Shown one piece after another: positions 1 to 64,000 of a stretch of 64,000 nucleotides of DNA. The notes under the pieces are model-generated. The model saw only the letters and a program-made list of their open reading frames with translations, was not told the origin of the DNA and searched no databases. Origin of the DNA: Rossellomorea aquimaris (lineage in GTDB: Bacteria; Bacillota; Bacilli; Bacillales; Bacillaceae_B); NCBI RefSeq assembly GCF_008180865.1, contig NZ_VTEX01000003.1, forward strand, positions 312,501 through 376,500, read 5' to 3'. The translations under genes and the position numbers were made by a program. Each line of letters starts with the position of its first letter. Positions within the stretch are counted from its first letter, which is position 1.

Positions 1-2
1 GT

Positions 3-185
3 CATCAGAATTCCTTTACATTAACCATTAAGACTAAAAATCAAGTTCTAGACATATTGAAATTCGTTCTGCCTTTTCTTAAAGTAGAAAAAAAGAGAAA
101 ACGTGCGGACTGGATCATTAAACATTATGATAGAGTAACAACTAGAAATGGGAAATACACTCCAGAATGTCTTAAGCAAAATTAA
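3..185 (+). CDS. LAGLIDADG-like homing endonuclease, C-terminal fragment (cut by window edge)
   Basis: An open frame enters from the left edge and stops at TAA 183-185, giving the last 60 residues of a protein. The readable part contains ILKFVLPFLKVEKKRK, then a basic stretch, RNGKYTPECLKQN and the stop. The pattern of a hydrophobic 'LPFL.V' segment, basic residues and a closing RNGKYTPE resembles the C-terminal end of single-chain LAGLIDADG-type endonucleases found beside bacterial and phage introns; this is recognition by eye. The catalytic motif would lie outside the window. The gene runs toward the 3' end of the intron-containing tmRNA gene and stops about 57 bp from it. It could instead be another DNA-binding protein of a mobile element inserted next to ssrA. 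Confidence 0.5.
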   Translation, partial: HQNSFTLTIKTKNQVLDILKFVLPFLKVEKKRKRADWIIKHYDRVTTRNGKYTPECLKQN

Positions 186-208
186 TATTTGAAGATGAGT
201 TTTTCAAA

Positions 209-247
209 TTATAAAAAATAAAAAACCACCAAATATGTATTTGGTGG
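209..247 (-). terminator. Rho-independent terminator of ssrA
   Basis: On the minus strand the arms CCACCAAATA and TATTTGGTGG (226-247) form a hairpin followed by a T-rich tract. The left arm reuses the last bases of the tmRNA, including its CCA end, so terminator and mature 3' end overlap. Confidence 0.85.
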
Positions 248-258
248 AGACGGTGGGA

Positions 259-533
259 CGTGCACTTCCATGCTTTCGACATGGCACTGACTATATCTTG
301 AACCTGTAGTAGAGGTCCTTTGGCGTATTATGCGAAATATAGATTTACCTGTTGAGAGATATAAATTCCGCATCCTAGTACTACCGAACTTCGGCAGCCT
401 ATAAGTCGATACACGGCTGTTGGATTGCTCCACATACCGCTCGGCATTGCCTTATCACACTGTGTGTGACTTAGGTTTCACCGATAAAGCCAAATTTTCA
501 CTTATGTGTTGCCACATAAGGCGACTATAACTA
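259..533 (-). mobile_element. Group I intron in the tmRNA T-loop (no ORF)
   Basis: This 275-nt insertion separates GGGTTCGAT (ending at 534) from TCCCACC (starting at 258). It has the marks of a group I intron. The upstream exon ends in U, and the intron ends in G. Intron bases 9-12 (GUCG) pair with exon CGAU, placing a U-G wobble at the splice site, and two further pairs close a short P1 loop. A textbook S element AAGATATAGTC lies at 289-299, with a matching R-like stretch ACTAGGATGCGG near 370-382. P- and Q-like elements (TATCGGTGAAA, AATCCAACAGCC) precede it. There is no coding frame of useful length inside, so any endonuclease would have to act in trans. Confidence 0.9.
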
Positions 534-753
534 ATCGAACCCACGTCCAGAAACATCGCCACTTAAGCGTCTACGAGCGTAGTCGATATATTCGCAAGTT
601 CACTGCAGCTTCTGCCTATCGACGGGCGTCCGTGCAGCTAGTCTGATTGGTCTCTTCCTTTGTCCTCAGACGGTGGACTCCGGCGTAGCCTACTAAGAGT
701 GAGTCCCTTACCCTACCACATAGGCGATGGAGGGAGGAACAGCTAAAGCGCTA

Positions 754-789
754 TTACGCAGCTAAAGCTAAGTTATTGTTAGTTTTGCC
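754..789 (-). CDS. tmRNA proteolysis-tag reading frame
   Basis: The resume codon GGC begins an 11-codon frame encoding GKTNNNLALAA followed by TAA and TAG in tandem. With the alanine carried by the tmRNA, the tag would be A-GKTNNNLALAA. The B. subtilis tag is AGKTNSFNQNVALAA, so the start (GKTN) and the LAA-type protease signal are conserved while the middle is shorter and asparagine-rich. The LAA end is what ClpXP-type proteases recognise. Confidence 0.9.
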   Translation of the reverse strand, partial: GKTNNNLALAA

Positions 790-976
790 AGTTATTATTG
801 GCTTTGACGTTTTATCGTGGACGATCCCCACGGCTCGCAACCTAAGCTCGAACTATCCCTGTCGAATCCGTAACGTCCCCATGATAGAAAGGGAAGAACG
901 GGAAAGAATAAGTTCAGCGTGTAAGTCACTTATTCAATTGTTCTTACAGCCGCTTGATTACCTCGCGACATCTACT

Positions 977-1004
977 AGTATAACAAATCCTGAGATAATT
1001 GCAA
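977..1004 (-). promoter_or_regulatory. Sigma-A promoter of ssrA
   Basis: Minus strand TTGCAA (999-1004), 16-bp spacer, TATACT (977-982). Transcription would start near 970, giving a roughly 90-nt 5' extension to be trimmed before the mature tmRNA end at 880. It lies between smpB and ssrA, so ssrA need not depend on smpB transcription. Confidence 0.6.
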
Positions 1005-1030
1005 ATGTCAGATTCCGGAAATCTGTACAA

Positions 1031-1501
1031 TTACATCCCTTTTTGACGCTGAGCCAGTTCTCTCTGAATAGAGCGGTTCGCTTCTTTTCGTTTCAGATCT
1101 TCACGTTTGTCATACTTCTTCTTACCACGGGCGAGACCGATCAGAAGCTTTGCTACACCATTTTTGATGTATAGCTTCAAAGGAACGATTGAGTACCCTG
1201 CTTCTTTGGAATCACCGATCAGTTTATTGATTTGCTTTTTATGAAGCAGGAGTTTACGTGTTCGGAGAGGTTCGTGATTGAATCGATTTCCTTGTTCATA
1301 TGGACTGATGTGCATATTATGAACGAAAATTTCTCCATTTTGGACACGGGCAAAAGAATCCTTCAAGTTTACACGGCCACCACGGATCGCTTTGATTTCT
1401 GTTCCTTGCAGCACAAGACCCGCCTCATATGTTTCTTCTACGGCATAGTCATGACGCGCTTTTTTGTTTTGGGCAATAAGCTTGCCTTCTCCCTTTGGCA
1501 T
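1031..1501 (-). CDS. smpB: SsrA-binding protein SmpB
   Basis: Encodes a 156-residue OB-fold protein that binds the tRNA-like part of tmRNA and brings it to stalled ribosomes. The sequence [14 protein letters not shown], then [18 protein letters not shown] and [20 protein letters not shown] closely matches Bacillus SmpB throughout, including the basic C-terminal tail (ending [11 protein letters not shown]) that enters the decoding site. A longer frame adds 12 residues upstream, but the ATG at 1501 has a strong AGGGGG about 6 nt ahead and gives exactly the family length, so I chose it. The partner RNA gene ssrA lies just downstream and rnr just upstream, a functional rescue-and-degradation cluster. 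Confidence 0.97.
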
Positions 1502-1621
1502 TGGAATCCCCCTAGTCATTTCCGTTGGTTTACTCATTATTATCTCATATTCTCGAGAAAAATTGTATTGTTACACTTCGAAAAGAAAAGGAGCAAAGGT
1601 TATCCCATTGCCCCTGAACCT

Positions 1622-3964
1622 TTATTTCTTCTTTTTGCGTTTGCTTCGAGGTGCATTTTCAAAGTGTTTCTTATTCGTCTTTTTCTTCTTGTTGTTTTTC
1701 GGTGGACGCGTTGACCATTCCCCGTCCTTTTTTTGGTCTGAAGATCGATTCGATTTCCCACGGTCCGATTTTCCTTTATCAGAGCGGATCGAGCGGACAC
1801 GGTCTTCACGTTCCTTGCGATTATTCTTCATTCCTACGATTTCAAAGTCGATGGCTCGCTCATCTTTATTGACGCTCACGACACGAACTGTGATCTCGTC
1901 TCCGATCCGGAATACGTTTGCCGTTCTTTCACCGATCATGGCAAGATGACGCTCATCAAACCGGTAGTAGTCGTCCGTCATATAACTCACATGGACAAGA
2001 CCTTCGATTGTGTTAGGGAGTTCGACAAACATTCCGAAGTTCGTAACGGAACTGATGATACCGTCGTACTCTTCTCCCACTTTGTCTTCCATATATTCTG
2101 CTTTTTTCAGCTCATCTGTCTCACGTTCTGCATCTACCGCTCGTCGCTCGCGGCTTGACGTGTGCTCAGCGATATGACCCATTTGCGCGCCCCATTTTTC
2201 CCTTGTTGACTGATCAATCTTGCCTTCAATCAGGTAAGTCCTGATTAAGCGATGAACAATCAAGTCAGGGTAACGACGGATCGGTGATGTGAAATGAGTA
2301 TAGAACTCTGTCGCCAGTCCAAAGTGGCCTAAGCTTTCAGGATCGTATTTCGCTTGCTGCATGGACCGCAGCATCATTGTCGATACAACCATTTCTTCCG
2401 GCTGCCCTTGTACGTCCTCTACAATCTCCTGGAGAGCCCGTGGATGGATCGAATTGGCTGTACCTTTTACAATCAAGCCGAAATTTGTAATAAATTCGAA
2501 AAAGCGCTGCAGCTTATCTTCTTTCGGATCTTCATGGATACGATAGATGAACGGTACTTCCATCCAGTGGAAATGCTCAGCAACCGTCTCATTTGCCACT
2601 AACATGAACTCCTCGATCAGCTTTTCGGCTACCGAACGTTCACGCAGGACCACATCCGTCGGTTCTCCTTCTTCATCGACAAGCACTTTCGCTTCTTTGA
2701 AATCAAAGTCGATGGCTCCACGTTTCATGCGTTTCGTACGGAGAACCTGTGCCAAGTCTTCCATTTCCTCGAACATCGTTACCAAAGGCTCGTATTTTTT
2801 ACGAAGTTCTTCATCTTTATCCACAAGAATCTTATTCACATCTGAATATGTCATTCGTTCGGTTGTTTTAATGACGCTTTGGAAGATTTCGTGTTTCACG
2901 ACATCCCCGTCAGGTGAAATCTCCATATCACATGATAGAGTCAAACGGTCCACCTTGGGATTAAGAGAACAAATACCGTTTGATAATCGGTGCGGAATCA
3001 TTGGGATGACCCGGTCGACCAAGTATACGGATGTACCTCTATCAAAAGCCTCCTGGTCAATCGGAGAGCTTTCTTTTACATAATACGTTACGTCAGCAAT
3101 ATGTACCCCAAGCTTATAGTTTCCATTGGCAAGCTTCGTTACAGTCACAGCATCATCCAAGTCCTTGGCGTCAGCACCATCAATCGTCACGATCGTCTGG
3201 TCACGCAGATCTTTTCGATTCGGGATTTCTGATTCATCGATTTCACTTGGCACATTATTCGCCTGATCCATGACTACTTCAGGGAATTCGATGTCAATCC
3301 CGTGTTTGTGGATGATAGAGAGGATATCGACTCCGGGATCATTTTTATGACCAAGGATTTCAATGACCTCACCCTCTGCACTCTTGCGCCCTTCAGGATA
3401 GGAAGTTAATTTCACGACGACCTTATGTCCTTCCGTTGCACCCATTTGAGCAGACTTTGGGATAAAGATATCACTCGCAAACTTCTTATCATCCGGAATG
3501 ACGAATCCAAAATGTTTACTTTCCGTGAACGTCCCAACCATTTGGTCGACACCGCGCTCTACGATTCTTACAACGGTTCCTTCTCTTCTGGAACCTGAAG
3601 AAGAAGTAGACACTCTTACTAATACTATATCGCCGTGCATGGCGTTATTCGTTTCATTAGGAGGGATGAAGATATCGTCCATTCCTGATTCTTCCGGTAT
3701 CACAAACGCAAATCCTTTTGCATGAGCGGATACTTTCCCTCTTACCAGATTCATTTTTTCAGGTAAGCCGTAGCGATTACTTCTTGTGCGTACGACCAGC
3801 CCTTTCTCTTCCATTACGACAAGAGCCTTTACGAATTCCTTGAAGTTCGTGGACCCTTCAATTCCGAATGCTTCTTCAAGCTCCTGTACCGTCAATGGCT
3901 TGTATGCTTCTTCCTTCATGTAGGAAAGGAGCCTATCCACATGCTCTTTAATATTTTCGTCCAT
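1622..3964 (-). CDS. rnr: Ribonuclease R
   Basis: Encodes a 780-residue processive 3'-to-5' exoribonuclease that degrades structured RNA, including the non-stop mRNAs freed by tmRNA. The N-terminal winged-helix region (about 1-70) and cold-shock domains precede the RNB catalytic domain, which shows [14 protein letters not shown] with the clustered metal-binding aspartates and [14 protein letters not shown]. An S1 domain (near [21 protein letters not shown]) follows, then a lysine-rich tail ending KRKKKK. Length and sequence match B. subtilis RNase R. The start has AGGAGGG 6 nt upstream. It sits 27 bp after est and 120 bp before smpB, probably in one transcript. Confidence 0.97.
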
Positions 3965-3991
3965 GACAATCCCTCCTGATCATCGAATTCA

Positions 3992-4738
3992 TCAAACCGT
4001 CCAGTCCAATTTCTCTAAGAAACCGTAGACGTCTTCATGAAGCTGTTCTTTTTCTTTATCTAATGTAATCACATGACCGGACTCTTCGTACCACTTAATG
4101 TCTTTGTCATCGGATTCAACGTTATCATAGATGATATTCGCAGAATCCGTATTGATCATATGGTCATGCCTTGCCTGTACCACAAACGTCGGTGAATAGA
4201 TCATATCCACATTTTCACGCACGTCTGCAATCAATTCCTGCAGGGCCTTCAATGTATTCATCGGCGTTTTCTTAAACTCTTCTATTTCTTTTTCAATTTG
4301 TTCTTCAGGTTTTCCTTCAAATTTCTTAAATTCACGGGCGTAATCCACGACCCCTTTATACATGACTTCTTCACTTTTTATATACATCGGCGCACACATA
4401 GGGACAATACCCTTTACAGGTACAGTGTAACCTAATTTAAGAGAAAATACCCCTCCAAGTGAAAGGCCGGCAACCGCAATCTCTTCATACCCCTTACTCT
4501 TTAAAAGCTCATATCCGTCCATGACATCCTGCCACCAATCTTCAGGTCCTGTATGAACCAATTCTTCTGGTGGTACACCATGTCCCTTATAGTGAGGGGC
4601 ATGGGATGAATAGCCTTTCTTTTCTAAGTAACGGCCCAGCATCCGGACGTCAGCGGAATTCCCAGTGAATCCGTGAAGTAATAAAACGGCACGGGGACCT
4701 GCTTCAAAGGTGAATGGTTTTGGTAATACGGTTTTCAT
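3992..4738 (-). CDS. est: Carboxylesterase, Est30/YvaK type
   Basis: A 248-residue alpha/beta hydrolase expected to cleave short- to medium-chain carboxylic esters in the cytoplasm. The oxyanion-hole region LLLHGFTGN, the nucleophile elbow GLSLGG (Ser93), Asp192 (in RHDHM) and His222 ([10 protein letters not shown]) form the catalytic triad in the expected order. The sequence matches the monoglyceride-lipase-like esterases that sit between secG and rnr in Bacillus; natural substrate unknown. RBS AAGGAG is 9 nt before ATG. The upstream region carries four regularly spaced palindromes that could control it. Confidence 0.9.
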
Positions 4739-4763
4739 AGCTAGTGACTCCTTTTATCTGATT

Positions 4764-4944
4764 TTAAACAAACGTTTGATTAGTTGATTGGAACCTTGAG
4801 TTGTAGGGCCTCAACCTGTTAAACGTTTGTTTAAATGATTTCTTTATGTAATGGGATTTTCAATTGATTTTTGTTAAACAAACGTTTGATTAGTTGTGAG
4901 AAAGCTTGATATCACAAGCTTATTTCTCTTAAACGATCGTTTAG
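4764..4944. repeat. Four 16-bp palindromes spaced exactly 55 bp apart
   Basis: Sites at 4764-4779 and 4874-4889 read TTAAACAAACGTTTGA. The site at 4819-4834 reads TTAAACAAACGTTTAA on the minus strand, and 4929-4944 reads TTAAACGATCGTTTAG. Each spacer is 39 bp with unrelated sequence, so centres fall at 4771.5, 4826.5, 4881.5 and 4936.5. Sites 1 and 3 share seven further bases (TTAGTTG). The pattern TTAAAC-N4-GTTTRA resembles operators of TetR-like dimers. The array sits directly upstream of est. The rest of the 4739-5436 gap holds an element fragment (5312-5360) and the secG terminator; I see no gene in it. Confidence 0.8.
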
Positions 4945-5311
4945 CTCACTCTTCTTCTCTATTTTTAGCAAACATTGGTCAGACAATCCAATATTTCGCT
5001 TAAAAAAACAGTTTAGTTTTTGTTTCAAAGCTCTTTTGTAAGATTCCCGTCGAAAGAGTGAGTACTGGTTGATTTCCGCTCCAATCAATTTTCTAAGCAT
5101 GAAATTATAAACTAATAAATATGTCATCATTTTTCAAAAAAAGCTTTTTTCCATCGTATGTATAAGTACATTTCAAATTATAGTAGATACACTAATTCTT
5201 TCGAGTGTTTGTTGTCTCTTCTTTGCTAAAATTGCCTTGTGTAATATGAAGTATATTTCTAATTGGATTGTTTTTCGACACTTTTAGCTCTGTCACGCAC
5301 ACCCCACACCA

Positions 5312-5362
5312 ACAAGCAAGCCCTTATTGACAGAGCCTAAGCAGATCATAAGTTCATAAATT
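5312..5362 (+). repeat. Fragment of the composite intergenic element (TTGACAG end)
   Basis: The stretch AGCAAGCCCTTATTGACAG, then AGCCTAAGCAGATC, matches the terminal part of the larger repeats at 63632-63665 and (reverse strand) 28143-28170. Only this end is recognisable; the stem-forming part is missing. Confidence 0.45.
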
Positions 5363-5398
5363 AAAAAATAATCTTTAAGAATTAATCATGTTTAAATA

Positions 5399-5430
5399 AA
5401 AAAACCTGACCTTAATGATCAGGTTTTTTG
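5399..5430 (-). terminator. Terminator downstream of secG
   Basis: Arms AACCTGA (5403-5409) and TCAGGTT (5419-5425), followed on the minus strand by a T run. It lies just past the secG stop. Confidence 0.85.
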
Positions 5431-5436
5431 TACGTA

Positions 5437-5664
5437 TTAGATAGCTACGATGGCAATGGTTAGTACGAAGAATAGTACCGATAATACGATTGTAATTCTG
5501 TGAAGTACTAAGTCAATACCACGAGCTTTTTGTTTTCCGAAAAGTTGTTCTGCACCACCAGAGATGGCCCCTGAAAGTCCAGCACTTTTACCTGACTGTA
5601 GTAATACAATGGCGATAAGTGCGATTGATACAATAATAAGTAAAGTGACTAATAAAGTGTGCAT
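5437..5664 (-). CDS. secG: Preprotein translocase subunit SecG
   Basis: A 75-residue protein with two membrane helices (about 2-21 and 51-73) joined by a cytoplasmic loop containing [19 protein letters not shown], the SecG signature. It is the non-essential third subunit of the SecYEG channel and helps SecA-driven export. The start at 5664 is chosen over a longer frame because AGGAGG lies 8 nt upstream and the result matches the B. subtilis length. The gene is monocistronic or leads into est, with a terminator in between. Confidence 0.95.
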
Positions 5665-5701
5665 GAGTCCCACCTCCTGATACGAACATAACATTACTAC
5701 T

Positions 5702-5731
5702 AGTTTACCATAGGGATTATGCAGTGGACAA
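5702..5731 (-). promoter_or_regulatory. Possible sigma-A promoter of secG
   Basis: Minus strand TTGTCC (5726-5731), 18-bp spacer, TAAACT (5702-5707), about 40 bp before the secG start. The -35 box is weak. Confidence 0.4.
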
Positions 5732-5914
5732 GGTAATATTGTTTGAATTGTGGAAAGAGTTGGTTATGGGAATTAGAGTGTGCATCGGTGTGGATTGAGA
5801 TTCGATGTGCGTTTCGTTTTTGGGATTATATGTTAATCGGCCGGATTTTCAAAAAAACAGCTCTATTTTCATCAGACCCCTCCTTCAACCTGAGATCATC
5901 ATACGAATTCATGT

Positions 5915-5952
5915 CAAAAAAAGCAGCCCCATCCAAAGACGGGACTGCTTTT
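5915..5952 (-). terminator. Terminator of the glycolytic operon
   Basis: Just after the eno stop, minus strand AAAAGCAGTCCC pairs with GGGGCTGCTTTT (with one wobble), followed by Ts. It closes the cggR-eno transcript. Confidence 0.85.
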
Positions 5953-5965
5953 CAAATTGCTTGTA

Positions 5966-7258
<1,293 letters not shown>

Positions 7259-7271
7259 TTAGAATCTCTCC

Positions 7272-10808
<3,537 letters not shown>

Positions 10809-10873
10809 CGTAAAAGGCCTCCTTTAGTTTTCAATTTCTACATCTTTTTCAAAAAAATAGAAATAGCAATAAG

Positions 10874-10906
10874 AAAAGGGAGAGGGGAATCTTCCCCGCT
10901 CCCCTT
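10874..10906 (-). promoter_or_regulatory. GC-rich hairpin in the gap-pgk intergenic region
   Basis: Minus strand AAGGGGAGCGGGGA pairs with TCCCCTCTCCCTT, followed by a weak T-rich stretch. It may be a partial terminator or an mRNA-end stabiliser separating gap from the rest of the operon. Confidence 0.5.
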
Positions 10907-10918
10907 CATCACATCTTC

Positions 10919-10947
10919 ATTATAGATGGTGGGACAAAATTTATCCA
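10919..10947 (-). promoter_or_regulatory. Possible internal promoter upstream of pgk
   Basis: Minus strand TATAAT (10919-10924) with TGGATA 17 bp upstream. The -10 is perfect and the -35 weak. B. subtilis has an internal constitutive promoter at this place, which supports the call. Confidence 0.45.
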
Positions 10948-10990
10948 TCAATCACCATGCTAATGATGTCAATTTACAAAACTTTATCGA

Positions 10991-12013
<1,023 letters not shown>

Positions 12014-12053
12014 TTAGATAGTTAAGGATGATTTTTTTATATTTCAAAAGGGC

Positions 12054-13073
12054 TTACCCTTTTAAAAGCTCTCTTGCGGCTCCCTCATCCGTGATGAGCA
12101 CGGTTTTCGGTGGAGCACTCTTCATATACGCCCGAATCGCTTTCGCTTTCGAGTTGCCGCCTGCGACGGCGATGACGCTTTCGATGTGACTTAAATCTTC
12201 TAATTGCAGGCCGATCGTTGGCACCTTATGTACCACTTCACCCGCTTCGTTAAAATAATACCCAAATGCCTCCCCGACAGCATGACCATCTGTGATCTTC
12301 TCAAAGTCTTCATCAGTGGTCTTTCGTCTTTCAGCCATTGTGATAGCATCTCCAATCCCATGGAGAACCATGTTAGCCGATTTGATCAAATTCAAAACTT
12401 CTTTGATCATCGGTTCTTTCAAGAAGGACTTGTATACTTCTTTACTAACCTGATCCGGCACATATAAAACTCGATGTCGCGTTCTCGTATGCTCAGCCAT
12501 CTTGGCACATATGGTGTTAGCCTGGTTTTTAACGTCTTCTCCAATTCCACCCCGAGCAGGAACAAACAAGGTAGAGTCAGAGAAATCCGGTGTAAGCACC
12601 TCTGCTACAGCGGCCATCGTCGAGCCTCCAGTCACAGCGATGATAGTATTTCCTTTCAGGCGATGTTTCATACTAGAAGCTGATGCACGCCCTAATTCTT
12701 CTTTTACCCAAGGAGACTCATCACTATTCCCAGGAACGATTACAATTTCATGAAGATTAAGTAAAGATTTTAATTCCTGCTCCATTACGTTGATTCCTGA
12801 AACTTCTCTCATCATACTTTCAAGGCTTTCCAAAAGCTGAATGCCATCCTCCGTCATGATCATTCCAGAGGTTTTGATATCAATGAGATCTTGGTTATTC
12901 AGGAACTCCACTTCGCTTCTCAGTACACGTTCGGTCAGGCCCATGTTCTGAGCAAGACTTCTGCGTCCGACAGGCTGCATGAACCGGATGGAACGAAGAA
13001 TTTGATGCCTTTTTTGCATAACTTCAAGCAGGTCAGGTAATAATCGCTTTTGTATGTCAATTAAAGATTCCAT
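12054..13073 (-). CDS. cggR: Central glycolytic genes regulator CggR
   Basis: A 339-residue SorC/DeoR-family repressor. An N-terminal helix-turn-helix region (about 30-80, containing GRRSLAQNMGLTERVLRSEV) is followed by a sugar-phosphate-binding domain with VTGGSTMAAVAEV, FVPARGGIGEDV and VAGGNSKAKAI. In B. subtilis fructose-1,6-bisphosphate releases it from its operator. I use the ATG at 13073, six codons inside the longest frame, because AAGGAG lies 9 nt upstream and homologues begin similarly. It is the first gene of the gap operon and has its own operator upstream at 13111-13150. Confidence 0.95.
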   Translation of the reverse strand: MESLIDIQKRLLPDLLEVMQKRHQILRSIRFMQPVGRRSLAQNMGLTERVLRSEVEFLNNQDLIDIKTSGMIMTEDGIQLLESLESMMREVSGINVMEQELKSLLNLHEIVIVPGNSDESPWVKEELGRASASSMKHRLKGNTIIAVTGGSTMAAVAEVLTPDFSDSTLFVPARGGIGEDVKNQANTICAKMAEHTRTRHRVLYVPDQVSKEVYKSFLKEPMIKEVLNLIKSANMVLHGIGDAITMAERRKTTDEDFEKITDGHAVGEAFGYYFNEAGEVVHKVPTIGLQLEDLSHIESVIAVAGGNSKAKAIRAYMKSAPPKTVLITDEGAARELLKG

Positions 13074-13110
13074 AGATAAAAGCTCCTTCAAATGAAGTGC
13101 GTGGATGTGA

Positions 13111-13150
13111 TGGACTATAAAAGTCCCACCTAGACATATTATGTCCCACT
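13111..13150 (-). promoter_or_regulatory. CggR operator (two direct half-repeats)
   Basis: The minus strand carries two direct copies of TGGGAC-N6-(T/A)GTC, TGGGACATAATATGTC and TGGGACTTTTATAGTC, the layout known for B. subtilis CggR sites. It lies about 30 bp downstream of the expected transcription start, so CggR would block elongating polymerase. Confidence 0.85.
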
Positions 13151-13186
13151 ACCTCCAAAAAAAATTCATCCCTGCTTTCAAAATTC

Positions 13187-13215
13187 ATTTTATCAGGGTA
13201 TGAATCGTAATTCAA
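13187..13215 (-). promoter_or_regulatory. Sigma-A promoter of the cggR-gap-pgk-tpi-gpmI-eno operon
   Basis: Minus strand TTGAAT (13210-13215), 17-bp spacer, TAAAAT (13187-13192). It overlaps the space before the glutaredoxin-like gene and is followed by the CggR operator. Confidence 0.7.
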
Positions 13216-13222
13216 CTAGAAA

Positions 13223-13468
13223 CTATCGGGTTTTTTCATGTAAACGCTTGCTTAGCGTAAAATAATCAATTTGCCCATATTGAAGGATTTCACCTTCCAT
13301 CTCCACGACTGGAATCATCAAACCGAAACGTTCTGTCAAATCGTCACTTTCATCAATGTCGATTTCTTTTATTTCGAATCCAAGTTCATCCTCAAGTAAC
13401 TTTAATGTAATTTTTGCGTCTTGGCATAGTCCGCATTGGTTTCGTGTATAGAATAGGACTTGTTTCAT
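13223..13468 (-). CDS. Glutaredoxin-like thiol-disulfide protein
   Basis: An 81-residue single-domain thioredoxin-fold protein. The N-terminus KQVLFYTRNQCGLC has the CxxC redox site right after the first beta strand, and IPVVEMEGEIL supplies the cis-proline region. It resembles the short glutaredoxin/DUF836-type proteins found next to cggR or sigL in Bacillaceae. The physiological partner is unknown. It ends only 8 bp before the cggR operon promoter begins. Confidence 0.8.
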   Translation of the reverse strand: MKQVLFYTRNQCGLCQDAKITLKLLEDELGFEIKEIDIDESDDLTERFGLMIPVVEMEGEILQYGQIDYFTLSKRLHEKTR

Positions 13469-13506
13469 GTTGGAGCCTCGCTTTTTTAATGGTTAAGAAT
13501 TGGGTT

Positions 13507-13544
13507 TGTACCAGGTACAAGATGGTTGGAATGTACCTGGTACA
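13507..13544 (-). repeat. Double palindrome after the sigL stop codon
   Basis: TGTACCAGGTACA (13507-13519) and TGTACCTGGTACA (13532-13544) are exact reverse complements forming a 13-bp stem with a 12-nt loop. Each arm is itself nearly palindromic. It begins 4 nt after the sigL stop and has no T run. Confidence 0.8.
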
Positions 13545-13548
13545 CCCT

Positions 13549-14889
13549 CTATTCATACCTCTTCCTCATCGTGGAAGAAGCAATCCCTAATTGATCGCGG
13601 TATTTCGCTATCGTTCTTCTAGAGACATCATACCCTTTATCCAATAATAGGTTCACTATTTTCTGATCAGATAGAGGCTTTTTCTTGTCTTCCTCATCAA
13701 TAAGCCTTTGTAACTCATTTTTTACCGATGTGGCTGAAGCTGCTTCTGAATCATCGAGCTTGACCGATTTGATCGCCGAGGTAAAAAAGTACTTCAATTC
13801 AAAAATCCCATATGGCGTTTGCATATACTTACCCTTCACAGCACGGCTGATGGTCGATTCATGAACATCGATTTCTTCTGCCACCTGTCTCAAGGTCAAT
13901 GGCTGGATTGCTGATGGTCCTTTTAAGAAGAATGCTTTCTGCTTTTCTGCAAGCATCTTACCCACTTTCAGGATGGTTTGTTTTCGCTGGCGTAAGCTTT
14001 GCAGTAGCCAGTGGAAATCCTGCTCCTTTTCCTGAAGATAGGACTGGACTTCCTTATCCGGGTGATGCTTTAGAAAATCAGTGTACTCTTCATTATATGT
14101 GACGTTTATAGTCGTACCGTCATACAACGATACGGCCACGGTATGACCATCGATCACCTTCACGACAAGCTCTGGAATAATGTATTCAGCGATATGCTGA
14201 GAATACTTTGATCCGGGTCTCGGATTGCACTGCTGGATGAAATCCGCTGCCAGCTGGATGTCTTTTAGCTCTACCTCAAGATCCTTGGCGATCGCCTTCC
14301 ACTTCTTTTCTGCAAAAGCTTGAAAATGGTTATCTACAATCATCGTAACCAGTGGGGGAACATTGGCTTTTCGCTGCAGCTGAAGGACTATGCACTCCTT
14401 CAGGGATCTGGCTCCTATTCCAGCCGGTTCTAATTCCTGAAGCCTACTAATATAGTTTTCCAGTTGAGACATTTCCAGACCATGTTTTTGAACGAAGGAT
14501 TCGTCGTCTATTCTCAAATAACCGTTATCATCCAAGCTAAATATTAATTCATCCAGTATCTTTCTCCCTGAAGAAGTAAGCGATTTCAAATTTAATTGAA
14601 CAGATAATGCATCCGCAAGGGATCTCTTTGGCACGGATACATATTCATACCAATCCACCGCGTTTTCGTGATTGCCGGCATTTCTTGTAAATGTATGAGG
14701 TTCTCGTTGATGAAGGGGGTCTTGCTTAGGCGGTTCTAATTGTATAAGGGGATTCTCTAATTGCTTAGCTTCTAGATAAGCATTCAGTTCCATCGTAGAA
14801 TATTGGAGGATGGTGATGGCTTGAGAAAGCTGCTGCGTCATTTGAAGTTTTAATTGTTGATTTTGAAAAAGTCCTGCTTTCAAATTCAT
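13549..14889 (-). CDS. sigL: RNA polymerase sigma-54 factor (SigL/RpoN)
   Basis: A 446-residue sigma factor for -12/-24 promoters that needs AAA+ activators. The glutamine-rich N-terminal activator-contact region (QNQQLKLQMTQQLSQAITILQYS) is followed by the core-binding domain. The helix-turn-helix is near LRQVAEEIDVHESTISRAVKGK, and the RpoN box appears as SRRTIAKYRDQLGI close to the C-terminus. In Bacillus it serves levanase, arginine, branched-chain amino-acid and acetoin genes. All regions are present, so it should be functional. No sigma-54 promoter was searched for systematically. Confidence 0.97.
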   Translation of the reverse strand: MNLKAGLFQNQQLKLQMTQQLSQAITILQYSTMELNAYLEAKQLENPLIQLEPPKQDPLHQREPHTFTRNAGNHENAVDWYEYVSVPKRSLADALSVQLNLKSLTSSGRKILDELIFSLDDNGYLRIDDESFVQKHGLEMSQLENYISRLQELEPAGIGARSLKECIVLQLQRKANVPPLVTMIVDNHFQAFAEKKWKAIAKDLEVELKDIQLAADFIQQCNPRPGSKYSQHIAEYIIPELVVKVIDGHTVAVSLYDGTTINVTYNEEYTDFLKHHPDKEVQSYLQEKEQDFHWLLQSLRQRKQTILKVGKMLAEKQKAFFLKGPSAIQPLTLRQVAEEIDVHESTISRAVKGKYMQTPYGIFELKYFFTSAIKSVKLDDSEAASATSVKNELQRLIDEEDKKKPLSDQKIVNLLLDKGYDVSRRTIAKYRDQLGIASSTMRKRYE

Positions 14890-14912
14890 GATTCTTAACC
14901 TCCCATTTATCT

Positions 14913-14941
14913 ATTCTACAATAAAATTGGTGGTTCGTTAA
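14913..14941 (-). promoter_or_regulatory. Possible sigma-A promoter of sigL
   Basis: Minus strand TTAACG (14936-14941), 17-bp spacer, TAGAAT (14913-14918), 24 bp before the sigL start codon. Confidence 0.45.
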
Positions 14942-15009
14942 TGGGAATTCGTTGGTAGTATTATGTATATGATATTTTTCAATAAATTCCACATAGCGTG
15001 TGGTGGATG

Positions 15010-15131
15010 ATTTCCGCTGCAGGTGCTCGCTTTCCGCGGGGCGTGGGTTGAGCCTCCTCGGGCTAAAGCCCTGCGGGGTCTCAACTTCCACGCGTTTCCC
15101 GCAGGAGTCGAGCACCTTCCGCTACAATCAA
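15010..15131. repeat. GC-rich intergenic repeat, type I (copy A)
   Basis: An imperfect long inverted repeat with outer arms AGGTGCTCG (15021-15029) and CGAGCACCT (15109-15117), and inner arms GTTGAG/CTCAAC. It is related to copies at 16394 and 28459: all share CTTTCCGCGG, GAGCCTCCTCG, GGGGTCTC and CCGCAGGAGTC modules. It fills most of the sigL-exonuclease gap; I see no gene there. Confidence 0.85.
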
Positions 15132-15220
15132 CTGGCAGGGTGTGGGTATTCTCCACCCATCTCAACATTATACTTTTAATATATTCGGTAGAAGCTATAA
15201 AAAATGCGCCCCAAGTTGTG

Positions 15221-15820
15221 TTATTTAGCAGATTTACTTACTAATGAAGAGCGATAGATGCCTTCGGATATTTCTCCCGGTTTAATTCGAGTCTTATTGT
15301 AGAGAGAATCAAAGTCCGTAATCTTGTACTCTTCTGCTAGCTTTAGCATTAATTGAGCGCATGCTTTAGCATCATCTGCAGCATGATGGTGATTATCTAA
15401 TTCGATTCCAAAATAAGTACATATAGATGATAGCTGATAGGCAGGAAGACCTTTCACCATTTTTCTGGACATTTGATATGTGCAGAGAAATTGGTTGTAT
15501 ACGGGCTCCATTTCATAACGAGCTAAATTATCCCTCAAAGCGTATCCATCGAAGGAAAGATTATGAGCAATCATCAACTTATTCTCTATTTTTCCCTTGA
15601 TAGAATGATAGAAAGCATCGAACGTCATCGCACCTTTAACATCTTGAGGTTTAATTCCATGTATTCTAATATTAAAATGATCAAATTTCTCTTCTGGATC
15701 GATTAATTGATAAATTGAATCAACAATTTCTCCATTTTCTACAAATACCATTCCGACTGAGCATATACTGTGTCTTGCACGATTAGCCGTTTCAAAATCA
15801 AAAGCTACAAAATCTTTCAT
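15221..15820 (-). CDS. DEDDh-family 3'-5' exonuclease (DnaQ-like)
   Basis: A 199-residue DnaQ-like exonuclease. Exo I is FVAFDFETA (Asp and Glu), Exo II is IAHNLSFDGYALR, and Exo III is HHAADDAKACAQL with the catalytic His and Asp. It lacks polymerase or helicase domains, so it is a free-standing nuclease, possibly trimming DNA or RNA ends. Similar small proteins are common in Firmicutes but their role is unassigned. It stands alone between a repeat region and a long intergenic stretch. Confidence 0.85.
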   Translation of the reverse strand: MKDFVAFDFETANRARHSICSVGMVFVENGEIVDSIYQLIDPEEKFDHFNIRIHGIKPQDVKGAMTFDAFYHSIKGKIENKLMIAHNLSFDGYALRDNLARYEMEPVYNQFLCTYQMSRKMVKGLPAYQLSSICTYFGIELDNHHHAADDAKACAQLMLKLAEEYKITDFDSLYNKTRIKPGEISEGIYRSSLVSKSAK

Positions 15821-16052
15821 TCCAAGCCACCATCCCGGTTTTAGATTATTCTTCTTTTCTATACTCTAACTATTCTGGTGCAGGGCGAAACACCTTCTTG
15901 CAAAACCAATAAATCTCAACACATAAATCTTTTTTACCTTTTTGTAATTTTCCTATGTATAAAACACAAAACTGATCCGGCACTTCCTCAAAATAGATAT
16001 ATTATATAATTATACAATATATAGAATTAAAACACCCTTAATCTCAGAAACG

Positions 16053-16093
16053 AAAAAAGATGCCTCCACAAATTAAAAACTTGTAGAAACACC
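16053..16093 (-). terminator. Terminator of tRNA-Arg
   Basis: Minus strand GGTGTTTCTACAA pairs, with several G-U pairs, to TTGTGGAGGCATC and is followed by TTTTTT. It lies 22 nt past the tRNA. The remaining sequence 15821-16052 is A/T-rich and I see nothing else in it. Confidence 0.7.
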
Positions 16094-16114
16094 TTCATAT
16101 CAGTATTACTGGTA

Positions 16115-16186
16115 CGCCCTCGGAGGGAATCGAACCCCCATCTCAAGAACCGGAATCTTACGTGCTATCCGTTGCACCACGAGGGC
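16115..16186 (-). tRNA. tRNA-Arg (anticodon CCG)
   Basis: The 72-nt gene folds as a cloverleaf. Acceptor GCCCTCG pairs with CGAGGGC, the D-arm is GTGC/GCAC, the anticodon stem is TAAGA/TCTTG with loop TTCCGGT (anticodon CCG), and the T-arm is GGG-TTCGATT-CCC. The CCA end is not encoded. A lone tRNA-Arg next to clpP is also found in B. subtilis. Confidence 0.95.
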
Positions 16187-16393
16187 ATGAAATGAATAAC
16201 CGTCACGAATATATATTATAAGCTAGAAAATACTTGTTTGCAATATTTTTATTCTTTAAGCCCTAACCTCATAAATGGTTGTTTCTTAAAGATGTGAAAG
16301 TTGATTGGAGTTCCTTTGTAAATAGTTTGATTTGCATTAGAATCTGTTTTTCTGTTTGTCTACCCTTATAATTAGTCATTCATAAAATAGAAT

Positions 16394-16546
16394 CACAGAG
16401 TGGATTGAAGCGGAAGGCAATTGACTCCTGCGGGTAATAGAGGAAAAGTCGAGACCCCACAGGGCAGCGCCCGAGGGGGCTCGACTTCCTCCCCGCGGAA
16501 AGCAATTGCCTGCAGCGGAAAGGAACGGTCTTTGTTTTCACGCCGT
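16394..16546. repeat. GC-rich intergenic repeat, type I (copy B)
   Basis: Arms GGCAATTG (16416-16423) and CAATTGCC (16503-16510), inner arms AAGTCGAG and CTCGACTT. Flanks CAGAGTGGATTG and AAAGGAACGG match copy D at 28459 and the deleted copy at 63234. It lies in the tRNA-clpP gap; the rest of that gap up to the clpP promoter shows no gene. Confidence 0.85.
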
Positions 16547-16696
16547 AACTTATCAAAAGGTGGCTCCACTTATTTTTAAAGGAAATAAACTTCTACTGCA
16601 ACCATAAACTTTACAAACACTCTCCCGTTTAAAAAAGGAATGAATGGGTATCATGTAGAAAGGATTTATATACAGGGGAATAAAGGAAGCGTTTAG

Positions 16697-16713
16697 TTTG
16701 ACCTTTATTGACC
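16697..16713. promoter_or_regulatory. CtsR operator upstream of clpP
   Basis: TTTGACC-TTT-ATTGACC is a near-perfect copy of the CtsR heptad repeat (reverse complement of GGTCAAA-N3-GGTCAAA) and covers the -35 box of the clpP promoter. Confidence 0.9.
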
Positions 16714-16726
16714 ATGGGTGTATGAT
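16698..16726 (+). promoter_or_regulatory. Sigma-A promoter of clpP
   Basis: TTGACC (16698-16703), 17-bp spacer, TATGAT (16721-16726). The -35 lies inside the CtsR box, so repressor and polymerase should exclude each other. Confidence 0.85.
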
Positions 16727-16787
16727 TACAGTACAAAGTGAATAAGTAATTCAGAAAAATAAAAAGGATTTCTAAGGAGGAACGAGG

Positions 16788-17384
16788 ATGAATTTAATTC
16801 CTACAGTAATTGAACAAACAAACCGCGGTGAACGTGCGTATGACATTTATTCACGTTTATTGAAAGACCGTGTAATCATGCTTGGAAGCGGCATTGATGA
16901 CAATGTGGCAAACTCCATTGTAGCACAACTTCTTTTCCTTGAATCTGAAAACCCGGAGAAGGATATTTCGATCTACATAAACTCTCCTGGCGGAAGTATC
17001 ACGGCGGGTATGGCAATCTACGATACGATCCAATACATCAAGCCTGATGTACAAACAATTTGTATCGGTATGGCTGCTTCAATGGGTGCGTTCCTTCTTG
17101 CAGCAGGTGCAAAAGGCAAGCGTTTGGCCCTTCCGAACGCTGAAGTGATGATTCACCAACCACTTGGTGGAGCTCAAGGTCAAGCTACAGAAATTGAAAT
17201 CGCAGCGAAGCGTATTTTATTCCTTCGTGAAAAACTGAATCAGATCCTGGCTGATCGTACTGGTCAACCACTTGATGTGATTTCAAAAGATACAGATCGT
17301 GATAACTTCATGACAGCTGAAAGAGCGCTTGAATATGGATTGATCGATCGCATCATCACTCGTAACGATATGAATAATAAGTAA
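16788..17384 (+). CDS. clpP: ATP-dependent Clp protease proteolytic subunit
   Basis: A 198-residue serine protease that assembles into a tetradecameric barrel and degrades proteins fed by ClpC, ClpE or ClpX, including tmRNA-tagged ones. The catalytic triad is visible: Ser98 in GMAASMGAF, His123 in [11 protein letters not shown], and Asp172 near [15 protein letters not shown]. Length matches the family. RBS AAGGAGGAACGAGG precedes ATG. Its promoter carries a CtsR operator, so heat or protein-misfolding stress should induce it. Confidence 0.98.
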
Positions 17385-17394
17385 ACTGACTGAA

Positions 17395-17428
17395 AGCCCC
17401 TCCCGGAATTCCGGGAGGGGCTTTTTAT
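17395..17428 (+). terminator. Terminator of clpP
   Basis: AGCCCCTCCCGG-AATT-CCGGGAGGGGCT followed by TTTTTA, 10 bp after the stop codon. Confidence 0.95.
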
Positions 17429-17495
17429 TATTCAATTGGGAATAGAATAATACTCTTGCCACCTGCGAACCTACACCTTATATCTTTATAACTCC

Positions 17496-17532
17496 TCAAA
17501 AAAAAGAGACTTCCGTCAACGAAAGCCTCTCT
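17496..17532 (-). terminator. Terminator of the GGDEF/exopolysaccharide operon
   Basis: Minus strand AGAGAGGCTTTCG pairs with CGGAAGTCTCT, followed by a long T run, just past the stop of the histidine kinase gene. Confidence 0.85.
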
Positions 17533-17535
17533 CCT

Positions 17536-20412
17536 TTATTCTTTTTCAGCTTTTTTCTCACAAACCGGAATCAGGATCTCACCGTTCATCCCTTTTTTCA
17601 ATAAGAGATGCAGGATTGTTTTGGATAGCCTGCTGGGATGATACGGTTTCACCAAATAATCATTGGCTCCAAGTGTGAGTCCTTTTTCTTTCTCATCTAA
17701 CGCGGAGGATACGATGATCGGGACTTGGGAAAGCTCTTCATCCGCTTTCATCTTTTCTAATACATCCCACCCGGACATGCTTCCTTCAAGCATAATATCA
17801 AGGACGATGGCATCTGGTTTCTCCTCCTGCATTTTTGTTAGGGCTTCAGCTCCTGACGGCGTGTGCTGCACCTTGAAACCACTGTCGGACAACTCAGCTT
17901 TCAAGAGGGATGCCAGATTGATATCGTCTTCAATGACGATGATATTCATTCCATCACCGCAATTCTCATCCTCTTTGAAGATTTCAATGGTCACGATTGG
18001 GAGACGTATGGTGAACACGCTCCCTCTCCCTTCTTCTGATGAAACAGTGATGTCCCCATCATGGGTTTCGATGATCTCCTTCACGATGGTCAAGCCCAAG
18101 CCGGTACCTCCAATTCTTCTTTGGTCAGAATTATCGACCCGATAGAATTTAGTGAAGAGGTTTGGAATGGCATCCTGAGGTATGCCGAGCCCTTCATCCC
18201 GGATATCGATGAGAAAGCATTCCTCTCCTTCACGGAAATGGATGGTGATGGTACCTCCTTCCGGGGAATACTTGATGGCATTGCTGATCAGATTAGTGAA
18301 TGCCTGAGATAATTTGTCTTTATCGCCAAGAACGATCGTACAGTCTGTGTCCCTAGCGATATTAAAGGAATGGTGAGGTGCGTTTACCTTCTGGGTATCA
18401 ATCACATGTTGCATGACGGGAACAACATCTTCATATTTCTTCTCAAAGGTTTGACGTCCGGACTCCATTCGCTGGACGTCCAGGAAATCATTGATGAGAG
18501 ACGTCAATCGCTTTGCTTCTTGATAGATCGTCGTTAAATATTTCTTCGTTCTTTCCGGTTTCAGTTCTTTTGTCAGCATCAGTTCCGTAAAACCAAGCAC
18601 ACTTGAAAGAGGGGTGCGAAGCTCATGGCTGACCGTGCTCACAAACTCTGATTTCATTTGATCGACTTCGAATTCTTTCGTGATATTCCTGTGTACAAAG
18701 ATTGTCCCTATCTGTTCGTCTCCACGATAGAGTGTTTCAGAATAAACCTGGAAAACTTCTTTACTATCCACCAGGTGATAGGTAAGGAGATGCTTACCTG
18801 TCTTCCCCTCCGTCACAATCGTTTCATAGTACTCATCCAGTTTCTCTTTATCTTCGACCCGATCAACCAATGCTTGCTTCCAGGTTTGATAGTTTGCTTG
18901 TTGAAGTTCGTCAATCTTCCCTTGAATTAATGCCGATAATTTCGTATTCATTAATAAGTTGTTGCCATCCCTATCAATGAGCTGTATCCCCTCCTGTATA
19001 TTGTTGAGGATATCCTGTGTTAGTTGACGATTCGTTTCGGATTCTTCGAAAAGGTATATCTTTTGCAAAGAGATGGAGATTTGCTTCCCTAAGCTCGAAT
19101 ATTCCTCTAATTCCTGCTTATTAAAATCATCTCCAAATCTACTGAATACCATGATAGCTTCCACCTGTTGGTCCACAGAAAGGATAGGTAAGAATAAATC
19201 ATACGAATAAAGAGTTTCTTCATGATATCCTTTTTCCAATGGACTCATCTCCCGTTTGAGTGAGAAGGGCTCTCTGGAATCAAACAATCTTTGATGAATT
19301 CCATTGTCGATATACATCAAGAACTGACTCGCACCACTTTCGGATATACCAAACGTCGCATTGGACTTCTGATCATCCATCAGAACGATCATACCCCGGG
19401 AAGCCCCCATCACATGACTCATGCTTTTGACAATGCTCTCTAAAACCTCTTGTTTATTCAGGGAACTTGATATCCCATGAATGAATTCATTTCTGCGCTC
19501 CAGCTGAGACTCACGGCTTTTCGTCATATTAAGCAAATGTTCAAGTTCTGATTGCTGGGATTCCAACTCATCCTGCTGAGCGATCAACTCTTCATTTTGG
19601 GAAAGGAGATGCTCTTCCTTTTCCTGAATTTTGTAAATCATCTTTTCGAATGCCCTGGACATCTTACCGATTTCATCTTTACGTTTGTTTTCAAAAGACC
19701 ATTGCTGATAGACTTCATTTTCAGCAATTTGTTCAGCGGCTGAAGCCACCTGGTTCAGAGGCTGACCGATTTGTTTTGCAATCATTCTCATCATTCTCAT
19801 AAGAACAAGGAGCATGAGAAAAATAAAGATCACAAAGGCTGTTTGACTTAAGGACTCTTTACGTTTCAATTCGTCATAGGCATTCCGCTTACTTTGTTCA
19901 ATGGAGTCAGCATACCTATTGAGCTGTGTTTGAAAGGTTTCAATTGTAGCTGTTGCACCATCAGCCGATGCATCTTTCACAGCCTCGCTATTCCCCTTTT
20001 CGAAATCGCTAATGACACTGGGCACCATTTCCTTAAAATACAGAGTAGAGAATTCCTCAACATCTATAAGGAAGCGTTGATCTTCAGGTTCTGTTTCTAA
20101 TCCTTTTAACTTTTTCAACGTGTCATCCACTTTTTTACCTTGATCAAAGATACTTTCTTTAAACTCTTGTCTTCCAAATGCGAGGTATCCCCTCGCATCA
20201 AAGAAAGCCTTTTGAAAGTCTCTATCCAATTGTTCAGCCACGTCTTCTTTTTTATTTAACTGATCCCTCTGAACTTGGTACCCAGTTGTTATGGATTGAT
20301 CATATAGGAACAAACAGGCCGCCCCAATGAAAAAGATGATGATAAAGCCGCTCATCAATCCAATGAATTGATTACGTAAGCTCGTTTGAAATAATTCTTT
20401 AATTCTCTTCAT
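17536..20412 (-). CDS. Hybrid sensor histidine kinase (HAMP-GAF-PAS-HisKA-HATPase-REC)
   Basis: A 958-residue membrane kinase. It has TM1 (16-36), an extracellular four-helix-like sensor (37-188), TM2 (191-209), a HAMP-like linker and coiled coil (210-310), a GAF-like region (320-455) and a PAS-like region (465-580). The HisKA domain carries His596 in STVSHELRTPLSS. The ATPase domain shows Asn711, DEGLGIP (739-745) and GGTGLGL (768-774). A C-terminal receiver has Asp872 in IVLDIMLEGSMSG. No DNA-binding output exists in the protein. Signals would pass to its own receiver, the adjacent CheY-like protein and the operon's Hpt-containing cyclase. It overlaps the upstream receiver gene by 14 bp. 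Confidence 0.9.
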   Translation of the reverse strand: MKRIKELFQTSLRNQFIGLMSGFIIIFFIGAACLFLYDQSITTGYQVQRDQLNKKEDVAEQLDRDFQKAFFDARGYLAFGRQEFKESIFDQGKKVDDTLKKLKGLETEPEDQRFLIDVEEFSTLYFKEMVPSVISDFEKGNSEAVKDASADGATATIETFQTQLNRYADSIEQSKRNAYDELKRKESLSQTAFVIFIFLMLLVLMRMMRMIAKQIGQPLNQVASAAEQIAENEVYQQWSFENKRKDEIGKMSRAFEKMIYKIQEKEEHLLSQNEELIAQQDELESQQSELEHLLNMTKSRESQLERRNEFIHGISSSLNKQEVLESIVKSMSHVMGASRGMIVLMDDQKSNATFGISESGASQFLMYIDNGIHQRLFDSREPFSLKREMSPLEKGYHEETLYSYDLFLPILSVDQQVEAIMVFSRFGDDFNKQELEEYSSLGKQISISLQKIYLFEESETNRQLTQDILNNIQEGIQLIDRDGNNLLMNTKLSALIQGKIDELQQANYQTWKQALVDRVEDKEKLDEYYETIVTEGKTGKHLLTYHLVDSKEVFQVYSETLYRGDEQIGTIFVHRNITKEFEVDQMKSEFVSTVSHELRTPLSSVLGFTELMLTKELKPERTKKYLTTIYQEAKRLTSLINDFLDVQRMESGRQTFEKKYEDVVPVMQHVIDTQKVNAPHHSFNIARDTDCTIVLGDKDKLSQAFTNLISNAIKYSPEGGTITIHFREGEECFLIDIRDEGLGIPQDAIPNLFTKFYRVDNSDQRRIGGTGLGLTIVKEIIETHDGDITVSSEEGRGSVFTIRLPIVTIEIFKEDENCGDGMNIIVIEDDINLASLLKAELSDSGFKVQHTPSGAEALTKMQEEKPDAIVLDIMLEGSMSGWDVLEKMKADEELSQVPIIVSSALDEKEKGLTLGANDYLVKPYHPSRLSKTILHLLLKKGMNGEILIPVCEKKAEKE

Positions 20413-20770
20413 TCAATATTCCCTCAATCCGCTGAACCAGTTCGAGTGGACTGTACGGCTTTGCAATGAAGTAATCTGCTCCTGACTTCAATACAAGATC
20501 CTTATCTGATTGCTGACTCTTAGCCGACACCATCATGATTTTCACATCACTCTTTTCAGGTATATTTCTTACTTTCCCGATTACTTCCAGTCCTGTGAAA
20601 AGAGGCATCATGTAGTCGAGAAGAATGAGGTCGTAGTCATTCTCCATGATTTGATTAATGGCTACTTGACCATCGGCGGCTTCATGCAACTCATGGCCTT
20701 CATCTTCCAGTGTATCCACCATCAACATCCGAAGCACTTCTTCATCTTCAGCAATTAATATTCTCGCCAT
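20399..20770 (-). CDS. Stand-alone receiver (CheY-like response regulator)
   Basis: A 123-residue single receiver domain. The acidic pair is in IAEDEE, the phospho-acceptor is Asp52 in LILLDYMMP, the switch residue lies in MMVSAKS, and Lys104 is in FIAKPYSP. There is no output domain, so it must act by binding a partner or as a phosphate shuttle. It sits between the glycoside-hydrolase-like gene (2-bp gap) and the hybrid kinase (14-bp overlap). That makes it a candidate link between the kinase and the Hpt domain of the diguanylate cyclase. Confidence 0.9.
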   Translation of the reverse strand: MARILIAEDEEVLRMLMVDTLEDEGHELHEAADGQVAINQIMENDYDLILLDYMMPLFTGLEVIGKVRNIPEKSDVKIMMVSAKSQQSDKDLVLKSGADYFIAKPYSPLELVQRIEGILNEEN

Positions 20771-20772
20771 TT

Positions 20773-23700
20773 TTATTCTCCTTCTTTTTCAAAAGCTTCT
20801 TTCATTTCATAGTAGGACTGTTTCAACCGTTCATGTGAGGAGGGTTGATCCCAAGGGTTCCAGGAGTAAGGATAAAATTGCTTGGAATCGATCATCCCGT
20901 CTTTCGTTTGCTTCGGAAAGGAGAAGATTTTTTCTCCATCCTTTTCATATAACCCGATATGAATGGATTCTATGGTCGTTGTACTATCCAATCCTTCATC
21001 CGACCAAATGTCTCCCATCGCTTCTTTAAGGCTGGGATCCTTCATGTTTAACAGCTGCCATGGTATTCGGATTTCGTAGCGGTTACCCGATGAGTTGACA
21101 CTGATATCGGTTAACGAGTTATATTCCGGGTCACCGGGATTGGATGTTCCGATCTGAAGGGTTCCTGTTTCATAGGATTGGAAAGGGATGTTTTTCCCTT
21201 GGACGTCCAACGATTTGTTCAATGTCAATCGAATCGGATGATAGAAACCATTGTTTTTCTGCTTCGCATAAGCTTCCTCATCAATCATATTAAGATCATG
21301 ACCGTAGTGATAGTTGAATGTATCATAATAGCTGTCAACCCACAGGCGGGCTTCCTTCTTACCTTGAATCTGAAGGACAAAGTCAACACCTGATGTGGTG
21401 ACACCGCTTTCCTCCAAGATAGTCGATTGCCCCTGCCCCTTGATTGTATCGAATAGAAGATAGGTTTCTTTATCCTCGGAAATGATATCGGAATCAACCC
21501 GAACATATACATAACGCTCGTCGCTTGTTACATACATGCTGTGCCCATCCTTGTCAAAAGCAGGCTCTATCCTGTTAAAGGTCCAATCATCAGGTCTCCC
21601 GTCCACGTGAATCATCGAGGTCTTGTCAATCCCGGGATCAAAGCTCAGCATTCCGAACTGCTGCTCATTGGTTTGGGCATTCTGCCAGAAAGGTCGTCTG
21701 TCAGGATTGTCATAGTCCATCGTATTCCAAGTCCGTTTGAACCACTCATCCTGCCATGCGAACACCATTCCACCTGCCATTTTCTCTTCTACGATATCCT
21801 CGAATAACTGGCGGTCGATATCACCCTGTTCTTTCTCTGAATGATGGCCCTGGTCCATCCCATAGACGTTCCGGTGAGTGAGTCCGCGGGATCCCGGTAC
21901 ACCGAATTCTGCTACTACTAACGGCATGGAGTGGGCTTTCTTCATATCATTCAAGTAGCCGGCATAGTTGTTCTTTTGCCCGCGATGATCGATATAATTG
22001 ATATACTTGGGTTCATAATTTAAGAAATCCGGATAGTAAGGATATATGTGATAGGAAGCGAACAGGCCGGTGTGTAATCGACCGGTTCCTTTCATGACGT
22101 TCGGATTCACGGAAACCATATCTTCTTTCTCTAAGGGTTCGCTTGGATGATCCAACAAATCGGTAGTGACCCAATTGGTAAAGCTTACGGGCCTTTGCCA
22201 TTGATACGTATCGGTTTCATAAGCGATTCCTTCATTCATTCTTGCTGTCAGCCATATTTCAAAAGGCTGGGCACCTTCTGTTTCAATGAATTCTCCCTCG
22301 AAGTCCTGGAGACCTTTATGTTTTTCATTTGTAGCTGACACAACTTCCGGGTCCCACTCCACTCCGAATATCCACCCAAGGACGTATGGAGATATATCGT
22401 ATGTGTAAGAACCGGAAGCATGTCCTTTCCGCTCTGGAATCTCTGCGTTTCCATGAACAAGATCGATGGTTTTCTTGATTTCTTCCGAAAATTCAACGGT
22501 GTTTTCCTTTGCGAAAGCATCCTCTGACTTCAGGAAGATTTCTTCATTTACCCATACTCCATGAAATAAGTACAGTGGTTTTTCCGCCATTTGATTGTAC
22601 TCATAAAAGGCTTCATAAAAGGCAGGCGGATGAATGGTGTAAATCCGGAGCGAGTTGGCATTCATGGCGCCGATCTGTTTGAACCATCTCAAGTATTCCT
22701 CTTTCGAAATCGCTGTTTCGCCCGGGAATGAACCAGGCTTTGCGATTCCCATATTGACCCCCTTGAGGAGGAGGTCTTCCCATTTTCCATCCTGATTGAC
22801 TTGAATGTAGTCGGATCCAACTTTTCCTGCAAGCTTCAGACCATTTTCCGAGGTGACAGGAATGGTTTCGGGCACATTATTGTCCTTCCTATTTTGAATT
22901 CTCTCAAGAATCTCCTTCATCATCAGACTGTATGCCTTCCAGTAAAATTGAGACATGTTATCCGGACTGGATGATTCCGTCCATTTTCTCCATGTTGAAA
23001 ATCCGACGGTTTGATAGAGATTGGGCACATCAGCCTGATCCGCATAATCCCCACTGAAATAGTAGGTGTCGTATTGCCGGTTCTCACCATGAATGACGGC
23101 AGGGAACGTTACGGGAAGATTCAATGCTTTAAGGATGTCTTCCCCGCTTTTGGATAAAGACAATGTGTAGTTCGCCATCACCTCATCAGGATCGATCGCT
23201 TCTACGATGTCAAACCAGTACGAATATGGGACATTGATTTCTTCCCCAATGAAGTCTTCACCTCGTTCGGTCGTTGAAAAGACCACACCTTTTTTCCTGA
23301 TGTCTTCCTTATCTAAAATGACCAGTTGATCATTTTCGTCCACGAGCACGTATCCCGGACCTGTGATATGATACGACTCATCATATTGATTTTCATAATT
23401 GTCCCGGACCCATTGGGGTACTTCACTATTTTCCAACTCGGAAAAATATCTTCCGATCCAGCCCGACCACTCCAGGTTGAACAGGGAATAGAATTTCTTC
23501 CTCGTTTCTTCAGTGGTAGGCTGTGCCATGGAATTGAACTCGGCAATCAACGTTTTCCCGTCGTTCATCGCCATGTCTTTTAATGCGTCCATATCATTGT
23601 CGGTCAAGCCTCCATATAGCTTTGAGGAGCGCTGCCCCGATACATTCTTATGATGGAATTCCTCTTCATACACTCCATACGTGTCTGCTATGTAAACTGC

Positions 23701-24006
23701 ATCGTATTTTTCATAGGAGGAGGGTATATTTTTAATGTCATAGGTTTGATTGTCTTTCGGTACGAATCCAATATAGTCCTTTTGAAGATCATACGAATTC
23801 CCGTCTGACTGAACATATTTCTGTTGATTCAAAAGCCACATTAGCCCTTTATGTTCCCGGTAAGTAGTATCGGGTACCGTTTTATCGATGATGAGCAAAT
23901 CCAGGTTCTGCTCTTTCTTTATTTGCCATAGCCAAAAAGGAGCAGAAACAATGAGGACAATGCTAATGATGAACAAGAGAAACGAATAGGATTTCAGCTT
24001 CGTCAT
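20773..24006 (-). CDS. Membrane-anchored glycoside-hydrolase-like protein with C-terminal CBM9-like region
   Basis: A 1077-residue protein with one N-terminal membrane helix (8-28) and a large outside part. Residues about 30-390 are unassigned. From 410 to 790 it reads as a clan GH-A TIM barrel: LLLKGVNMGIAKPGSFPGE, NANSLRIYTIHPP, GWIFGVEWDP with Glu550, and PLVVAEFGVPGSRG with Glu700, the expected acid/base and nucleophile positions. Residues 800-1035 (DGRPDDWTF, YVYVRVDSD, RYEIRIPWQLLN) resemble a CBM9-like sugar-binding fold. Its gene overlaps the glycosyltransferase gene by 4 bp. I infer it trims, branches or releases the polymer that enzyme makes. Substrate unknown. Confidence 0.7.
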   Translation of the reverse strand: MTKLKSYSFLLFIISIVLIVSAPFWLWQIKKEQNLDLLIIDKTVPDTTYREHKGLMWLLNQQKYVQSDGNSYDLQKDYIGFVPKDNQTYDIKNIPSSYEKYDAVYIADTYGVYEEEFHHKNVSGQRSSKLYGGLTDNDMDALKDMAMNDGKTLIAEFNSMAQPTTEETRKKFYSLFNLEWSGWIGRYFSELENSEVPQWVRDNYENQYDESYHITGPGYVLVDENDQLVILDKEDIRKKGVVFSTTERGEDFIGEEINVPYSYWFDIVEAIDPDEVMANYTLSLSKSGEDILKALNLPVTFPAVIHGENRQYDTYYFSGDYADQADVPNLYQTVGFSTWRKWTESSSPDNMSQFYWKAYSLMMKEILERIQNRKDNNVPETIPVTSENGLKLAGKVGSDYIQVNQDGKWEDLLLKGVNMGIAKPGSFPGETAISKEEYLRWFKQIGAMNANSLRIYTIHPPAFYEAFYEYNQMAEKPLYLFHGVWVNEEIFLKSEDAFAKENTVEFSEEIKKTIDLVHGNAEIPERKGHASGSYTYDISPYVLGWIFGVEWDPEVVSATNEKHKGLQDFEGEFIETEGAQPFEIWLTARMNEGIAYETDTYQWQRPVSFTNWVTTDLLDHPSEPLEKEDMVSVNPNVMKGTGRLHTGLFASYHIYPYYPDFLNYEPKYINYIDHRGQKNNYAGYLNDMKKAHSMPLVVAEFGVPGSRGLTHRNVYGMDQGHHSEKEQGDIDRQLFEDIVEEKMAGGMVFAWQDEWFKRTWNTMDYDNPDRRPFWQNAQTNEQQFGMLSFDPGIDKTSMIHVDGRPDDWTFNRIEPAFDKDGHSMYVTSDERYVYVRVDSDIISEDKETYLLFDTIKGQGQSTILEESGVTTSGVDFVLQIQGKKEARLWVDSYYDTFNYHYGHDLNMIDEEAYAKQKNNGFYHPIRLTLNKSLDVQGKNIPFQSYETGTLQIGTSNPGDPEYNSLTDISVNSSGNRYEIRIPWQLLNMKDPSLKEAMGDIWSDEGLDSTTTIESIHIGLYEKDGEKIFSFPKQTKDGMIDSKQFYPYSWNPWDQPSSHERLKQSYYEMKEAFEKEGE

Positions 24007-25415
24007 TTTGACACTCCTTTTCTGGCCATTTCTCCCCAGCCCCTTTTTTTGCGGATCACGTCGAGAATTCCTTCACAACGCCATAAAACGGTTAACGGTC
24101 GGTACCATAATGTCTCGGTTAACGAATAGGCGAAAAGCCTCCCGATGTCGGATGCTTTCGGATACTTTCTGACGGACCATTCTTCCAAGAGTACGGCTGC
24201 CATGGAGAGGATCGATCCATACAGGATAGAGAGGAAGAATAATAGAATGGCAAATTCCAGATAAACCCCGCCAAGAAATAGGGATAGAATCATAATCACA
24301 TACCCCATCAATTCTACAACCGGGCCAAAAAATTCTATGATCAAAAAATATGGCATGGAAACCATCCCGATCGAACCGTACTTGGGGTTGAATAGAAGGC
24401 GCCGATGAATCCAAAGGCTTTCAAACAATCCTCGATGCCACCTGCTTCGTTGACGGCGTAAGTATTTCAGAGATTCCGGTGCTTCCGTCCAGCTAACAGG
24501 ATCAGGTACATACACGATTCTTTTATCTGCTTTCTGTTCCTTCACATACCGGTGGAGCCTGACGACGAGTTCCATATCTTCCCCTACTGTGTGGGAGTAC
24601 CCTCCCGCGTCCACGACCCAGCGTTTCGAGAACACCCCGAAAGCACCTGATACGATCAGAAGAAGGTTGTGCCGGCTTAAGCCGATTCTTCCCATAAGAA
24701 ATGCCCTTAAGTACTCTATTACCTGCATGACCACAAGAGGCGACCTGGACAGACCAACCTTCACAATTTCCCCGCTTTCTATTTCGCATCCGTTGGCGAT
24801 TCGGATACTTCCCCCGGATGCAATGACCTCACCGTCGGACTCGACGATCGGTTTCATCACTTTCAGGAAGGCCGTCCGCTCCAGAACCGAGTCTCCATCT
24901 ATTGAACAGAAATAAGGATAATTTGATACATTGATTCCGGCATTCAAAGCATCCGCCTTGCCCCCGTTTTCCTTATCGATCACCAATAGATTCTTGTACA
25001 GTCTGGATTGGTAAACACCCTTAACCGGCTGTGTATCCAGCTGCTCCCGAATCACCCATTTGATCTTCACCAATTGAAAGGACTCCACGAGTTTTCCCAT
25101 GGAATCATCCGTTGAACCATCGTTTATGATAATGATTTCGTATTCAGGGTATTCAATACTGAGCAATGACCTCACTGTGGCCATAATGCCGACTGATTCA
25201 TTGTAAGCAGGGACCAGTATGGAAACCGGCTTCGTTTGATGGAGGTGTAAGAGCTCTTCGTACGGCTCCCAATCATCCAGTCCATAGGTTTTCCTTAATT
25301 GAAAAAGGGAAATTACGAGGAGAATCGTATAAAAAGAGATGACAAGAATCATATAAATTAGAACAAACCATCCAACAGACATCAGGATACTTCCCCACTC
25401 TGCTGTTACACTCAT
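24003..25415 (-). CDS. Processive family 2 glycosyltransferase (polysaccharide synthase-like)
   Basis: A 470-residue integral membrane enzyme: two N-terminal helices (10-40), a cytoplasmic GT-A domain, and several C-terminal helices (about 345-415). The motifs of processive synthases are complete: NDGS (98-101), DGDS (173-176), GED (278-280) and QRSRW (322-326), as in cellulose, PNAG and hyaluronan synthases. No PilZ domain is present, so c-di-GMP control must come through another protein. I start at the ATG at 25415, which overlaps the HEAT gene stop (ATGA) and has GGGGGAGGG upstream; the longer frame lacks such a site. The polymer cannot be told from the sequence. Confidence 0.85.
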   Translation of the reverse strand: MSVTAEWGSILMSVGWFVLIYMILVISFYTILLVISLFQLRKTYGLDDWEPYEELLHLHQTKPVSILVPAYNESVGIMATVRSLLSIEYPEYEIIIINDGSTDDSMGKLVESFQLVKIKWVIREQLDTQPVKGVYQSRLYKNLLVIDKENGGKADALNAGINVSNYPYFCSIDGDSVLERTAFLKVMKPIVESDGEVIASGGSIRIANGCEIESGEIVKVGLSRSPLVVMQVIEYLRAFLMGRIGLSRHNLLLIVSGAFGVFSKRWVVDAGGYSHTVGEDMELVVRLHRYVKEQKADKRIVYVPDPVSWTEAPESLKYLRRQRSRWHRGLFESLWIHRRLLFNPKYGSIGMVSMPYFLIIEFFGPVVELMGYVIMILSLFLGGVYLEFAILLFFLSILYGSILSMAAVLLEEWSVRKYPKASDIGRLFAYSLTETLWYRPLTVLWRCEGILDVIRKKRGWGEMARKGVSK

Positions 25416-26455
25416 GAAACCCTCCCCCTTTCCAACCACTGTTCTGCCATATCCCTGGCATATTCATCTTCTGCATGAACAGCTATTTCCCTTAACACAC
25501 CTTCTCCGTTTTCCAGACGCAAAAGTGATTGAGCCGCTTGAGAACGAACGTAAAAGGACGGGTCACTCATAAGCTCCGTTAAGTAAGGAGTCAATTGCTT
25601 CGAACGGATGTACTCACACGCCTTAATGGCCATCAGCCGCTCCTGCCATGAATCTGCACGCAGGTGAACTGATAGTCTCTCAACATCAAGATAAAACTCC
25701 ATGCCTACCACTGCCTTCAAAGCGCGGACCTTTAGTTCTGTGGAGCCGTCTTCCAATAGTCTTTGAAGGAAAGGTACGTGCTCCATTCTGTTCCTTGCCC
25801 CGATCGAATCGATAAGGGCAAACCTCATCACCTCAGGAAGTTCTTCAAAAACATGAACCAATGGCCCGAACTGCTCTTTCCTTAACGTGTGAAGCAAAAG
25901 ACTGTATTCAAACTCCGTCAGTTCATGCTTCGGTTCTATTAATCTTGAAACCAGATTTTCCTCCTCAAACAGCGCAGCTATCTTCAAAAGTTGGATTTCT
26001 TCTGCCTTGCTTACATTTTTTGAAGCGTGAAGCTCCGTCAACGGTTCTTTCATACTCTTCATCTTAAAATCCTGTATCCAATAGAGGGCATTCATCCTGA
26101 TACTCCATCTGCTGTGTCTAAGCTGAGAAAGGATAAACGTTTGAAAGCGTTCTTCTGCAAACCCTTGTAATCGTTCTTGAATGTCATCAGAGGCAAACAT
26201 TTTTGAAAAGCCGGCCAGCAATTCCACTAATGCCCTGATCTTCAAGGGGGAACGATCATTCAAACATTCACTCTTGACACCTTCATGTAGAAATTGGAAG
26301 AGGGCTAGCTGATATTCTTCTTTATACTGCTCAATATGCGCCCGATTCTTATTGTCTATTATCTTCTTTATCAACAAGTACAGGCACACCCCTGTTAACA
26401 CCACCAGCAAACCGACTAACACAACAAAAAAATAAAAAAGCTCTTGCGAGAACAC
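25412..26455 (-). CDS. HEAT-repeat membrane protein
   Basis: A 347-residue protein with one N-terminal membrane helix (about 8-30) and a cytoplasmic part made of paired helices like HEAT repeats. Examples are DSIGARNRMEHVPFLQRLL, DGSTELKVRALKAVVGM, DSWQERLMAIKACEYI and SDPSFYVRSQAAQSLLRL. HEAT repeats bind other proteins. The start is GTG at 26455, 4 bp after the cyclase stop, and the gene overlaps the glycosyltransferase start. I infer a scaffold that couples the synthase to its regulators. No enzymatic motif is visible. Confidence 0.8.
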   Translation of the reverse strand: MFSQELFYFFVVLVGLLVVLTGVCLYLLIKKIIDNKNRAHIEQYKEEYQLALFQFLHEGVKSECLNDRSPLKIRALVELLAGFSKMFASDDIQERLQGFAEERFQTFILSQLRHSRWSIRMNALYWIQDFKMKSMKEPLTELHASKNVSKAEEIQLLKIAALFEEENLVSRLIEPKHELTEFEYSLLLHTLRKEQFGPLVHVFEELPEVMRFALIDSIGARNRMEHVPFLQRLLEDGSTELKVRALKAVVGMEFYLDVERLSVHLRADSWQERLMAIKACEYIRSKQLTPYLTELMSDPSFYVRSQAAQSLLRLENGEGVLREIAVHAEDEYARDMAEQWLERGRVS

Positions 26456-26459
26456 TGAT

Positions 26460-28061
26460 CTACCTCATCCTTTTCAGCATTTGTCCTAAACGTGCCTCAA
26501 GTTCGAGTAGTTTAAAAGGTTTCGTCATATAATCATCCGCACCAAGCTGGAGTGATCTCGAGATGTCCCTTTCACTCTTCCTTGAAGTAAGCATCAACAC
26601 TTTGTAACGATCTGAATCACTCATCTTACGGAGCTGCTCCAGTACTTCCAGGCCATCCATCTTCGGCATAACCCCGTCCAAAATCACAAGACAAGGATCT
26701 TCCCTATGCCAGTCCGACCCTATAAACGCCGCTCCATCTTTAAATGTCTGGATATCGTACTGAATATGCTGTTCAGAAGGCAACTTCGATACAATATCCT
26801 TCATCACTGTCCGTATGATGGGATCATCATCTACAATGGCGATTTTAATACGTTTATGAGGAGTATGTTCACTTGCTTTACTGTCCATTTTCACAAGGTT
26901 CCTGCCACTGCTTTTCGCTTCATAAAGTGCATTGTCTGCAAGCTTCAGCCACGTATCAAACGGTTTCATCGGATCTGAAATTTCTGCCACCCCCGCGGAA
27001 AATGTGCAGGAGAAGGACGGATCCATCCCAAACACATACTCGCTGAACCCTTCACGTATTTCATCTACAAACGAGCAGGCTTCTTTTAGGGATGTATTAG
27101 GGAATAGAATGACAAATTCTTCACCTCCAAAGCGAAAAACGATGTCCTGAATTCTGGTTTTGAACTTTAATTGTGAAGCAAACTCCTTCAGCACCACATC
27201 CCCTACAAGATGTCCGTACCGGTCATTCACACCTTTAAAATGATCAATATCGAGAACGGCCACACAATATGAATCACCAGTACGAGACCAGTCACTCTGA
27301 ACCTGGGCATACGCCTGACTCAAATATTTGCGATTATAAACAAGCGTCAATTCATCGATCAACACGAGCTCTTCCATCTGCTTCTTTCGCTCCATCTGTC
27401 TTTCCACACGCACAATAAACTCATCCAGATCGAAAGGCTTAGGGATGAAATCATCTGCTCCCATCTGATAGCACTTCATTCGGACTTCCTTGCTGTCGTC
27501 CACGCTCACCATGACCGTTGGAATAAACTGCTGCTTTAACTTCTTCTTGAAAAAATCCAGCACCTCAAATCCATTTGTCCCGTTCATATAGATATCGATA
27601 ATGGCACAGTCCGGCCTTACATCGTAATAAGACATGATTGCCTTTTCCGGGTTGGCAATCGGAACCACATACCATCCGACTTTCTCCAGCTCTTCTTTCA
27701 TATACATGAGGAAGGATGTATCATCATCGATTATAAGTACGACAGGCTCTTCCCCTGTTCGACTTTGTTTGCCGGGGAATACCTCAACGGATTCCTCCTC
27801 ATAGTGATAACAGAATTGGATAATGTCGAAGAGCTCTTCCTTCACTTCTGCAATCGTCCACGACCGCTCTTCTTTTTCTTTGTACTGATCCATCAATTCC
27901 CGGGCACATTCCCCCATTTTATGTAATCCAAGAATCGAGGCAGAGCCCGCCATGGAATGGATGAACCGGTAAACTTCTTCATATGGGATGGCTTCTGCTG
28001 CCTCCCATTCTTCTATTTTTTTTCGAATATTATTAAAGAAATGCTTTGTGTATTTTTCCAT
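26460..28061 (-). CDS. Diguanylate cyclase with Hpt and two receiver domains (Hpt-REC-GGDEF-REC)
   Basis: A 533-residue soluble signalling protein. Hpt domain: His35 in FIHSMAGSASILGL. First receiver: DDD at 112-114, Asp156 in CAIIDIYMNG, Lys208 in PKPF. GGDEF domain: GGEEF at 312-316, intact for cyclic di-GMP synthesis, with an RxxD product-inhibition site (Arg303-Asp306) five residues ahead. Second receiver: Asp462 in LVILDGVMPKMDG, Lys514. One protein therefore holds a phosphotransfer histidine, two phospho-aspartates and a cyclase. First gene of a six-gene operon with 4-bp overlaps. The hybrid kinase at the operon end is the likely phosphate donor. Confidence 0.92.
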   Translation of the reverse strand: MEKYTKHFFNNIRKKIEEWEAAEAIPYEEVYRFIHSMAGSASILGLHKMGECARELMDQYKEKEERSWTIAEVKEELFDIIQFCYHYEEESVEVFPGKQSRTGEEPVVLIIDDDTSFLMYMKEELEKVGWYVVPIANPEKAIMSYYDVRPDCAIIDIYMNGTNGFEVLDFFKKKLKQQFIPTVMVSVDDSKEVRMKCYQMGADDFIPKPFDLDEFIVRVERQMERKKQMEELVLIDELTLVYNRKYLSQAYAQVQSDWSRTGDSYCVAVLDIDHFKGVNDRYGHLVGDVVLKEFASQLKFKTRIQDIVFRFGGEEFVILFPNTSLKEACSFVDEIREGFSEYVFGMDPSFSCTFSAGVAEISDPMKPFDTWLKLADNALYEAKSSGRNLVKMDSKASEHTPHKRIKIAIVDDDPIIRTVMKDIVSKLPSEQHIQYDIQTFKDGAAFIGSDWHREDPCLVILDGVMPKMDGLEVLEQLRKMSDSDRYKVLMLTSRKSERDISRSLQLGADDYMTKPFKLLELEARLGQMLKRMR

Positions 28062-28132
28062 TCGGCATCGTCTTCCTTTATCGTAAACTTCTATAATTAA
28101 TAAGGGTCTATTTGCAAAAAATATTGTTTTGT

Positions 28133-28161
28133 AACATAAGATCAGCTAGGAGCACTGTCAA
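28133..28161 (-). promoter_or_regulatory. Promoter-like sequence at the end of the repeat, facing the GGDEF operon
   Basis: Minus strand TTGACA (28156-28161), 17-bp spacer, TATGTT (28133-28138), about 70 bp before the cyclase start. The TTGACA is part of the repeat terminus. A second candidate, TTGCAA with TATAGA, lies slightly closer to the gene. Confidence 0.4.
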
Positions 28162-28164
28162 CAA

Positions 28165-28300
28165 GCGTGTGCTTGATGGTGAGGGGAACTGCTCCGCTTT
28201 CCGCGGACGTTCGGCCGAGCCTCCTCAGCTTCGCTTCCGGGGTCTCGGCACGACCGTACTTCCGCAGGAGTCTACGCAGTTCCCCTCACCATCAATAAGA
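28165..28300. repeat. GC-rich intergenic repeat, type II (copy C)
   Basis: Perfect 18-bp inverted arms GATGGTGAGGGGAACTGC (28175-28192) and its complement (28276-28293) enclose GC-rich modules (CTTTCCGCGG, CGAGCCTCCTCAGC, GGGGTCTCGGC, CCGCAGGAGTC) shared with the type I copies. A degenerate relative is at 63515-63665. Confidence 0.85.
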
Positions 28301-28458
28301 AAATTTGTGTTAGATGATCCACCGATCTATGAGTTAATATTAAATTTTCTTTTACTCCTTTGTGGATTGTCTATTTTGGAAATAAATGCACAACCTATTT
28401 ACGATAGGAGTATTTTTTCGTTTTTGTATCCATACTTATAGCAGTCAGAATGTAATAG

Positions 28459-28606
28459 CACAGAGTGGATTGTAGCGGAAGGCACTTGACTCCTGCGGGA
28501 GATAGAGGAAAAGTCGAGACCCCACAGACGGAACGTCGAGGAGGCTCGACTTCCTCCCCGCGGAAAGCAAGTGCCTGGAGCGGAAAGGAACGGCCCACGT
28601 TTTCAC
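28459..28606. repeat. GC-rich intergenic repeat, type I (copy D)
   Basis: Arms GGCACTTG (28481-28488) and CAAGTGCC (28568-28575), inner arms AAGTCGAG and CTCGACTT, flanked by CAGAGTGGATTG and AAAGGAACGG. Together with copy C it fills much of the 28062-28975 gap. The remaining A/T-rich sequence resembles 63165-63420; I see no gene in the gap. Confidence 0.85.
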
Positions 28607-28915
28607 ACTACTACTTATCTAAAAAAGAAATTCACTTTTGGCAATTTTATACAAAACTAAAATATTTACACGAAATGAGCTTTTAATATAAAATAATTTG
28701 ATGTAGTGAATTTATTCCAAACTCATTTTATTATACTCCCGCATTCTCTGGTTTAATAGGTGGGGATTGGAAATATTATATGTCTTTTTTGCTATTTCTT
28801 TTTACAGTATCCTGAAAAGAACAATGTAACAAAAAAGCGGGCAGACATCCATCCTCAATGTGAAATATATGGAAAAGAGTTCTAAAGGAGTAGTTGATCC
28901 TTCCTCGGAAAAAAG

Positions 28916-28956
28916 AACAAAAAAAGCTGATGACCACTCCCCGGTCATCAGCTTTT
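28916..28956 (-). terminator. Terminator of the yvcI-crh operon
   Basis: Minus strand AAAAGCTGATGACC pairs with GGTCATCAGCTTTT and runs into Ts, 20 bp past the crh stop. Confidence 0.9.
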
Positions 28957-28975
28957 CAAAGGTATGAAGTTGATC

Positions 28976-29233
28976 TTATGCTTCTTTTTGGACGAATCCT
29001 TCGAGGGCAACGAGTGCTTCTTCTTCGTCGCTTCCGTCCGCTACCAACGTAATGGAAGTACCCGTGGAAATAGCTAAACTCATTAAGCCCATGATGCTTT
29101 TCGCATTTACCTTCTTCCCATCCTTTTCCAAGAAGATTTCAGATGAGAAGCGGTTCGCCTCCTGTACGAATAATGCAGCCGGTCGTGCTTGAAGACCTGT
29201 CTTCAATTTCACTTCTACTTGTTTTTCCACCAT
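28976..29233 (-). CDS. crh: Catabolite repression HPr-like protein Crh
   Basis: An 85-residue HPr paralogue. Gln15 (TGLQARPAA) replaces the His15 that HPr uses for sugar phosphotransfer, while the regulatory Ser46 in NAKSIMGLMSL is kept. It is therefore a pure regulator, phosphorylated by HprK (encoded at 47235-48170) and serving as a CcpA cofactor. In B. subtilis it also inhibits methylglyoxal synthase. I choose the start two codons inside the longest frame, so that Gln15 and Ser46 fall at the known positions; the longer start is possible. Last gene of the yvcI operon. Confidence 0.95.
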   Translation of the reverse strand: MVEKQVEVKLKTGLQARPAALFVQEANRFSSEIFLEKDGKKVNAKSIMGLMSLAISTGTSITLVADGSDEEEALVALEGFVQKEA

Positions 29234-29260
29234 AATCATATCTCTCCCCTTTTTCCTTAT

Positions 29261-30208
29261 TTAGGTTTGAATCTTTTCTCCCGCTCTGAGTTTCTCAGCA
29301 AGCTGGTCAATTTTACGTAAGCGGTGATTAATCCCTGATTTACTGATGGTGCCGCCTGACACCATTTCCCCTAGTTCTTTCAACGTGACATCTTGATAAT
29401 TCACCCGTAATTCTGCTATCTCCCTTAGTTTATCGGGTAATATCTGTAAGCCTACATGTCTTTCAATAAACTTAATGTTTTCGACTTGTCTTAAAGCCGC
29501 ACCGATGGTTTTATTCAGGTTAGCCGTCTCACAGTTCACAAGGCGGTTAACGGAATTTCTCATATCCCTGACAATCCGTACATCCTCAAATCGCAGCAGG
29601 GCATTGTGAGCACCGATGATATTCAGGAACTCCGTGATTTTCTCTGCTTCCTTCAAATACGTAATGAAACCTTTTTTTCGTTCAAGGGTTTTACTATTCA
29701 ACCCGAAGGAATTCATCAGCTCGGACAACGCATCGTTGTGTTCAGAATAAAGAGAAAAGATTTCTAAATGATACGATGAGGTTTCCGGGTTGTTAACCGA
29801 CCCGCCTGCAAGGAACGCTCCCCTCAAATATGAACGTCTGCAGCATTTCTTTTTGATCAAGTCTTCCGATATATTATGGATAAAGGTGAAATTTTCACCC
29901 AGGATTTTCAGTTCCTCAAGAATCTTCTTTGTATCTTCTTTGATTCGTACAATGTAGACATTGTTTTTCTTCAGCCGCATCTTTTTTCGAACCAGAAGCT
30001 CTACCGGGGTGTCGTACCCTTTTTTGATCAATGTATAGATTCTTCTGGCAATGGCGGCGTTTTCGGTTTGAATATTGACGACGAGCATTTGATTTGAGAA
30101 TGACAACGAACCATTCATTCGAATCAATGCGGATAATTCTGCATTTGCGCAGCAATCTTTCACTTCAATATTGGTCAGTTCTTTTTTTGTTTCGGACGCA
30201 AACGACAT
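29261..30208 (-). CDS. whiA: WhiA-family DNA-binding protein
   Basis: A 315-residue protein with an N-terminal LAGLIDADG-like fold (around [14 protein letters not shown] and [24 protein letters not shown] segments) and a C-terminal helix-turn-helix ([22 protein letters not shown]). In B. subtilis it binds the nucleoid and affects cell division and chromosome segregation; it does not cut DNA. The start at 30208 has AGGAGG 8 nt upstream, and the first codons of the longer frame overlap that site. It lies between mgfK and crh, the standard Bacillus order. Confidence 0.97.
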
Positions 30209-30265
30209 CCCCATCACCTCCTAGCAAACGCTTGCACAACCTTATACAAAAGAAATTTTTGTAGT

Positions 30266-31228
30266 TTAGCTGGTTGATTTTTTAAGATAAGAATATATGA
30301 TATCAGCGACCTTCTCCGTGTTATGACGAACAAGATGGTTGTCATAGGAGAGAATCTCTTCTGCAATCACTTCTAAGCCCATGGATTTCAATTTATCTAC
30401 ATCAAAGTGGACGGGACTCGCTTGTTCTTCATTATATCGGGCCTGCACCTCATCGGGTACCTGCTTTTTGTTGACCAGGATATAATCAATACTTGGCGTT
30501 TCCAAGTGATCGTATAATGCCTTAACATGGTCACTTGCTGAATAATCCAATGTTTCCCCTGCCTGGGTCATGATGTTGCAAATATACATTTTCTTCGCTT
30601 TCGCCCTGCATACTGCATCGCCAATACCCGGAACAAGAAGATTCGGTAAAATACTAGTATATAGGCTTCCCGGACCCATCACAATTAAGTCGGCTTCCTT
30701 TATGGCCCGCAAGGTTTCACCAAGCGGCTTGATGCTATCCGGCTTTAAGAAGACCCTTTTGATCTTCTTCCCGGCTTTCGGAATGGTCGATTCTCCCGTC
30801 ACAATCGTTCCATCCTCCATCTCCGCCTTTAAGATGACGCTTTGATTTGCTGAAGGCAGCACCTTCCCCTTCACGTTCAATACCCTGCTCATTTCCTGAA
30901 TCGCATGGACAAAATCACCTGTAATGGAAGCAAGGGCTGCAATGATCAAGTTTCCTAACGCATGACCGGAAAGTTCATTCGTTGTTTCAAATCGATGCTG
31001 AAACATTTGTTCCACCAGTGGCTCCACTTCTGAAAGAGCAGCCAGGACATTCCGTATATCTCCCGGGGGAGGAATATCCAGGCTGTCACGTAAACGACCG
31101 GAACTGCCACCATCATCAGCGACAGTGACAATGGCCGATATATCAATAGGGTGCCGTTTCAAACCCCGAAGAAGGACAGGTAATCCCGTGCCTCCTCCGA
31201 TCACGACGACCTTGGGTGTATGTGTCAT
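30266..31228 (-). CDS. mgfK: Gluconeogenesis/morphogenesis factor MgfK (YvcK, CofD-like)
   Basis: A 320-residue CofD-like protein. The nucleotide-binding [18 protein letters not shown] and [15 protein letters not shown] plus [13 protein letters not shown] are typical of YvcK, which binds UDP-sugars. In B. subtilis it is needed for growth and cell shape on gluconeogenic carbon sources. Its start codon overlaps the rapZ stop (ATGA), so the two are translationally coupled. Confidence 0.95.
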
Positions 31229-32118
31229 GTTGTTAGACCCTTTCTCTTCTGAATATCCCGATGAGAAATTTTCGTTTGATAGTCTTTTTCAAAATGATGG
31301 CCCAGATACTCTGCCAACGCAACCGATCGATGCTGCCCCCCAGTGCATCCTATCGCTACCACAAGCTGGCTCTTTCCCTCCCGCTTGTATTGAGGAAGCA
31401 TGAACGACAATAAATCGGTTACTTTCTCGATGAATTTATTCGTTTCATTCCATTTCAATACGTAGGTGGACACTTCTTCATCCAATCCCGTTTTTGGTCT
31501 CATATGATCGATATAGTGAGGATTTGGAAGAAAGCGTACATCAAACACCAAATCAGCATCGATCGGGATACCATGCTTGAAACCGAAAGACACGACATTC
31601 ACCGTGAAAATCGTCTTCTTGTTCACCGAGAATTCCGTTAGAATCTTTTCCCGAAGCTCTCTTGGTTTCATGGTTGAAGTTGTATATATTAACTGCGCAC
31701 GTCCTTTTAGTTCTTCAAGGAGCTCTCTCTCCTGACGAATCCCTTCAAGAGGCAGACCTGAAGGAGCGAGCGGATGAGAACGGCGCGTTTCCTTGTATCG
31801 TCTGACAAGTGAGGAATCATCTGCATCAAGATATAAAACCTGCGGTGTCACCCAGGAGGTTTCCGCTAATTCATCCAATGCTTTAAATAGATGATCAAAG
31901 AATTCCCTTCCCCTAAGGTCCATCACAAGGGCGACCTTATTCATTTTATTACCGGACTCTTTCATCAGTTCCAAAAACTTTGGCAGAAGAGTCGGCGGCA
32001 GGTTGTCCACACAGAAGAATCCCAAATCCTCGAAGCTCTGAATGGCAACCGTCTTACCGGCTCCGGACATCCCTGTTATGATTACTAATTGAACATCGTT
32101 TGTAGAACCTGTACTCAT
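31225..32118 (-). CDS. rapZ: RNase adapter protein RapZ (YvcJ)
   Basis: A 297-residue P-loop protein with Walker [15 protein letters not shown] at the N-terminus. The C-terminal domain has [19 protein letters not shown], near the sugar-phosphate/RNA-binding pocket. The E. coli homologue controls GlmS through small RNAs. In B. subtilis YvcJ binds and hydrolyses nucleotides and affects competence. The gene follows the Nudix gene by 49 bp and overlaps mgfK. Confidence 0.95.
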
Positions 32119-32167
32119 ACTCTTCCCCCGCTTTTATTCGTAATGTTGTATATGAAAAGTTTGTTGA

Positions 32168-32626
32168 TCAACTTGGATCTAATCGATAAGACAATAACTT
32201 GAAATCAGGAGTATAGGTAAACGTTCCATAAATCGTATTCTTTCCGTGCAAGAGGTAGTCCAGAATATGATAATCTCCTTCAGCCATCGGAAGGTCCTTA
32301 ATATCCTCGATCGGATGCCATTTAATCTTACCTTCTTCCGATTCCTGAAGGTTGACCCCATCAGCTTCGGTTGCAAAGAAAGAAAACATCATCCACTCCG
32401 ATTTAATCTGATCGCCTTCTTTAATAATGAACGTAAAGACACCTTTTAAATCGGGATTCTTTAAATAGATGCCCGTTTCCTCACGATACTCACGAATGAC
32501 AGCGTCCCGGATTGATTCGCCGGACTCCATTTTCCCACCTGGAGCGACCCACCAATTCCTTCTTGGCTTTTGGAGAAGGAGCACCTTGTCTCCATCCAGA
32601 TATAAACAATTTGTGACACGTTGCAC
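32168..32626 (-). CDS. yvcI: Nudix hydrolase YvcI
   Basis: A 152-residue Nudix enzyme. The Nudix box reads GGKMESGES followed by REYREETGIY, with all metal-binding glutamates. It should hydrolyse nucleoside diphosphates linked to another group, possibly an 8-oxo-dGTP or GTP-type substrate; the true one is uncertain. The longest frame adds 23 residues, but the GTG at 32626 has GAGGTG 6 nt upstream and gives the length and start (QRVTNC) of B. subtilis YvcI, so I use it. It is the first gene of the operon with rapZ, mgfK, whiA and crh. Confidence 0.93.
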   Translation of the reverse strand: MQRVTNCLYLDGDKVLLLQKPRRNWWVAPGGKMESGESIRDAVIREYREETGIYLKNPDLKGVFTFIIKEGDQIKSEWMMFSFFATEADGVNLQESEEGKIKWHPIEDIKDLPMAEGDYHILDYLLHGKNTIYGTFTYTPDFKLLSYRLDPS

Positions 32627-32701
32627 TGCCTTCACCTCGATCTTGATGATTAGGGAGCCAATGAATACATTAGTCCCACTTTCAGTCATTCTCATTCCTT
32701 A

Positions 32702-32730
32702 TATTATACTATGATTGAAGACAAGCTACA
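32702..32730 (-). promoter_or_regulatory. Sigma-A promoter of the yvcI-rapZ-mgfK-whiA-crh operon
   Basis: Minus strand TTGTAG (32725-32730), 17-bp spacer, TATAAT (32702-32707). About 70 nt of leader precede the GTG start of yvcI. Confidence 0.65.
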
Positions 32731-32844
32731 ATGTCTTGGCTTGTTGTTTGAAGGTTGTCGATTGAAATCGAAAGATATTGGGACATGTTTCTACAAGAAG
32801 AGGATAGGTACAGATATATGTGCGGCACTATAACAGGAAAAAAA

Positions 32845-32877
32845 GAAAAAAAAATAGACACAGGCGAGTCCTGTGTC
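32845..32877 (-). terminator. Terminator downstream of the SGNH hydrolase gene
   Basis: Minus strand GACACAGG-ACTCG-CCTGTGTC followed by TATTTTTTTTT. It lies about 170 bp past the gene; the sequence between is A/T-rich and I see nothing else there. Confidence 0.75.
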
Positions 32878-33046
32878 GTCTACGGGATTTATTACTTAAA
32901 AGGGGGTCAATTTCTTATTATTTATATTACCCGAAAATTGTTTCACTAGTGTTACAACAGATTTAAAACGGTATTACGGAATTGTTAAAGTATCACGACG
33001 GATTTGCAAAACTTCACAGATTCTGTTGAACATTGTCATTTCAGTG

Positions 33047-33763
33047 TTAAAATTCATAGTTTTTCATGATTTGGTCTGCAAGTAATTCGTATCCTTTACC
33101 ATTTGGATGAAGAGAATCATGGAAATAGTTTTCCTTGGACTTCCCTTTAAACAACGGATTGGTTGAAACGTACTTTACGTTCTTGTGTTTTTCGGCTTCT
33201 TTCATCATGGATTCATTCCAATCGTCCACGTATGCCTCAATTTTATCACTATCTTTATCTGGATAAGGATTGTACAAACCTAACACGATGATGTCGGCTT
33301 CTTTATTGGCGGTTCCAACGATGTTTAAGATTTTATCCAAGTGGTCGAGATAATCCTTTTTGGCATCAACAATCTCATCATGATGAAGAGGAAATAAATC
33401 TCCCCCATTGTTTTTAATCAAATCATTGGTCCCGATGTTTATAATAAACACATCTGCTTCACTTAAATCTTCTGCTACCTCTGGTTTCACAATCTGTCCC
33501 AAGAGTTGATCAGATTGCTGTCCCGGTACTCCGAGGTTTTGAAAGCTATATGATTTCTTTGTATGCTCTTTATTTACTTTCTCTTCTAAACGACCGATAT
33601 AACCCGCTTCTTTTTTATCACCATATCCATAGGTGAGGGAATCTCCCAATGCGATCACCCGTTTCTTAGATGATGACTTGGTCTCATCAGCAAAAAAACT
33701 AAAATACACGATGGGGATAAGGGCAAACAGTGCTATTAAAGAAACGATTTTCCATATTTTCAT
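33047..33763 (-). CDS. Secreted or membrane-anchored SGNH/GDSL hydrolase
   Basis: A 238-residue esterase-fold protein with an N-terminal hydrophobic helix (about 5-25), so it acts outside the membrane. Block I is VIALGDSLTYGYGD with the nucleophile Ser, block III is INIGTNDLI with the oxyanion Asn, and block V is DSLHPNGKGYEL with Asp and His. Such enzymes deacylate lipids or remove acetyl groups from wall or capsule sugars; the substrate here is unknown. It stands alone with its own terminator. Confidence 0.88.
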   Translation of the reverse strand: MKIWKIVSLIALFALIPIVYFSFFADETKSSSKKRVIALGDSLTYGYGDKKEAGYIGRLEEKVNKEHTKKSYSFQNLGVPGQQSDQLLGQIVKPEVAEDLSEADVFIINIGTNDLIKNNGGDLFPLHHDEIVDAKKDYLDHLDKILNIVGTANKEADIIVLGLYNPYPDKDSDKIEAYVDDWNESMMKEAEKHKNVKYVSTNPLFKGKSKENYFHDSLHPNGKGYELLADQIMKNYEF

Positions 33764-33881
33764 TCATGATCCGACCTTCCGAAATAAACTAGGATGACTT
33801 TCATAATGTTGGTTATTCCCTTTTTAGAGGGTTGTAATCCTGTTTATTTTTGGAAGTTATGAATCAATCGAATCGGTTTAA

Positions 33882-33895
33882 GAGGTCCGTCCCCC
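33882..33895 (-). repeat. Single arm of the GGGACGGACC repeat after the tnrA stop
   Basis: Minus strand GGGGGACGGACCTC begins at the base after the tnrA stop codon. The complementary arm is missing, so it cannot form the usual hairpin. Confidence 0.6.
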
Positions 33896-34210
33896 TTACT
33901 TCTTCTGAACCCCGAACCGCGCATTGAGCTGACCTCTTATCATTTTCTGCTTCGCTTCTTTTCTCTCTTTTCTGGATAGTTCATGTTTGATTTCTTTCGT
34001 GGTGACCCCTTCTTCTCGCTGGTCGGCGATGTCCATTAAGCGTTCCACGTCGGAAAAGGAGTATTTGCGATATCCCCGATTGGAACGCTGTGGAAAGATC
34101 AGATTCTTCTCTTCGTAATAGCGGATCTTTCTCTCGGTTAATCCGGTCAATTCACTGACGACACCAATTGATATCACTTTTTTATCCTTATAGGAAGGTT
34201 CATTATCCAC
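33896..34210 (-). CDS. tnrA: Nitrogen-regulation transcription factor TnrA (MerR family)
   Basis: A 104-residue MerR-type protein. The helix-turn-helix [21 protein letters not shown] and the wing [23 protein letters not shown] match TnrA and GlnR of Bacillus. The short C-terminal tail ([12 protein letters not shown]) matches the segment by which TnrA is captured by feedback-inhibited glutamine synthetase, and glnA is not adjacent, so TnrA is preferred over GlnR. The start is GTG with AGGAGG upstream. It is divergent from a ykzB-like gene, as in B. subtilis, and its promoter region has two TnrA boxes. Confidence 0.92.
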
Positions 34211-34244
34211 GTTCTCCTCATCCTCCTAAGCAGGGAATATATTG

Positions 34245-34250
34245 ATTATA
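34245..34250 (-). promoter_or_regulatory. -10 element of the tnrA promoter
   Basis: Minus strand TATAAT with a poor -35 (TCCAAA, 17 bp away), as expected for an activator-dependent promoter. The first TnrA box is centred 50 bp upstream of the predicted start. Confidence 0.6.
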
Positions 34251-34279
34251 CATGTCCCTCTAACGGATTTGGACTAATA

Positions 34280-34296
34280 TGTTAGAAAACCTGACA
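34280..34296. promoter_or_regulatory. TnrA box 1
   Basis: TGTTAGAAAACCTGACA fits the GlnR/TnrA consensus TGTNA-N7-TNACA exactly. Its centre (34288) is 50 bp from the predicted tnrA start near 34238, so it probably serves autoactivation of tnrA. Confidence 0.9.
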
Positions 34297-34309
34297 AAGA
34301 ATTCTAAAT

Positions 34310-34326
34310 TGGTAGAAAACTTAACA
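34310..34326. promoter_or_regulatory. TnrA box 2
   Basis: TGGTAGAAAACTTAACA matches the consensus with one mismatch and lies exactly 30 bp from box 1. Its centre (34318) is 50 bp from the predicted start of the ykzB-like transcript (-10 TACACT at 34356-34361). Confidence 0.8.
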
Positions 34327-34392
34327 AACTAGAAGATTTATATTCAAAATCCCCCTACACTATGGATAACAATCCAAAAGGAGTGAACCCGG

Positions 34393-34545
34393 ATGCCATT
34401 TTTACGTGAAGCCGTTGAAAAGCAGAGGCAGCAGTTTATTCGTCGGTTAGTAGAAGCTGGTGTTTACAAGCCATGTGATGAGGGGTTGAAGAAGCTGACG
34501 CTGTCGGAGTTGGTGTATGTGTTTAATAAGCATAAGAAAAGTTGA
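34393..34545 (+). CDS. ykzB: YkzB-like small basic protein (FbpA-type family)
   Basis: A 50-residue protein beginning MPFLREAVEKQRQQFIRRL and containing LVEAGVYKPCDEGL and LKKLTLSELVYVF. It resembles the short 'Fur-regulated basic protein' family, and B. subtilis has ykzB in the same divergent position next to tnrA. RBS AAGGAG lies 9 nt upstream. The TnrA boxes ahead suggest expression under nitrogen limitation. The molecular function is not known. A terminator follows directly. Confidence 0.8.
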   Translation: MPFLREAVEKQRQQFIRRLVEAGVYKPCDEGLKKLTLSELVYVFNKHKKS

Positions 34546-34553
34546 ATTCATCA

Positions 34554-34592
34554 AAAAAAAGCCTTACGAAGGAAATCTCCTTTCGTAAGGCT
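34554..34592. terminator. Bidirectional terminator between ykzB-like gene and trxB
   Basis: AAGCCTTACGAAGGA pairs with TCCTTTCGTAAGGCTT. There is an A run on the left and Ts on the right, so it can end both converging transcripts. Confidence 0.85.
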
Positions 34593-34600
34593 TTCTTACA

Positions 34601-35587
<987 letters not shown>

Positions 35588-35594
35588 TTATTAA

Positions 35595-35646
35595 AATACT
35601 ATGGTTAGAGGTAGTAATGGTGCTTGAGCCTTCCACCCATAGTATT
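35595..35646. promoter_or_regulatory. Inverted repeat upstream of trxB
   Basis: AATACTATGG (35595-35604) and CCATAGTATT (35637-35646) are perfect complements separated by 32 bp. It could be a looped operator or an RNA structure; role unknown. Confidence 0.5.
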
Positions 35647-35699
35647 AACTTCCTACACCTATCCTATAAAAAACAAGGTCACATCGTCCAAAAATATGC

Positions 35700-37211
35700 T
35701 CACGGAAGGTAACTTTCAACGACTGAGATATATTTTGTCAGTGTACTTGCAGATAAATTGAATCGATCACAAAGCTGCTTCTTCGTGACCTTTTCATTTC
35801 GCAGCCGACTCCATACGAATTCTGTTGCCGCTGCAAAAGCTTTGGCATTCTTGAAGGTTTCCCGTTCTTTTATGCCTCTGTATGCGATCGTAAACCAAGT
35901 AAGGAACAATCCGGACTCCACGCTTGTGATCGGACGATGATCCCCATAAAGGTGCAGAGCCACTTGATGCATATTCTGAATCTCCTGGTTCACTTTAATC
36001 GAGCTGTTTCCGTTGCTGTTTAACACTTGTGCTAAATAAACCTTTTCGACAATGGACAGGTCCTCCACATCACAGAAGTCAGCATGAGTTAGGATTGCTC
36101 TCTGATTATCCGAAATAGACGTAAGAAACAGACCGAATAATTTCTCTTCCGTATATTCACTTTGAAGCTTCTTCAATATCGATGTGACGTGATTTTCGAA
36201 TCCCTCATCCTGCTTTTTATCGTTCCAAGGCTCGAGTCCTTCTTTTTCAGGGTTGATCTCCAATACCCTCTTCCACGCATTACGGGCTGTATCCTCATGA
36301 CCCGTTTCATAAGCAGAATACGACAGCCAATAATAGAAGCTCGCATCGCCCTCGAAGCCAATCTTCTGAAGGGACTTCAACCAATCATAAGCCCGCTTCG
36401 AATGACCAACAAGCGCAAACGTAGCCCCCAGCTTGTAACGATGCTCATGAAGTAAGGGACGGACCTTCTCAAGACCCTGGATCAATTCGTCCAGCTCGTC
36501 ATGACGCTTCTGATAGAAATAAAAAACAGCCGTATTGCACAAGGCATGAAGATTTCCAGGGTTCTTCTCCAGTACCTCTTCCAACGTAGCAGCTGCTTGG
36601 TCCACTTCTCCTAAGTAGAAGTAGGCAAGTGCTAAATTATTGTAAGCTGACCAGAATTCCGGATAATCTTCAATTACCTTCTGTAAAGTTTCCACGGCTT
36701 TCTGAAAATGCCCGGACTCAAGAAGATCTCTTGCTTTCTCCTGTTGGACGATAAGCTCATCATGCTCGTATAAATCGTCCACAATCAGATCGGAATCAAG
36801 CTCCAGAAGCTCTAATAAGTCTTCTGCATCCTCAACGAATTCACCATATTCTTCTTTATCAAGATAAGATGAAACCTGTTCGTACGCCTCTTTAAATAAG
36901 CCTAAATGGGCATAATTGTTGGCCAGAAAATAATGACACTCTGCCATACGGGGATCCAGATCATCCAAAATTTGATGCAATAAATCATTGGAACGCTTGT
37001 ATTCACCAAGCTCTGTATACACAATCGATAATTGACAGGCAATCATCGGTTCTACTGGTTCTAATTGAAATGCTCTATTTAAATATTTTAACGATTTCTT
37101 AAGCTCTCGACGTTGATAAGCCTTCATCCCTTTGTTGTAGTAATACTCGCCAGTCGGGACAAAAGACAACACTTTCGCTTGCTCACTAACTAATTTTGAC
37201 CCTTTTCTCAT
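35700..37211 (-). CDS. yvcD: TPR-repeat protein YvcD
   Basis: A 503-residue cytoplasmic protein rich in tetratricopeptide repeats, for example GEYYYNKGMKAYQRRELKKS, the segment PRMAECHYFLANNYAHLG, PEFWSAYNNLALAYFYLGE and GNLHALCNTAVFYFYQKR. The C-terminal quarter has a helix-turn-helix-like segment (KKQLCDRFNLSASTLTKYIS), so it may also touch DNA. The start at 37211 has GGAGG 6 nt upstream. Position between the his operon and trxB matches B. subtilis yvcD, whose function is unknown. Confidence 0.85.
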   Translation of the reverse strand: MRKGSKLVSEQAKVLSFVPTGEYYYNKGMKAYQRRELKKSLKYLNRAFQLEPVEPMIACQLSIVYTELGEYKRSNDLLHQILDDLDPRMAECHYFLANNYAHLGLFKEAYEQVSSYLDKEEYGEFVEDAEDLLELLELDSDLIVDDLYEHDELIVQQEKARDLLESGHFQKAVETLQKVIEDYPEFWSAYNNLALAYFYLGEVDQAAATLEEVLEKNPGNLHALCNTAVFYFYQKRHDELDELIQGLEKVRPLLHEHRYKLGATFALVGHSKRAYDWLKSLQKIGFEGDASFYYWLSYSAYETGHEDTARNAWKRVLEINPEKEGLEPWNDKKQDEGFENHVTSILKKLQSEYTEEKLFGLFLTSISDNQRAILTHADFCDVEDLSIVEKVYLAQVLNSNGNSSIKVNQEIQNMHQVALHLYGDHRPITSVESGLFLTWFTIAYRGIKERETFKNAKAFAAATEFVWSRLRNEKVTKKQLCDRFNLSASTLTKYISVVESYLP

Positions 37212-37288
37212 CAAAGTCCTCCGAAACGTTCATAGTATAACTACAGTAGTATATCATACAAAACCCCTGTACTAAACTACCATATTTT

Positions 37289-37328
37289 GAGGGACGGACC
37301 TTTGCGCGTACGCGAAGGTCCGTCCCTC
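37289..37328 (-). repeat. GGGACGGACC palindrome after hisIE
   Basis: Arms GAGGGACGGACCTT and AAGGTCCGTCCCTC enclose a GCGCGTACGC-type centre. It starts 6 nt past the hisIE stop. There is no T run. Confidence 0.85.
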
Positions 37329-37334
37329 AGGGAG

Positions 37335-37964
37335 TTATTTATTATGACGTTCCACAAGGACTTCTAACACATCCTGGAGTGGAAGTTTTTGTTCTCTTAA
37401 AAGGACGAGGACATGGTAGAACAGGTCGGCGACTTCCCATTTCAGTTCCTCACTGTCCCTGTTTTTCGCAGCGATGATTACTTCTGACGCTTCTTCGCCT
37501 ACTTTTTTAAGGATTTTATCTACACCTTCTTCAAAGAGGTAGGTAGTGTACGCTCCTTCCGGCCTCTCGATTTCACGGTTTTCAATGAGTTTCTCCAGAG
37601 TGAGAAGGATATTTTCTGTTGATGATTTCTCCTCACCATACACTCCTTCATGGAAACAGCTTTCTTCCCCTTTATGACAGGCAGGGCCTTTTTTATCGAC
37701 GAGGACAAGGATGGCATCTTTATCACAATCCCACGTGATGTTTTTGACGGTTTGGGTGTTCCCGCTTGTCTCACCTTTATGCCACAGCTCCCGGCGTGAA
37801 CGGGAGAAAAACCACGTTTCTCCTGTCTCAACCGTTTTCTTGAGAGACGTTTCATTCATGTAGGCCAGTGTTAAAACTTCTTTTGTCGAAGCGTCCTGGA
37901 TGATTGCAGGTACCAATCCTTTATCATCATACTTCACGGATGCGATCCAATTTTCATTTGTCAT
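37335..37964 (-). CDS. hisI: Bifunctional phosphoribosyl-AMP cyclohydrolase / phosphoribosyl-ATP pyrophosphatase HisIE
   Basis: A 209-residue fusion for histidine steps 2 and 3. The N-terminal HisI part has [25 protein letters not shown] and [13 protein letters not shown], and ends with the zinc-binding CHKGEESCF. The C-terminal HisE part has [20 protein letters not shown] and [10 protein letters not shown], then a short tail. The start overlaps hisF by 4 bp, and this is the last gene of the operon. Confidence 0.97.
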
Positions 37965-38719
37965 CGTACATGCACCTCCTGCTCTCTTAAGTAGCTCTTT
38001 ACTTCTTCAACGCTCGTTTCTTTATAGTGAAAGATGGAGGCTGCAAGGGCCGCATCCGCTTTGCCTTCGGTGAATACTTCTTTGAAGTGCCCGGCATTTC
38101 CTGCACCGCCTGAAGCAATCACCGGAATCGAAACCGCTTCGCTGACTGCCTTCGTCAGTGCCAGATTGAACCCCTGCTTCTCTCCATCGCTATCCATGCT
38201 CGTTAACAAGATTTCTCCCGCACCGAGTGATTCTACTTTCTTCGCCCATTCAACGGCATCCAGATCTTTCAGCTTTCTGCCTCCATGGGTATAAACTTTC
38301 CAACCTTTGCTCTCTTCATCAAATTTGGCATCGATGGCCACTACGATACATTGAGATCCAAAGTAATCTGCTCCTTCACGGACAAGACCAGGACGCAGGA
38401 CGGCTGCTGTGTTAAGAGAAACCTTGTCAGCTCCTGCGCGAAGGATGGCTTTCATATCTTCTACTGAGTTAATCCCCCCACCTACTGTAAAAGGGATAGC
38501 CAATTCCGCAGCTACATGCTGAACGACTTCCACCATCGTTTTCCGACCTTCATGTGAGGCTGAAATATCCAGGAAGACGAGTTCATCGGCACCTTGCTCG
38601 TCGTACACTTTAGCAAGCTCAACAGGGTCTCCCGCATCTCTCAGCTCCACAAATTGGATGCCTTTTACCACTCGTCCATCCTTCACGTCCAGACACGGAA
38701 CAATCCGTTTCGTTAACAT
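37961..38719 (-). CDS. hisF: Imidazole glycerol phosphate synthase subunit HisF
   Basis: A 252-residue TIM barrel that uses ammonia from HisH to form imidazole glycerol phosphate and AICAR. The opening [17 protein letters not shown] carries the catalytic Asp, and [14 protein letters not shown] and [13 protein letters not shown] bind phosphates. I start at the ATG at 38719, which has GAGGTG upstream and overlaps hisA by 7 bp; the longer frame lies in hisA sequence. Confidence 0.97.
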
Positions 38720-39447
38720 GTCTTCACCTCGTTTATTGCCTCGCCCACCGTGAACTTTCCTGTATAAAGTGATTTTCCGCAAATCGCACCGGAGACGCCT
38801 TGGTTTTCGTATTGCTTTAATTTCTTCAGATCTTCAAGTGAGCTAATGCCTCCAGATGCAATCACTGATTTCCCCGTTTGTTTGGCAAGATCCACAACCG
38901 CTTCAACATTGGGACCAGATAGCATTCCGTCTGTGGCAATATCGGTGAAAATGAACGTCTCCGCGCCGGCTTCAGCCAATTCTCTTCCAAGATCCACCGC
39001 TCTAAGGGAGGAAGTTTCCAACCAGCCATGAGTTGCCACATAGCCATCCTTTGCATCGAGTCCGATGGCAATCTTATCACCATATTCCGCCAGCCATTCC
39101 TTTACTAATTCAGTATTGGAAACCGCTATACTGCCTATGATGACACGGTCGACTCCCCGGCTTAAATAGTGCTCGATATCCTCTTTGGAGCGGATACCTC
39201 CACCAATCTGCACCTTGGCATCCAGCTTTTCTGCAACGGCGATCACGAATTCATCATTGATTCGGGAGCCTTCCTTTGCCCCATCAAGATCTACCATGTG
39301 AATCCACTCGGCCCCTTCATCGGCGAATTTCTTCGCCATATCAAACGAAGAGTCTCCATAAACCGTTTCTTGATTATAGTCACCTTGAACAAGGCGAACG
39401 CACTTTCCGCCCCTCATATCGATGGCTGGATAAATCGTAAAACTCAC
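38713..39447 (-). CDS. hisA: ProFAR isomerase HisA
   Basis: A 244-residue TIM barrel isomerising ProFAR to PRFAR. The first strand [21 protein letters not shown] has the catalytic Asp. [17 protein letters not shown] and [16 protein letters not shown] are the phosphate-binding half-barrel repeats. Family length. Overlaps hisH by 4 bp and hisF by 7 bp. Confidence 0.97.
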
Positions 39448-40079
39448 GAGACCGCCTCCTTCACTCGTTTTGTAAAGTTTTCTAACAGTTTCATTCCAAG
39501 GTCTCCGCTTTTTTCAGGATGAAACTGCATTCCGTATATATTTCCCCGACTCACGACGGCAGGGATTTCAACTCCTGCATAGTCAGCACTTGCCGCTATC
39601 ACGTCCTTGGATCCTTCGTGTACATAATAGGAGTGAACGAAATACACATAACCTTCTGATAACCCTTCTAAAAGAGGGGATTTCTTTTGGTAACGCAGAA
39701 GATTCCACCCCATGTGAGGGACTTTGAATGAGTTTCCTTGGCTGTCCTCTTTCGGGATGTGAAGCACCTCACCTGGTAGAAGAGCCAATCCTTTTGTTGA
39801 CCCATTCTCTTTACTTTCTTCAAAAAGGAGCTGCATGCCCAAACAAATGCCTAAGAGCGGCTTTCCACTTTGGGCAAAAGTAAGGATGGTTTCTTTTAAA
39901 TGAGTGGTTTCGAGAAGGTTCATAGCATCTTTAAATGCTCCCACTCCGGGCAATATCAACCCATCTGCGTTCAGTAATTTCTCTTGTTGATCACTGATAA
40001 AATAAGGAACGTTCAACCGTTCGAGTGCTTTACTGACGCTGAACAGATTCCCCATCCCATAATCTACAATACCGATCAT
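39444..40079 (-). CDS. hisH: Imidazole glycerol phosphate synthase glutaminase subunit HisH
   Basis: A 211-residue class I glutamine amidotransferase that supplies ammonia to HisF. The nucleophile Cys is in [12 protein letters not shown], and the His-Glu pair is in [12 protein letters not shown]. The N-terminal [12 protein letters not shown] is typical of HisH. It starts 3 bp after hisB and overlaps hisA. Confidence 0.97.
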
Positions 40080-40082
40080 GAA

Positions 40083-40670
40083 TTATAACATTCCCTTCGT
40101 TGACGGAACCCCTTTTACCCGGGGATCGATCGTGCTTGCTTCATCCAGGGCACGTCCCAGTGCTTTAAAGATCGCTTCAATGATATGGTGGGTATTGTGG
40201 CCATAATGAACGATGACATGAAGATTCATCCGTGCTTCAAGAGCAAGCTTCCAAAGGAATTCATGAATCAGTTCCGTATCGAAGGTCCCGACTTTCTGAC
40301 TTGGAAGTTCTGCACGGAACTCGAGGTGAGGACGATTACTCAGGTCCACCACGACTTGGGCAAGGGCCTCATCCATGGGAACCATGGCTGAGCCGTAACG
40401 CTTGATCCCTTTTTTGTCTCCCAGTGACTCAAGTAACGCCTGTCCCAAGCAAATGCCGATATCTTCAGTGGTGTGATGGTCATCCACTTCAATATCGCCA
40501 TTGGCCTCGATCGTACAATCAAATTGTCCATGTTTTATGAACAAATCCAGCATATGACTCATGAATGGGACCCCTGTCTCTACTTTAGAGTTCCCCTCTC
40601 CATCGATTCCAAAATTCAAACGAATATCCGTTTCATTCGTCTTTCGCACAATCTCTGCCCTTCTCACCAT
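40083..40670 (-). CDS. hisB: Imidazoleglycerol-phosphate dehydratase HisB
   Basis: A 195-residue enzyme removing water from imidazole glycerol phosphate. It has two metal-binding repeats, seen in VDDHHTTEDIGICLGQAL and HYGHNTHHIIEAIFKALGR, and HEFLWKLALEARMNLHV between. It is the monofunctional form without the phosphatase domain. The longest frame runs 59 residues upstream through the palindromic repeat. The ATG at 40670 with AGGAGG 7 nt ahead is clearly the true start. Confidence 0.97.
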   Translation of the reverse strand: MVRRAEIVRKTNETDIRLNFGIDGEGNSKVETGVPFMSHMLDLFIKHGQFDCTIEANGDIEVDDHHTTEDIGICLGQALLESLGDKKGIKRYGSAMVPMDEALAQVVVDLSNRPHLEFRAELPSQKVGTFDTELIHEFLWKLALEARMNLHVIVHYGHNTHHIIEAIFKALGRALDEASTIDPRVKGVPSTKGML

Positions 40671-40686
40671 GATGTCCTCCTTATTG

Positions 40687-40718
40687 GAGGGACGGACCTC
40701 TGCAGAGGTCCGTCCCTC
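40687..40718 (-). repeat. Perfect GGGACGGACC palindrome between hisD and hisB
   Basis: A 32-bp perfect palindrome, GAGGGACGGACCTCTG followed by its exact complement, 4 nt after the hisD stop and 17 bp before the hisB start. Confidence 0.95.
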
Positions 40719-40722
40719 TTCC

Positions 40723-41997
40723 CTATTTTTCTTTATTGAATCGAATCTCCACCGCCCTTGCATGGGCTTCAAGACCTTCCAAGCGGGCAAGTTTTGCGAT
40801 TTTTTGATAATTTTGCTGCAGTGCTGTCTCACTATAGGAAATGACACTTGTCTTTTTCATAAATTCATCTACATTTAATGGACTTGAAAAACGTGCTGTC
40901 CCGTTCGTCGGGAGTACGTGATTCGGTCCTGCAAAGTAATCCCCTACAGGCTCGGAACTGTAACGGCCAAGGAAGATTGCTCCGGCATGACGGATTCTCG
41001 CCATCGTTTCAAACGGCTTCTCCGTTAATATCTCTAAATGCTCCGCTGCGAGTTGATTCACAACATCAATACCTTCTTCTATGTCTCTCGTCACATAGAT
41101 GGCCCCGAAATCACTGATGGATTGACGGGCAATGTCTTCTCTTGGAAGGGAGGAAACCTGTCGTTCCACCTGTAAGGATACCTCTTCTGCCAATGCAGAC
41201 GAATTCGTCACGAGAACGGCAGATGCAAACACATCATGTTCTGCCTGTGAAAGAAGGTCAGCGGCAATTTCATCTGCACGCTGATGCTCATCGGCCAGGA
41301 TCACGATTTCACTCGGACCGGCGATCATATCAATATCCACATCGCCGAATACTTCGCGTTTTGCCAGGGCGACATAAATGTTCCCCGGTCCAGTTATTTT
41401 ATCCACGGGAGTGATGGATTCAGTTCCATATGCAAGTGCGGCTACCGCTTGAGCACCGCCGACTTTAAAGATGTCTTCCACTCCGGCAATTTTCGCTGCA
41501 ACCAACACGCCGGGAGAAAGCTTCCCATCCTTTCCAGGAGGAGAAACCATCGTGATTCGTTTGACTCCCGCGACTTTAGCAGGCAGCACATTCATCAATA
41601 CAGAGGAAGGATATGCAGCCGTTCCACCCGGCACGTACACACCGACTGAATCAAGGGGAGTCAGCTTTTGGCCAAGCATGGTTCCATCCTCATTCGTTGT
41701 AAACCAGGAAGACCTTTTTTGTTTCTCATGAAAGTCACGGATATTATCCGCTGCTTCTTCAATGATGGAAATCATCTCAGAATCCAGAGAAGCGAAGGCT
41801 TCCTCGATTTCACTCTGCGAAACTTTGTAGTTCTCTAATTGAACCCTATCAAATTTCTCTGTATACTCACGGATTGCGAGGTCGCCATTTTTCTGCACCG
41901 AAGAAATAATCCCCTGAACCGCTCTTCGCTGCTCCTCTGTACCACTGTCGACCGAGCGCTTAATCGACGCCCCGCTTATATCCTTAACAATCTTCAT
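40723..41997 (-). CDS. hisD: Histidinol dehydrogenase HisD
   Basis: A 424-residue zinc- and NAD-dependent enzyme performing the last two oxidations to histidine. The signature is readable as [20 protein letters not shown], then [17 protein letters not shown], with the catalytic Glu-His pair in AAEHLEILT and the zinc-site region GPNHVLPT. The ATG at 41997 is preferred, with GGTG 6 nt upstream; a GTG three codons earlier is possible. Between hisG and hisB in the operon. Confidence 0.95.
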
Positions 41998-42016
41998 ACA
42001 ATTCACCAGCCTTCGA

Positions 42017-42040
42017 GAGGGACGGACCTGCTTACGAAAG
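42017..42040 (-). repeat. Half copy of the GGGACGGACC repeat upstream of hisD
   Basis: GAGGGACGGACCTGCT and a short AAGCAG return arm are present, but the outer right arm is lost. It lies just before the hisD start. Confidence 0.6.
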
Positions 42041-42073
42041 CAGATGTCGTAATCCCTATGTAATCTATATTTA

Positions 42074-42176
42074 GAGGGACGGACCTTGCCTGAATAAACA
42101 AGCTTCCGAACCTCAGAGTCTCTTTATTAGTGTTGAAATCCCTGTATTAACCTGCTCCAGGCAAGGTCCGTCCCTC
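42074..42176 (-). repeat. Long-loop GGGACGGACC inverted repeat between hisG and hisD
   Basis: Perfect 19-bp arms GAGGGACGGACCTTGCCTG (42074-42092) and complement (42158-42176) enclose 65 bp of unrelated sequence. The right arm touches the hisG stop codon directly. Confidence 0.9.
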
Positions 42177-42800
42177 TCACCCGATGATGCGTGTCAGCCG
42201 GGTGACGAGGTCTTCGATTTTTTCGTCTTTCATTCGGTAGCTGACGGGGTTGACGATGAGTCTGGAGGTGATGTTAACGATGGTTTCGTATTCAACCAGA
42301 CCATTTTCCTTCAGGGTTCTTCCCGTTGAGACGATATCGACGATGCGGTCAGCAAGTCCGATTAATGGGGCAAGCTCAATGGAACCGTTTAGTTTAATGA
42401 TTTCCACCTGCTCACCCTGCTCGCGGAAATAGGAAGACGCAACATTCGGATATTTAGTTGCAATTTTCGGTGCCACATCACTCATTTTTGTATCCGGCAG
42501 TCCTGCGACTGCCAAGTAACAGCCACTGATCCGCAAATCCAGGAGCTCATATACGTCCCGCTCTTCTTCCAGCATAACGTCCTTACCGGCAATCCCTAAA
42601 TCAGCGACTCCATGCTCCACATACGTCGGAACATCCATGGGTTTTGCCAGGATAAATCGTAAATCTTCCTGTGGTACTTCGATGATCAGCTTCCTCGAAT
42701 CATCGAATTCAGGCGGCAGATTGTAATCTGCCTTCCTTAATAGTTCCACGGCTTCTTCAAATATCCTGCCTTTAGGCATGGCAATGGTTAACGCACTCAT
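42177..42800 (-). CDS. hisG: ATP phosphoribosyltransferase, short form HisG
   Basis: A 207-residue catalytic subunit for the first, committed step of histidine synthesis. It lacks the C-terminal regulatory domain of long HisG, so it needs HisZ, which lies directly upstream with a 4-bp overlap. Motifs: [15 protein letters not shown] at the start, DLGIAGKDV, and the PRPP-binding [16 protein letters not shown]. Confidence 0.97.
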
Positions 42801-43984
42801 GATGTTTCACCGCCTTTCGGATCCTGTCCCACTACGAAGTGCACATTGCTGAAGCCCTTCGTAAACTCGTCCACATCTCCTACACCCTTCCAGTTCTGCA
42901 GCACCACTTTAACTCCTTCGCTTCGCAGCTCATGGGCAAGGCCAATAGCCTCTTTCCTCCGCTCATCACTGAACAGCACACATTGCTGAAGGGTGGAAGT
43001 TAACTCAACCTGCATCGCTTCAAGCACATAATCGAGACGCAATCCAAAGCCTGTCGCACCGGAGTTCTTCCCGAATTTTTCAAGCAGCTTGTCGTAGCGG
43101 CCGCCATTTCCGATCGCAAATCCCACATTTTCTCCGTACACTTCAAATAAAATACCGGAATAATAACTCATGTGACTGACCAGACTCAAGTCGAACTTCA
43201 CATACTGCTCCACTTCGTAATCTTTTAAAATACTCCACAGATCTTTCAGCTGTTTTAATGCGTTCAGTCCTTTTTCCCCTTCTAAAAGAGAGTGGGCTTC
43301 TCCCAGCACATTTTCTGAACCCCGCAATTGCAGGAAACGGAACAATCTCTGTTTATCGATGGATGAGAGAGCCAGCTCATTGACATGCTGACGATATCCA
43401 ACATAATTCTTCTCATATAAATATCTTCTTAACGTATCCGCCCGTTCTTCTGTACCGACGATTTGAGTGAACAGTTCCTGAACAAATCCGATGTGGCCGA
43501 TGGAAATCTTGAAATGTTCCAACCCTGCTTCTTTTAAAACCGATACCATCAGGGCAATTACCTCAGCATCGGCACTGACTGAATCATCACCGATACATTC
43601 GATTCCCACTTGTTCAAATTCTGCCGGACGCCCGCCTTCCCGCTGCTGGGCCCTGAACACAGAATTCGAGTATGCCAGTCGCAGTGGTGCTTCATCCTTT
43701 AATAATTTTGACGCGGCAATCCGGGCAATCGGTGCTGTCATATCAGGTCTTAACACAAGGGTATGACCCTGTTGATCCAGAAGCTTGAATAGCTGCTGAT
43801 CTAATATCGCCGATGCCTCACCAACTGTTTCATAATATTCAAGGCTGGGAGTCTCGATGAACTTGTAACCCCACAGCTTCATCGCCTGTTCCATTTTTTT
43901 TTTCGTCTGATCTTTAATTTCATATAAATCAGGAAATGTATCTCTCATTCCCAATGGCTTCTCGAACATGAATAACTTAGTCAT
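42797..43984 (-). CDS. hisZ: ATP phosphoribosyltransferase regulatory subunit HisZ
   Basis: A 395-residue histidyl-tRNA-synthetase-like protein without charging activity that gives HisG its histidine feedback. [44 protein letters not shown] and [19 protein letters not shown] are typical of HisZ. The anticodon-binding domain of real HisRS is absent. I start at the ATG at 43984 (AAAGGTGG 5 nt upstream). First gene of the his operon. Confidence 0.95.
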
Positions 43985-44104
43985 AAGAACCACCTTTGGC
44001 GTATTAATTCATCTATTTTTCCCCAGTTAAGGGATTGCTACTACTTCTCGATTATTCAGAAATCCTTTAGTTCGCTAATGTGCTAATAAAATAAAGTTAT
44101 TTGT

Positions 44105-44133
44105 AGTGTAGCGTTTCTTATTTTATTCGTCAA
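44105..44133 (-). promoter_or_regulatory. Sigma-A promoter of the his operon
   Basis: Minus strand TTGACG (44128-44133), 17-bp spacer, TACACT (44105-44110). The leader to hisZ is about 113 nt. I see no T-box, leader-peptide histidine run or terminator in it. Confidence 0.75.
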
Positions 44134-44162
44134 CCGTTTGATTGGTGGATTTTTTAATAAAA

Positions 44163-44205
44163 TAAAAAAGGCAAAAATAGAACTCAGTCTATCTTTGCCT
44201 TTTCC
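44163..44205 (-). terminator. Terminator after yvoF
   Basis: Minus strand AAAAGGCAAAGATAGA pairs with TCTATTTTTGCCTTTTTT. It separates the hprK operon from his. Confidence 0.85.
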
Positions 44206-44206
44206 C

Positions 44207-44746
44207 TTATTCTTCTCTTTTCAATCCGTAGATGGCATCTTCTCGCCAGCGTTCGGCAAGTTCCTCTTTGGTGTAGATGATCCGCATGGGATTTCCACCG
44301 ACGAACGCTCCTGACGGGACGTCTTTATGTACGAGGGTACCTGCCGATACGATGGCTCCGTCGCCAATCTGAACACCCGGTAATATCGTGGTGTTGGCCC
44401 CGATCATCACTTCCGATCCGATTTCCACATCACCTAATCGGTATTCCTTGATCAGGTATTCATGGGCAAGGATCGTCGTATTGTACCCGATGACCGTATT
44501 ACGCCCGACCGATATTTTCTCTGGAAACATCACGTCAAGCATCACCATGAGGGCAAATGACGTATGTTCACCGATCTTCATCCTCAAAAAAGTCTTGTAC
44601 AACCAGTTTTTCATCCCCAAAAAGGGTGTGTACCTTGCCAGTTGAATCACGATGAAATTTTTGACGACCTTCCCGAAAGGAACGGTTTTGTAAACATGCC
44701 AGAGAGAATTTGCTCCTTCTACAGGGTATCGGGTCGTTCGTCTCAT
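44207..44746 (-). CDS. yvoF: Left-handed beta-helix acyltransferase YvoF
   Basis: A 179-residue protein with hexapeptide repeats: [40 protein letters not shown] and [17 protein letters not shown], then the usual GNPMRIIY end. It is an acetyltransferase-type enzyme with unknown acceptor, perhaps a sugar. It is the last gene of the hprK-lgt-yvoD-ppaX-yvoF operon of Bacillus and overlaps ppaX by 4 bp. Confidence 0.9.
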
Positions 44747-45393
44747 GCAGTCGGAACTCCAACAATCGGTAATAAGTCTTTCATATTATCCAGCATGAAA
44801 TCCGGTTCGTAGTGAGCCAGATGCTCTCTTCCCTTTGCACTCCACGCGACACCTGCCGACAGCACTCCTGCATTTTTCCCGGCTAAAATGTCGTGGTGAT
44901 TGTCCCCGATCATGATTGCTTCTTCAGGCGAGGACCCCAATGCCACGAGAGCTTTCTCAATCGGTTCAGGATGAGGCTTTGCGTTCTCTACTTCGTCCAG
45001 GGTGATGATGACTTCAAAGAACGGACGAAGATTCATAAGGTCCAATCCTTTTAACACAACGTCACGGACTTTCGTTGAGACAATCGCTAATTTGTATCCA
45101 TTTTCGTAAAGGGCTTGAACGGTTTCATACACCCCTTCAAACTCAGTCACAAGTGAATCATGATGCTCATGATTATAAGCACGGTAATGAACACACATTT
45201 CCTCCATCCTGTCAGGATCCAGTCCTCCAAATGACTCTTCCAATGGTGGCCCCATAAAAGGATGAACGTCCTTTTCTTCGTACTGCCCTGGATAATAATG
45301 ATTCAATGTATGCAAAAAGGAAGAAATGATTAAATCATTGGTATTGATCAATGTTCCGTCTAAGTCAAATAATATTGTTGTAATCCTGCTCAT
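44743..45393 (-). CDS. ppaX: Pyrophosphatase PpaX (HAD family)
   Basis: A 216-residue haloacid-dehalogenase-type phosphatase that hydrolyses pyrophosphate released when HprK dephosphorylates seryl-HPr by phosphorolysis. Motif I is [12 protein letters not shown], motif II IVSTK, motif [14 protein letters not shown] and motif [14 protein letters not shown]. The start at 45393 has AAGGAGAG upstream; the longer frame does not. It overlaps yvoD by 29 bp and shares the operon with hprK. Confidence 0.95.
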
Positions 45394-46330
45394 AATGTCT
45401 CTCCTTTTCTTTCTTTGCATCGACCCTGTTCCAAATGTAGGCAACCGCCATCGTTAACAATATCGCAGTGACCAGCCTGATGATCAGGAGGGGCAGTACA
45501 GGAATGCCGAGTGGAATAAAGATTAACGTATCCTCCACCACTGCGTGACATGCGACTAAAAAGATAAAGGCGATTGTGACATCCTTCTTACTCACTCCAT
45601 CTTCTTTTACTGCCTGGATCATGACTCCTGCTCCGTATGCCAGCCCGATGACGAGTCCCGCTACCATCGTGGAAGATGTATTTGCGTTCATGCCAAGTGC
45701 CCGTGTCGCAGGGGACATCCAGCGTGAAAAAACATCCATCCATTTCAGATCTTTCATTACTTGAATAATCATCATAAGAGGAATGACGATAAGAGCTAAT
45801 TGGAGGACACCAAACCCTGCTTTTTCAAGTCCCAGGAGAATGATTTCTCCCCATCCGTCCGGCTCGGCTTGTTGCGGAGGCATCATTCCGTACTTGGCGA
45901 TTTCAGATCCACCCTTCCAAACGAGATTGATGACAACCGCAGATATCAGGGCCAACCCGACCCTTACAGCGACTATCAGCCAAATCTTCACGCCCACCTT
46001 TGCGGCTACCGTTGATTCAATGAACAAATTATGAGAGAAGGAAAGCATCACGGCAATGATGAATACTTCTTTCACCGTTAAATCAAGGGATAGGATTCCT
46101 CCGATACCTGCGTACAAGTTAAGAAAATTGCCCAATACAAGAGGAATGGCCGCATCACCTGAAAGCCCGATAAGCTTCATGAACGGAGAAATCTTCTCCA
46201 TGACCCAAGGAAGGACAGGTGTATATTGAAGCAAAAACACGATCAGCGTGATCGGAAAGATGACTTTTCCCAGTGACCACGTTGTTTTCAAACCTGTAAG
46301 TCCGCCATTCTTCAAAGATGACATCCACAT
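45365..46330 (-). CDS. yvoD: Nucleoside-recognition (gate) domain membrane protein YvoD
   Basis: A 321-residue protein with about eight membrane helices and two gate-like halves (around [18 protein letters not shown] and [20 protein letters not shown]). This fold is shared with SpmA/SpmB and nucleoside transporters. Substrate unknown; the protein is conserved in the hprK operon across Bacillaceae. The long 3' overlap with ppaX suggests coupled translation. Confidence 0.85.
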
Positions 46331-46349
46331 ACGCCCTACTCTCCTTTTG

Positions 46350-47186
46350 TTAAGCGTTTACGCTATCCGTCTTTTCATCATATGCCTTCTTCGCAAGGCC
46401 GGCTTTTCTTCTGTAAAAGAACACACCGATCGCTCCAATGATAAGAACAATCGAAATCACTTGTGCGAATCGTAAAGACCCCATCATCAGACTGTCCGTT
46501 CTCAATCCTTCAACAAAGAATCGACCGATGGAATACCAAATCACATATGTTAAGAACAGTTCTCCACGACGAAGACTGCTTGCTTTTCTTCTCAGGACAA
46601 GAAGAAGAATCAATCCGGCAAAACTCCATAGAGATTCGTACAGGAATGTAGGGTGATAGTACACTCCATTAATATACATTTGATTAATGATGAAATCAGG
46701 AAGCATCAGACTTTCAAGAAACGCACGGGACACTTCTCCACCATGGGCCTCCTGGTTTACAAAGTTCCCCCAGCGACCGATTGCCTGACCTAAAATAATG
46801 CTCGGTGCCGCAATATCAACTAGCTTCCAGAACGACAGCCCTTTGATTTTGGCAAATACAATCGTGGTGAGGACAGAACCGATCAACGCACCATGGATGG
46901 CGATTCCACCATTCCAGACTTTAATGATATCCCCGGGGTGATCGGCATAATAGTTATCCCATTCAAAGATGACATAATAAGCACGGGCACAAATGATGGC
47001 GATGGGAATCGCCCAAACGAGCAAATCGATGAATGTATCGGGGTGAAGACCCAGTCTTTTGCTCTCACGAATGACTAAATAGAGTCCTAATGCGATCCCA
47101 AGTCCGATGATGACACCGTACCAATGTACTTGGATCGGACCGAGTGAAATGGCAATGGAATCTATTGGCGTAATGTTCTCGTTCAT
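46350..47186 (-). CDS. lgt: Prolipoprotein diacylglyceryl transferase
   Basis: A 278-residue polytopic enzyme that adds diacylglycerol to the lipobox cysteine of prelipoproteins at the outer membrane leaflet. Signature regions: [15 protein letters not shown] with the essential His/Tyr area, [15 protein letters not shown] [14 protein letters not shown], and [17 protein letters not shown]. Second gene after hprK; lies 19 bp before yvoD. Confidence 0.97.
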
Positions 47187-47234
47187 TTTGTCTCTCCTTT
47201 TTTTCCATTAAGTTGGCTTATGAATGTTATCGGA

Positions 47235-48170
47235 TCAGATATCTTCATTCTCTCCATCTTCAATCACATCAGACAACCGGTTTGTAAATTGCTCTGCTGC
47301 ATTTACGCCCATTCGTTTCAGACGGAAGTTCATGGCAGCCACCTCGATGATAACCGCGAGATTTCGTCCGGGACGAACAGGTACGGTGTATTTAGTGATA
47401 TCCGTATCGATGATTTTCATCGTCTCTTCTTCCAGTCCAAGACGGTCGTACTGTTTCGTTTTATCCCATAGCTCAAGATTGATGCAAAGGGTAATGCGCT
47501 TATGGCTGCGGACCGCTCCTGCACCAAATAACGTCATGACATTGATGATCCCCAAACCGCGAATTTCCAACAGATGTTCAATCAATTCAGGAGAGCTGCC
47601 GATCAGCGTATCCATGTCTTCCTGGCGAATTTCGACACAATCATCCGCTACAAGACGATGGCCTCTTTTCACTAGTTCAAGAGCGGTTTCACTTTTACCG
47701 ACACCGCTTTTTCCTGTGATCAATACTCCGACTCCATAAATATCAACTAGTACACCATGAATCGCCGTTGTTGGGGCAAGCTTACTTTCCAGATAGTTAG
47801 TCAGCCTCGAAGAGAATCGGGTAGTTTTCATGGATGAACGCATGACAGGAACATCATAACGATTCGATGCTTCCACCAGCTCAGGCGGGATCTCCAGGTC
47901 TCTGGAAATGATGATACCAGGCGTAATATCTGTACAAAGCGCTTCCATTCTGCGCTTACGTTCTGCTTCATCTAATAACTCCAGAAAAGATAACTCGGTT
48001 TTTCCCAATAGTTGTATCCGTTCTGCAGGATAGTAGTTGAAATAACCGGCCATCTCCAAGCCTGGACGGGAAATGTCACTCGTTGTAATTGGTCTATGTA
48101 AGCCTTCTTCTCCACCGACAAGCTCTAATTTAAACTTCTCGACGATATCTTTAGTGCGGACCTTTGCCAC
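47235..48170 (-). CDS. hprK: HPr kinase/phosphorylase
   Basis: A 311-residue hexameric enzyme that phosphorylates Ser46 of HPr and Crh and reverses it by phosphorolysis, the switch of carbon catabolite repression. Walker A is [19 protein letters not shown], followed by VADDCVEIR and the signature [19 protein letters not shown]. The GTG at 48170 with GGAGGAG 6 nt upstream gives the B. subtilis start (AKVRTKD); an ATG six codons earlier lies within that ribosome site. Its substrate Crh is also encoded in this window. Confidence 0.97.
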
Positions 48171-48314
48171 ATGCAGCTCCTCCTTCACGTTACACTCGCT
48201 TCATATTTATAAACGATTCTTACTCTAACCTATTTTAGCAATTATAGAAAAAAGCGCAAGGCAGCTTACTTGGTGAAGAAGCACTGAAACAAACGAATAG
48301 AAGCGCAGCCTTGG

Positions 48315-48966
48315 CTACGCTTCTATAAATGCTTTGATGTTCGTCAAGATCTGTTTATGAATAGAAATGGAATCCAGGACATGAAAATCATGTTCAAGGC
48401 TGTGGTTGGCCCCTTTAATGAGATGCATGTGCAGGCGGTGGTTCGACTTTAATTCATTAAATCGAGCTTCTTCATAGTGACGGTCCGCATCCCCAATAAT
48501 ATAGAGACCTTCCTGCTCACTACCCAGCATCGCTTGAAATACCTCATCTTCTTTAAGTAACGGAGTTAACCAGATGAGCTTTGCATTTTGAAAAGACTTT
48601 CTTGCTAATTCATTACTTAATGCAATGGTACCGAATGACTTAGCCACCATGTGAATATGCGGATAGTTCTTTCCTCGTAAAACCTGATCAAATTTCCTTC
48701 ACATCGTGCTTTAAAGCATCATCTACTTCATCTATAGAAAATCCTTCATAGTCTGGCGTGGCATATTGATAGTTAATATGTAGCACGTCATATCCTTTAT
48801 GTAAGTAGATTCCCGTTGAATAGTGAAGCAAAGGTGCCTGCACGGTGTACCCCAATCCTGGCAGGATGATGGCGATTCCTTCCGCCTCTTCTCCTTGGGA
48901 CATTAATAATGTGTAAGGCACTTCGATGTCGCGATACCCCTTAATTGCATCCGATGTAACTTTCAT
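48315..48966 (-). pseudogene. Alpha/beta-hydrolase-like gene broken by a one-base frameshift
   Basis: Two adjacent frames read as one protein of about 216 residues. The N-terminal half (to 48688) has LLMSQGEEAEGIAIILPGLGYT and ends with DDALKHDVKEI and a TGA. The C-terminal half continues in another frame as FDQVLRGKNYPHIHMVAKSFGTIAL, which contains the expected nucleophile elbow AKSFGT, and ends with GANHSLEH. Removing one A in GGAAATTTGATC (about 48689-48693) restores an unbroken protein. It could be a real recent inactivation or a base-call error. The oxyanion and elbow motifs suggest an esterase-type enzyme; substrate unknown. Confidence 0.75.
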
Positions 48967-49027
48967 GATTCAACCCTCCCATTCCCAAGTATTTCTATAT
49001 CAATATAAAAATCCCCTTTTTTCCCAC

Positions 49028-49062
49028 AAAAAAACTCCGGCTCAACAATCAAGCCGGAGTCT
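49028..49062 (-). terminator. Terminator of the yvlABCD operon
   Basis: Minus strand ACTCCGGCTT pairs with GAGCCGGAGT and is followed by TTTTTTT, 10 bp past the yvlD stop. Confidence 0.9.
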
Positions 49063-49070
49063 TTTCCTAT

Positions 49071-49427
49071 TTACTTCTCTTCCATCGGATCCATGACGGC
49101 TTTTTGAATCACCAGATTGGCAAGGGACAAAATGATCGATGCCAGAAAAGCCATGCCAAAACCGGATAACTCAAAGCTGCTTCCCATCAGTCCATCAGTC
49201 AGCAGTAACGTAATGGCGTTAATGACGAAGAGAAACAGCCCCAGAGATAAAATCGTCACCGGCAGAGTCAGGATAATCAAAATCGGTTTCACCAGAACAT
49301 TCAGTATCGATAGAATAAAGCTGGCTCCTACCGCTGCCCCGAACCCGGATACTTCAAATCCTTCAAAAAATCCTGCCAATGCAATAAAGATTACTGCATT
49401 GATTAAAATTCCAATAATCCATCTCAT
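49071..49427 (-). CDS. yvlD: YvlD-type membrane protein (phage-holin-IV-like fold)
   Basis: A 118-residue protein with four membrane helices and repeated GFG motifs (EVSGFGAAVGASFILSILN and ELSGFGMAFLASIILSLAN). This internal duplication is typical of YvlD/DUF360 proteins. In B. subtilis it belongs to the sigma-W operon yvlABCD and is linked to lantibiotic/envelope stress resistance. It overlaps yvlC by one base at the junction. Confidence 0.92.
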   Translation of the reverse strand: MRWIIGILINAVIFIALAGFFEGFEVSGFGAAVGASFILSILNVLVKPILIILTLPVTILSLGLFLFVINAITLLLTDGLMGSSFELSGFGMAFLASIILSLANLVIQKAVMDPMEEK

Positions 49428-49630
49428 TATTTGATGGCTTCCTCCTCATTTGGCAGCACGAAGGCCAATAAACCGTATACGACAGCCAGAGGGAAGAATC
49501 CCGTCGGAATGAGCAGGATGATGAAAATCACCCTTAGAATCGTTGCATCGATCCTTACATAACGGGACAAACCCCCAAGCACCCCGGCAAGCTTTCTGTC
49601 AGACCTTGATCGTGCTAATTGTTTTCTCAT
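49427..49630 (-). CDS. yvlC: PspC-domain protein YvlC
   Basis: A 67-residue protein with one PspC domain. RSRSDRKLAGVLGGLSRYVRID is the signature, followed by two hydrophobic helices and a short acidic tail. PspC proteins act in membrane-stress responses. Located 21 bp after yvlB in the same operon. Confidence 0.92.
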   Translation of the reverse strand: MRKQLARSRSDRKLAGVLGGLSRYVRIDATILRVIFIILLIPTGFFPLAVVYGLLAFVLPNEEEAIK

Positions 49631-49651
49631 CGTTATTCCTTCTTTCTCATC

Positions 49652-50785
49652 TTATGCGTTGTCCTTATTAACATTCTTCTGTTCATGCTTTTTTATGAGG
49701 ACAGATCCTGCTTTTGTTTCCGCAAAAAGATGAAGCTTATCGTCTGAATCGGTTTTACGACTGAAACGAATCGACTTTTGGACCACTTCATTTTTTTCTT
49801 CCAATACATCAATACCCTGCAGTTCAAGCTTAAAACCACCGAAGTTTGATTTTGCCTCTCCGGAAATGTTGATGTTTTCAGGAACGAATAAATCGATGTT
49901 GCCCGTTACCGTTTTTGCGTGAAGCGTGTCGGCTTTCTCCCCGGTCAAGGCACAAACCACGTTTCCGTTCAGGGATTGCACATCTGAGATTGAGATATCC
50001 CCTTCGACATGGACCTTTCCGTTTATGGATTCTGCTTCAACATGGTGGGCTTTCGCGTTCAGGATTGAAATCGCACCGTTGGATGTTTCCACTTCTGCTT
50101 TTTTCGCTGTCAGGTGATCGATATGAATCTTTCCATTAGCAGCCTTGGCACGAAGATCCTGGACATCTAAATGTTTTGCCTTTAATCCCCCATTAAATAA
50201 ACGGACAGAAATCCTTTTATATTGATGTTTCGGAATGTAGAGTTTAGAGTCCACTTTCATCCACTTTAATTGCGTGGAGTAATACAGTGTATCCCCGTCT
50301 ACAGCAAAGGACGTATTCTCCATGAACTGCTTTCTTGCTTCTTCATGATCTTCCGTACGATACACCTTGGCCTCACACTCCACCCGGACTTCCTCACCAT
50401 CCCAGGGGATCAGTTCCACCTTTCCATTGGCCACATCTACATCGATTTTCTCGAAGTCTGTATCGGGCTGTTGAAACACATGAGACAGCTCCACCGATTG
50501 ATTCCACTGAAAATCGAAATCAAAATTCTTAATCTTGTTCAAAGCGCTATTCATGAAATCAAGAAGCTTATCTTTCGGATTTCCCGAATGAGTAGAGTGC
50601 TCTTTCTCACCCTTTTTATCCTCTTGAAAGATGGACACAAATTCATCAAGGAAATCTTTTTCCTTTGGCTTTTCCTTTGATGGTTTTGGCTTTTGGTCCA
50701 ATGCTTCCAATAATGCCACTGCTTCCTGTGCCGAAATCGTCCCATTTTCCAACATATCCAAAATGCGTTTGCGTTCTTCATTCAT
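49652..50785 (-). CDS. yvlB: DUF4097 protein YvlB (LiaX-like)
   Basis: A 377-residue protein. The first 35 residues (RKRILDMLENGTISAQEAVALLEAL) form the short helical domain found in LiaX/YvlB-type proteins. After an acidic linker the rest is a right-handed beta-solenoid with repeats such as RAKAANGKIHIDHLTAKKAE, VETSNGAISILNAKAHHVE and AESINGKVHVEGD. LiaX homologues respond to cell-envelope antibiotics. No signal peptide is visible. Confidence 0.88.
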   Translation of the reverse strand: MNEERKRILDMLENGTISAQEAVALLEALDQKPKPSKEKPKEKDFLDEFVSIFQEDKKGEKEHSTHSGNPKDKLLDFMNSALNKIKNFDFDFQWNQSVELSHVFQQPDTDFEKIDVDVANGKVELIPWDGEEVRVECEAKVYRTEDHEEARKQFMENTSFAVDGDTLYYSTQLKWMKVDSKLYIPKHQYKRISVRLFNGGLKAKHLDVQDLRAKAANGKIHIDHLTAKKAEVETSNGAISILNAKAHHVEAESINGKVHVEGDISISDVQSLNGNVVCALTGEKADTLHAKTVTGNIDLFVPENINISGEAKSNFGGFKLELQGIDVLEEKNEVVQKSIRFSRKTDSDDKLHLFAETKAGSVLIKKHEQKNVNKDNA

Positions 50786-50807
50786 ACTCTTTCATCCCCT
50801 TTGTTGA

Positions 50808-51122
50808 TTATAAAAGTACTTTAATGCCTTTATATACATTCCAAATGACCACGACAACACTAAGTAATATGGCTAAACCGATCATGATGACGGTGAATAT
50901 CGGCAATCCCGCACCGCTCGCGAAAACCCCCATATCCAAAAACAAGCCTGCAATCACAAGGGGCACCGCAACGACCGGTAATAAGTGAGATAAAAATGCT
51001 GCTTTTGCATCCTTTTTCACATAAGGATTATCTGATACAAAATAAACGATCAGCGGAAAAAGGAAGCCTGCAAAAAATATACTGAAATAGCACAGGGCTG
51101 ATAATACCTTATTGGTCTCCAT
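50808..51122 (-). CDS. yvlA: YvlA-like DUF4870 membrane protein
   Basis: A 104-residue protein with three hydrophobic helices and the motif VSDNPYVKKDAKAAF typical of DUF4870 proteins. The longest frame adds 28 residues, but that part contains the sigma-W promoter, so translation must start later; METNKVLSALCYFS at 51122 is the best choice although its ribosome site is weak. First gene of the yvl operon. Confidence 0.75.
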   Translation of the reverse strand: METNKVLSALCYFSIFFAGFLFPLIVYFVSDNPYVKKDAKAAFLSHLLPVVAVPLVIAGLFLDMGVFASGAGLPIFTVIMIGLAILLSVVVVIWNVYKGIKVLL

Positions 51123-51152
51123 CTTATCTTCATCATCTCCTCTACTATTATT

Positions 51153-51178
51153 TACGATACGTGAAGCAAAAGGTTTCA
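51153..51178 (-). promoter_or_regulatory. Sigma-W promoter of yvlABCD
   Basis: Minus strand TGAAAC (51173-51178), 16-bp spacer, CGTA (51153-51156): an exact match to the extracytoplasmic-function sigma-W consensus, and the same operon is sigma-W-dependent in B. subtilis. Confidence 0.9.
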
Positions 51179-51305
51179 ATGCATTTGTTTGTAATCTTAT
51201 TTTCACATAGTGGGAATGTTCTTCACTCCAACCTGAGGCTGATTTTAGGTAGGTATGGAGTTGTGGTTTTTGTTGAGGGATTGACGACGGGGATGGTTTT
51301 TAGTT

Positions 51306-51333
51306 AAAAAGAGAGATGCACTTCGCATCTCTC
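51306..51333 (-). terminator. Terminator of uvrBA
   Basis: Minus strand GAGAGATGC-GAAGT-GCATCTCTC followed by TTTTT, just past the uvrA stop. Confidence 0.9.
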
Positions 51334-51339
51334 CCATCA

Positions 51340-54213
51340 TCAATTCGTCACTTCTTCTTTTTCCCTAATCTTCTTCTTCATTCGTTCACGGTCGCGCTCA
51401 AGCACAGGTTTCAGGTATTTTCCTGTATAGGAACCTTGTACTTCAGCCACTTTTTCAGGGGTTCCGCTTGCAACAATCGTACCACCTTTGTCCCCACCTT
51501 CAGGACCAAGATCTACAAGGTAATCGGCTGCTTTAATGACATCGAGATTATGTTCGATGACGAGGACCGTATCTCCGTTTTCAACAAGGCGTTGAAGAAC
51601 AACTAAGAGTCTCGCGATGTCATCCACATGAAGTCCGGTTGTCGGCTCATCCAGAATGTATAGAGAGCGGCCGGTAGAACGACGATGCAATTCTGAAGCA
51701 AGCTTCACACGTTGGGCTTCTCCCCCTGATAACGTAGTGGCGGGTTGACCTAATGTGATGTAGCCAAGTCCTACATCAAAGATGGTTTGCAGCTTACGTT
51801 TGATCTTCGGGATGTTTTCGAAGAATTTCACTGCGTCTTCGACTGTCATCTCAAGTACATCAGAAATATTTTTATCTTTGTATTTCACTTCAAGTGTTTC
51901 CCGGTTGTATCGTTTCCCGTGGCAAACTTCACATGGAACGTACACATCAGGAAGGAAGTGCATTTCGATCTTGATGATCCCGTCTCCGCGACATGCTTCA
52001 CAACGCCCGCCTTTAACATTAAAGCTGAAACGGCCCTTTTTATAGCCACGAACTTTCGCTTCATTGGTTGTGGCAAATACATCCCGGATATCATCGAATA
52101 CCCCGGTATAAGTAGCCGGGTTGGATCTTGGGGTACGACCGATTGGTGATTGATCGATATCAATGACCTTATCAAGGTGTTCCATCCCCTTCACTTCTTT
52201 ATGCTCACCAGGTTTTGATTTTGCATTATGAAGCTTTTGAGCCAGTGACTTATGCAGGATTTCATTGATCAAAGTACTTTTACCGGATCCCGATACTCCA
52301 GTCACAGCTGTGAATATGCCTAATGGCAGCTTCACTTTGACGTTGTTCAGGTTATTTTCTTTCGCTCCCACAATCTCTAAGTACCGGCCATCCGGTTTAC
52401 GTCTCTCCTGTGGAAGAGGGATGAACTTCTTCCCTGAAAGGTACTGACCCGTTAATGAGTTCGGGTCATCCATCACTTCCTGTGGTGTTCCAGCAGACAC
52501 CACTTCTCCCCCATGAACACCCGCTCCGGGTCCGATATCGATGAGGTAGTCAGCTGCCATCATCGTATCTTCATCATGCTCTACTACGATCAAGGTGTTT
52601 CCTATTTCCCTCATGTTCTTTAAGGTGTCGATCAGTCGGTCATTGTCCCGCTGGTGCAATCCGATGGACGGCTCATCAAGAATGTAGAGGACCCCCGTCA
52701 GACGGGAACCGATTTGAGTCGCTAAACGAATCCGTTGAGCTTCTCCTCCCGATAGCGTTCCTGCTGCCCGGCTTAATGTGAGGTACTCAAGTCCGACATT
52801 GACCAGGAATCCGAGGCGCTCACGGATCTCCCTCAAAATAAGATTGGCAATCTTCATATCTTTTTCCGATAGCTCGAGCTTAAGGAAAAACTCCTCTGCT
52901 TCTTCAATCGAAAATGCCGTTACTTCCCCTATATGAAGAGAATCTACTTTTACTGCTAAACTCTCTTCTTTTAAACGGTGGCCTTTACAAGTTGGGCAAT
53001 CCTGCTGCGCCATGTATTTCTCCATCTGTTCACGGATATAATCAGAGCTTGTTTCGCGGTAACGGCGCTCAACATTCGGTATGACTCCCTCGAAACGAAG
53101 ATAGTTTTCACGAACCTGGCCGAAATCGTTCTCGTAACGGAAGTAAATCTCATCCTTGCCGGATCCATATAGGATCTTATCCATTTGTTGTTTCGGAATG
53201 TCCTTTACTGGCATATCCATCGGAATTTCATAGTGATCACATACAGCCTTAAGAAGAGACGGATAGTATTGGGAGCTTGTCGGTTCCCACGGAGCAATCG
53301 CATGCTCGTTCAAAGAGCGATCCCAATTCGGGATTATCAACTCCTTATCAACCTCAAGCTTCGTTCCCAATCCGTCACAGCTTGTGCAGGCACCGTATGG
53401 ACTATTGAAGGAAAACATTCTTGGCTCAAGCTCTGTGATAGAGAAACCACAGTATGGACAGGCGTGATGCTCACTGAATAAAAGTTCATCTTCATCTATT
53501 ACATCAATGATTACTTGACCGTCTGCCAGTCTCAGTGCAGTTTCAAGGGAGTCAGACAGACGAGCCGCCACACCATCTTTCACGACGATTCGGTCAATGA
53601 TCACTTCGATGGAGTGCTTTTTATTTTTTTCCAGGGAGATTTCTTCTCCTAGGTCCTGGACTTCTCCGTTGATACGAACTCGAACAAACCCTTGCTTCTT
53701 GATTTCTTCAAGGGTCTTCACATGAGTTCCTTTACGGCCTGATACAACTGGTGCGAGTACTTGAAGCTTAGTTCTTTCCGGGTATTCAAGAATACGGTCG
53801 ACCATTTGTTCAATGGTTTGGGAGGAGATTTCGATCCCGTGATTTGGACAAATCGGTTTTCCTACTCTTGCAAACAACAGTCTTAGATAGTCGTAAATTT
53901 CGGTTACCGTTCCTACAGTCGAACGTGGATTACGACTCGTTGTTTTCTGATCGATGGAAATAGCCGGGGACAATCCTTCGATGGCATCGACATCAGGCTT
54001 ATCCATTTGACCTAAAAATTGACGGGCATAGGCAGAAAGGGATTCGACATAACGTCTTTGTCCTTCTGCATAAATAGTATCAAAGGCAAGGGATGACTTA
54101 CCTGAACCTGAAAGCCCCGTTAAAACGACCAGTTTATCCCGGGGGATTTTAATATCTATATTCTTTAAATTGTGAGCTCTAGCTCCTTGTACGATTATTT
54201 GATCTCGCGCCAT
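51340..54213 (-). CDS. uvrA: Excinuclease ABC subunit A
   Basis: A 957-residue damage-recognition ATPase of nucleotide excision repair. Two ABC modules have Walker A motifs [14 protein letters not shown] and [15 protein letters not shown], and signatures [12 protein letters not shown] and [12 protein letters not shown]. Zinc modules are seen as CPYCGFS...CTSCDG and CEACRGDG...[10 protein letters not shown] start at the ATG at 54213 ([16 protein letters not shown]) with GGAAGGATG upstream; this is 7 bp after the uvrB stop. SOS-regulated through the uvrB promoter. Confidence 0.97.
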
Positions 54214-54220
54214 AGTTCGT

Positions 54221-56203
<1,983 letters not shown>

Positions 56204-56325
56204 CGTGAAACCTCCTATTATAAAGGACTGCTACCTTGTATTTACCTACTTATATCCATCTTAAACACTGTCCATTCTTCTATACACATTCTACCACATT
56301 TCCTACAGTATTAACCAACAATAAG

Positions 56326-56339
56326 CGAACAAAAGTTCG
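56326..56339. promoter_or_regulatory. LexA (SOS) box upstream of uvrB
   Basis: CGAACAAAAGTTCG is a perfect match to the Bacillus LexA/DinR consensus CGAAC-N4-GTTCG. Minus-strand TTGTTC within it and TACTGT 16 bp on could be the promoter. Confidence 0.93.
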
Positions 56340-56375
56340 TTTTTTTTATTTTTGTATAGTTCACATCATCCTGCT

Positions 56376-56660
56376 TGTGGATAACTTTTGAAGAAGAAAA
56401 CGTTTAGAGGCTTGAATCATGATTTCGACATTTTACGGGAGGGAGCAAGGAGCATATAAGAAATTTTCGACATAATCCGAGCATTTCTATACACACCCTG
56501 TGCACAACTATGTGTATAAGTCGATATCCGTTGTGGAAAATCCCTAAACTTATTCACAATTCGTCAAATTTCTTGTGCACAATGTTGATGAATGCGGATT
56601 CAATTTGTGAATAACATGTCCACCCCCTTACTTATTCACACTATTCTTTATTTATCCACA
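56376..56660. promoter_or_regulatory. Cluster of six DnaA boxes
   Basis: Six exact matches to TTATNCACA occur in 285 bp. Minus strand: 56376-56384 (TTATCCACA), 56511-56519 (TTATACACA) and 56606-56614 (TTATTCACA). Plus strand: 56550-56558 and 56632-56640 (TTATTCACA), and 56652-56660 (TTATCCACA). One-mismatch copies lie at 56488, 56499, 56532 and 56574. The 56204-56826 gap holds no gene; otherwise it contains only the LexA box and A/T-rich sequence. dnaA and dnaN are not near, so this is not an obvious oriC. Confidence 0.8.
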
Positions 56661-56826
56661 ATTAAGACATTTCTATCTGAAATGATTTCTATCACCTCAT
56701 TAAGCTTTTCCCGACACAATTATTCATCTAGGCATATATCTAATAATTGATTGACTATTCTGTCTTATTTCCAATAAGCTTTCTTATAAGTTCTACAAAA
56801 AAATACATATTGTTTAGGAGGAATGT

Positions 56827-58824
56827 ATGAAAAAATCTAAATGGCTACAAGTCGCCGGTTCCCTTAGTTTAACTGGATTCCTGCTGAGTTCCACAATCAC
56901 CCCGATGTCACCATCGATCGCCTCTCATGGAGTGGCACAAGCTGAAGTTGTCGATTCACTCGAGTTGCAAAAGGCGTTCCAACAAGCAGCGCGGGAATTC
57001 AATGTCCCTGTTGAAATTCTACTTGCAGTGGGTTATAACGTATCACTGTGGGAGCATCATAACGGAAAGCCAAGTGCTTCCGGAGGCTACGGATTGATGC
57101 ATCTTACGGATGTTAATACTGATAGTTTAGAAGATACCCACAGCGATGAACCCGCTCATATGTTTTTATCCGGTAAAGAGGACGCAGACACTCAACCGTT
57201 GGAAAATTCAGCCCTGAAAATAGAATCTACATTAGACATCAATGATTCAAAACTTCACACTCTGAATACCGCAGCTGAACTACTCTCTCTTCAACCAGAA
57301 ACGTTAAAAGAAAATAAGAAGCAAAATATCCGCGGTGCTGCAGCAATTCTGGCACAGTATGCCAAAGATACCGCTGGAGGGACACCTTCTGATGTAAATG
57401 AATGGTACGGGGCAGTCGCTAAATACAGCGGTTCATCCGACTATACGGGAGCAAAGGACTTTGCGGACCGTGTATACGAGACAATCAACGCTGGAGTAAC
57501 TAAACAAACAGAGGATGGCTCCTCCTTAACTTTAGCCGCAAAACAAACCAAACCGAATAAAGAATCATTCCAATCATTAAACTTAAAGATGGACACTGAA
57601 GAATCCGAAGCCGATTGTCCGAATGGCCTCGCATGTCATTACGTTCCGGCAGCTTACAAGAAAATTGACTGGGGTGGCGGGACCTACTATGAAACTTCAT
57701 ACGGCAATTACGACATTGCAAACCGTCCACATGACAATCAGGAAATCAAGTACATCGTCCTCCACGACACAGAAATCAGCTATGACTTAACCAAAACTGT
57801 GTTCCAGCGGGAATGGACTCAAGCTTCCGCTCATTATGTGATCCGTTCTTCCGACGGTGATATCACCCAAATGGTGGACAATAAAGATGTAGCCTGGCAT
57901 GCTGGCAACTGGTATTTCAACTCCAAGAGCATTGGTATCGAGCACGAAGGTATCGCCATTGAAGGGGCAGCCTGGTATAACGAACAGCTGTATCATGCAT
58001 CAGCCCGATTAGTAAAGCATCTTTCTAAAAAGTTCAATATTCCATTGGACCGCGATCATATCATTGCCCATGATGAGATACCCGGGACGACAGCTGCAAG
58101 ACAACCTGCTATGCACTGGGATCCAGGTCCATTCTGGGATTGGGCACATTATATGCAAATCCTTGGAGCTCCCCTGGAGTCAGGAAAAGGACAAAAAGGC
58201 ATCGTCCAAATCCGACCGAATTTCAAAACAAACAAACCGATCCTTCAGACTCCATCAGGAGAACCTGTACCTGAACAATCGGCAAATTTTGTGTATTTGT
58301 ATACAGCTCCAAGCTTTGATGCTCCGTTAATCAAAGACGCTGCCCTACCGAACGCCCACCCACTCGATGCGTCCAATTGGGGCAACAAGGCGGTTACAGG
58401 GCAAACCTTTTACAAGGCAGAAAAACAAGATGACTGGACAGCGATTTGGTACGCAGGACAAAAAGCGTGGTTTTATAACCCTAAAGGAACGAATACAACA
58501 AAAGGATCAGGCATTGTGATCACACCTAAGGAAGGAACTTCGGGCATCCCTGTTTATGGACTGGCCTATCCAGAAGAAGAAGCTTTTCCTGATGGCATCC
58601 CGGTAAGAGGAATGTCTCCTCTTCAGTACACGCTTACTTCTGATCAAAAGTATGTAGCAACCGAGAAAGTAAAAGGAAGCTACTACAGTGCACCTGTTTA
58701 CACGTACAACCCAGAGACGACTCATAAAATCGTCTGGGGGAATGATGAATTCTATCTTATTCACTTAAACCACCGCCTGGCCTTTGTAAGAGCCAGCGAT
58801 GTAGATGTTGTAGCTACTCCATAA
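56827..58824 (+). CDS. Secreted N-acetylmuramoyl-L-alanine amidase (Amidase_2) with lysozyme-like N-terminal region
   Basis: A 665-residue exported wall hydrolase. A signal peptide covers about 1-40 (cleavage near VAQAE). Residues 45-220 resemble a goose-lysozyme/SLT fold (FNVPVEILLAVGYNVSLWEHH, GGYGLMHLTD). Residues 300-440 are the amidase: His313 (VLHDTE), SAHYVI, HAGNWYFNSKSIGIEHEG, His415 (IAHDEIPG) and Asp432 (DPGPFWDW) as zinc ligands. The C-terminal part (470-665) holds SH3-like wall-binding segments. It would cut the bond between N-acetylmuramic acid and L-alanine. RBS TAGGAGG. In the lysozyme-like part Val occupies the usual catalytic Glu position. Confidence 0.88.
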   Translation: MKKSKWLQVAGSLSLTGFLLSSTITPMSPSIASHGVAQAEVVDSLELQKAFQQAAREFNVPVEILLAVGYNVSLWEHHNGKPSASGGYGLMHLTDVNTDSLEDTHSDEPAHMFLSGKEDADTQPLENSALKIESTLDINDSKLHTLNTAAELLSLQPETLKENKKQNIRGAAAILAQYAKDTAGGTPSDVNEWYGAVAKYSGSSDYTGAKDFADRVYETINAGVTKQTEDGSSLTLAAKQTKPNKESFQSLNLKMDTEESEADCPNGLACHYVPAAYKKIDWGGGTYYETSYGNYDIANRPHDNQEIKYIVLHDTEISYDLTKTVFQREWTQASAHYVIRSSDGDITQMVDNKDVAWHAGNWYFNSKSIGIEHEGIAIEGAAWYNEQLYHASARLVKHLSKKFNIPLDRDHIIAHDEIPGTTAARQPAMHWDPGPFWDWAHYMQILGAPLESGKGQKGIVQIRPNFKTNKPILQTPSGEPVPEQSANFVYLYTAPSFDAPLIKDAALPNAHPLDASNWGNKAVTGQTFYKAEKQDDWTAIWYAGQKAWFYNPKGTNTTKGSGIVITPKEGTSGIPVYGLAYPEEEAFPDGIPVRGMSPLQYTLTSDQKYVATEKVKGSYYSAPVYTYNPETTHKIVWGNDEFYLIHLNHRLAFVRASDVDVVATP

Positions 58825-58827
58825 AAA

Positions 58828-58866
58828 AAACATGGGCTGTCTTTTTAAAAAAGACAGCCCATGTTT
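58828..58866. terminator. Bidirectional terminator between amidase gene and csbA
   Basis: AAACATGGGCTGTCTTTTT pairs with AAAAAGACAGCCCATGTTT; a T run follows on the plus strand and, reading left, also on the minus strand. Confidence 0.9.
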
Positions 58867-58897
58867 TTCAAGAACTTCTATACACCTGTCACCAAAA

Positions 58898-59134
58898 TCA
58901 TGCACTTCTCTTCGCTTTTTTCATCATCCGGTCGCTGTACCAGAATCCGACTGTCAACGAAGCCGCGTCGACGACAATAAGGAACCATGAATCTGTATAA
59001 CCCTTTGAAACCGAGGCCGCAATGAGGGCTACGGTCAAGATCAATCCGACATAGTGATTATACGTCACCCGTGTGAACAGAACGACAAGCAATCCTGGTA
59101 AAAATAAACCTAAAATGATTTTAGACACGTTCAA
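58898..59134 (-). CDS. csbA: General-stress membrane protein CsbA
   Basis: A 78-residue protein with two to three hydrophobic helices and a basic end (MMKKAKRSA). ILGLFLPGLLVVLFTRVTYN and GLILTVALIAASVSKGYTDSW match CsbA, a sigma-B-controlled membrane protein of unknown function that lies next to uvrB in B. subtilis. I do not see a clear sigma-B promoter here. Confidence 0.9.
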   Translation of the reverse strand: MNVSKIILGLFLPGLLVVLFTRVTYNHYVGLILTVALIAASVSKGYTDSWFLIVVDAASLTVGFWYSDRMMKKAKRSA

Positions 59135-59200
59135 CTCTCCTTAAAGATAAGGGAATAACACATATTCTACCGAAGTTTTCCCTATCTGGAAAGGGTTTTC

Positions 59201-59842
59201 CTACTCCTCACCCTGCTGAATTAACCTCTGGGTCCTTTCCTTCAACTCACTATGAGGGATGAATTTTTCAGAAAGCATATCAGGCAGGATGTATTCCAAG
59301 AAGTATTGTACACACTCCAGGTCCTTGTATTTCACAATCGTCGACAGGGCTTCTTGATAAATTTCAATAAATAGAGGTTCCGGATTCCCTTTTTGAATTT
59401 CTCCAAAGGATTCATACAGAAGATCGATTTTGTCTGCGACAGATAAGACCCTTCCTTCTAGGGTTTCGTCTTTTCCCTCTTTAAACCGTTCTCTGTACAC
59501 TTCTTGAAATTGCGGGGGAAATTCTGTAGTAATGAATTTATTGACCATCTGATCTTCTACCTGACTGAAGAGCTCACGCAACTCTCCCGATGCATACTTT
59601 ACAGGGGTCTTGATATCACCTGTGAAAAGTTCGGCGTAGTCATGATTCAAGGCTTTTTCATACAGTGCTTTCCAGTCAATTTCTTTCCCGTTCTGTTCTT
59701 CCACCGTTCCTAAAAACTGTGCAATTTTGGTCACCTTAAACGAGTGGCTGGCTACGTTATGCTCGTGATACTTAAATCGCCCAGGACAGCGAATGAGGGT
59801 TTCAAGGTCGGATAAGCTTTTAAAATAGTGATGAATTCCCAT
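59201..59842 (-). CDS. HD-domain hydrolase, YfbR-like 5'-nucleotidase family
   Basis: A 213-residue metal-dependent phosphohydrolase. The HD residues are His33 (NVASHSFKVTKIAQFL), His67-Asp68 (ALNHDYAELFTGDI) and a later Asp in LSVADKIDLLYES. This arrangement fits the YfbR/COG1896 group, whose E. coli member removes phosphate from deoxynucleoside monophosphates. The substrate here is inferred only. Lies between csbA and an alpha/beta hydrolase. Confidence 0.85.
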   Translation of the reverse strand: MGIHHYFKSLSDLETLIRCPGRFKYHEHNVASHSFKVTKIAQFLGTVEEQNGKEIDWKALYEKALNHDYAELFTGDIKTPVKYASGELRELFSQVEDQMVNKFITTEFPPQFQEVYRERFKEGKDETLEGRVLSVADKIDLLYESFGEIQKGNPEPLFIEIYQEALSTIVKYKDLECVQYFLEYILPDMLSEKFIPHSELKERTQRLIQQGEE

Positions 59843-59919
59843 TGTATTCTCCTCTCATTGATCGACTTTACTTTATGAAAATAGTATCAAGTAGAAGGAA
59901 TAAGAGCAAAGATAATCCA

Positions 59920-60690
59920 TTATACCTCAGCTTCCAACCCTTCTATTTCTCCTAACAGTATATTATTTAGAGCATCGTGATAACGTGTGGGAATTTGATG
60001 AGAGGCTCCTGGTATCACATATATTTTCTTAGGATAGCAATCGTTATACAGTTTAAGATGAGAATTGATCCAATCCGATCTTTCTCCATAAATCAAGAGT
60101 AGCGGGATGGGAAGCTTCTCTACCTGCTTTATTCCATCATAATGAAGTGATTGCTCGTAGAACTTATACCAAATATGGGGGTTCGCCTTATTCATATGAC
60201 CCCTGAGCTTCTCACGCTCAAGCTTGTCCTTGAAATGCGCTCTGGAAATAATCCCGGATAGGCGGGCAGGGTGGTCACGAACCATTTTCATGCCCATATG
60301 GTGCATCCATTTCAGCTTGGGATTCGTGACTTTCGGATATCCCCCAACCAGGATGAGGGAGGACACCCGATCTTCATAGGTACAGGCGAATGTTTGCCCT
60401 ACTATTCCTCCTGCAGAATATCCAAGCATCACACAGTCAGAAATATTCAGGTGGTCGAGGATCGCCTTTATGTCCTCTACAAACTCAGCGATACATATAT
60501 TCTGATCCAAGGTAAAGGAGTCTCCATGTCCTGTTAAGTCCGGAATGATGAGGCGGAAGTGCCTGGAAAGTACATGCTGCTTAATGAAGGTCATCCTTCC
60601 CATGCCCGGGGGATGGATCAAGACCAGGGGAGTCCCCATTCCTAAATCGTCAAAATAAAGATCTCTATCCTTTAAATGAATCATCGCCAT
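59920..60690 (-). CDS. Alpha/beta hydrolase
   Basis: A 256-residue hydrolase with oxyanion region VLIHPPGMGRMTF, nucleophile elbow LGYSAGGIVG (Ser92), an acidic residue near LLLIYGERSDW and His in PGASHQIPT. It resembles esterase or lactonase-type enzymes; substrate unknown. I start at the ATG at 60690, 10 nt after GGGAGG; the longer frame has no ribosome site. Confidence 0.85.
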   Translation of the reverse strand: MAMIHLKDRDLYFDDLGMGTPLVLIHPPGMGRMTFIKQHVLSRHFRLIIPDLTGHGDSFTLDQNICIAEFVEDIKAILDHLNISDCVMLGYSAGGIVGQTFACTYEDRVSSLILVGGYPKVTNPKLKWMHHMGMKMVRDHPARLSGIISRAHFKDKLEREKLRGHMNKANPHIWYKFYEQSLHYDGIKQVEKLPIPLLLIYGERSDWINSHLKLYNDCYPKKIYVIPGASHQIPTRYHDALNNILLGEIEGLEAEV

Positions 60691-60760
60691 AAAAATAAAT
60701 CCTCCCTCAACCGCTTTACTACACATTGTTCTCGGGTTAAGGGAGTTCTAGTCACTTTAT

Positions 60761-61936
60761 TTAAATGAGGCGGACGGAAACAACACCGTGTATTTCTTTC
60801 ATCCTGCTTTTCACTTGATGTTGTTCTTCTTCGAGGAGTTTCTGATCCAAATCAATCATGGTATAGGCCCACGTATGTTTACTGCGGTTGATCATATCTG
60901 CGATGTTGACCGCACACCCGGAGAGAACATTGGCGATTTGACTGACCATATTCGGGATGTTTTGGTGCATGACTGTCACACGCATTTTCCCGCTATAAGG
61001 CAGCTCCACGTCAGGCAGGTTCACAGCATGCTTAATATTACCCGTTTCAAGATATGTTTTCAGCTGCTTTGTCGCCATGATGGCACAGTTTTCCTCCGAT
61101 TCTACGGTAGATGCGCCCAGGTGAGGAACAGGGACGACGTTTTTCATGTTCAATACCTTTTTATTAGGGAAATCCGTCACATATTTACGGACAATTCCTG
61201 CTTCAAGGGCCTTTTCCAGAGCATCTTCTTCCACAAGCTCACCTCTTGAAAAGTTCAAGATCGTCATACCCTTTTTCATCTTCGTGAAGCCTTCTTCACT
61301 CACAAAGCTTGCCGTTTTGTCTGTTAGTGGAATGTGTAACGTCACAAAATCACACTCTGCCCATACCTCTTCAATATGATGAGCGCGCTTCACATCCTGG
61401 GATAAACGCCACGCTGCGTCCACTGATATAAATGGATCATAGGCGACCACATCCATCCCAAGGGACAGGGCATCATTTGCGACAAGGACGCCAATCGCTC
61501 CCAAGCCTACGACACCAAGCTTCTTCCCTTTAATTTCACTTCCTACGAATTCTTTTTTCTTTGCTTCTACGACACTTGGTACATCTTCCTCTGTTTCTCT
61601 TAAAGTGTTTGTCCAGCCGACAGCAGAATATAAGTTACGTGAAGAAGCGATCAAATTAGCCAGTACGAGCTCTTTCACGGCGTTTGCATTGGCACCGGGA
61701 GTATTAAAGACAACAATTCCTTTTTCCGTACAGTAATCAATCGGGATATTATTGACTCCTGCTCCTGCCCGGGCAATGGCTTTGACTGAAGCCGGAAAAG
61801 AGTAATCATGCAAATTCTTTGATCTGACCAGGATTCCATCGGGATCCCCATTCCCATTCAGATGGTAGTTCAGGTCATCCTCGATCAGTGAAAGTCCGCT
61901 TTGACTTATGGCATTGTACGTATTGATTGAAATCAT
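60761..61936 (-). CDS. serA: D-3-phosphoglycerate dehydrogenase, short ACT form
   Basis: A 391-residue enzyme for the first step of serine synthesis. Rossmann motif VVGLGAIGVLVANDAL, substrate-binding RAGAGVNNIP, catalytic Arg in LNFSRGELV and His in VPHLGASTVESEEN. A C-terminal ACT domain (about 320-391, MRVTVMHQNIPNMVSQIANVL) should bind serine for feedback. It is shorter than B. subtilis SerA (about 525 residues), lacking the intervening domain. The start two codons inside the frame has GGGGGAG 7 nt upstream. It overlaps the serC stop. Confidence 0.93.
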   Translation of the reverse strand: MISINTYNAISQSGLSLIEDDLNYHLNGNGDPDGILVRSKNLHDYSFPASVKAIARAGAGVNNIPIDYCTEKGIVVFNTPGANANAVKELVLANLIASSRNLYSAVGWTNTLRETEEDVPSVVEAKKKEFVGSEIKGKKLGVVGLGAIGVLVANDALSLGMDVVAYDPFISVDAAWRLSQDVKRAHHIEEVWAECDFVTLHIPLTDKTASFVSEEGFTKMKKGMTILNFSRGELVEEDALEKALEAGIVRKYVTDFPNKKVLNMKNVVPVPHLGASTVESEENCAIMATKQLKTYLETGNIKHAVNLPDVELPYSGKMRVTVMHQNIPNMVSQIANVLSGCAVNIADMINRSKHTWAYTMIDLDQKLLEEEQHQVKSRMKEIHGVVSVRLI

Positions 61937-61938
61937 GT

Positions 61939-63018
61939 TCATACTCCCCCTTGCTCAGACTCAAATTTTTTCATGAAACCGATCAGTGCTTCCACACCTT
62001 CAAGCGGCATGGCATTATATAAACTTGCTCGCATTCCGCCCACGGAACGATGTCCTTTTAAAAATTCAAACCCTTCTGCCTTGGCTTCTTTTAGAAACCT
62101 GGCATCCAGCTCCTCATCACGTGTTGAAAAAGGGATGTTCATTAAGGAACGATTCTTTTCCGGGACAGGGTTATGGAATAAAGATGATTCATCTATACAG
62201 GTGTATAAAAGACCTGCCTTCCTCTCATTATCAGCCTGCATCCCTTCGACTCCTCCATTTTCTTTCACCCACTCCAGTACAAGTTTTAAAACATAAATAG
62301 AGAAGGTCGGGGGCGTGTTAAAGAGTGAATCATGCTTTACATATGTTTCGTAATTCAGCATCGTTGGACATGTATTAGATGCTTGACCGACCAGGCTGTC
62401 ATGAATGATCGCCACCGTTACACCCGAAGGACCCAGATTCTTCTGAGCACCTGCATAGATCATCCCAAAGGAGGAAACGTCTATTTTCTCAGAAAGGATA
62501 TGAGATGACATATCGGCTATAAGTGGAATGCCTCCGGTTTCAGGCCACTTATGATAACGCGTTCCTTCAATAGTATTGTTGGAGGTAATATGTACATAGC
62601 TTGACTGTGGTGAAAAATCTTCTGGTGTATAAGCAGGTATCTCAAACTTCTCATGGGGTGATAAAGTTCGGGCATTCCCAACCTTCTCCGCTTCTTTGAC
62701 AGCTTTCTTCGACCAGCTGCCGGTCAGGACATAATCAGCTTCTTGATCTGAACCCAGTAAGTTTAGTGGAATCATGGAAAACTGCAGGGATGCCCCTCCT
62801 TGCATAAATACGACATGGTAATCATCCGGGATCGAGAGCAGTTCACGCAATAAACTCTGAGCTTCTTCTATTATATTTTGGAAAGGAGCAGATCGATGAC
62901 TCAATTCCATCACAGACATACCCGTTTCCTGATAGTTCAATAATTCGCCTTGAACCTTTTTCAGAACAGGCTCAGGTAACACCGCAGGACCAGCAGAAAA
63001 ATTATACACACGCTTCAA
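61939..63018 (-). CDS. serC: Phosphoserine aminotransferase
   Basis: A 359-residue PLP enzyme converting 3-phosphohydroxypyruvate to phosphoserine. RVYNFSAGPAVLPEPVL opens the protein, FMQGGASLQFSMIPLNL binds cofactor phosphate, and the PLP lysine is in YAGAQKNLGPSGV. GHRSVGGMRASLYNAM closes the active site. I choose the TTG at 63018 (MKRVYNFSAGP as in homologues) with AGGCGGTG 6 nt upstream. The GTG at 63027 lies inside that site. First gene of serC-serA. Confidence 0.92.
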   Translation of the reverse strand: MKRVYNFSAGPAVLPEPVLKKVQGELLNYQETGMSVMELSHRSAPFQNIIEEAQSLLRELLSIPDDYHVVFMQGGASLQFSMIPLNLLGSDQEADYVLTGSWSKKAVKEAEKVGNARTLSPHEKFEIPAYTPEDFSPQSSYVHITSNNTIEGTRYHKWPETGGIPLIADMSSHILSEKIDVSSFGMIYAGAQKNLGPSGVTVAIIHDSLVGQASNTCPTMLNYETYVKHDSLFNTPPTFSIYVLKLVLEWVKENGGVEGMQADNERKAGLLYTCIDESSLFHNPVPEKNRSLMNIPFSTRDEELDARFLKEAKAEGFEFLKGHRSVGGMRASLYNAMPLEGVEALIGFMKKFESEQGGV

Positions 63019-63052
63019 CAACAGCACCGCCTAAAGTTCAGAATTTTTCAAC

Positions 63053-63081
63053 AGTATAATCGGGCACAGTGGTTTAGTCAA
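63053..63081 (-). promoter_or_regulatory. Sigma-A promoter of serC-serA
   Basis: Minus strand TTGACT (63076-63081), 17-bp spacer, TATACT (63053-63058). The leader is only about 28 nt, with no room for a riboswitch or T-box. Confidence 0.85.
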
Positions 63082-63164
63082 TATCAAAAACCAATGATGA
63101 AAACGCTTAACAAAACCGTTTTTAGACTCATGCGTGGTTATGGATTGATTCTTTGTCGTTTTTG

Positions 63165-63425
63165 AAAAAAGCTCATTTCATAAACATTGTGGCATTACAT
63201 AACTTCCCAAAAGTGAATTTTTGTTTTGGATGAGTGGTAGTGCGAAAACATGGACCGTTCCTTTCCGCTCCACTCTGTGCTTCTCCTAATGATGTATAGC
63301 CAATACAAAAAGCTCCTATTATAGGAATATTGAGCGTTTTTTTTATAAAATATCTATATAGGAGTAAAAGAAAATTTTATGTTTACTCATGAATCGAGGG
63401 ATCATTAAATTATCTTTCAAATGAA
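63165..63425. repeat. Diverged copy of the intergenic element with deleted type I core
   Basis: It aligns with the reverse complement of 28300-28690: AGCTCATTTC, CCAAAAGTGAATTT, CCGTTCCTTTCCGCTCC, ACTCTGTGC, AGGAGTAAAAGAAAATTT and GGATCAT occur in the same order. At 63271-63272 the two flanks join directly, so the GC-rich stem present in copy D is missing. Confidence 0.75.
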
Positions 63426-63514
63426 CTAAACAATGCTCCCACCGTAAGTAACTTCATTTAAAGAGAGTAGTAGCCGTATTCTATATTAAGCTTTGCCATG
63501 AATTTTTTTATAGA

Positions 63515-63665
63515 TGGTAAGTGGAACTGCGAAGACTATTGCGGATTTCCGGCGTGCCCAGACCCCGTTCTGCTAAGCTTAGGAGGCTCACCCGAACGCT
63601 ATCTGCAAGCTGAGCGGTTCCCCTTATCATCTAGCAAACATTTATTGACAGAGCCCTGGCAGATT
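63515..63665. repeat. GC-rich intergenic repeat, type II, degenerate (copy E)
   Basis: GATGGTAAGTGGAACTGC (63523-63540) and GCGGTTCCCCTTATCATC (63614-63631) are decayed versions of the perfect arms of copy C. The middle keeps CCCAGACCCCG and TTAGGAGGCTC. The terminus TTGACAGAGCCCTGGCAGAT follows. The 63028-63771 gap contains these copies and the ktrB terminator; I see no gene. Confidence 0.75.
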
Positions 63666-63701
63666 CAATTTTATTTATCACAAGCTTTACGAAAAGAGCC
63701 T

Positions 63702-63760
63702 AAAAAAATAAAAAAACAGCTCCCCCACTTACCCGCAGAGGGCAAAATGAAGAGAGCCGG
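63702..63760 (-). terminator. Terminator of the KtrB/TrkH-like gene
   Basis: Minus strand GGCTCTCTT pairs, with some G-U pairs, to GGGGGAGCT and is followed by TTTTTTTATTTTTTT. It lies about 12 bp past the stop. Confidence 0.65.
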
Positions 63761-63771
63761 TTGGTTGAGCA

Positions 63772-63999
63772 TTAACCTGTTAAAATATCTTCTTTTGGAT
63801 AGCGGATCTTTTCTTTGTCTGGTCTGGATAGGGAGAAGGCCAGTGTGAGGGGGCCAAGTTTCCCGACAAACATCACGATGATAATGATCCATTTACCTAT
63901 CGCTGTCAAGGATCCTGTAATCCCCATGGACAACCCCACCGTTCCAAAAGCTGATACCACTTCAAAGAGAATAGCCAGGAAAGAAGCATTCTTTTCCGT
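63772..63999 (-). CDS. Potassium uptake protein KtrB/TrkH family, C-terminal part (cut by window edge)
   Basis: The last 75 residues of an ion channel subunit. FEVVSAFGTVGLSMGITGSL contains the fourth selectivity-filter loop (SAFGTVGLS), followed by a membrane helix (WIIIIVMFVGKLGPLTLAFSL) and a short basic end. It matches the C-terminus of KtrB/KtrD, which take up potassium with a KtrA/KtrC partner. The start lies outside the window, and I cannot tell KtrB from KtrD. Confidence 0.88.
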   Translation of the reverse strand, partial: TEKNASFLAILFEVVSAFGTVGLSMGITGSLTAIGKWIIIIVMFVGKLGPLTLAFSLSRPDKEKIRYPKEDILTG

Positions 64000-64000
64000 C

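Follow-up and report, generated by a model that had tools for sequence, protein, structure and literature searches.

An ORF-less tmRNA T-loop intron and a convergent LAGLIDADG endonuclease gene as a candidate split homing element in Rossellomorea aquimaris and its relatives

Group I introns in the T-loop of tmRNA are an established class. The accessible parts of a recent survey count 883 unique intron-bearing tmRNAs, predominantly in Bacillota, most of them interrupted at loop position 7; endonuclease genes lie inside 36 of the 883 introns, and Williams 2002 is cited there on tmRNA T-loop introns (tmRNA_intron) (PMC11915505). In Clostridium, a 287-nt tmRNA intron with a 24-nt 3′ exon had earlier been shown to self-splice, according to the available text of PMC2729099. 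A second kind of system is relevant here. In cyanophage S-PM2, F-CphI and an intron in psbA provide a case of collaborative homing: in the accessible text of the two reports, a free-standing gene for an Endo VII-type enzyme lies beside a phage protein gene that carries an ORF-less group I intron, cleavage was measured, and the intron prevents self-cleavage (PMC6083498, PMC3984707).

The tmRNA gene (ssrA) of R. aquimaris joins features of both. Its intron is a further member of the class in PMC11915505 as described in the accessible text, sharing the site between loop nucleotides 6 and 7, the U before the intron and the G at its end, a similar length (275 nt; the class averages 293 nt), the usual lack of an internal endonuclease gene and a host in Bacillota, where most of the class occurs. 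That the site class was already known, as the earlier note on this DNA had suggested, is correct. The survey sought endonuclease genes inside introns, and its accessible text does not mention a free-standing neighbour. As in S-PM2, an ORF-less intron and a free-standing endonuclease gene adjoin the same host gene; the differences are that this pair lies on a bacterial chromosome, involves an RNA gene and a LAGLIDADG enzyme, occurs in many lineages and would depend on a predicted cleavage. We consider it rather likely that the T-loop intron and the external, convergent endonuclease gene represent collaborative homing on bacterial chromosomes. No prior report that pairs an ORF-less tmRNA intron with a LAGLIDADG gene beside it turned up in the open-licence literature searched, and earlier tmRNA-intron papers may mention one.

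The window is the whole stretch of R. aquimaris DNA that was analysed, 64 kb in length. The features at its left end are:

1-185, plus strand: C-terminal part of a free-standing LAGLIDADG endonuclease gene, convergent with the ssrA 3′ end and cut by the window edge
L011:6799-7185, plus strand: the whole endonuclease ORF in the fetched locus L011, probable start 6808; about 200 bases precede the window
216-247, minus strand: ssrA intrinsic terminator, from a terminator scan (247-226; L011 7247-7226) and a T-rich tail
258-242, minus strand: ssrA 3′ exon with the remaining T-arm, the acceptor 3′ strand and CCA, from ARAGORN on the spliced form
533-259, minus strand: ORF-less group I intron at T-loop position 7, 275 nt, from RF00028, covariation and splice boundaries
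880-534, minus strand: ssrA 5′ exon, from acceptor stem GGGGACG up to T-loop nucleotide 6, matched by RF00023
1031-1537, minus strand: smpB, encoding the tmRNA partner protein, upstream of ssrA; an ORF 99% identical to SmpB in Rossellomorea records

The earlier note, which left the strand unstated, held that the tmRNA is complete only once a 275-nt block is removed, and this is borne out. ARAGORN finds no tmRNA in the 64-kb window nor in the unspliced stretch, and with 259-533 removed it reports one, 364 nt long when spliced, with the tag GKTNNNLALAA. ARAGORN also accepts the block when it is moved by -2 to +3 and so does not fix the boundaries by itself; splice rules do. A scan of ±12 bases yields three boundaries at which the base preceding the intron is T and its last base is G, among which 259/533 is the only one to restore the 7-nt T-loop TTCGATT closed by GTGGG/CCCAC, the loop and splice sites that had been proposed. 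The other predicted elements, namely P1 pairing of exon CGAU with intron GUCG, the U-G pair at the junction, the terminal G and the S element AAGATATAGTC, are all present in the sequence. The Rfam models named as a check agree: RF00023 matches 872-532 (minus strand, 148.7 bits) and stops at the T-loop, leaving the acceptor and the T-arm's 3′ half unmatched, and RF00028 matches 542-268 (minus strand) over the whole model with an E-value of 3.8e-7. Its 35 bits fall below the RF00028 gathering score of 50, which is why a default Rfam scan misses the intron. A second intact ssrA, which would have spoken against the earlier reading, was sought in the 4.74-Mb assembly; there is one copy above the cut-off, so that objection fails. 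The nearest named relatives are Rossellomorea, by SmpB (99%) and by the host tree. The 5′ arm of the terminator hairpin at 216-247 is the CCACCA end of the tmRNA itself, an overlap seen in most relatives compared, intron-bearing and intronless alike.

The claim that such an intron is rare in Bacillus-like hosts did not hold. At least 22 of 36 genomes in the genus sample carry it (20 by a fixed pattern, plus G000 and G007 by a variable pattern that covered only part of the sample, which makes the count a lower bound), as do 87 of 397 genomes in the order sample by the exact 5′ signature. Introns missed by this pattern are present in G177 and G163, and about 308 of the 397 lack the signature after corrections. 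The intron itself is therefore ordinary in both samples. In the phylum sample the signature occurs in 2 of 279 genomes, both of R. aquimaris's own order, a count that says little about other tmRNA introns since these differ in sequence.

The intron folds into P2-P9 with a P3/P7 pseudoknot, P7.1 and P7.2, the last two hairpins presumably pointing to subgroup IA; the U at -1 pairs with a G in P1, and the 3′-terminal base is G. For covariation, 52 of 78 distinct introns were aligned to a manually drawn structure that was modelled on the Rfam alignment and contains the P3/P7 pseudoknot. Across them 97.9% of cells are paired, two-sided changes occur in 35 of 70 pairs (16.3 in shuffles), and pairing falls to 33-40% when the 3′ partners are slid by 1-3 columns. 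Of the 6 pairs of P3, the pseudoknot partner of P7, 4 show two-sided changes; P7 itself never varies and carries no information. The alignment shows an intact ribozyme core with covariation among relatives. The terminal G is found in 78 of 78 distinct introns and a T as first base in 77 (a T before the intron was built into the search pattern). Lengths are 263-308 nt in 77 introns, too short for an endonuclease gene plus a ribozyme, and 425 nt in the remaining one, in which the endonuclease profile finds no match; the search among fetched loci covered introns up to 600 nt. The intron would be expected to splice in the cell, the Clostridium tmRNA intron being reported as self-splicing (PMC2729099); the open-licence literature searched yielded no splicing experiment on the Rossellomorea intron.

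The ORF convergent with ssrA scores above cut-off with PF14528/PF00961 and matches I-MsoI in sequence. It has the LAGLIDADG domain and fold with a single motif, like I-CreI, I-MsoI and I-CvuI, which we take to be intron-encoded homodimers; unlike theirs, its gene lies outside the intron and on the opposite strand. From the single motif and the length, the protein is a putative homodimer. It is the only match in the R. aquimaris genome, and an NCBIfam search returned no family for it. Among phages, viruses and plasmids no close homologue was found, the only match being Sphingobium phage Lacusarx at 36%; phage and plasmid matches to the intron likewise fall short of its length, the best covering 51% of the query. 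The R. aquimaris copy lacks, by alignment, the last dozen or so residues found in relatives. This shortened C terminus, together with remnants at 7 of 31 named intron loci, is what would be seen if the intron spread through reverse splicing or simple recombination between ssrA alleles and the endonuclease were a relic with no present role. We find that account improbable: dN/dS has a median of 0.13 among copies without stops (22 usable pairs, 506 of 528 being excluded for dS of at least 1.5 or undefined), which is purifying selection, and the length is a uniform ~135 residues in most of the 120 homologues listed out of 266 in the database.

Across genomes, the endonuclease follows the intron. 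In the genus sample it is present in 11 of 36 genomes, all intron-bearing. In the order sample 53 of 397 genomes have a match, 45 of them intron genomes after correction; 35 of the 53 matches, every one of them convergent, are found at 338-1467 nt behind the T-loop site, and G177 adds one more. Close near-full-length matches (at least 50% identity over at least 97 residues) occur in intron genomes in 33 of 33 cases, 26 of them directly behind ssrA; several are broken by internal stops or cut short. Because the endonuclease tracks the intron so closely across relatives, they are probably the halves of a split mobile element, with the intron shielding ssrA from the cutter. In the class sample 6 of 398 genomes have a match, among them G454, with the only near-full-length copy outside the order, beside an intron-bearing ssrA, and G494, an intron genome with a fragment on another contig.

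The same samples bear on a reading in which an inherited ORF-less intron and a free-standing endonuclease that targets DNA behind ssrA, not the T-loop, are two independent passengers. No endonuclease match is found in 44 of the 87 pattern-positive intron genomes, and the intron therefore persists well without it. Eight matches of the order sample fall in intronless genomes, none of them a close near-full-length copy: G377, G113 and G056 have fragments, G199 and G389 have 32% matches within much longer ORFs, and G351, G292 and G148 have remote homologues (35-37%), their T-loops being TTCGACT or TTCGAGT. The homologue in G292 (L202) sits behind an intronless ssrA at a distance of 717 nt, an argument against a strict rule, and the 26-residue fragment in G113, 1.9 kb behind an intronless ssrA, is perhaps an endonuclease remnant. 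The remote homologue in G351 (L188) is 8.8 kb behind ssrA, and that in G148 is on another contig. A further point for separate passengers is that ssrA 3′ flanks attract insertions generally, as Tn7-like genes and a duplicated ssrA end in one locus indicate. Against it stand the 33 close matches, every one in an intron genome even though about three quarters of the order sample lacks the intron signature, a tree-controlled association, and agreement of intron and endonuclease distances given the host (below). On balance we hold this reading to be unlikely, though less so than that of a relic.

The Tn7-like genes lie directly beside the endonuclease in five of the seven close matches that are not adjacent to ssrA (G114, G208, G278, G175 and G297). 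Two of these, G208 and G297, keep a convergent endonuclease at 29-30 kb behind ssrA, the arrangement expected after insertion of an element; two others, G114 and G278, have endonuclease and ssrA on separate contigs; G175 does not fit the pattern of G208 and G297, its copy, which contains internal stops, being on the same strand as ssrA and ~450 kb away. In the other two, endonuclease and ssrA lie near two contig ends (G125) or 6.6 kb apart (G331). Tn7-like elements seem to insert between ssrA and endonuclease, and the 3′ side of ssrA may be an attachment site. Genes for a TnsA-B fusion, a TniB/TnsC-like protein and TniQ accompany the endonuclease in L172, L175, L179, L181, L185 and L187. In L195, the ssrA 3′ end with the last intron bases is present at both 1068-1084 and 2789-2805, 1.7 kb apart, like attachment-site copies.

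Named relatives were compared within 1.6 kb behind ssrA, in 72 of 80 loci with a resolved ssrA (8 had no tmRNA in the locus). The 31 intron loci comprise 9 with long endonuclease copies, the 7 with remnants and 15 with neither; the 41 intronless loci comprise none with a long copy, 1 with a remnant and 40 with neither. The remnants beside intronless ssrA, in L025 and in G377 of the order sample, invite the idea that a T at loop position 6 marks a lost intron; L025, with T, fits this idea, and G377, with C, does not.

On a host tree of RNase R and SmpB (FastTree, 80 rows, 72 with both traits), the intron undergoes at least 19 changes, 13 of them on supported branches, against an average of 23.5 for shuffled labels, so it is nearly scattered on the tree. 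This patchiness bears on the earlier suggestion that splicing would gate ribosome rescue. The intron does interrupt the genome's only ssrA, as a regulatory switch would, yet it comes and goes among close relatives, and an Rfam scan of 150-900 revealed neither a riboswitch nor another kind of regulatory RNA (the fourth match was at chance level); with no sign of regulation, we think a switch very improbable. Co-inheritance with the endonuclease is visible in independent pairs: with any endonuclease trace counted, 8.0 pairs go with the intron and 0.2 are opposed (median p 0.008), and with long copies only the figures are 4.4 and 0.0 (median p 0.125, not significant). Over 30 loci, the distances between endonucleases and those between introns are correlated, with r 0.69 (3 of 33 distinct endonucleases were excluded, having no intron or SmpB in the locus); the partial correlation given SmpB is 0.55, reached in 0 of 2000 permutations, and that of endonuclease with SmpB given the intron is 0.28. 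Intron and endonuclease distances agree beyond host descent.

Exon sequences around the site differ with the intron in one clade. A supported Cytobacillus-like clade of 8 rows has 4 with the intron, all reading GTGGG-TTCGAT|T-CCCAC, and 4 without it, of which 3 read GAGGG-TTCGACT-CCCTC and L077 reads GTGGG-TTCGACT-CCCAC. Between intronless L088 and the intron-bearing L089, L091 and L092 the 360-nt mature tmRNA has three differences, at -10, -1 and +5 from the insertion site, and L092 and L088 differ at one further position just outside it. Clustering of differences at the insertion site, including a compensated T-stem pair, looks like a co-conversion footprint in this clade. The T at -1 may be selected for splicing instead, and L077 and L081, both intronless, are unlike each other at the -10/+5 pair too. 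The Rossellomorea pairs compared show no change within 10 bases of the site, and T stands at -1 even in their intronless alleles. Among named loci, all 30 resolved intron alleles have T at -1; 21 intronless loci divide into 10 with T and 11 with C, and a further 20 all have C. One row of the clade, L086 (JAGGRA010000029.1), is titled Pseudomonas sp. ISL-84; given its position inside the clade, the title looks wrong.

Under collaborative homing, the mobility of the intron would be supplied from outside, by the LAGLIDADG gene just behind ssrA. The enzyme would cut an intronless ssrA at or near the T-loop, and repair of the break from a donor would give the recipient the intron, adjoining exon bases and the endonuclease gene. 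Since the intron splits the target, the donor's own ssrA would be protected, and an endonuclease aimed at the site could survive only where an intron shields it. After fixation the endonuclease would decay first while the intron lingers, to be lost later, whereupon the cycle could restart. The anatomy and covariation of the intron, the linkage, co-inheritance and patchiness of the pair, the footprint in one clade, and the fold and purifying selection of the endonuclease are observed here; splicing in the cell, the cleavage site, protection by the intron and homing itself are inferred. Weighing against the reading are the intron genomes that have no endonuclease match, the broken copies and the shortened one of R. 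aquimaris, the intronless ssrA genes with an endonuclease remnant or a remote homologue behind them, the distant same-strand copy in G175, the independent-pairs result for long copies, the lack of changes near the site in the Rossellomorea pairs, and the -10/+5 variation among intronless strains. We regard as evenly balanced a wider claim: that, in this order and in one or more further orders of the class, ORF-less tmRNA introns are part of a split homing element on the chromosome whose endonuclease attacks uninterrupted ssrA and whose intron is the antidote, and that homing rewrites the T-arm, including the -1 base, by co-conversion.

These observations bear on the mobility of tmRNA introns without an internal endonuclease gene, 847 of 883 by the counts in the accessible text of PMC11915505. 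The endonuclease of this clade's tmRNA introns may sit outside the intron and so keep them mobile. If so, collaborative homing, so far shown in phages, would also operate on bacterial chromosomes, for the first time in any cellular chromosome, and in a near-universal RNA gene; it would explain the mobility of ORF-less tmRNA introns in those orders and, by rewriting the -1 base, could invade alleles otherwise unable to host the intron. The many intron changes on a single tree would be independent replicates in which gain, decay and loss can be traced, and the homologues offer many natural enzymes of the I-CreI type for which a target is predicted.

Two further observations concern related sequences elsewhere. 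A 410-kb plasmid of Priestia megaterium (NZ_CP140268.1:160510-160865) carries the 5′ part of ssrA, 85.7% identical, up to the insertion site, with no match to the intron on it. In the R. aquimaris genome, another group I intron lies at the 3′ end of a flagellin gene (L012:5032-5370, minus strand; G000 C11:429532-429870; RF00028, 70.2 bits); without splicing the frame closes with GVLQLLR, an ending that is repeated immediately after the intron.
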